From positions 1-27,451 of the IMG/VR virus record IMGVR_UViG_3300005549_000026: DNA of 27,451 nt. One strand, given 5' to 3'. The DNA is from a virus. Within the stretch, counting starts at the first letter, position 1; each line of letters begins with the position of its first letter. Position numbers and translations under genes: made by a program. This document shows, piece after piece, positions 1 to 27,451 of the stretch. The notes under the pieces are model-generated. The model saw only the letters and a list, made by a program, of their open reading frames with translations, was not told where the DNA came from and did not search any database.

Positions 1-807
1 CATCAGTGCGGTTGCGGCGGCCACGAGGCCGTTCTGGTCCACGTGAACGTACCGGAGGGTCGAGCGGTGGTCCCGGTGCCCGAGCCACGCGCTCACGACG
101 GGAAGAGACACGCCCGCGCGCACGAGGCGACTGGCGGCCGTGTGGCGCAAGGCGTGCACCACGACCTCCGGGTCGCCCCGGGTCGAGGACACGACGTCCC
201 GGGCGGCCCTGAACACGTGGTTCAGGGTGGACTGGGAGAGGCCGCACCAGGGTCCCCGCTGTTGGGGGAGTCGCGTTCGCGCGACCCTGACGGCCTCTTC
301 AGTGAGGGGCACCCATCGGGCGTCCCCGTTCTTGCTGGTGGCCACCACGGCGTGCGGGCGCGGGCCCTCGAGCTCGAGGTCGGCCCACGTCAGGGCCAGG
401 CCCTCCCCGGCGCGCAGGCCGGTCTCGGCCAGGAACTGCACCAGGGACGCCACGGCCGGACCGTGCTTGCGCGGGAGGCACGCCTGGGCCAGCTGGGTCA
501 CCTCGGCCTCGGTCAGCCACCTCGTCCTTCCCTTCGGCTCCCTCTGCCACGGCATGGCGCGGGTGACCCCGGCCTGCTCGAGCACCGCGGACAGGGCCGA
601 CAGGTGACGGTTGCACGTGGCCGGGCCCAGGCCCACGGCCAACATGGCGGCCACCATTCGGCGGAGGTCGGCGTCCGTGACGCGCGAGGCCGCCTTCTCG
701 CCCAGGAAGCGCACGCACCGCTGAGCGCGGCTATAGGCCACGTCCCCGGCCCGCTGGCGGTTGAAGCGCGCGTCGCGGGCCTGGGCCAGGGCGTCGGAGA
801 GCTTCAC
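1..807 (-). CDS. int: Tyrosine recombinase (phage integrase), 3' end cut by window edge
   Basis: Site-specific recombinase that would catalyse phage integration and excision. The frame is open for 269 codons and runs off the left edge. An N-terminal SAM-like DNA-binding region (about residues 1-85) precedes the catalytic domain. All expected active-site elements are visible: Arg132 in ETGLRAGEGLALTW, the beta-hairpin Lys159 in ATSKNGDARWVPL, His218/Arg221 in HALRHTAASRL, His244 in WLGHRDH and Tyr253 in STLRYVHV. Family members of this type are about 270-330 residues, so only a short tail is missing. The GTG start at 807 is chosen because it overlaps the upstream stop (GTGA), which suggests translational coupling. 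Two 17-bp direct repeats lie 0.4-0.5 kb upstream. Family assignment is firm; whether it is active, and its attachment site, cannot be seen. Confidence 0.95.
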   Translation of the reverse strand, partial: MKLSDALAQARDARFNRQRAGDVAYSRAQRCVRFLGEKAASRVTDADLRRMVAAMLAVGLGPATCNRHLSALSAVLEQAGVTRAMPWQREPKGRTRWLTEAEVTQLAQACLPRKHGPAVASLVQFLAETGLRAGEGLALTWADLELEGPRPHAVVATSKNGDARWVPLTEEAVRVARTRLPQQRGPWCGLSQSTLNHVFRAARDVVSSTRGDPEVVVHALRHTAASRLVRAGVSLPVVSAWLGHRDHRSTLRYVHVDQNGLVAAATALM

Positions 808-1067
808 GATACCGCACCCCGCAAGAACTCGGCGATCTCGTTCACCCAAGCCCGCCAGTCGCGAGCGGCCTTCAGGGCCGCCTTCCGTTCGGACGTGCTG
901 GCGGCCAGGGTGGCCACGAGCATGGCCGCGCCCTCGGGGCTCACGGCGTACCCGTACAGCTTGCGGCGCTTGCCCCGGCGCTCGTACACGGCCCAGTGGT
1001 CGGACCAGCCCTCGTCCCCGGCCCGCTCGGGCACGAACTCGAGCTCAATGGTGCCCAGGCGGATCAC
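804..1067 (-). CDS. Small hypothetical protein upstream of integrase
   Basis: Predicted 87-residue protein of unknown function. The N-terminal half looks beta-rich (MIRLGTIELEFVP, WAVYERRGKRRKLYGY) and the C-terminal half helical (ERKAALKAARDWRAWVNEIA). The GTG start at 1067 overlaps the stop of the upstream 76-residue gene (GTGA), and its own stop overlaps the integrase start in the same way, so three genes form a coupled cassette. A longer in-frame start further upstream would overlap the previous gene extensively and gives an Arg/Gly/Pro-rich N-terminus typical of shadow reading, so I reject it. Position directly before an integrase is compatible with an excisionase or directionality factor, but no helix-turn-helix is clear. 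No family recognised. Confidence 0.7.
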   Translation of the reverse strand: MIRLGTIELEFVPERAGDEGWSDHWAVYERRGKRRKLYGYAVSPEGAAMLVATLAASTSERKAALKAARDWRAWVNEIAEFLRGAVS

Positions 1068-1294
1068 GGCCGAACCTTCGCCATCTTGTGCGCCAGGTGT
1101 TCCTTCGCGGCGTACGCGGCCACGATCTTGGCCGACAGGGCATCGGGCGGGATGCCGCGGTCCTGTCGCCCGAGCACCCGCCACTCGCACCCGTGGGCCC
1201 TTCCGAGCAGCTTGCGCGCCTGGCGCCGGCCAGCGCGGCTAGTGTCCGTCAGCCGTTTCAAGCGCTCGGTCCAATGCTTTCGTCCTGACGCCAT
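1064..1294 (-). CDS. Small basic hypothetical protein
   Basis: Predicted 76-residue basic protein beginning MASGRKHWTERLKRL. Many Arg/Lys residues and predicted helices (RQARKLLGRAHG, DALSAKIVAAYAAKEHLAHK) would suit a nucleic-acid-binding role, but this is inference only. ATG at 1294 lies 11 bases after the upstream gene's stop. The stop overlaps the next gene's GTG start by four bases. The C-terminal half is more convincing as coding sequence than the longer upstream extension of this frame, which is Arg/Gly/Pro-rich and antisense-like. One copy of a 17-bp direct repeat lies inside the gene, encoding part of TSRAGR. No family recognised. Confidence 0.6.
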   Translation of the reverse strand: MASGRKHWTERLKRLTDTSRAGRRQARKLLGRAHGCEWRVLGRQDRGIPPDALSAKIVAAYAAKEHLAHKMAKVRP

Positions 1295-1326
1295 GGTGTT
1301 GAAGTCTACCCGGCCAGCGCGGCTAG
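1226..1326. repeat. Pair of exact 17-bp direct repeats near integrase
   Basis: CCGGCCAGCGCGGCTAG occurs at 1226-1242 and again at 1310-1326, 84 bases apart start to start. One copy lies within the 76-residue gene. The other spans the 3' end and stop codon of the 86-residue gene and the short gap after it. The two are read in different coding contexts. The proximity to an integrase makes arm-type or accessory protein binding sites conceivable, but a chance or duplication-derived repeat in GC-rich DNA is equally possible. Confidence 0.5.
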
Positions 1327-1566
1327 CGCTAGGCCGAAGGGGAGAAAGGGGCGGGGGCCACCCGGCCCCTGGATCGTCCGCCGGATGGCCCGGGCGAGGG
1401 CCCGTTCCACCCGCCGGCACCGTGCCCGGGCCACCCGGCGCCGCCGTGCGCGTTGCGCGTACCCTCGCGCGTCCTCGGGCTCGGGCCCGCACTCGACGGC
1501 CACGAGGGCCGCGAACGCGAGGGCCTGAAGGGCCCATAGCTTGGCAAGGCGGTCGGTCACGCGCAT
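1306..1566 (-). CDS. Small Arg-rich protein with N-terminal hydrophobic segment
   Basis: Predicted 86-residue protein. Residues about 10-24 (LWALQALAFAALVAV) could form a membrane segment or an uncleaved signal anchor. The middle is extremely Arg-rich (ARRRRVARARCRRVERALARAIRR), and the last residues (FGLALAALAG) are again hydrophobic. The ATG at 1566 follows the upstream stop by 13 bases and no strong Shine-Dalgarno is visible. A small membrane protein of the phage accessory region is the best description. No family recognised, and the composition means spurious coding cannot be excluded. Confidence 0.5.
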   Translation of the reverse strand: MRVTDRLAKLWALQALAFAALVAVECGPEPEDARGYAQRARRRRVARARCRRVERALARAIRRTIQGPGGPRPFLPFGLALAALAG

Positions 1567-1579
1567 GAGAGCCGGGGTG

Positions 1580-2155
1580 CTACGCGGACCGAACGGGGCC
1601 CCACGGGATTATTCCGTCCCGGAGCGCGACCCATACGATGGCTTGGAACGCGCTCGGGGCGAGGCGCACGGCCCGGGCTCCTTGGACGTACGCGCGCTCG
1701 ATCGTGGCGTACCAACGCGCCCCGCCGCCCTCCGGGAGGCCCGCGGCCCGGGCGGCCCACCGGTCCACGGTCACGCACCCGGGGTCGCCCGCAAGGTTCC
1801 GGGCGAAGCGCGACACCTTGGGCCCGGCCGGCGCGCCCTCGCCCCGCAGGACGGCCACGGCCTTGCGCACGTTCGCGCCGTAGGTCGGCATGGGCGGGAG
1901 GGCCTCGCCATCGCGCCACGCGCGCAGGAAGGCCGGGAGGCGCGCCACGACGTCGTCCCACCGGCCGGCCGGGGAGAGGACGGCGGCCGCGTCCGTGGCG
2001 CGCCGGTCTGGGATGCCGAGCTCGCGCGCCATGGCCCGGATGCGCTCGCCCTCGCGCCAGTACCACGGCTCGGTCCGCAGGAGGGCCGGGCGGAGAGAGA
2101 CCGCGCGCCGGAAGCGCGCGAGGAGAAGTGCGGTCGTCGGTTCGGAGTGTAGCAT
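1580..2155 (-). CDS. Conserved phage hypothetical protein (VTVDRWAAR motif)
   Basis: Predicted 191-residue, mainly helical soluble protein of unknown function. A central block (about residues 100-150) contains KVSRFARNLAGDP followed by CVTVDRWAARAAG. The C-terminal part reads YATIERAYVQGARA and APSAFQAIVWVALR. This pattern (a helix with a 'K(V/I)..F..N..GD' element, then 'VT(V/I)DRWA.R', then 'QAI.W') resembles a family of small phage proteins I know as uncharacterised (DUF7178-like). The assignment is from memory and tentative. The gene starts at ATG 2155, just downstream of a strong hairpin that separates it from the DUF932 gene, and is followed closely by the 86-residue gene. Confidence 0.75.
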   Translation of the reverse strand: MLHSEPTTALLLARFRRAVSLRPALLRTEPWYWREGERIRAMARELGIPDRRATDAAAVLSPAGRWDDVVARLPAFLRAWRDGEALPPMPTYGANVRKAVAVLRGEGAPAGPKVSRFARNLAGDPGCVTVDRWAARAAGLPEGGGARWYATIERAYVQGARAVRLAPSAFQAIVWVALRDGIIPWGPVRSA

Positions 2156-2181
2156 GGTGTCTTTACCCTACCCCATGAAAC

Positions 2182-2214
2182 GGCCCCGGGCCCGCGCGGT
2201 GCGAGTCCGGGGCC
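2182..2214 (-). terminator. GC-rich hairpin between DUF932 gene and 191-residue gene
   Basis: GGCCCCGG (2182-2189) and CCGGGGCC (2207-2214) form a perfect 8-bp stem with a 17-base loop. On the minus strand it is followed by GTTTCAT, a weak U-rich tail. It sits between the stop of the DUF932 gene (2236) and the next start (2155), so it could act as a terminator or attenuator for minus-strand transcription. Confidence 0.45.
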
Positions 2215-2235
2215 GGGCGTGCCGGGTGGGAGAAA

Positions 2236-3264
2236 CTACCCCGCGCCCGCCAATTCCAACGCCACGCGACGGGCCACGCGCTTGATCTGGGCCCCGCGGC
2301 CCAGGAGCCTGTCCCCGGCGCTCTCCTGGACGCGCGGGCGCCCGTGGTCCGCCCAGTGCGTCACGGCCTCAAGGGCCGCGTAGTACGTGCCGGCCACGAG
2401 GGCCTGCCGCTCGTGCTCCAATTCCCGCACCCACGCGCCCACGGTCTCCCGCGCGCGCTCGCGCTGCCGGTCCCACGCGGCCCCCTCCTTCGGGTCGGCC
2501 GGGCGCTCCTCGGCCACGGCCGGGAACACGATCGACGCCACGCGCGCGAAGTACTCCCCGGCCTGGGCCACGGTCACGTCGCGCGCCGCAAGGAACTCGG
2601 CCCCGGACTGGAGTTCGGCCAGCTGCAGTCGGCCGGCCGCGACCATCCCCTCCGCGGCCTTCAACCGGGCCGTGAGGTCGCCAGTGTGCTGGATCCGGAA
2701 GCCCACGCGTTCGCCGTCGGCCGCGCCGAGGGCCGCGCCGTACGTGTTGGCGCACACGATCCGGACCTCCGTCCCGAACCCGCGGAGGGCCGTGCTGCTG
2801 TCGAATGAGTTGAGCAGTGCGAGGTACGTGCTCGTGCGGTCGTCCCGGTTGAGGCCCACGCCGTACGACCCGACCTTGAGCAGCAAGAACAGCTTGCGTC
2901 CGCCGTGGGTGGTGCCCACGGTCTCCAGCTGAACGCCCGGGTGGGCCTCGGCGGCCTCGGCCAGCGCCAGAACGTCCTCGTGCGTCACGAGGGAGTAATC
3001 CGCGGAGACCGTGGCCAGGAAACGCCGGTCGGGCAGGAAGGCCGGCCCGAGCGGGTTCGGGGTCTCGGCCACCACGCCGCGCGCGTCGGGCACGGCGTCG
3101 CCGATGCCCCATTCGAGCGGCACCAACACCGGCTCCCACGGCACGGCCCTCCGGAACCCTTCGCGCACGGTCAGACCGCCGCGCTCCACCACCGTCCCGA
3201 GCCCGTGCCAAGCGGGCGCCCCGACGAGCACGAGCCCGTCCCGATTCGTGATTGCATGCGACAT
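2236..3264 (-). CDS. DUF932 / TIGR03299 phage-plasmid protein
   Basis: Predicted 342-residue protein with the hallmarks of the DUF932 (TIGR03299) family found on phages and plasmids: an N-terminal MSHAITNRDG and PAWHGLGTVV (residues about 17-26), a middle part with YSLVTHEDVL and GGRKLFLLLKVG, then LLNSFDSSTALR and VRIVCANTYGAAL, followed by a helical C-terminal half. The biochemical function of the family is not established. The length matches typical members (about 300-400 residues). The ATG at 3264 has a good Shine-Dalgarno (GGGAG, 7 bases upstream). Hairpin-forming sequences lie on both sides, so the gene may be its own transcription unit. Confidence 0.92.
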   Translation of the reverse strand: MSHAITNRDGLVLVGAPAWHGLGTVVERGGLTVREGFRRAVPWEPVLVPLEWGIGDAVPDARGVVAETPNPLGPAFLPDRRFLATVSADYSLVTHEDVLALAEAAEAHPGVQLETVGTTHGGRKLFLLLKVGSYGVGLNRDDRTSTYLALLNSFDSSTALRGFGTEVRIVCANTYGAALGAADGERVGFRIQHTGDLTARLKAAEGMVAAGRLQLAELQSGAEFLAARDVTVAQAGEYFARVASIVFPAVAEERPADPKEGAAWDRQRERARETVGAWVRELEHERQALVAGTYYAALEAVTHWADHGRPRVQESAGDRLLGRGAQIKRVARRVALELAGAG

Positions 3265-3278
3265 ACGTTTCTCCCGTT

Positions 3279-3311
3279 GCGGCCCGGCTCGTCAGCCGGC
3301 GGGCGGGCCGC
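3279..3311 (-). terminator. GC hairpin upstream of DUF932 gene
   Basis: GCGGC (3279-3283) pairs with GCCGC (3307-3311), and an inner CCGGC/GCCGG stem surrounds a 6-base loop. It lies in the 69-base gap between the small lipoprotein-like gene (ends 3334) and the DUF932 start. There is no U-tract, so it may be a weak terminator, an RNA structure near the ribosome-binding site, or chance in very GC-rich DNA. Confidence 0.25.
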
Positions 3312-3333
3312 GTGCCCGGTCCGGGACGGGCCC

Positions 3334-3675
3334 CTAGCGGGCGCCCGTTTCGCCAGTGTAGAGTGCGCCCACGACGGCCCCGGTCGTGGCGTCCACGGCC
3401 ACGGCCCGGACGGTCACCACGGGCCCGGGCGGCAGGGGCGGGCACGGGCCCGCGAGCTCGGGCCCGCCCGGCTTGGCCGCGCACCCGATCAAGAGGAGCT
3501 CGGCCGCAATGGCCAGTAGGCGCGCGCGCAGCATTGTGAGGCGCCAACCGAGGCCGAACGGGCGGCCGGGCCCGAGCGGGAGCGGGTCGTCCATGGCGGC
3601 CGTGCCGAGCCTGTGCGTGAGCTCGCGCCGGGCGGCCTCGGCGTTGATGCGGGCGAGGGTTTCGAGTGAGTGCAT
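3334..3675 (-). CDS. Small protein with internal lipoprotein-like signal
   Basis: Predicted 113-residue protein. The first 47 residues (MHSLETLARINAEAARR...) are helical and soluble. A second in-frame ATG (codon 48, MLRARLLAIAAELLLIGC) begins a basic, hydrophobic stretch ending in a canonical lipobox L-I-G-C, followed by the Pro-rich PGGPELAGPCPPLPPGP and a short beta-rich tail. From the internal start it would be a 66-residue lipoprotein; from the first start, a protein with an internal membrane segment. Rz1-type outer spanins are short Pro-rich lipoproteins, but no inner-spanin partner overlaps here, so that identity is speculation. ATG 3675 follows the hexapeptide gene by 6 bases. Confidence 0.6.
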   Translation of the reverse strand: MHSLETLARINAEAARRELTHRLGTAAMDDPLPLGPGRPFGLGWRLTMLRARLLAIAAELLLIGCAAKPGGPELAGPCPPLPPGPVVTVRAVAVDATTGAVVGALYTGETGAR

Positions 3676-3681
3676 ACTTGT

Positions 3682-4224
3682 CTAGTCTTTCTGGGCCGTG
3701 GCGGCCCGTTTCGGCGTAACTGCCTTCCAGAACGCGCGCACCGTGGCCACGATGGCGCGCAGGTCCGCGGCCGCGGCGGGATCGTGGCGCGCGCACAACT
3801 TCCGCTGCAGCGCGGGCGTCCAGTCGGCCACGCGGTGCGACTCGCACCCGTAATGCAGGACGGGGACGCCGTCCGCGTCGCGGTGGGTGGTCCAGTCGTA
3901 TTTGGCCCAACCGGACAGGATCGGCGCGTCCGCAAGGTCGCGCGTCACGCTGGCCCAGGCGCCCACGCGGGCCCCGTCGCCCACGCGGGCCCAGGCGCCC
4001 ACGCGGGCCCGGGCGCCCACGCGGGCCCCGGCGCCCACGATGGCCCCGGCGCCCACGCTGGCCCCGGCGCCCACGCTGGCCCGGTCGCCCACGCCGGCCC
4101 GGTCGCCCACGCTGGCCCCGGCGCCCACGATGGCCCCGGCGCCCACGCTGGCCCAGGCGCCCACGCTGGCCATCGGGTGCACCGTGGCCGTAGGGTGAAC
4201 GACCGCCGTCCAGTGAACGCTCAC
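3682..4224 (-). CDS. Hexapeptide-repeat left-handed beta-helix protein, copy 1 (15 repeats)
   Basis: Predicted 180-residue protein. After MSVHWT come 15 consecutive hexapeptides of the form A-x-V-x-x-x, mostly A-(S/I/R)-V-G-(A/D)-(G/R/W), ending near residue 96. This is the left-handed parallel beta-helix signature of hexapeptide transferases, here extraordinarily regular; 15 repeats equals five triangular coils. The C-terminal domain (about 97-180) contains GVPVLHYGCESH, then a DWT motif, an RHDP and VRAFWKAV. That domain is homologous to the C-terminus of the protein encoded at 4685-5383. No catalytic His loop or CoA/substrate extension is visible, so acyltransferase activity is not supported. 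GTG 4224 overlaps the preceding stop (GTGA). Function unknown. Confidence 0.85.
   Translation of the reverse strand: MSVHWTAVVHPTATVHPMASVGAWASVGAGAIVGAGASVGDRAGVGDRASVGAGASVGAGAIVGAGARVGARARVGAWARVGDGARVGAWASVTRDLADAPILSGWAKYDWTTHRDADGVPVLHYGCESHRVADWTPALQRKLCARHDPAAAADLRAIVATVRAFWKAVTPKRAATAQKD
3948..4182. repeat. 18-bp tandem repeat tract encoding hexapeptides (copy 1)
   Basis: About a dozen near-identical 18-bp units run head to tail; in plus-strand orientation they are variants of GCCCACGCTGGCCCCGGC. They encode the hexapeptide repeats of the minus-strand gene and keep perfect frame. Variation is concentrated at a few positions (G/A/C at the Ser/Ile/Arg codon and the unit-end codons), which indicates expansion by slippage or unequal recombination. 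There are no unique spacers, so it is not a CRISPR array. Confidence 0.9.
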
Positions 4225-4559
4225 GGGCGCACCCCCGCGACCGGACGGGCCCGTTCTTCCGTACCCCCGTGCACAGTCTCCATGGTCCACAACACCGCGT
4301 CCTGATCGTGCGCGTCGCGCAGGGATTCGGCGATCTGGCGCACGGTCTCCTCGGTGTAGTCCCCGAGGAGCGTTACCACGAGCGAGAGTTCCGGCTCCCC
4401 GCGCCAGACACCGATTGCGGTCGTGAGGGTCGCCCCGTCGATCCCGAGGGTCGCAAGGGCGCCGATGGTGCGCTGCAGGATCGGGGCCGGGTCCTCGTCG
4501 ACCACGTCCGCGACCACGGACCACGCTCTCGAGCCCACGTAGAACGTCGCGCGTATCAT
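4221..4559 (-). CDS. Hypothetical 112-residue protein
   Basis: Predicted soluble alpha/beta protein of 112 residues starting MIRATFYVGSRAWSVVADVV. It has alternating beta segments (PELSLVVTLLGDY) and helices (EETVRQIAESLRDAHDQD, PAPILQRTIGALATLG). ATG 4559 overlaps the stop of the small membrane gene (ATGA), with an AAAGAGA-like ribosome-binding site inside that gene. Its own stop overlaps the GTG of hexapeptide copy 1. It lies between the two hexapeptide genes, in one tightly coupled operon, so it may share their process. No family recognised. Confidence 0.75.
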   Translation of the reverse strand: MIRATFYVGSRAWSVVADVVDEDPAPILQRTIGALATLGIDGATLTTAIGVWRGEPELSLVVTLLGDYTEETVRQIAESLRDAHDQDAVLWTMETVHGGTEERARPVAGVRP

Positions 4560-4672
4560 CGTCGTCTCTTTCTGTCGCTCCACGCCAGCACGAGCCCGAG
4601 GAACAGCGCGCACACGGCCACGGCGGCCGCGACGATCGCTGTACCTTTCTCCCGGGCCTCGTGCACCGACAC
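4556..4672 (-). CDS. Small single-span membrane protein (38 residues)
   Basis: Predicted 38-residue protein, MSVHEAREKG followed by one hydrophobic segment (TAIVAAAVAVCALFLGLVLA, residues 11-30) and a basic tail WSDRKRRR. This predicts a single transmembrane helix with a cytoplasmic basic C-terminus by the positive-inside rule. GTG 4672 is 13 bases after the previous stop, with an alternative GTG two codons later. The stop overlaps the next ATG (ATGA). It sits between the two hexapeptide proteins. Function unknown; small phage membrane proteins include holins and inhibitors, but nothing here decides. Confidence 0.6.
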   Translation of the reverse strand: MSVHEAREKGTAIVAAAVAVCALFLGLVLAWSDRKRRR

Positions 4673-4684
4673 GGAGTGTATTAC

Positions 4685-5383
4685 CTATCGGCCCTTGCGG
4701 GCGGTCGCTTGCACCGTTCGCCACGCGGCCCGCACGGCCGCGAGCACCATGTCGCGTTGCCCGTCCATCTCGGGCCCGTGCTGGCTGGACATGCGGATGC
4801 GTTCGGCTCGCGTCCATTTCCCGAGCGCGTGGCGCTCGCACCCGAACCGGAAGAACGGGCGCCCGCCCACGGTTTCGAGCGTCCACGGGTGACCGTTGTG
4901 GCCGGAGAGGACGAGAACGGCCCCGGCCGTCACGCGGGCCCCGTCGCCCACGATGGCCCCGTCGCCCACGATGGCCCCGTCGCCCACGCTGGCGGCGGGG
5001 CCCACGCTGGCCCCGGCGCCCACGCTGGCCCTGGCGCCCACGCTGGCCCGGTCGCCCACGCTGGCCCCGGCGCCCACGCTGGCCCGGTCGCCCACGCTGG
5101 CCCCGGCGCCCACGCTGGCCCCGGCGCCCACGCTGGCCCGGTCGCCCACGATGGCCCGGTCGCCCACGCTGGCCCGGTCGCCCACGCTGGCCCGGTCGCC
5201 CACGCTGGCCCCGGCGCCCACGCTGGCCCGGTCGCCCACGCCGGCCCCGGCGCCCACGCCGGCCCAGGCGCCCACGCGGGCCCAGGCGCCCACGCGGGCC
5301 GTCGGGTACACCATTGCCGTTTCGTGCACGCGCGCGGTCGGGTGAACGGTCACGGCTAGACGAGTGTAGGGCTCTTGTTCCAT
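4685..5383 (-). CDS. Hexapeptide-repeat left-handed beta-helix protein, copy 2 (24 repeats)
   Basis: Predicted 232-residue paralogue of the protein encoded at 3682-4224. After MEQEPYTRLA there are 24 consecutive A-x-V-x-x-x hexapeptides (for example ASVGAGASVGDR), that is eight triangular coils, ending at ARVTAG. The C-terminal domain contains GRPFFRFGCERH, GKWTRAER, an HGPEM segment and VRAAWRTV. It aligns with copy 1 as G-x-P-x4-G-C-E-x-H-x4-W-T ... H-x-P ... V-R-A-x-W-x2-V. The conserved Cys, His and Trp suggest a small structural or metal/ligand site, but no known catalytic motif is present. ATG 5383 is preferred over an upstream TTG; no strong Shine-Dalgarno is visible. It is the first gene after the 5.4-5.7 kb control region. 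Function unknown; scaffold or surface adhesion are options. Confidence 0.85.
   Translation of the reverse strand: MEQEPYTRLAVTVHPTARVHETAMVYPTARVGAWARVGAWAGVGAGAGVGDRASVGAGASVGDRASVGDRASVGDRAIVGDRASVGAGASVGAGASVGDRASVGAGASVGDRASVGARASVGAGASVGPAASVGDGAIVGDGAIVGDGARVTAGAVLVLSGHNGHPWTLETVGGRPFFRFGCERHALGKWTRAERIRMSSQHGPEMDGQRDMVLAAVRAAWRTVQATARKGR
4929..5308. repeat. 18-bp tandem repeat tract encoding hexapeptides (copy 2)
   Basis: About 21 near-identical 18-bp units in direct tandem, plus-strand form GCCCACGCTGGCCCCGGC or GCCCACGCTGGCCCGGTC, in frame with the minus-strand gene. The unit types are the same as those in the tract at 3948-4182, so the two tracts are long stretches of mutual homology that could recombine and change repeat number. 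Confidence 0.9.
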
Positions 5384-5709
5384 GGCCAAACAATAGCGGG
5401 CCGCGCCGAGGCGGGTCGGACAAAGGACAAAGAATTGAGACACGAATCGACGCAACTCGTTGCTCCGCCCGAGTTACGTCGCCCCAATTGTGCGCGTTCG
5501 AATCCGCGAAGGATGTCGGCAACCGTCGCAACCCCTTGTCAACACTGGAGATAGAATCAAAAGAGCCCGCGCCGAGGATTCGGCACAGGCTCTGCATCGC
5601 GCGCGCGGGCGCGGTGGGCGGGGCATGGGGGGACTTGGGAGCGGCTGCGATGTCGTATGCCCGCTCGTGAACCGGGGCGGTCAGGGAGCCCGTTACGGAA
5701 ACGTAATAG
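5384..5709 (-). promoter_or_regulatory. Non-coding control region upstream of the hexapeptide operon
   Basis: This 326-base stretch has no convincing gene. On the minus strand a perfect -35 hexamer TTGACA lies at 5542-5537. It is followed by two direct repeats, GGTTGCGAC and GGTTGCCGAC; no good -10 hexamer is seen at 16-18 bases, so the promoter may be activator-dependent or not sigma70-type. Other elements are a palindrome GCAACTCGTTGC (5452-5463), a heptamer tandem GGACAAAGGACAAA near 5418, and TTACGGAAACGTAA (5693-5706), an inverted repeat with a 4-base centre. These look like operator sites, but this is inference. A terminator lies inside the region and is listed separately. Confidence 0.5.
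5555..5593 (-). terminator. Rho-independent-type terminator, minus strand
   Basis: AGAGCC (5562-5567) pairs with GGCTCT (5588-5593), with an inner GCCGA/TCGGC stem and a 4-base loop. On the minus strand the hairpin is followed directly by TTTT and GATTCT. It would end transcription coming from the 5710-7400 genes just before the control region of the hexapeptide operon. Confidence 0.65.
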
Positions 5710-5928
5710 TCATTTCCGGGCCGTGGCCGGGAGCGGCGAGGAGACCGACCAGCCCCAGGGCGTGATCCCCGGCCACCGGAAGACCCGGCGACCGACGTGC
5801 AGGCCGATCCAAGGCCGGGGCCACAACTCGAACCCGAAGCCGAAGCGGCGCTGTCTCCCGCCGTAACAGGCCGTGACCCGGCTGTACCAGACGGGCGGGT
5901 ACACGTACTTGACCTTGGCGGGCTTCAC
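5710..5928 (-). CDS. Small aromatic-rich hypothetical protein
   Basis: Predicted 72-residue protein starting with GTG (MKPAKVKYVYPPVWYSRVTA). It is rich in Trp, Tyr, Phe, Gly and Arg (GRQRRFGFGFELWPRPWIGL, GRRVFRWPGITPWGWSV), suggesting a compact beta-structured or membrane-associated protein. The start overlaps the previous stop (GTGA), and the gene is last before the terminator at 5555-5593. No family recognised; similar short aromatic proteins are common as uncharacterised phage ORFs. Confidence 0.65.
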   Translation of the reverse strand: MKPAKVKYVYPPVWYSRVTACYGGRQRRFGFGFELWPRPWIGLHVGRRVFRWPGITPWGWSVSSPLPATARK

Positions 5929-6233
5929 GGCGACGGCGTGACCCCGCCCGGCCCGACCTTGATCTCCTCGCCCGGCTGAAGGTCCAGCTCGAGGCGGACC
6001 ACGCCACTACTAGGCCTGTCCGCCCGCAGCACGTACCGGTTGTCGCTCCCGACCAGGCGCTGCCCGGCCTTCCGAACGAGGCGCGTGACCTCGTCCATGA
6101 TCCAGTGGCACGCGGCCCGGGACGTGACGAACACGCCCACGACCTCCGGGTCGTCCGGGTGGGACGGGGTCCGGGTCAGGACCACGGACGTCTCGCCCGA
6201 GGACCGGGGCAGGGTGCGGAGGGTGAGGATCAC
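5925..6233 (-). CDS. Hypothetical 102-residue protein
   Basis: Predicted 102-residue protein with GTG start, beginning MILTLRTLPRSSGETSVVLT. It contains probable beta strands (TSVVLTRTP, EVVGVFVTSR, GVVRLELDLQPGEEIKVG) around a helix (ACHWIMDEVTRLVRKAGQR). It is coupled at both ends by 4-base GTGA overlaps with the 213-residue and 72-residue genes, so these three form one operon ending at the terminator at 5555-5593. No family recognised. Confidence 0.7.
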   Translation of the reverse strand: MILTLRTLPRSSGETSVVLTRTPSHPDDPEVVGVFVTSRAACHWIMDEVTRLVRKAGQRLVGSDNRYVLRADRPSSGVVRLELDLQPGEEIKVGPGGVTPSP

Positions 6234-6871
6234 GGAAGGCGCTGGTAAACGATCTCGGCCAAGGTAAAGCCGTCGTACTGGCGCCAGTTCCCGCAGTCGG
6301 GCCCGCTCAAGGCCTCAAAGATATCGCCGATGCGGCCGTCCGCGCCTTGCAGAGCGGGCCGATTCGGATCGCTGAGACTTCGACCCACCATGAACGGCCC
6401 CTGACTCGGCCGCTGCCGGTCGGCCTCGGCAAGGATCTCGGCCACGGTCCAGCGGACCGGAGAGCGGCCCCGCGACCGACAGACGTGAATCTGGCGGGTG
6501 TCGTACATCCACCCACACCTCGTGCATTCGGCGACGTGCTTCCCGGCCGGCGCGATCTTCGTGGGGACAGGCGGCGCGTCCAACTTCGTCTTCCCGTCCA
6601 GGAGAGCGGACTGAACCATCGGGTCCGTCGGGCCCATGAGCTCGTCCGTGACCGCGATCTCCGTGACCCCGGCCCGGGACGCCGTCAGGCGGAGCCGGGC
6701 CGGGGGAGTGTGTGCCTTCGTGGCCTCCGCGGCCGCCAGGCGGAAGGCCTCGGTTACGTCCGGGAGGGAGTCGGCCCGCGCCTCCACCCTCTTCACGACC
6801 CGCCCGTCCGCGGTCAGGGCCTCGGCCAGGACATCGTAGTGGGAGGGACGAGTGGAAACCAGCTTCGCCAT
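6230..6871 (-). CDS. Hypothetical protein with zinc-knuckle-like motif
   Basis: Predicted 213-residue protein. The N-terminal half (MAKLVSTRPSHYDVLAEALT onward) looks alpha/beta. Around residues 116-131 the sequence CTRCGWMYDTRQIHVC gives C-x2-C-x9-H-x-C, a plausible structural zinc site. The C-terminal part contains WTVAEILAEADRQRPSQGPF and DGFTLAEIVYQRLP, helical segments with a repeated 'T.AEI' element. It heads a three-gene coupled unit. A nucleic-acid or protein-binding role is plausible for a zinc knuckle, but no named family is recognised. Confidence 0.75.
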   Translation of the reverse strand: MAKLVSTRPSHYDVLAEALTADGRVVKRVEARADSLPDVTEAFRLAAAEATKAHTPPARLRLTASRAGVTEIAVTDELMGPTDPMVQSALLDGKTKLDAPPVPTKIAPAGKHVAECTRCGWMYDTRQIHVCRSRGRSPVRWTVAEILAEADRQRPSQGPFMVGRSLSDPNRPALQGADGRIGDIFEALSGPDCGNWRQYDGFTLAEIVYQRLP

Positions 6872-6886
6872 GCCCCAATCCTACCC

Positions 6887-6906
6887 TGCCCGGCCCGTAC
6901 CGGGCA
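6887..6906 (-). terminator. Short perfect hairpin in 60-base intergenic gap
   Basis: TGCCCGG (6887-6893) and CCGGGCA (6900-6906) form a perfect 7-bp stem with a 6-base loop between the stop of the 153-residue gene (6932) and the start of the 213-residue gene (6871). There is no U-tract downstream, so it could be a weak terminator or an RNA processing structure. Confidence 0.35.
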
Positions 6907-6931
6907 AGCGCAGGGCCGGATTGGTCGCGAA

Positions 6932-7393
6932 CTAGCCCTCGAACCGTCCGCCGAAGCACACCTCGTCGATGCTGTCCCCGGCCTGCACGCCGATCAGGTC
7001 CAGCTCGAGGTGCCACCCGGTCATCATGAGCACGCCCGACGGCAGCTCCATGCGCAGGACCCCGCCCGTGATGACGTCCTGGCCGCCCGGGTTGCTCGAG
7101 AAGTGAACGATGCCCGAGTTCGTGAGGGCCGGCAGGGTCACGCCCGAGTGCCACTCGATCTGCTTCTGGCCGTTCTCGTCGATGACCTTCAGGCGCGGGC
7201 GCCGGTTGGCCGCGGTGATGGACGTGCTCACCACCATCTTGATCCAGTCCACCAGCACCACCTGGTCCGTGCCCGGGGCCGGGTTGGCCGGGTACCCCGG
7301 GAAGTCCTCCGGGTACGCGAAGGAAGCGAGCTGGCCCGATCCGCCCTGGCGGGCGGCCCAGCGGTCACCGTGAACGAGAAACTGGTACGACAT
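6932..7393 (-). CDS. Beta-rich hypothetical protein, possibly a virion component
   Basis: Predicted 153-residue protein, MSYQFLVHGDRWAARQGGSG onward. It is dominated by beta-type segments: QVVLVDWIKMVVSTSI, RRPRLKVIDENGQKQIEWH, GGVLRMELPSGVLMMTGWHL, ELDLIGVQAGDSIDEVCF. The pattern, with few charged helices, resembles small jelly-roll or decoration-type phage proteins, but no family is recognised. ATG 7393 has a strong Shine-Dalgarno (AGAGGAAG) that lies inside the end of the upstream gene, so the two are translationally linked. Its location away from the T7-order virion block makes a structural role only a guess. Confidence 0.75.
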   Translation of the reverse strand: MSYQFLVHGDRWAARQGGSGQLASFAYPEDFPGYPANPAPGTDQVVLVDWIKMVVSTSITAANRRPRLKVIDENGQKQIEWHSGVTLPALTNSGIVHFSSNPGGQDVITGGVLRMELPSGVLMMTGWHLELDLIGVQAGDSIDEVCFGGRFEG

Positions 7394-7398
7394 GGAAG

Positions 7399-7614
7399 TT
7401 ACTTCCTCTTCTTGCGGGAGACCTGGGAGTAGCGTTGGGTCGTCTGCAGGCGGGCCTCGCCCGAGGTCTGGCCCATGACCTCCTCCCTCCGCTCGGGCCG
7501 GGTGAAGTCCCCGAACCCCCGGCGGGAGCGCTCGAGGGCCTGGGCCCGCTCGTGCTTCAGGAGGTCGGCCGGGGACATGGGGGGTTGGTGGACGTAGCGG
7601 CGGACGTTGGACAC
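7399..7614 (-). CDS. Small basic helical protein
   Basis: Predicted 71-residue basic protein, MSNVRRYVHQPPMSPADLLK and so on, ending RYSQVSRKKRK. The central part (DLLKHERAQALERSRRGFGD) is helical and the C-terminus strongly basic. GTG 7614 is chosen because residues upstream in this frame become Pro/Ser/Arg-rich and gene-like character is lost; an ATG at the MSPADLL position is an alternative. No clear Shine-Dalgarno is visible. The stop codon region supplies the ribosome-binding site of the next gene. No family recognised. Confidence 0.55.
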   Translation of the reverse strand: MSNVRRYVHQPPMSPADLLKHERAQALERSRRGFGDFTRPERREEVMGQTSGEARLQTTQRYSQVSRKKRK

Positions 7615-7793
7615 AGGTGCGGGTGGGTAGGGGGAGCCGGGAGGGCAGGGGAGGGTCCCAGACGCTCCAGGACGCGCTGTGGGACGACTTCGTCGCTCGG
7701 ATGACCTCGGGGTCAAATCGGCGTCGATCGTCGATCCTAGCGCATCCCAGGAGGTTTGGAGGGCAATGGCGGGCAGGACAGGGACGCGGGCGG
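7615..7793. promoter_or_regulatory. Intergenic stretch with operator-like palindrome
   Basis: This 179-base gap has no convincing gene. It holds a palindrome TGACC-TCGG-GGTCA at 7702-7715, a tandem GTCGATCGTCGATC at about 7723-7736, and an imperfect stem GTCCCA/TGGGAC around 7657-7687. On the minus strand TTGACC overlaps the palindrome and resembles a -35 element, but no -10 partner is clear. A repressor-bound promoter for the 7399-5710 genes is a reasonable but unproven reading. Confidence 0.3.
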
Positions 7794-7976
7794 CTACAGG
7801 CGCTCCCTGATCTGGTCCAGCTCGCGCATGACCTGCGCGTGGTGGGACTCGATCAGGCCGCGAAGGAGGTCGAACTCGGACCGGGTGACCAGGTCAGGGT
7901 GGGAGTGGGCCTTCAGCCACCAGAAGGTGCCCGCGGCCCCCACGGCGGCGATGACGGCGGACAGGGCCAGGTCCAT
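7794..7976 (-). CDS. Small membrane protein, N-terminal anchor plus helical tail
   Basis: Predicted 60-residue protein. Residues 1-21 (about DLALSAVIAAVGAAGTFWWL) form one hydrophobic segment. The rest (TRSEFDLLRGLIESHHAQVM, RELDQIRERL) is an amphipathic helix with coiled-coil character. A single anchor with a cytoplasmic or periplasmic coiled coil is typical of phage holin or spanin-type accessory proteins, and it could be a lysis protein; there is no direct evidence. ATG 7976 is 4 bases after the upstream stop; no strong Shine-Dalgarno. Confidence 0.7.
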   Translation of the reverse strand: MDLALSAVIAAVGAAGTFWWLKAHSHPDLVTRSEFDLLRGLIESHHAQVMRELDQIRERL

Positions 7977-7980
7977 GGGC

Positions 7981-8400
7981 CTAGAACGGGGACCCGCCGC
8001 CGGTGTGCTGAGGAGGGCGCTCCTCAGGCAGGCGCAGGGAGGGCGGGGCCGCGTCCGTGACCGGGAACGGGCGGCGCATGCGGCGGGACCGGCCGTACGG
8101 GTCCGTGTACCCGAACAGGAGCTCGCGCAGGAGCTCGTCCCGGCGCTTGGCGATGCCAGGGTTGGACCGCATGACCTCCTGCACGCGCAGGAAGTCCGTC
8201 ATGGGCCCGTCCTGGGACTGAGGTCGAAGGAACGCGGGACCAGGTTCGTCCCGGTCGCTCACGTCCTTCCCTTCCGGCATCTCGCCCTGGGGCACGCCGC
8301 TGGGGTCGGCCCCGGCGTACTGGAACAGCTCGACCAGGGTGGGCTCCCGCCCCAGGCGTTGGGCCAGGAGTTGGACGGTGCGCAGGGCGTCAGCGGGCAT
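7981..8400 (-). CDS. Hypothetical 139-residue protein
   Basis: Predicted 139-residue protein. The N-terminus (ADALRTVQLLAQRLGREPTL, VELFQYAG) and the middle (LRVQEVMRSNPGIAKRRDEL, LRELLFGYTDPYGR) are helical. The acidic linker and the C-terminal Pro-rich tail (LPEERPPQHTGGGSPF) look disordered. ATG 8400 has a good Shine-Dalgarno (GAGGA, 7 bases upstream) that overlaps the end of the zincin-like gene. No family recognised. Confidence 0.75.
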   Translation of the reverse strand: MPADALRTVQLLAQRLGREPTLVELFQYAGADPSGVPQGEMPEGKDVSDRDEPGPAFLRPQSQDGPMTDFLRVQEVMRSNPGIAKRRDELLRELLFGYTDPYGRSRRMRRPFPVTDAAPPSLRLPEERPPQHTGGGSPF

Positions 8401-8402
8401 GG

Positions 8403-8756
8403 TCAGTCCTCACAGGTGGCTTGGTAGCAGCGGGCGTAGGCCACGCCCCAGGCGGCGTCATGGGCCTCGCTGGGGTCGGTGGCGGACCAGGACAGGGCGT
8501 GCGCCCACTCGTGCACCAGGGCGTCCAGGAGCTCCTGCCGGGTCACGGGACGGGCCCGGTCGGTCTCGGGCTCCCGGACGGTCCGGTACAGGGTCACGTT
8601 GAAGGACTTCCCGTCACTCGAGGTGTTCGTGAGGCCCAGGTGCCTGGACGGGCCCTTCACCAGGCGCACCCGGACCGGGACGTGCGCGGGGCACTCGGCG
8701 CGCAGGGCGCGCAGGGTGGTGCGGTACTTCCGGCGAGTGGTCCTGGAGAGGCGCAT
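8403..8756 (-). CDS. HExxH zincin-like (SprT-type) protein, cytoplasmic form
   Basis: Predicted 117-residue protein. The N-terminus is basic (MRLSRTTRRKYRTTLRAL), followed by likely beta strands (HVPVRVRLVKG, SFNVTLYRTV) and a helix carrying the zinc-protease motif HEWAH (82-86) in LLDALVHEWAHALSW. A third candidate ligand, His99, follows 13 residues later in AHDAAWGVAYARCY. This small strand-strand-HExxH helix-His layout matches minimal SprT-like or related zincins. The second HExxH gene at 9133-9522 shares the pattern HE-(W/Y)-AH-x-L-x-W ... H-x3-WG-x2-YAR. No signal peptide is seen. Peptidase activity, and whether the target is host or phage, are unproven. Its 5' end overlaps the upstream frame by about 140 bases. 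Confidence 0.8.
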   Translation of the reverse strand: MRLSRTTRRKYRTTLRALRAECPAHVPVRVRLVKGPSRHLGLTNTSSDGKSFNVTLYRTVREPETDRARPVTRQELLDALVHEWAHALSWSATDPSEAHDAAWGVAYARCYQATCED

Positions 8757-8895
8757 GGGGGTCGATGAGGACTGGGATTCCTTGGTCGTCGTGCGCCAGG
8801 GTCAGGGAACCGTCCTGGACACGGGCCACCAGGGCACGGGCTTGGCGGGGGGTCAGGAGGTAGGAGGGAGGGAGGATCCGGTCAGGGTGGGTCAT
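8614..8895 (-). CDS. Small hypothetical protein overlapping the zincin gene
   Basis: Predicted 93-residue protein starting MTHPDRILPPSYLLTPRQAR. About the first 47 residues (through LTLAHDDQGIPVLIDPH) look like real coding sequence. The remainder overlaps the zincin gene in another frame and is Pro/Arg/Gly-rich, as expected of a shadow. Either the two genes truly overlap by 143 bases, or one start or stop is misjudged, for example by a sequence error. ATG 8895 lies inside the left arm of the 63-bp palindrome, with GGGTGAG as a weak ribosome-binding site. No family recognised. Confidence 0.5.
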   Translation of the reverse strand: MTHPDRILPPSYLLTPRQARALVARVQDGSLTLAHDDQGIPVLIDPHAPLQDHSPEVPHHPARPARRVPRARPGPGAPGEGPVQAPGPHEHLE

Positions 8896-8955
8896 GGTAC
8901 TACTCACCCTATCATAGCTTGAGGGAAAGAGCTATTGCAGGGAGTAAGTACCATG
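8893..8955. repeat. 63-bp imperfect inverted repeat
   Basis: The left arm CATGGTACTACTCACCC (8893-8909) is the near reverse complement of the right arm GGGAGTAAGTACCATG (8940-8955). An inner perfect pair ATAGCT (8914-8919) / AGCTAT (8930-8935) continues the symmetry. The left arm contains the start codon and ribosome-binding site of the minus-strand gene at 8895. The structure could be a cruciform operator, an RNA hairpin controlling translation, or a terminus/origin element. Confidence 0.7.
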
Positions 8956-9132
8956 TTGACCCACCTACCCTCTATACTCTTACTAGTTACTCCCACACCA
9001 TACTATAAGGAAGAACCTTCTCCTGCTCGGGCCCCTCCGGGGCGACCGCAGGGAGCGGTTCCCTCTTATCGCGCAAGGTTACTTACCCACAGTTGAGCAG
9101 GAGGAATCCGGAATCTGGACACCTGGCGGAGG
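8956..9132. other. AT-richer intergenic region with tandem hairpins
   Basis: Base composition drops sharply in GC relative to neighbours and no gene is convincing. On the plus strand ACTATAAGGAAG (about 9002-9013), and on the minus strand TATAGAGGGTAGG (about 8976-8964), resemble the initiating half of T7-type phage RNA polymerase promoters. This is weak, as the upstream half does not match. Two hairpins follow: GCCCC-TCC-GGGGC (9031-9043) and ACCGC-AGGGA-GCGGT (9045-9059), the latter trailed on the plus strand by TCCCTCTTATC. GGTTACTTACCC (9078-9089) echoes the palindrome arm sequence. This stretch may be a promoter/terminator boundary or lie near a genome end. Confidence 0.4.
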
Positions 9133-9522
9133 TCACTCGGCCCCGGTCCAGACCCTGAACACCCTGGCGTACTCCCGACCCCAGTCGTCACCGTGCCCGG
9201 AGTCCCCGCCACTCTCCCACACCAGGAAGTGGGCGTACTCGTGGATGAGGACCATGACCCGGGTCAGCTCGTCCAGCCTGGGGTCGATGGTGACCACGTC
9301 CACGTCCCCGATCCGCTGGGACTGTCCCAGCAGTCCCTTCTCGAACAGGTCCTCATCCCCCACGTACACCGGGCGCCCCAGGGGCAGGGCGTCCTCGAGC
9401 ATGACCGCGGTGGCGCCCACGCCCATCGTGGTGTCCAGTCCCACCCGGGGCGACGGGGGAGTCGTGGCACACCCCCACGAAAGTAGTAAAGGGACGACGG
9501 CGACGATCTTCGGGATTCTCAT
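9133..9522 (-). CDS. Exported HExxH zincin-like (SprT-type) protein
   Basis: Predicted 129-residue protein. Residues 1-18 (MRIPKIVAVVPLLLSWGC) form a signal sequence ending in Gly-Cys. The lipobox is imperfect (S-W-G-C), so it may be a lipoprotein or a simply secreted protein. The mature part has VDVVTIDPRLDELTRVMVLI leading into the zinc motif HEYAH (94-98), then FLVWESGGDSGHGDDWG with third-ligand candidate His110. The motif layout parallels the zincin at 8403-8756, so the two are probably distant paralogues. ATG 9522 has a strong Shine-Dalgarno (GGAGGGTG), itself within an inverted repeat. The periplasmic or outer-membrane location suggests a role in envelope modification, lysis or exclusion, which is inference. 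Confidence 0.85.
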   Translation of the reverse strand: MRIPKIVAVVPLLLSWGCATTPPSPRVGLDTTMGVGATAVMLEDALPLGRPVYVGDEDLFEKGLLGQSQRIGDVDVVTIDPRLDELTRVMVLIHEYAHFLVWESGGDSGHGDDWGREYARVFRVWTGAE

Positions 9523-9525
9523 TGG

Positions 9526-9550
9526 ACACCCTCCGGGTGTGCGGTACACT
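9526..9550. promoter_or_regulatory. Divergent intergenic palindrome and possible leaderless promoter
   Basis: ACACCC-TCC-GGGTGT (9526-9540) is a perfect 6-bp inverted repeat between two divergent starts and covers the ribosome-binding site of the minus-strand gene. TACACT (9545-9550) fits a TAnnnT -10 element six bases before the plus-strand ATG at 9557, where transcription would begin at or next to the start codon. The -35 match is poor. Confidence 0.35.
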
Positions 9551-9556
9551 TCAGGC

Positions 9557-9778
9557 ATGTTCGACTACAACGATTACCGAGAGGCCTTCAGGGCCATCCT
9601 CCAGGGCCTGCTCACGCGCAACGGCCTGAACGCGGCGTCCGAGGCCCACTTCCGGACCCTGATCTCGAACGTGGACGAGCTGGCGGTCGTGGCCGAGCAG
9701 GCCATGGCGAAGCGCCGGCCCCAGGCCGGGAAGCTCACCTCCAAGGCCATCGTGGCCGACACCGGGGGCAAGCCGTGA
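9557..9778 (+). CDS. Small plus-strand hypothetical protein
   Basis: Predicted 73-residue soluble, mostly helical protein, MFDYNDYREAFRAILQGLLT onward, with helices SEAHFRTLISNVDELAVVAE and a polar tail. It is the first of three plus-strand genes set against an otherwise minus-strand genome section. No Shine-Dalgarno is evident, but a TAnnnT element six bases upstream would suit a leaderless transcript. The stop overlaps the next GTG (GTGA). Codon composition matches neighbouring genes, which supports its reality. No family recognised. Confidence 0.75.
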   Translation: MFDYNDYREAFRAILQGLLTRNGLNAASEAHFRTLISNVDELAVVAEQAMAKRRPQAGKLTSKAIVADTGGKP

Positions 9779-9867
9779 TCGAGGCCATCGTCTGGGTCGG
9801 CATCCTGGTGGGGGTCGTCATCATGGCGTCCCTGGCCATCGTGACCGACGCGAGCGACGACGCGTGA
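9775..9867 (+). CDS. 30-residue single-span membrane protein
   Basis: Predicted 30-residue protein with GTG start. The bulk (IEAIVWVGILVGVVIMASLA) is one transmembrane helix, followed by an acidic tail TDASDDA. Both ends overlap neighbours by four bases (GTGA), so it is coupled within a three-gene unit. Tiny single-span phage proteins can be holins or inhibitors of host membrane enzymes; nothing here distinguishes these. Confidence 0.6.
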   Translation: MIEAIVWVGILVGVVIMASLAIVTDASDDA

Positions 9868-10133
9868 GCGGGATCATCGCGCCCGGTACGGTGGCCGTCC
9901 CCACCGTCCTCAGCATCGCCGGCCTGGCGTCCGGCCCCGAGACCCTGCGCGACCGGCTCATCCTGGCCGCGCTGACGGCCGTCCTGGGCCGGGAGTCCTC
10001 TACGTTCGTGTCGGTGGACGTCCTTGCCCGGTCGGCCGTTGCGGCGGCGGACGCCGCCCTGCGGCAGCGGGCCGCCCAACCGACCGCTCCAGCCACCCCC
10101 GCTTCCGAGCCGTCGGGCCAGCAAACGGGTTGA
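9864..10133 (+). CDS. Small plus-strand protein antisense to terminase 3' end
   Basis: Predicted 89-residue protein with GTG start. It has MSGIIAPGTVAVPTVLSIAG, an amphipathic helical part (ETLRDRLILAALTAVLGRES, SVDVLARSAVAAADAALRQR) and a disordered Ala/Pro/Thr tail. It is coupled to the 30-residue gene by GTGA. Its last 134 bases are antisense to the 3' end of the large terminase gene, an unusually long convergent overlap for phage genes. The helical core looks protein-like, so I regard it as real. No family recognised. Confidence 0.65.
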   Translation: MSGIIAPGTVAVPTVLSIAGLASGPETLRDRLILAALTAVLGRESSTFVSVDVLARSAVAAADAALRQRAAQPTAPATPASEPSGQQTG

Positions 10134-11775
10134 GGGCGAAGCGGTGAAAGCGTTCGATTTCCTGGTCCATCAGGCGCGCCGTCTGCTCCTTCGAGCGGCG
10201 GTCCGCGTCCTGGGCCACCGACTCGCGCCAGAAGGCCACGGCCCCGGCCAGGGCGTCCAGGCGGTCGTCGTGGTGCAGGCTCCCGCGGTCCCGGGTGATC
10301 CGGGACAGCTGGTGGGCCAGGCGGTACGGGAGCTGACCGGCCTCGGGCACCCCGGCGATCGGGCGCAAGTCCTCGAGCAGGACGCGGGGGTCCACGGCCA
10401 GCCGGTGCTGCTGCAGGACGGGCTCGAGCGTGTCGATGATGCGCTTCTCTTTCTGGATGGAGTGCTTCACCTCCTCCAGGGCGCAGTGGTGCCCGGACCG
10501 GTGCAGGTGGGGCTCGAGCAGGCGGGTCACCATCCCGTCCCCGAAGTTGGCCTCCACCACCACCCGCGCCACCTTGTACTTCGCGGCGAGCGTCGCGATG
10601 GCCGCCAGGACCTCGTCCGAGTACCCTTCGCCCGTCCACGCCTTCAGCTCGAGCAGGAACAGGTACCCGTTCAGCTGTCCGACGACCGCCACCGCGGTCT
10701 CGTCCTTGCCGCGCCCGGCCGGGTCCAGGAACAGCACGATGCCCTGGTACGGCAGCCAGCGCTCGGACACGGACACGGGCGTCCAGTACCGGTCCCCGCC
10801 GAACCCCAGGCACGGGATGTCGCACACCACGCGCGTGCCGTACACGACCTTCTCGGGCGCCCTCTCGGGGTCCAGGGGCATCACGATCAGGTCCGACAGG
10901 CGCAGGGGGTACCGGTCCGTGTCGCTCAGGCGCGGGTCCAGCATGAACTGGAGGTTGAACCGGCTCCGTCCGAGCTCGGCCTCGCGCACCAGGCACTCCT
11001 CCTCCGGGAAGCGGAGGGGGTCGGTCGGGCGTCCTGCGATGCCGGGGTTGGTCTCCACGGCATCCCGCAGGCTCGGGGCCAGGGTTTCCCCCAGGGCCTC
11101 GCACAGGTCGGCTGCCGGGAAGCGCACGGGCCACACGCGCACCCGGTACCCCTTGCCCGCGGCCGCGCGGTACAGGGACTCCTCGCTCTGGTCCGTGCCC
11201 AGGAGGATGATCTTGCCGCCCGGGCTCAGGATGCTCGCGAACTCCTGAACGTGCGCGGCCAGCTTCTCGCGCTTCGTGGGCGTGTCGCTGTTGGACTCGG
11301 TCTCCACGTCGTCCCCGATGATGACGTCCGCCCGGTTGCCCGTGAGCTGGCCGCCCACGCCCAGGCTGGTCATGCTGGGCGCGTGCGCCAGGCGCGTGCC
11401 GGCCACGTCGAACGACAGCTTCGAGTCCCGTAGGGCCAGGGGGCCCGGGCGCAGGTCCTCGAGCAGGTCCCACGTCTCGAGCAGCTGGCGCACGAAGGTC
11501 GTGAAGTCGCCCGCGCGCCGGGCGGACCCGGACACCACCATGATCTTGGTGTCGGCGTCCATGGCCCACAGGTACGCGCAGAAGACCGAGCAGATCCAGC
11601 TCTTCCCGACCCCCCGGAAGCCCTTCGTGCACTGGCGGTCCGGGCCGGACGCCATCCACTGCACGATCTCGTACTGGACCGGGGTCGGGGGCGGCAGGTG
11701 CAGGTGGGCCCAGGCCGCGGCCAGGAAGTTGCGGGGGTCCTGGAGGAGGGGGTTCTCGAGTAGGGCCCGGATCAC
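10000..11775 (-). CDS. terL: Terminase large subunit (T7 gp19-like)
   Basis: Packaging motor ATPase and nuclease, predicted 591 residues (T7 gp19 is about 586). The Walker A-like motif is KGFRGVGKS (51-59), matching the GFRGV(A/G)KS form of T7-type terminases. Walker B-like is VIIGDDVE (151-158). The nuclease domain shows the acidic residues expected of the RNase H fold: Asp351 in FLDPAGRGKDETA, Glu409 in VVEANFGDGM and a late Asp in HHDDRLDAL. The GTG start at 11775 overlaps the small terminase stop (GTGA). The C-terminal tail is Arg/Pro-rich, and its last 134 coding bases are overlapped antisense by a plus-strand gene. It interacts with the small terminase and portal during DNA packaging. 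Confidence 0.97.
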   Translation of the reverse strand: MIRALLENPLLQDPRNFLAAAWAHLHLPPPTPVQYEIVQWMASGPDRQCTKGFRGVGKSWICSVFCAYLWAMDADTKIMVVSGSARRAGDFTTFVRQLLETWDLLEDLRPGPLALRDSKLSFDVAGTRLAHAPSMTSLGVGGQLTGNRADVIIGDDVETESNSDTPTKREKLAAHVQEFASILSPGGKIILLGTDQSEESLYRAAAGKGYRVRVWPVRFPAADLCEALGETLAPSLRDAVETNPGIAGRPTDPLRFPEEECLVREAELGRSRFNLQFMLDPRLSDTDRYPLRLSDLIVMPLDPERAPEKVVYGTRVVCDIPCLGFGGDRYWTPVSVSERWLPYQGIVLFLDPAGRGKDETAVAVVGQLNGYLFLLELKAWTGEGYSDEVLAAIATLAAKYKVARVVVEANFGDGMVTRLLEPHLHRSGHHCALEEVKHSIQKEKRIIDTLEPVLQQHRLAVDPRVLLEDLRPIAGVPEAGQLPYRLAHQLSRITRDRGSLHHDDRLDALAGAVAFWRESVAQDADRRSKEQTARLMDQEIERFHRFALNPFAGPTARKRGWLERSVGRPAAAGRRPPPQRPTGQGRPPTRT

Positions 11776-11999
11776 GCGGACTCCGGGTCCTGGAAGGGCA
11801 GGTCGATCACCACGGGCGGGACCTTGGGCGCGCGGTCGGGCGACCGCACCATGCCCTGGTCCGTCAGGAAGCGTCGGGCCTGGTCGATCCAGGCCGGGGT
11901 GAGCTGCTCCTTGCCCTCCAGCTTCTCGCGCAGGCGCTTGGCCATGGCCGCGCGCAGGAGGGTGAGCTCGTCGCGCAGGGCGTCGTCCGGGGTCTTCAT
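11772..11999 (-). CDS. terS: Terminase small subunit (T7 gp18 position)
   Basis: Predicted 75-residue protein, MKTPDDALRDELTLLRAAMA, with a helical core including LREKLEGKEQLTPAWIDQAR and a C-terminal tail VPPVVIDLPFQDPESA. Assignment rests mainly on position: immediately upstream of, and coupled (GTGA) to, the large terminase, as T7-type small terminases are. The helical DNA-binding/oligomerising appearance fits. T7 gp18 is 89 residues, so this is slightly short. ATG 11999 overlaps the stop of the previous gene (ATGA). It would recognise phage DNA and recruit the large subunit. Confidence 0.8.
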   Translation of the reverse strand: MKTPDDALRDELTLLRAAMAKRLREKLEGKEQLTPAWIDQARRFLTDQGMVRSPDRAPKVPPVVIDLPFQDPESA

Positions 12000-12358
12000 T
12001 CCACGATCCACAGCCACACGGCGTTGGTGGGGGCCAGGCCGTTGATGTACCGGGCCCACATGAGGGGCAGGGCCTGCAGGAACACCACGGCGTGCCCAGC
12101 CGTGTTCACCTTGGTCTGGCCGGCCACGGCCGTGCCGCTGGTGATGATGGTGTGCAGGAGCATGCCGTTCACCCCGGTCAGGGTGGCGGCCTCCACGTCC
12201 GGCGCGCCCCGGATCTCGAGCGTGGCCCCGCTCGCCGGGCTGATGAACGTCCAGAAGCCGATGGTCTCCTCGCGCGTGGCCTGGACCTGGACGCGCTCGG
12301 TCTCGGCGTTGTTCGTGGTGTTGTTGCTGAAAATCTTCTTATTGTTCAGGGACGGCAT
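11996..12358 (-). CDS. Small beta-rich virion-type protein 2
   Basis: Predicted 120-residue protein. The Asn-rich N-terminus (MPSLNNKKIFSNNTTNNAET) is followed by strands ATLEIRGAPDVEAATLTG, MLLHTIITSGTAVAGQTKV and a C-terminal MWARYINGLAPTNAVWLWIV. The layout 'beta repeat ... R.(N) ... V.W(V/I)' at the end resembles the upstream 106-residue protein and a common class of small phage proteins encoded near fibre genes whose role is unclear. It starts one base after the upstream stop, and its own stop overlaps the small terminase start. A minor virion or fibre-associated role is inferred from position. Confidence 0.75.
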   Translation of the reverse strand: MPSLNNKKIFSNNTTNNAETERVQVQATREETIGFWTFISPASGATLEIRGAPDVEAATLTGVNGMLLHTIITSGTAVAGQTKVNTAGHAVVFLQALPLMWARYINGLAPTNAVWLWIVE

Positions 12359-12359
12359 A

Positions 12360-12680
12360 TTATGCCATGACCCAGGCCGTGACCAGGCCCGCGTTCCCGG
12401 TCCAGTTCAGGCGCATCTCGGTCAGGGTCTGCGCGATGGCAATGAAGGCCTGGCCCGCGCCCGCATTCAGGAGGGTGCTCGCCGTCATGATGGCCACCCA
12501 CGGGGCCTCGGGCGAGATGCGGCCCTCGAGCGTGAACGTGGCCAGGGCCGCGCTGGACTGCACCACCAGGGCCCCGCCCGCCTTGGGCCCGAGCTGCCAT
12601 CGCAGGCCGGCCACGGGCAGGGGGCCGGTCGCGGCCGCGGAGGCAGCCACCAGTTGTTGAACGTCGTTCCCGGAGGTCAT
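12360..12680 (-). CDS. Small beta-rich virion-type protein 1
   Basis: Predicted 106-residue protein with strands GPLPVAGLRWQLG, GGALVVQSSAALATFTLEGR, SPEAPWVAIMTAS and a C-terminal EMRLNWTGNAGLVTAWVMA. The segment 'F/V-T-L-E-G ... W-V ... R-x-N-W-T ... V-T-x-W' is typical of small phage beta-sandwich proteins that I have seen described only as hypothetical. It lies 3 bases downstream of the second tail fibre. Its relationship to the following 120-residue protein is suggested by the shared C-terminal pattern but is weak at sequence level. Confidence 0.75.
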   Translation of the reverse strand: MTSGNDVQQLVAASAAATGPLPVAGLRWQLGPKAGGALVVQSSAALATFTLEGRISPEAPWVAIMTASTLLNAGAGQAFIAIAQTLTEMRLNWTGNAGLVTAWVMA

Positions 12681-12683
12681 GGG

Positions 12684-13886
12684 TCAGGCCTTGATGCGTT
12701 GGAGGAGCAGGCGGAAGTCGCACTTGTTGTTCCCGCCGCTGGCTCGGTTGGAGTAGCGGAATACGATGTCGGACGCGACCGAGAAGGTCAGGACCAGGGA
12801 GTCCACGAACACGGAGTAGTCGAGGTCGGCGAAGTCCACCGAGGGCCGGTGCAGGCCCATGTCGTAGTAGATGATCTGCGCGGACGTGTCGTCGCTGTTC
12901 GTGAGGCGCAGGCTGGTGCGGTTGGTGGCGGACGCGGCCAGGGGCATGAGGGGCTTGAACACCCACCGCAGGCGCCACGTGCCGGCCGTGAGGCGGATGC
13001 GGTACGGGCTGATGGACGACCCGTCCACGTCCCCGCTGTTGTTTAGCTCCACGCGCCCGGCCCAGCCCGGGGTCATGTTGATGCGCGTGTTCACGTTCTG
13101 GCTCCAGGTGGCAACGCCGGGGTCCACGCCCGGGGACGCGAAGTCCTGCAGGCCGAAGCTGACCACGGTGGCGAGGGCCCGGGCCAGCACGGTCGGGTGG
13201 GACGCCAGGTTGATGTTGCGCCCGTCCGCGGCCGGGTAGCGCGCGCTCGAGTCGAGCTGGACCGCGTTGTTGGCGGCCACGCCCGCGTTCAGGACCGCGG
13301 CCGACCCCAGCATGAGGGCTGTTCGGAAGGGGGCCGGGGCCTGGTCGTCCCACTCGCCCGCCACCACCATGAGGCCGTCGTCGTTGTCCAGAACGGACGT
13401 GGGCAGGTTGCGCGCGGCCCCGGCCACGGTGTCCAGCTGGGACTTGATGACCGCGTCCAGGGGGGCCACGCCCGGGGACAGGTTCTCGATGCGCAGGGCC
13501 TCGGCGTCCCACTGCTCGTCGTCCCCCAGGGCCAGGCCGTCCAGGTCCGGGTCCACGGTCGTGTTGTCCCGTCCCTCGAGCAGGAGGTACAGCTTCTGAC
13601 GGTAGTCGGTGTCCAGGAGGGCGGCCGTGAGGCCGGCCGAGCCCGTGACCAGGTCCAGGAAGTGCACGAGCTGCCCGTCCTCGGTCCGGGGCGTGGTGCG
13701 CACCACGAGGACCTCGGCCCCGGCGGCGGGCGCCGCGGCCAGGGTCACGGTCTTGGCCCGGTCGTCGAAGGTGGCCGCCACGGGCGTGCCGTTCACGGTC
13801 ACGGCCAGGTGGGACGTGGACAGGTACGGCAGGCCCTGGATCGTGTGGGGCCCGACGCCGGGCGGGAGAGTGATGCTCGCCAGCAT
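12684..13886 (-). CDS. Tail fibre protein, copy 2 (T7 gp17-like N-terminus)
   Basis: Predicted 400-residue fibre. The N-terminal part (about 1-150) resembles the particle-binding domain of T7 gp17: HLAVTVNGTPVAATFDD, then LVVRTTPRTEDGQLVHFLD and a helical YRQKLYLLLEGRD. A middle part has VAPLDAVIKSQLDTVAGAAR, a LGSAAVLNAG element and QLDSSARYPAADGRNI. The C-terminal third is a predicted jelly roll (YRIRLTAGTWRLRWVF, NRTSLRLTNSDD). It is a paralogue of the fibre encoded immediately upstream, with shared order and motifs. It would attach to the tail and contact the host surface. No lyase or chaperone domain is visible. Confidence 0.88.
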   Translation of the reverse strand: MLASITLPPGVGPHTIQGLPYLSTSHLAVTVNGTPVAATFDDRAKTVTLAAAPAAGAEVLVVRTTPRTEDGQLVHFLDLVTGSAGLTAALLDTDYRQKLYLLLEGRDNTTVDPDLDGLALGDDEQWDAEALRIENLSPGVAPLDAVIKSQLDTVAGAARNLPTSVLDNDDGLMVVAGEWDDQAPAPFRTALMLGSAAVLNAGVAANNAVQLDSSARYPAADGRNINLASHPTVLARALATVVSFGLQDFASPGVDPGVATWSQNVNTRINMTPGWAGRVELNNSGDVDGSSISPYRIRLTAGTWRLRWVFKPLMPLAASATNRTSLRLTNSDDTSAQIIYYDMGLHRPSVDFADLDYSVFVDSLVLTFSVASDIVFRYSNRASGGNNKCDFRLLLQRIKA

Positions 13887-13887
13887 G

Positions 13888-15081
13888 CTAGGCCACGGCC
13901 GTGCTGACCTTGCGGAACATCAGGGTCGTGTTCGCGATGCGCAGGTCCGTGCCGTCCTCGTTCACGGCCCGCAGGACCACGGTGCCCCCGGCCGCGAGCT
14001 TCAGCAGGAAGATGTTGTGGATGGAGATCATGCCCCGCGTGGCGTTCCCGTCCGACTCGACGCTGATCTTGTCGTTGAACGTGTCGTACACGGTCTGGGC
14101 GCCGGTGTCGTCGTCGTTCGTGAGCTTCACGCGCACGTCCTGGTCGTTCCCGGCCGCGGCGTTGTTGTTGTACACGCGCACCACGTACTCGACCTCCCAC
14201 GTCCCGATGGACAGGGTGACCTTCTTGCCGGCGTTGTCCACCACCACGTCGCCCGAGTTGTCCACGCTGGTGAGGGTCCCGGGCGTGAGGCGGCTGCCCG
14301 CGGTCTGGCTCCAGGTGGCCGTGGCGTCGTTCGCGGGCGTCTGCTCGCTGGACTGGGCCACGTGCCCGAGCGTGGTGCGGTACCGAAGGTTCAGGAGGGC
14401 GTGGTTGGACAGGTCGATGTTCCGGCCGTCGTTCGAGGGGTAGCGCGCGGACCCGTCCAGCTGCACGACCTGATTCGCGCCCGTGCCCGCGTTCAGGACC
14501 GCGGCCGTGCCCAGGCCCAGGTGCGTGCGCGCCTGCGCGGGCGTGCGAATGGTCCATACCCCGGCCACCACCCACAGGCTCTTGTCGTTGTCCGCGCTGG
14601 ACACCACGGGCAGGTTGCCCGCGGCCACGCTGACCGCGTCCAGCTGGGACTTGGTGACCGCGTGCGACGCGGCCGCGCCCACGGCCAGGTTCTCGAGGCG
14701 CCGGTTCTCGCCGTCCCACTGGCCCCCGCCCCCGAGGGCCAGGAACGTGCCCCCCAGGATGACGTCCAGGGTCTCCTGGGCGATGTACAAGAGCTGCAGG
14801 GCGGACGTGTCCAGGTCGCTCTGGCGCACGTGCGACAGGTCGTTGAAGTCCACCAGGCGCCCGGCCTCGGTGTGCGGCGTGGTGCGCGTGACCACGATGT
14901 CCTCGCCCCCGACCAGGGTCAGGCCCGAGATGGTGAAGGCCGTGCGGGCCGAGTTGACCGTAAAGGACACGGCCGTGCCGGCCACGGTCACGCCCAGGTG
15001 GTCGCTGGAGAGAAATCGCAGGCTCACGAACGTATACGTGTTCTGGCCGGCCACCCCGACGAAGGACTCTTGCGAGAGCAT
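13888..15081 (-). CDS. Tail fibre protein, copy 1 (T7 gp17-like N-terminus)
   Basis: Predicted 397-residue fibre. The N-terminus fits the T7 gp17 particle-binding domain: YTFVSLRFLSSDHLGVTV, IVVTRTTPHTEAGRLVDFND and SDLDTSALQLLYIAQETLD. The shaft region contains SHAVTKSQLDAVSVAAGNLP, LGLGTAAVLNAGTGAN and QLDGSARYPSNDGRNI, motifs repeated in the second fibre. The C-terminal 120 residues form a beta-rich C1q/TNF-like domain (TLSIGTWEVEYVVRVY, DVRVKLTNDDDTGAQTVY), probably the receptor-binding tip. It lies 3 bases after the gp16-like gene, the gene order seen in T7. Binding specificity cannot be read from the sequence. Confidence 0.92.
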   Translation of the reverse strand: MLSQESFVGVAGQNTYTFVSLRFLSSDHLGVTVAGTAVSFTVNSARTAFTISGLTLVGGEDIVVTRTTPHTEAGRLVDFNDLSHVRQSDLDTSALQLLYIAQETLDVILGGTFLALGGGGQWDGENRRLENLAVGAAASHAVTKSQLDAVSVAAGNLPVVSSADNDKSLWVVAGVWTIRTPAQARTHLGLGTAAVLNAGTGANQVVQLDGSARYPSNDGRNIDLSNHALLNLRYRTTLGHVAQSSEQTPANDATATWSQTAGSRLTPGTLTSVDNSGDVVVDNAGKKVTLSIGTWEVEYVVRVYNNNAAAGNDQDVRVKLTNDDDTGAQTVYDTFNDKISVESDGNATRGMISIHNIFLLKLAAGGTVVLRAVNEDGTDLRIANTTLMFRKVSTAVA

Positions 15082-15084
15082 GGG

Positions 15085-18000
15085 CTACCGGGGCGTGAGG
15101 GACTGGAGGGCCTGGAGGAGGGGCGGGCGGGTCTCTTCCCCGCGCCGCAGGGCGGCCTTCTGCTGCGTGCGCGCCCGGTCGGCCTGGCCGATCTCGGGGA
15201 ACTCCTTCAGGAGCTGGCGCAGGGCCCGGGCCCGGTAGTCGTCGATCACGTGCTGCACGAGCTGCACGCGCGGGCTCGCGATCTCGTCCGTGGACTCGGG
15301 CGGGATGCGCGTGTACGCCTTGCTGGTCATGAGGCGGCGCAGGGCCTGGCGCAGGTCGCGCCCGCCGATCTCGACCTGCCCGTGCAGCTCTAGCCACCGG
15401 TCGAACGCGTTCTGGCCCTTCGAGTTGGCCACGGTCGTGAGGTCCAGGCCCCCGCGCGTGCGCTTCGGGGGTGTGAACCCGTGCGACAGGCGCGCGAACT
15501 CCTTGTTCACGACGTCGTCCGACACCTCGCGGTACAGGATGGGCACGAACGCGTTGGCCCAGGAGCTGATGGTGTTGCCGAGGGACTGGGCGCGCTTGAC
15601 GGGCTCTCCGAGCACGTTGCGCAGGGGCGGCAGGTCGTCGCTCGCGCCGGGCCACCGCGCGCGCATGGCGTCCAGCATGGAGTGCACCTCGCGCAGGTTG
15701 GGGTCCACAGCCGCAACGCCCGCCGCGGCCTGCCCGGGAACGAAAGAGGCGCTGAGCGTGCGCCACCACGTCGGGAAGGAGCGCTGGGGGTCATGGAGCA
15801 TGTCCGCGAAGTTGGCGAGGCCGGACAGGTAGGTCTTGTTGAGCAGGTTATTCGCGAGCGAAATCGCGAGCCCGTACGTCGCGTTCTCGACATCGGTTTG
15901 GTCGTCCGCGGCCGCGAAACGCGTGTAGTTGACGATGTCGGCCGAGATTCCGAGGATCGAGCCGAAGGGGTCTAGGCGGCCGTAGGCCACATATTTATTC
16001 CCTATCCGAATCGAGTACGGTTGCCACCCTGCCTCCTCGAGCAGCTGGCGCGTCTCCTTGTCGGACGGGCCGCGCCCGGTGATGAGGGGCAGGCCCTGCT
16101 CGTCCGTCTCCGCGGCCTTGGTCAGGACCAGCACGGCCGTGGCCATGCCCATGGACAGGCGCCCGATGGCGTCCGACCGGCGCTTGACGTCCGCGGACAG
16201 CATGTCGCGCACGAACGCGTTCTTGGACTTCTCGAGGGACGGGGCCAGGGCCGGGAAGGTCTTGGCCGCGAACATATGGGCGATGCCGGCCAGGGTCTTC
16301 ACCGTGCGGTCCGCGGCCGCCCCGATGATGTTCACGGGCGTGCGCACGAACGGCATCACCAGGCGCAGGTACCAGTGGTTCAGGACGGCCTCCTGAACGC
16401 GGTACGACAGGGTGCCGGGCTCGAGCTTGGACGTGAACGTGGCCTTGGCCGCGCGCTCCTGGGCCAGGCCCGACAGGGCCGACAGGCGCGCGTGCTCGGG
16501 CGTGCCCACGGCCTTCAGGACGAATTGGCGCGCGGACGCGTCCACCGCGATCTTGCCCTGCAGGCCCTTCGCGAGCGCGTCCTGCACGCCGCGGTTGTAC
16601 AGCTGGGAGTCACTGTACGCCTGGCCCCGGAAGATGAGCTTGTCCATCTCGGACGCCACGAACTGGGCCGCGCCCGCGCGCCCGACGGCCGGGTTGTTCA
16701 GGGCCTGCTCGATCAGCTCGGCGCGCGCGAGGCTACGGTAGTTCAGCTGTTGGAAGAACTGGTCCGTGGCCGTGAGGGCGGCGGAGGGGAGGCGGATGAA
16801 CTTGCCCAGCCAGTTCACGCCGTGCGCGGCCACGGTGCCCTCCTCCAGGCCCACGTTGGCGGCCGTGATGGCCTTGTGGGACGCATCCGTGATGTCGGAC
16901 ACCAGGGACTTCGGGTCCAGGAGGCCGCCCCCGCGCAGGGCCGCGGCCGTGGCCTGCCACGCCTCCCCGGCCGAGTGCACGAGGCCCGACAGCTCGCTCA
17001 GGCCGGCCGTGATGGCCGCGCTCTTGCCGGTAAGGGCCCCGCCCAGGATGCGCTCGAGCGGGAGCAGGGCCGAGTTCAGGGCGTTCGACATCGCGTTCAC
17101 GACGAGCGTGGTCGGGCGCCCGAGCAGGGAGTTGTACCAGTACTCGTTCACGATCCCGAAGACCCGCCGCCCGCGGCTCCCGAGCATCAGCGAGTTCACC
17201 TTGGCCGTGCGCGCGATGGGGTCGGTCGTGCTCTCGTACAGGGCCCGGTACTTGTCCAGAAGGTCCTCGACGCGCTTGCGCCCGCCGCGCTCGTGCAGGA
17301 GGGCCTCGAACCCGGCCTTGTCCAGGAGCTCCGGGATGAACGGGGTCTTGATCCGGTTCGCGCCCAGGCCGCGCCCCTGCTCGCCCAACAGCTGCTTGAC
17401 GCCCAGCATGACCTCGGCGTGGAACTCCTGCGCCATCAAGGCCTTGGCCATGTCCAGGTCCGAGCCCGTCACGGCGCGCGCGGCCTTGCCCAGGCGGTAC
17501 GCGTTGTCCGCGGCCGCGAGCTGGACCGTCTTGTACGCCTGCACGCGATTCATCAAGGCCGGCAGGTCCCGCACGTCCTGCTGGATCTTGCGCAGGAACA
17601 GGTTCGGGTCCTCGCCCACGAGGTCCGCCACCGTGTTCAGCATGGCCTGCTCCTGGACGTTCAGGGCGCGCCGGCTGGCGTCGCCCAGGCCAGGGAAGGG
17701 GGCCAGGGCCTGTTCCGTGGCCCGGATGAACTGGAGCCCGCCGTCCGGCCCCTGGTACCGGGACAGGTTCAGGTCGGACTTCAGCATACCCTGGGACAGG
17801 AGCTCCTTGGTCGTGAGCTTGCGCGGGTTCACGCGCGGGTCGAGCGGCAACTCGCCCACGAGTTCGGTCGTGGTGGCCTTGATGGGGGCCTCGCGCCGGC
17901 CCACCAGGGTCATCAGCTCGTCGGCCTTGGCCTCGTCGATGTCGAAGGTCTTCAGAATCGCGCGCGTCTGGTCCACGGACGGGGCCGGCGGGGCGGGCGG

Positions 18001-18816
18001 GGCCACGGCCACCACGGGCGCGGCCCCGGGCACCGGCACGGCCGCGGCGGCCTCGGGCAGGGTGGGCGCGCCGATCTGGCCGGCCAGGGGCAGGGCGCCC
18101 GGGTCCGTGTCGCGCACGCCGCGCATGGCCGCGTCCAGGGCGTCCAGGGGCGCGGCCTTGTCGATGGCGGCCGCCACGGCCTGCGCGTCCTTGCCCGCGG
18201 CCCGGGCTTTCATGCCGGCGCGGTGACCCTTGAAGGCCAGGATCCCGAGCTCGGTGAGCGCGCCCAGGCCCAGGCCCTCGAGCACGTTCTTGAAGCGGCC
18301 CTCGAGCTCGGCGTCGTCCTCGTCCGCCGCGAGGAACTCGGTGATCGGATTCTGGAGGGCCGGGAAGGCCTGGATCAAGTTGGACAGGCGCTCCTCGTGC
18401 CCGGCGAATACCGTGAAGTCCGCGACGGCGCCCTTGATGGCCCCCTTAGCCACGGCCCCCAGGCGCCCGGCCTTGCCCAGGGCCGGGATGAACCCGGCGC
18501 CCACGAAGCCCACGGCGAAGTTGGACACGCCCTCCACCAGGCCCCCGAGGCCTGTGCGGGACACGCCCAGGACCCGGTCCGTGTAGTCCGGGAGGGCGTC
18601 GAACGCGATGGTGTCGGCCAGGCCGTACACGTCCTGCACGGCCCCCTCCACGCCCCGGAAGGGCGCGGCCAGCACGTCCCCCACCCGCTGTCCGATGGTC
18701 AGGTCCTCGGGCTCGGGCGTCGGCGGGCGCGAGCCTGCCAGAATGGCAGGGCGCATGGCGCGCAGGTCGGCCTGGCGCTCGCGCTCGACGTCGTCGAGGT
18801 CGTGGAAGTGCACCAT
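15085..18816 (-). CDS. Internal virion protein D (T7 gp16-like)
   Basis: Predicted 1243-residue protein (T7 gp16 is 1318). Family and position indicate an ejection protein carried inside the capsid that enters the host envelope with the DNA. Visible elements: an acidic N-terminus, then amphipathic/hydrophobic stretches (VSNFAVGFVGAGFIPALGKA), FTVFAGHEERLSNLIQAFPA, LQNPITEFLAADEDDAELEG, an Ala/Pro-rich linker near residue 270, and a C-terminal half with helices and WQPYSIRIGNKYVAYGRLDP, a block recurring in such proteins. No N-terminal lysozyme-like transglycosylase motif is visible, in contrast to T7 gp16. ATG 18816 overlaps the preceding stop by one base. Confidence 0.9.
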   Translation of the reverse strand: MVHFHDLDDVERERQADLRAMRPAILAGSRPPTPEPEDLTIGQRVGDVLAAPFRGVEGAVQDVYGLADTIAFDALPDYTDRVLGVSRTGLGGLVEGVSNFAVGFVGAGFIPALGKAGRLGAVAKGAIKGAVADFTVFAGHEERLSNLIQAFPALQNPITEFLAADEDDAELEGRFKNVLEGLGLGALTELGILAFKGHRAGMKARAAGKDAQAVAAAIDKAAPLDALDAAMRGVRDTDPGALPLAGQIGAPTLPEAAAAVPVPGAAPVVAVAPPAPPAPSVDQTRAILKTFDIDEAKADELMTLVGRREAPIKATTTELVGELPLDPRVNPRKLTTKELLSQGMLKSDLNLSRYQGPDGGLQFIRATEQALAPFPGLGDASRRALNVQEQAMLNTVADLVGEDPNLFLRKIQQDVRDLPALMNRVQAYKTVQLAAADNAYRLGKAARAVTGSDLDMAKALMAQEFHAEVMLGVKQLLGEQGRGLGANRIKTPFIPELLDKAGFEALLHERGGRKRVEDLLDKYRALYESTTDPIARTAKVNSLMLGSRGRRVFGIVNEYWYNSLLGRPTTLVVNAMSNALNSALLPLERILGGALTGKSAAITAGLSELSGLVHSAGEAWQATAAALRGGGLLDPKSLVSDITDASHKAITAANVGLEEGTVAAHGVNWLGKFIRLPSAALTATDQFFQQLNYRSLARAELIEQALNNPAVGRAGAAQFVASEMDKLIFRGQAYSDSQLYNRGVQDALAKGLQGKIAVDASARQFVLKAVGTPEHARLSALSGLAQERAAKATFTSKLEPGTLSYRVQEAVLNHWYLRLVMPFVRTPVNIIGAAADRTVKTLAGIAHMFAAKTFPALAPSLEKSKNAFVRDMLSADVKRRSDAIGRLSMGMATAVLVLTKAAETDEQGLPLITGRGPSDKETRQLLEEAGWQPYSIRIGNKYVAYGRLDPFGSILGISADIVNYTRFAAADDQTDVENATYGLAISLANNLLNKTYLSGLANFADMLHDPQRSFPTWWRTLSASFVPGQAAAGVAAVDPNLREVHSMLDAMRARWPGASDDLPPLRNVLGEPVKRAQSLGNTISSWANAFVPILYREVSDDVVNKEFARLSHGFTPPKRTRGGLDLTTVANSKGQNAFDRWLELHGQVEIGGRDLRQALRRLMTSKAYTRIPPESTDEIASPRVQLVQHVIDDYRARALRQLLKEFPEIGQADRARTQQKAALRRGEETRPPLLQALQSLTPR

Positions 18817-21620
18817 CAGGGGTTCATCCGGACGATGCCGGAGAGCTGGGCCTTGAGGAAGTCGCGGGTCTGCTTGGGGTCGTCCGGGTCAAGGCCCAGG
18901 GCGCGCAGGAAGTCGGGGTACGCCGGGTCGCGCTGGTACGCCTCCAGGGCCTCGCGCGACCGGAAGAACGCGGTCGTGTACGGGTGCCACGTGTACCCGG
19001 TCATGTCCACGGTCTTGGGCTCGGCGTTCACGACGGCGCGCAGGGCCGCGGCCTGGTCGTCGCTTCGCCCGCGCGTGGCGGGGCCTCCCCCGACGAGCGT
19101 GCCCATGGTGGCCAGGAACTCGAGCTGGCGCCGGGCCTCGGCCCGCTCGGTGTCGGACGGGCCCACGACCACGCGCCCCTGGATCACGTCCCCGGGCGCC
19201 ACGTTCCCCATGAGCTCGAGCACGTTCCCGACAACGGCCTGCTGGTCGGCGGTGGGGTCCGCCAGGAGGCGCACCAGGGCGCGCTGGGACGTGTGCTCGG
19301 CCTGCTCGCGCGTGACCGGGGACCCGAAGAACGGGTCCAGGCCCGACATCCACGCGGCCGCGTCCTGGTACACCTGGGGCGGGACCTGCGGGTGCTTAAC
19401 GATGAACGGGCTGGCCGCGGTGAAGCTCTCGCGCGCCCGGGGGTCCTGGAACTGCGCGCCCCACTGGACGGCGGCCGCCAGGTCCTCGTTCTGGGCCTCG
19501 GCCCCTTCGATGGCGTCCTCGGCCGTCTTACCGGCCTCTAGGCCGGTCTTGATCTTCTTGCGCTCCGAGGGGAACAGCTGGTCCCCGAGTTCGTCCTTGA
19601 CCTGGCGCAGGGTGGCGCGCGCGGCCGTGTCGAACTGGGCCGGTGACACCTTCGGGTCCGTCAGGACCTTGTTCAACTCGAGGTCGTACCGGTCGCGCAG
19701 GGCCTCGTGCGCCAGCGTTCGCGCCACGATTTGGTCCTGGCTCGCGCCGGCCCCGCCCTGCTCCAGGTCGAAGGCCGCGTCGATGTCCGCGTCCGCCTGG
19801 CGGTACGCGTCCGTCTGGAAGAACCGGGCCCGGGCCGTCACGGCCTCGGCGTTCTGCTCGCGCATGCCCTGGGCCTCGAGCGTGGTCAGGCTGCCCGCGC
19901 GCTCGGCCGAGTCGATGTCCGCGCCCGAGTCCTGGAAGCGCACCATCTGCTGCCGGATCTTGGCCACGGCCTCGTCCCGCTTCCCGCGGCGCTCCGTGCC
20001 GATGGCCCGGATGGTGGCCAGGTCCGCGCGCTCGCGCTCGGCCAGCCACGTGCGGTGCAGGTCCTCCCGGTTCGGGGCGCTCGTCGTGGTCTTCACGTAC
20101 GCCACGAAGTCCTGCTCCAGGCGCCGGCTCAGGTCCACGACCTGGTCATCGATGGACTGTTGCACCTCGGGCGTGAACCCGGACGGCTTGGTCTCGGCGT
20201 ACCGGGCGCGCACGGCCTTGTACGGCCCGGACTCCTCCACGTACTGGCTCACGTCCCGGCGCTGGCGCAGGGCCTCGGTCATCTGGGCGTAGTCCTCGCC
20301 CTTCAGGTCCCCCGAGTTCCAGCTGGCCGCGGCCAGGGACTGGGCCGACTCGAGCTCCCCGTCCGCCATGAGGCCGTTGAACCGGTCCAGGACCTGCGCG
20401 TCGCTGTTGCGCGCGCTCTGCACCTGGTTCGCGTCGTCGATCACGGACTGGGCCACGAAGGCCCCGTTCCCGTCGAAGCGCCCGGTCGGGTCGGCCAGGT
20501 ACCGCTCGGCCAGCTGGCGCGCGACCGCGCCCACGTTGGCCCCGTCCTGCTGGGCCTTCAGGAGCATGGGCATGTATTCGGCCTGGCCCTGCTGCACGGC
20601 CAGGCGGCGCTTGGTGTCCGTCAGTTGGAGCTCGGTTAGGTCCTTCTCGCGAGCGTCCTGCACCACCCGGCGCGTAAGCTCTTGCAGGCGCAGGCCCACG
20701 GGCCCCCGGTCGTCCCCGAGGCGCGTGCCGCCCACCACCAGGTCCTGGGCCGCGTGCACGGCCCGCACGCCCGCGTCCGCGCTCAGGTCGGCCTGGCGCT
20801 GGATGGACAACTCGAGGGCCTTCATGGCCACCCCGCGCGGGTCTAGGACGTTATGCCCGCGCACCTCCTCGGTGAGGAAGTCCGTGATGGGCTGCAGGGT
20901 CTCGGACGTCACGACCGGGTGCTCGGCCAGGATGGCGTCGAACTGGTTCCCGATGTCCGCCGCGAGCGTGTTCTGGTGGTCGATCTCCTGGGCCTGGGCC
21001 CGGGCCAGGGCCGCGTCCGTGCGGAACTTCTCGTCCACCTGGGCCTTCACGCCCAGGGCGGCCTGGCCCCCGAAGAAGTTCTGGATGGCCGGGCTGTCCT
21101 TGACCCGGTCCCACTCCTCTTGGAGGATGGCGTTGATGTCCGGGGCCCCGGTCACGCGCCCGTCCGGGCCGCGCACGGCCGAGACCTCCTGGATGCGCCC
21201 GAGCAGGCTGCGCTGGTACTCGCCAACGATCTGGCGACCGGCCGTGCGCGCGTACCCGACCTGCCAGTTGGGGTCGGCCGGGGCCACGATCTGGCCCGTG
21301 CGCTGCAGGAACGCGAACGCGTCCTTCTGCTTCTGGTCCCGCTCCTTGGGGTCCTTGATCTGGGCCAGGTCGCCCTCCATGTCCTGGACCAGGGCCGGGT
21401 GGTCCAGGGCCCACCGCTCTCCCGCCTGCGCGTCCTTCTCGGCGTCCTTCTGGGCCTTGTCAGCCAGGAACCCGGTGATGGTGCGCGAGAGGGGCGCGAA
21501 GTCGTAGATCGGGAGGTCCAGGGGCGCGGCCGTGACCCCGGTGCCGCCCGTGGGGTTCGCGCTGGGCTGAACCTGGACGGCCTCCTGGAGGGTCTGGACG
21601 GGGCGCCGGGGGCGTGCCAT
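18816..21620 (-). CDS. Internal virion protein C (T7 gp15-like)
   Basis: Predicted 934-residue, almost entirely helical protein (T7 gp15 is 747). The N-terminal region has LDLPIYDFAPLSRTITGFLA, followed by long charged helices (DKAQKDAEKDAQAGERWALD, DPKERDQKQKDAFAFLQRTG). Gene order and helical content match gp15, which with gp14 and gp16 forms the ejected channel. The sequence continues through TPR-like helical repeats to a C-terminus with WHPYTTAFFRSREALEAYQR. ATG 21620 lies 3 bases after the gp14-like stop. Assignment relies on synteny and general features rather than a single motif. Confidence 0.85.
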   Translation of the reverse strand: MARPRRPVQTLQEAVQVQPSANPTGGTGVTAAPLDLPIYDFAPLSRTITGFLADKAQKDAEKDAQAGERWALDHPALVQDMEGDLAQIKDPKERDQKQKDAFAFLQRTGQIVAPADPNWQVGYARTAGRQIVGEYQRSLLGRIQEVSAVRGPDGRVTGAPDINAILQEEWDRVKDSPAIQNFFGGQAALGVKAQVDEKFRTDAALARAQAQEIDHQNTLAADIGNQFDAILAEHPVVTSETLQPITDFLTEEVRGHNVLDPRGVAMKALELSIQRQADLSADAGVRAVHAAQDLVVGGTRLGDDRGPVGLRLQELTRRVVQDAREKDLTELQLTDTKRRLAVQQGQAEYMPMLLKAQQDGANVGAVARQLAERYLADPTGRFDGNGAFVAQSVIDDANQVQSARNSDAQVLDRFNGLMADGELESAQSLAAASWNSGDLKGEDYAQMTEALRQRRDVSQYVEESGPYKAVRARYAETKPSGFTPEVQQSIDDQVVDLSRRLEQDFVAYVKTTTSAPNREDLHRTWLAERERADLATIRAIGTERRGKRDEAVAKIRQQMVRFQDSGADIDSAERAGSLTTLEAQGMREQNAEAVTARARFFQTDAYRQADADIDAAFDLEQGGAGASQDQIVARTLAHEALRDRYDLELNKVLTDPKVSPAQFDTAARATLRQVKDELGDQLFPSERKKIKTGLEAGKTAEDAIEGAEAQNEDLAAAVQWGAQFQDPRARESFTAASPFIVKHPQVPPQVYQDAAAWMSGLDPFFGSPVTREQAEHTSQRALVRLLADPTADQQAVVGNVLELMGNVAPGDVIQGRVVVGPSDTERAEARRQLEFLATMGTLVGGGPATRGRSDDQAAALRAVVNAEPKTVDMTGYTWHPYTTAFFRSREALEAYQRDPAYPDFLRALGLDPDDPKQTRDFLKAQLSGIVRMNP

Positions 21621-21623
21621 GGG

Positions 21624-22142
21624 TTACGCCTGCGGGGCGGTCGGGTACGCCTGGTGCGCGCCCAGGCCGGCCGAGCCCACGGCCAGGCCGGACGCCAGGA
21701 GGCCCAGGCTCGAGTCCAGGGGCCCGATCGAGCGCTGCGGGCGCATGATGAACGTGGCCTCGCGGGCCTGGTTCTTGAGCTGTTGGCTCACGCCCTCCAG
21801 GTTGCCCTGGACGATGCCTACGGACATGAGGCGGGAGCGCTCGAACTGGTCCATGAGGAGGCTCACGCTGGGCCCGCCCGTGCCGGCCTCGAGGGCCTGG
21901 AGCTTGGCCGCGCCCTGGGCCGCGCGCGCCTGGGCCGATACGGCCCGGATGTCCTGGGCGGCCTTGGCGCGCTCCTGGTACTCGCGCTCGCGCAGGGCCG
22001 CGAACGTCTCGAACGCGTGCGCGTGCTCCTGGCCGTACACGAGTTCCTGGTACTTGTTGGTCGCGTTGGAGGCCTGCTGCTGCTGGGCGATGGTGGCGGC
22101 GGTGGCCGCGACGGCAAGGCCGATGGAAACCGGTTCGCAGAT
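21624..22142 (-). CDS. Internal virion protein B (T7 gp14-like), apparent ATC start
   Basis: Predicted 172-residue protein. The N-terminus reads (M)CEPVSIGLAVAATAATIAQQ, a membrane-type helix beginning with the MC(E/D/W)-type start common in gp14 relatives. Helical, charged and Gln/Ala-rich segments follow (EHAHAFETFAALREREYQER, GIVQGNLEGVSQQLKNQARE). T7 gp14 is 196 residues. The codon at the expected start (22142-22140) is ATC, and no ATG, GTG or TTG lies nearby in frame; AGGAG is 10 bases upstream. Other reading: a start at a distant in-frame codon gives an implausible Ser/Thr/Pro-rich extension over the gp13-like gene. The role, by family, is an ejection-channel component in the host outer envelope. 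Confidence 0.85.
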   Translation of the reverse strand: MCEPVSIGLAVAATAATIAQQQQASNATNKYQELVYGQEHAHAFETFAALREREYQERAKAAQDIRAVSAQARAAQGAAKLQALEAGTGGPSVSLLMDQFERSRLMSVGIVQGNLEGVSQQLKNQAREATFIMRPQRSIGPLDSSLGLLASGLAVGSAGLGAHQAYPTAPQA

Positions 22143-22146
22143 TGGA

Positions 22147-22608
22147 CTAACTCTCCTCGTATTCGAAGCGCCAGAAGGGCATGCGCGCGACGCCGTAGGC
22201 CGGCTCGAGCTCGACGAACTCGAACCCGAGCCACCGGAGCCAGCGCATGGCCAGCTCGTTTCGGGCGTCGCAGTAATTGTACAGGTAGGTGTAGGGTCGG
22301 CGGATGCGCGCGAACTCCTCACCCGACCGGCGCACGAACTCGCGCCAGTGCTCGAGAACGCCGTCGCTCCCGAGGAGCCAGGGCGCGCCCACGGTCCCGC
22401 CCATGGGCGTCACGCCGAACATGGCGATCGGGCGCCCGGCCGTGGTGATTGTGTACGGGTCGTCGCACACCTCCAGGGCCCGGCGCAGGGAGGCCGTGGG
22501 CTCGAGCCCGCTCGCGGCCGCCACCTCGTCCCGGTCGGCCTGGCGCAGGTTCGGGCCCAGGCGCTCGGCGTCCTCCGGGCACGACGGGCTCACGATGAGT
22601 CGGTTCAC
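22147..22608 (-). CDS. Internal virion protein A (T7 gp13-like), GNAT-fold
   Basis: Predicted 153-residue protein. It has the layout of gp13-type or GNAT-like phage proteins: RLIVSPSCPEDAERLGPNLR, TITTAGRPIAMFGVTPMGG, VGAPWLLGSDGVLEHWREFV, YTYLYNYCDARNELAMRWLR and WLGFEFVELEPAYGVARMPF, ending in FEYEES. The 'N..D.RN...(I/M)RWL.WLGF' block is the typical C-terminal part of acetyltransferase-like folds, although acetyl-CoA binding residues are not clear. GTG 22608 overlaps the tail tubular B stop (GTGA). It lies between tail tubular B and the gp14-like gene as in T7. Whether it is an enzyme or a structural assembly factor is unknown. Confidence 0.88.
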   Translation of the reverse strand: MNRLIVSPSCPEDAERLGPNLRQADRDEVAAASGLEPTASLRRALEVCDDPYTITTAGRPIAMFGVTPMGGTVGAPWLLGSDGVLEHWREFVRRSGEEFARIRRPYTYLYNYCDARNELAMRWLRWLGFEFVELEPAYGVARMPFWRFEYEES

Positions 22609-25600
22609 ACGAGGCCGGCCCGCTGCCGGTGCAGGACCTCCCAGCGCGCGGACTGGATGTACGAGGGGAAGGGGGTCGAGTTGCGCAGGGTCACGTCGAT
22701 CTCGGTCGAGCGCCCCAGGACCGAGAAGTCCGCGTCGCCCGTGTACAGGTTCAGGGTGCCCTCGAGCAGTAGGCCCGTGCCCAGGCCGGCCGCGCTGAAC
22801 TCCTCGCTCGTGGGGTCGCGCAGGTCCACGGCCACGTCGCACGCCAGGAAGGCCGTGTCGGCCAGGTACAGGGCCAGGCGCTGGACGTCGATCGGGCGAT
22901 TCATGCGCGGGACCAGGCCCCCGCGCGGGTTCTGATCCTGGATCACGGGCTCGGTCAGGGTGACGGCCAGGTCGTACGACTCGCCCACGAACAGCTCGTT
23001 CGCGGAGTAGTCCCCGAGCAGGACGAGCGTGGTGGACGTCTCCGCGATGATGGGGATCAGGAGGCCCGTGGCCGCGTCCACCACCTCCATGTCGCCCACG
23101 ATCGTGTACGGGAGGGTCAGGGTGGTCTTGTTGGTGCCGCCGTCGAAGGCCACGGTCAGCTGGTCCGCGGTCAGGCGCCGGTCCAGGTGCGTGATGGGGC
23201 GCCCGCCCTCGACCGTGGACGTGTCGGTCAGGACCGACTCCAGGAACCAGCCCTCGGGCCGCTCGTTGATGAGCACCAGGTCCGAGTCCAGGAAGCCCAT
23301 GCCGCGCACGGCCGTGTCCTCCTGGAACACCCACCGGTGCAGGGCCGACTGCAGGCGGTTCTCCTGGTCGTCCTGGAAGGTCTGGTGCATGTACAGGACC
23401 TCCGGGTCGGCCGCGCGGGCCACGGTCAGACCCACCAGGCTAGAGTGCGCGAGCTCGAGCGCGTCGCCCGCGATGTACCGGGGGGCCTGCACGGTCAGGT
23501 CGTCGAACCGGAAGTTGATGTCGTCCTGGAGAAGGCTGATCTCCATCAGGCCCGAGAACGCGTCGTTCGCGCGCGCGAACACGGCCCCGCGCCCGGTGTC
23601 CACGGGACGGACCTGGGTCAGGTTCTCGTGCGCGCGCACGGGCGCGAGCTGGGCCGAGGCCGCGGTCAGGGTGGGCTCCCCGAGCAGCTGGTACTGGTGC
23701 CGGTCGCTGAAGAGGACCAGGCTGTCCGCGGTGGTGACCGCGTTCCGGAAGACGACGGCGTCCTTGGCCGCGGCGCTCACGTCGATGGGGTCCGTGTCCA
23801 CGAGGTCTAGGACCGTCGTGCGCCAGAAGTTGAAGACCTCCCCGGCCTCGGACAGGATCACGTCGTCGTCCGCCAGGAACCCGAGGCGCCCGCGGTACAG
23901 GAACAGGTCCCGGATCCGCTGGCCGACGAAGGACGGCACGGGGTTGCTGGTCTCGTCCCCAACTAGCTTGTCGTCCCAGTCCACCTCGGACAGGTCGAAG
24001 TAGATGGCGTTGGCGAGGCCCGTGAACGTGCCCGCGGCGTCGTCCTGCTGGCGGGTCAGGGCCAGGGGCAGGGTGCCCGCGTCCAGGCGGAACAGCTGGC
24101 CGCCGGGCGAAGTGTCGCGCGTCCCGGGGCGCAGGGTCTCGGCCCACGTGCCGGCCCCGAGGGCCCCGCTCGCGGCCGTGTCGGCCGCGAACTTGACGTA
24201 GTAGTCGTCGGCCGTGCGCTCGGGGTTCCCGGTGATGACGACGATGCGGTCGGCCTCGAAGTTGAGCGGCAGGTCCGTGAACTTCGAGATGGCGCTCCCG
24301 AAGAAGAGCGTGCCGTAGTTGCTCTGCGAAACGGCCACCATGCTGGTGTCCCCGCGCGAGTCGCTCACGGACAGGGCGATAACGCCGTTGTTGATCGTCA
24401 GGCTCGTGTGGCGCACGCGAACGACCGACCCGATGCGGGCGGCCACGAGGTCCGCGTCCGCGTCGATCAGGGCGCGCAGTCCCTCGGCGATGTCGTCGTC
24501 GGTCTGGAGGCCGCCCGGGCCGGCGCCCGTCGTGAACGTGAAGGACACGTCCGAGTTCACGCCGGCCGTGAGCTTCGACACCTTCACGGTGTAGTTGACG
24601 TCCGCCAGGCCGCCCTGTCGCACCCAGAAGTAACACCGCAGGTCCTGGTCGGCCGTGTCGGGCGTGTCCATGGCGGCCACGACCTCGGTGTTCAGGATCA
24701 GCGTGGTGTCCGCGATCGTGAGGGCCCGGAAGAGGTCCGGCTCGGGGAAGACGTAGTCGGGCACGGGCGACGCGGCCCGCTCGACGTCGTGCACGCGGCA
24801 CCCGAAGAGCAGGGCGCGCTTGTTGGCGGGCGACGCGCCATTCGTATGGAAGCGGATCCGGACGCGCCGGGCCTCGTTCTTCAGGATCGTGTCCGGCACC
24901 GGGAAGTCGGCCGTGTTCGCGGGCACCATGACCGAGCACCGGTACCACCCGTCGTCGTGGGCCTCGACCGTGGCCACGGGCGTCGAGTTCCCGAAGCTGC
25001 CGACGGTGGTGATGAGCGCGCCCACGGTCACGACCCCGTTCGAGTCGATGTCGAAGCGCGCGCCCGCGGTCTCGTCGAACGCGGAGTCCGCGAGGACGAG
25101 TTCCACGTCGCTTATGGCGCTCGAGCTCTTCTTGACGAAGACCGACGCGATGTTGTACTGCGAGAAGACCCCGAACGTCTGCCAGATATCGGACACGCTG
25201 GCGACGGCCCCGTTCCCGACCTCGGCCACGGTGTCCGCGGTCACGGCCGTGAGGCTCTCGCGCCGGCCGAACCCGAAGGGCCCGCGCCCGGACAGGTAGC
25301 TGGTGACGCTGTTGGCGGCGACCGTGAGCCAATCCCCGGCCCCGATCACGAAGTCCTCGTCCTGGTCCACGATGCCCCCGGACGTGCGCGGGTCCAGGTA
25401 AGCGATGGGCGCGCCGTCGGTCTCCTCGCCCCGGCCGGCCACGGTCACCGCGCCGTTCAGGCGCACCGGGAACTCGCGCCCGTCGATGGCCGAGAACACG
25501 CGCACGCGGCGCTCGCCCAGGAGGACCGCGTACCGCTCGACGGCGTCGCGGTTGATGAAATGCGTGTTGCGCACGGACTCGCGGCCCGTGAACAGGCGCG

Positions 25601-25754
25601 CCAGGTGGCGTGAGCCCTTGCGCTTGGCCAGGCCGTTCACTACGTGCACGAGGCCGTTGTCGAGGGCCGTGACCTGCCCGGGCTGTCTGTTGGCCGCGGG
25701 TTGCTGGCTCACGCCGCCCAGGAGGTTCTGGACCGCGATCTCGGTCAGGGGCAT
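22605..25754 (-). CDS. Tail tubular protein B (T7 gp12-like) with inserted domain
   Basis: Predicted 1049-residue nozzle protein of the tail tip; T7 gp12 is 794. The N-terminus is diagnostic: VQNLLGGVSQQPAANRQPGQ, then LAKRKGSRHLARLF. The core resumes at FRALTIADTTLILN (about 342) and continues to the end with typical strands (RGRLGFLADDDVILSEAGEV, TADSLVLFSDRHQYQLLGEP). Between about 125 and 338 is a segment not needed in T7, with TFGVFSQYNIASVFVKKSSS, ARFDIDSNGVVTVGALI, AHDDGWYRCSVMVPANT and RALLFGCRVHDVE. This resembles carbohydrate-binding jelly-roll modules in phage tails. ATG 25754 is 3 bases after the tail tubular A stop. Confidence 0.93.
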   Translation of the reverse strand: MPLTEIAVQNLLGGVSQQPAANRQPGQVTALDNGLVHVVNGLAKRKGSRHLARLFTGRESVRNTHFINRDAVERYAVLLGERRVRVFSAIDGREFPVRLNGAVTVAGRGEETDGAPIAYLDPRTSGGIVDQDEDFVIGAGDWLTVAANSVTSYLSGRGPFGFGRRESLTAVTADTVAEVGNGAVASVSDIWQTFGVFSQYNIASVFVKKSSSAISDVELVLADSAFDETAGARFDIDSNGVVTVGALITTVGSFGNSTPVATVEAHDDGWYRCSVMVPANTADFPVPDTILKNEARRVRIRFHTNGASPANKRALLFGCRVHDVERAASPVPDYVFPEPDLFRALTIADTTLILNTEVVAAMDTPDTADQDLRCYFWVRQGGLADVNYTVKVSKLTAGVNSDVSFTFTTGAGPGGLQTDDDIAEGLRALIDADADLVAARIGSVVRVRHTSLTINNGVIALSVSDSRGDTSMVAVSQSNYGTLFFGSAISKFTDLPLNFEADRIVVITGNPERTADDYYVKFAADTAASGALGAGTWAETLRPGTRDTSPGGQLFRLDAGTLPLALTRQQDDAAGTFTGLANAIYFDLSEVDWDDKLVGDETSNPVPSFVGQRIRDLFLYRGRLGFLADDDVILSEAGEVFNFWRTTVLDLVDTDPIDVSAAAKDAVVFRNAVTTADSLVLFSDRHQYQLLGEPTLTAASAQLAPVRAHENLTQVRPVDTGRGAVFARANDAFSGLMEISLLQDDINFRFDDLTVQAPRYIAGDALELAHSSLVGLTVARAADPEVLYMHQTFQDDQENRLQSALHRWVFQEDTAVRGMGFLDSDLVLINERPEGWFLESVLTDTSTVEGGRPITHLDRRLTADQLTVAFDGGTNKTTLTLPYTIVGDMEVVDAATGLLIPIIAETSTTLVLLGDYSANELFVGESYDLAVTLTEPVIQDQNPRGGLVPRMNRPIDVQRLALYLADTAFLACDVAVDLRDPTSEEFSAAGLGTGLLLEGTLNLYTGDADFSVLGRSTEIDVTLRNSTPFPSYIQSARWEVLHRQRAGLV

Positions 25755-25757
25755 GGC

Positions 25758-26399
25758 CTAGTACCGGCGGCGCAGGATGTTCCGGGCCACGTCCGTGTTG
25801 CGCGCGTTGGCCTGGCTCGTGCCGAGCTCCTCGCGCGCCAGCACCTGCAGCGCGCGGGCCTCGTCGTCCATGCTGAACCGGTACAGGGCCGGGTCCCCGA
25901 GGATGCGCGCCTGCACGTTGCGCCCGGCCCGGACCATGACGTAGTGCCGGAACGAGTCCGGGGTCTCGTCGAAGTCCAGGAGGCGCACGAGGTCCACGCG
26001 GACCTCGGCGAAGCGCGAGAGGTCGAAGGGGTCCTCGTCCCGCGCCTGCGCGCTCTTGTCCCACAGGCACCGCCCGTCGGTCGGGTGCGTGCGGATGATG
26101 AACTCGGTGTTGAACCAGAAGCTGGTCGTGCCCCACGGCCCGCGCCGGGGCGTCTCCACGCGCGCCACGTCGTCCGTGACGGGCACGCGGTCGCTCACGT
26201 TCTTCGGGAGCTGCACGGCCCGCTCGATGTTGAAGAACCAACCCTGGTCCTGGACCTGGCGGTTCACCGTCTCGATCTCCTGGAGCGCGAAGGCCGCGTC
26301 CGGGGCCAGGTTGGCCGGGTCCAAGCTGGACACGGGGCGCCGGCCCAGCATACGCAGGATGCTGTTGACCGCTTCGAGCGTGGTGAGGACGGACGCCAT
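25758..26399 (-). CDS. Tail tubular protein A (T7 gp11-like)
   Basis: Predicted 213-residue adaptor between portal and nozzle (T7 gp11 is 196). Diagnostic N-terminus: LTTLEAVNSILRMLGRRPVS, then ALQEIETVNRQVQDQGWFFN (the V-Q-x2-GWxFN motif). The later part has DRCLW-like GRCLWDKSAQ and YVMVRAGRNVQARILGDPAL. The size and motifs match gp11 family members, and the gene is followed by the gp12-like gene. The start ATG 26399 lies 19 bases downstream of the hairpin terminator at 26419-26450. No strong Shine-Dalgarno is seen, so initiation may depend on local structure. Confidence 0.95.
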   Translation of the reverse strand: MASVLTTLEAVNSILRMLGRRPVSSLDPANLAPDAAFALQEIETVNRQVQDQGWFFNIERAVQLPKNVSDRVPVTDDVARVETPRRGPWGTTSFWFNTEFIIRTHPTDGRCLWDKSAQARDEDPFDLSRFAEVRVDLVRLLDFDETPDSFRHYVMVRAGRNVQARILGDPALYRFSMDDEARALQVLAREELGTSQANARNTDVARNILRRRY

Positions 26400-26418
26400 G
26401 GTGTGTTCAGTTGAAGGT

Positions 26419-26450
26419 GCCCTCCCCCGGATGGCGGTCCGAGGGAGGGC
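26419..26450 (-). terminator. Strong hairpin after the capsid gene (T-phi-like position)
   Basis: On the minus strand GCCCTCCCTCGG pairs with CCGGGGGAGGGC: 12 bp with one mismatch and an 8-base loop (26419-26450). It lies between the capsid stop (26466) and tail tubular A (26399), the position of the T7 T-phi terminator, which lets capsid mRNA exceed the downstream genes. The tail after the hairpin (ACCTTCAACTG) is not U-rich, so read-through is expected. Confidence 0.7.
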
Positions 26451-26465
26451 GGGGAGAGTTAACCG

Positions 26466-27413
26466 TTAAACATCGGTAATTTCGATGCACGCCTCAGGGC
26501 GCAGCCACGAGATACCGCACAGCTTCTTGGCGACGATCAGGGTCGATTGGTGCTCGATCCGGTAGTCCGACTCGAGGCTCATGCCGAGCATGTCCACGGA
26601 ACCCACCCCGCTCGCGTGGAGCGCGAGGGCGACCGTGTTCTCGTAGTGACCCGCCGTGACCGCGCCGCCACCGTTGGCGGTCGCGGGCGCCGTGCCGCCC
26701 GAGAAGATGTTCAGCGTGCCCGAGCGGTTGGCGGCCGAGAGGTCGCCGAGGCCGGTCGCGTTGTCCGCCGACTTCAGGCGGGCCGAGATATGCAGCTGGA
26801 ACCCAGCCACACGCTCGACCGTTCCGGCCGCGAAGTCCCCGTTCTTGCCGGCCACCCAGTCACGGTTCACCAGGTCGGTCTGCTGAGCGAGGTTGCTGTA
26901 GCACTCCGGCGTGATGATGACGTGGCGGTCCGACTGCGGGACGAACTTGGCGTCGAACGCGCGCTTGAGGCGGAACAGGGTCGCGACGGCCGAGGCGCCG
27001 TTGCTGTTCCAGTCCGCGTCCACGACGCGCGTGCCCGCCCGGTCGTTGTCCGGGCCCGTGGCCGTGATGAGGGTGGCGGAGCGGGCCCCGTTCGCCAGCA
27101 TCAGGAGCGCACGAATGTCGTACTCCTCGGCCACGCCCTTGCCGAGTTCGGCGGCGTGTCCCGAGCGGACGTCGTACTGAGCGCGCAGTTCGTCGAACTC
27201 CGCGATCATGGTGGCCGAGATGATCGGGCCGTCCAGGAACACTTCCTTCTCGTTCGACTTGATCCGGTTCAGGAACGCGGAGTCTTGGAGGAGGTTCGTG
27301 ATGTTGCCCGAGGTGTCGGGCAGGAGACCGGCCGCGCCGGCGCGACCCGTCACCAGGAACTGTCCGGACTTCGCACCGCGCGGAAGCATGCGGTGGGAAA
27401 TCAGGGCGGACAT
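26466..27413 (-). CDS. Major capsid protein (T7 gp10-like), short N-terminus
   Basis: Predicted 315-residue capsid subunit. Recognisable blocks: GAKSGQFLVTGRAGAAGL (matching the GKSAQFPVxGRA element), IKSNEKEVFLDGPIISATMI, AEFDELRAQYDVRSGHAAEL, GVAEEYDIRALLMLANGAR, FVPQSDRHVIITPECYSNLA and the ending GISWLRPEACIEITDV. T7 gp10A is 344 residues. Here the ATG start at 27413 leaves only about 10 residues before the first conserved block, so the N-arm of about 45-50 residues is absent. All three frames stop within 40 bases upstream. The Shine-Dalgarno GGGAAG is 15 bases from the ATG. It builds the icosahedral shell. Confidence 0.95.
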   Translation of the reverse strand: MSALISHRMLPRGAKSGQFLVTGRAGAAGLLPDTSGNITNLLQDSAFLNRIKSNEKEVFLDGPIISATMIAEFDELRAQYDVRSGHAAELGKGVAEEYDIRALLMLANGARSATLITATGPDNDRAGTRVVDADWNSNGASAVATLFRLKRAFDAKFVPQSDRHVIITPECYSNLAQQTDLVNRDWVAGKNGDFAAGTVERVAGFQLHISARLKSADNATGLGDLSAANRSGTLNIFSGGTAPATANGGGAVTAGHYENTVALALHASGVGSVDMLGMSLESDYRIEHQSTLIVAKKLCGISWLRPEACIEITDV

Positions 27414-27451
27414 GATATTGTCATTTATCTTCCCGTCAATTCGCTAGGCTG

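Follow-up and report, generated by a model that had tools for sequence, protein, structure and literature searches.

A conserved C-terminal domain on hexapeptide and pentapeptide solenoids in an undescribed family of phage proteins

The IMG/VR record IMGVR_UViG_3300005549_000026 (27,451 bases, referred to below as the window, that is, the whole stretch of DNA analysed) is a fragment of a T7-like phage with its genes on the minus strand. It encodes a T7-type major head protein, tail tubular protein B, an internal virion protein, and tail fibres (12684–15081), together with a T7-type terminase, a DUF932 protein, a DUF7178 protein, and an integrase. Tail tubular protein B is only about 30% identical to that of Autographivirid phages in culture, and the contig has no recognisable RNA polymerase gene. 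The integrase is of the tyrosine type (1–849, minus strand; PF00589 at 1e-25), and its presence on a T7-like fragment suggests that the phage may be temperate. Between the terminase on one side and the integrase on the other lies a gene unit encoding two beta-solenoid proteins, LbH1 and LbH2.

The unit, which is read entirely from the minus strand, comprises LbH1 (4685–5383, 232 aa, ATG start), a 38-aa single-span membrane protein (4556–4672, GTG start), a 112-aa protein (4221–4559), and LbH2 (3682–4224, 180 aa, GTG start), so that a small membrane gene and a 112-aa gene are indeed placed between the solenoid genes, as the original prediction had it. The 38-aa gene overlaps the 112-aa gene by 4 bases, and so does the latter with LbH2, while the remaining genes of the unit lie close together. 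These overlaps uphold the coupling proposed for the unit but not its limitation to four genes, since the run continues into a gene for a 113-aa protein with a lipoprotein-like segment (3334–3675, minus strand), which starts 6 bases after LbH2. The DUF932 gene is found at 2236–3264 on the same strand. Searches with PADLOC defence models and Rfam gave no match.

The suggestion that the unit has its own control region is borne out by two features, both conserved before the corresponding unit of a syntenic relative, L003. One is a terminator-like hairpin (5562–5593, minus strand) that insulates the unit and is kept in L003 with a changed stem sequence. The other is a 29-base element, GACAAGNGNTTGNGACNGNTGCCGACATC (5512–5540, minus strand), which occurs once in each sequence searched and shows no sigma-70 match; it may be a phage promoter or a binding site.

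The near-perfect hexapeptide repeats of both solenoid genes are confirmed. LbH1 has a cap coil at its N-terminus (VHPTARVHETA), then roughly 20 A-x-V-G-x-x coils and a C-terminal domain, and LbH2 consists of hexapeptide coils followed by a C-terminal domain. They score 68.9 and 47.3 bits, respectively, against the Pfam Hexapep model (cut-off 27), which places both among hexapeptide-repeat proteins. The unbroken A-x-[VI]-G run amounts to 20 units in LbH1 and 12 in LbH2, the maximum reached in 5000 shuffles being 2. At the DNA level, TRF detects 18-bp tandem arrays on the minus strand, of 21.2 copies in LbH1 (4919–5300) and 12.6 copies in LbH2 (3946–4171), each with a unit match of 90%. The plus strand also contains long open frames, but these are by-products of the arrays; the minus strand is identified as coding by the Pfam matches, the conserved C-terminal domain, and synteny. 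The coils are uninterrupted, and, in line with the earlier reading of the sequence, neither catalytic loops nor a catalytic histidine are present beyond the N-terminal cap coil. LbH1 and LbH2 have a pI of 10.8 and 10.1, and their rods carry a net charge of +1 and +4; among the hexapeptide proteins whose charge was computed, that of L003 alone has a rod that is mildly acidic. AlphaFold2 did not predict the central part of the rod with confidence (pLDDT 36–51 in the full-length model). Comparison of the full-length model with predicted viral structures gave weak matches, one of them under E 0.001, whose names include phage pentapeptide, hexapeptide, beta-solenoid, and leucine-rich repeat proteins. 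A tblastn search with full-length LbH1 under a low-complexity filter returned no match.

The C-terminal domains of LbH1 (4685–4933, minus strand) and LbH2 (3682–3948, minus strand) proved to be homologous, as claimed originally: they are 35% identical, match each other at 3e-11, and have in common the motifs W-T, G-x-P, GCExH, a second W-T, and V-R-A-x-W. The domain spans about 75 residues with the pattern W-x12/13-[FY]-G-C-E-x-H-x4-W. An AlphaFold2 model of the LbH1 domain, calculated with 17 relatives as input, predicts four strands followed by two helices (pLDDT 91.9, pTM 0.80), and most of the LbH2 domain reaches pLDDT 90–98 in the full-length model. The original description of this domain as unknown stands as well. 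Searched alone, it has no convincing relative in Pfam, PHROG (none at E < 0.02), NCBIfam, or PDB sequences, and belongs to no known enzyme family; the best match of its fold among PDB structures has E = 0.51, meaning that no solved relative was found. When cultured phages and plasmids were searched with the domain by tblastn, no significant match emerged, and weak matches such as those to the crAss-like phage cr50_1 and to Acinetobacter phages were dismissed for their unrelated context. Our literature search found no paper on solenoid proteins of this kind.

Uncultivated phages encode at least 17 proteins with the domain, one of them on a contig of a metagenome-assembled genome (MAG), and in all 17 the domain directly follows a beta-solenoid. 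In L004, L024, L027 (two genes in tandem), L035, and L063 the preceding rod is a left-handed hexapeptide coil, and in L009, L011, L014, L015, L022, L026, and L030 it is a pentapeptide coil. With a 17-sequence profile, every member was recovered at 1e-13 or better in leave-one-out searches; a solenoid precedes all matches with E < 1e-15 and none of the weak chance matches. The invariance of W, GCE, H, and W is partly by construction, as the pattern searches imposed these residues in most members, but a solenoid ahead of the domain was not imposed. A pattern search of GTDB yielded a single genuine member, located on a Planctomycetota MAG contig of 3.5 kb, and the 294 Planctomycetota genomes searched contained no further ones. 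Both window proteins have the W-x12/13-[FY]GCExHx4W domain straight after the solenoid. Thus, LbH1 and LbH2 belong to an unnamed and undescribed phage family in which a solenoid is joined to a conserved domain.

The syntenic relative L003 has the same gene order as the window (control region, membrane protein of 34 aa, hexapeptide protein, homologue of the 112-aa protein, next gene, DUF932), with one solenoid gene, whose domain shares 61% identity with its LbH1 counterpart. The LbH2 domain is 40% identical to that of L027 and 39% to that of L004, compared with only 35% to that of LbH1. Other phages have two or three copies (records G003 and G010). Therefore, the twin state is probably not fixed, and a dedicated twin system, as once proposed, finds no support in L003, the sole syntenic relative. 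The parts of the proposal that are supported are a phage accessory unit with a control region of its own, solenoids devoid of an enzyme signature, and a C-terminal domain absent from every library tried. As a separate observation, record G003 (L009) carries the domain on three pentapeptide proteins, of which the two that were read have an identical N-terminus, a near-identical end, and different repeat parts.

A search with L063 identified hexapeptide proteins in 63 phage records. In Vibrio phage 1.139.A and Aeromonas phage Aer_P220 they end in GCQxHx4W or a close variant, and in BF766P1, phiRM10, Sfi19, AP1, and others in CGCFxGTxxEF. In a single hhalign comparison, the CGCFxGTxxEF group was weakly aligned with the window group, GC on GC (probability 23%, E 9e-4). 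Descent of the two domains from one ancestor is likely, and the domain of the cultured-phage proteins would then be a probable divergent version. Several deposited annotations at these loci are at odds with the arrays. In Acidovorax phage AP1 (L072 2686–3246), the gene deposited over the hexapeptide array lies on the opposite, wrong strand; in Aer_P220 (L068 2975–3283), the array is overlain by a deposited “MFS-type transporter” whose reading frame is wrong; and in 1.139.A (L069 3060–3199), GenBank lists CRISPR spacers over the array, on its opposite strand, which is probably a tandem-repeat artefact.

The 112-aa protein encoded between the solenoid genes resembles a divergent SAM lyase, a family of anti-restriction enzymes. 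The window protein itself scores 19.3 bits against PF23780 (SAM lyase), below the curated cut-off of 28, and membership in this family is for this reason not claimed; in the small phage family to which the protein belongs, four of the five members match the same model at E < 0.1, with a best value of 3e-5. SAM lyases conserve G56, Y58, E69, Q104, and E105 in Svi3-3 numbering (PMC7877911), and their likely counterparts in the 112-aa protein, matched by eye, are G50-x-W52, E57, and Q86-D87. The G, W, E, and Q are invariant in the alignment of the family (A10), and the residue after Q is either D or E. Matches to the PII/CutA fold are weak. Relatives of the 112-aa protein also occur in the Autographivirid phages S-CBP2, S-CBP3, and IME-DE1.

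Taken together, these data are best explained, with a probability of about 0.5, by a non-catalytic solenoid of variable length that is joined to a conserved domain and acts early in infection as a binder of a host factor, most likely in host takeover or counter-defence. As the rod is exchangeable, left-handed hexapeptide in some phages and pentapeptide in others, the conserved part that functions or docks is probably the C-terminal domain, with the rod serving as a scaffold for side chains that face outward. Other LpxA-type coils suggest by analogy that the hexapeptide rods probably form trimers. The proteins would bind a host factor without catalysis and thereby serve takeover or counter-defence. 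They are probably made early from an accessory region. The twin genes of G010 (L027) precede, on one strand, a gene for a T7-like RNA polymerase, and the hexapeptide protein gene of Aer_P220 is slightly upstream of the RNA polymerase; this location supports early expression in those phages, and early expression in the window phage may be inferred. The window context itself is consistent only with placement in an accessory region, the unit there not being demonstrably in the early region.

A more ambitious version, which we regard as tentative and rather doubtful, holds that the domain defines a widespread family in which one docking fold is carried on interchangeable solenoids of opposite handedness, and that an arms race with a host or defence target drives a rapid rewriting of rod length and surface through turnover of the minisatellites. 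In the arrays, silent positions are nearly uniform within each array, the codon set differs from phage to phage, and the chance that 32 units were independently coded by GCC, GTG, and GGC is about 4e-23. LbH1 and LbH2 use one codon set despite the 35% identity of their domains, suggesting exchange or a shared source of the arrays. In the main explanation, too, rod length and surface would change as the 18-bp units expand and become homogenised, the sequence pattern being evident and the mechanism presumed. The same codon uniformity and phage-specific dialect favour another account, in which a minisatellite effect largely explains the arrays, with units expanding in frame, folding harmlessly, and giving the rod little function. 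This account is unlikely, as the solenoid recurs with the same domain in many phages that have different rods, and as the A, V, and G framework is kept while variation sits at outward positions 2, 5 (or 4), and 6. In a segregating-site test, the pooled arrays contained 147 amino-acid-changing and 35 silent variants against 50.6 silent expected (p = 0.005), with no single array significant, so the excess of amino-acid-changing variants is a weak sign of selection. Variation of the DGR type was considered, since array variants can be written as changes of template adenines, and rejected: RVT_1 (reverse transcriptase) was found neither in the window record nor in four related records, which are possibly incomplete, and the L003 array does not fit.

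Somewhat less likely still is a part of the virion or a host-surface binder, with trimeric rods decorating the tail or head. Trimeric beta-helices are common in phage fibres, and the unit comes after the structural and terminase genes in the window. However, the tail fibre genes lie elsewhere (12684–15081), the G010 and Aer_P220 genes stand among small early genes ahead of the RNA polymerase, and relatives in cultured temperate phages are located near recombination and antirepressor genes; gene context thus lends no support to the host-surface role that had been put forward. A DNA mimic of the MfpA/Qnr kind, inhibiting gyrase or another DNA-binding enzyme, had been suggested too and is improbable. 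The pentapeptide solenoid is the fold of known DNA mimics, and the same C-terminal domain occurs on such solenoids in other phages, but LbH1 and LbH2 are basic (pI about 10–11), which argues against mimicry of DNA. Finally, an LpxA-type acyltransferase or gamma-carbonic anhydrase acting on the host envelope or metabolites is very improbable: the Hexapep match, LpxA/LpxD-like coil matches, and the VHPTA-type cap speak for it, but the enzyme models score far under their cut-offs (LpxD scores highest with 73.9 of 207 bits, and carbonic anhydrase reaches 22.4 of 250), the rod has no loops and no histidine past the cap, and pentapeptide coils can take its place.

That a single fold occurs on two rods unrelated to each other indicates that the conserved functional unit is the domain rather than the rod. 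Phage proteins with hexapeptide or pentapeptide repeats usually carry the annotation “acyltransferase”, “cytoskeletal”, or hypothetical, and some are called in the wrong frame or strand. A confidently folded domain devoid of a known relative offers a handle for defining the family, correcting the annotations, and testing function, and with a neighbour resembling SAM lyases, the idea of a counter-defence island becomes concrete and testable.

Among known systems, LpxA, LpxD, and gamma-carbonic anhydrase share with the window proteins the left-handed hexapeptide coil and the sequence of the N-terminal cap, whereas the window proteins lack catalytic loops and have another C-terminal domain. MfpA/Qnr-type proteins are comparable in that pentapeptide coils also precede the window-type domain in other phages, but the window rods are basic and hexapeptide, with repeats of period six and without strong acidity; pentapeptide DNA mimics are not known to have such a C-terminal domain. 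The 112-aa protein is like T3 SAMase and Svi3-3 in its GlnB-like size, weak fold matches, and G-x-[YW], E, and Q-[ED] residues, and differs from them in the shorter spacing between these residues. PHROG 5353, 5070, and 7964, which match LbH1 at 2e-21, 2e-12, and 5e-10 essentially over the repeat region only, are phage proteins of unknown function whose likeness lies in the repeats, without a match in the C-terminal domain. A further comparison is with the hexapeptide proteins of cultured phages. Most of them have CGCFxGTxxEF where the window proteins have GCExHx4W, and they possess an N-terminal YELT-type segment that the window proteins lack. At the same time, their C-terminal domain is comparable in size and has a G-C motif, then W/F, and a presumably helical end, and proteins such as Streptococcus phage Sfi19 orf229, Ruminococcus phage phiRM10 gp34, Vibrio phage 1.139.A gp58 (“trimeric LpxA-like protein”), and the Aer_P220 protein carry, like LbH1 and LbH2, A-x-V rods encoded by 18-bp arrays.
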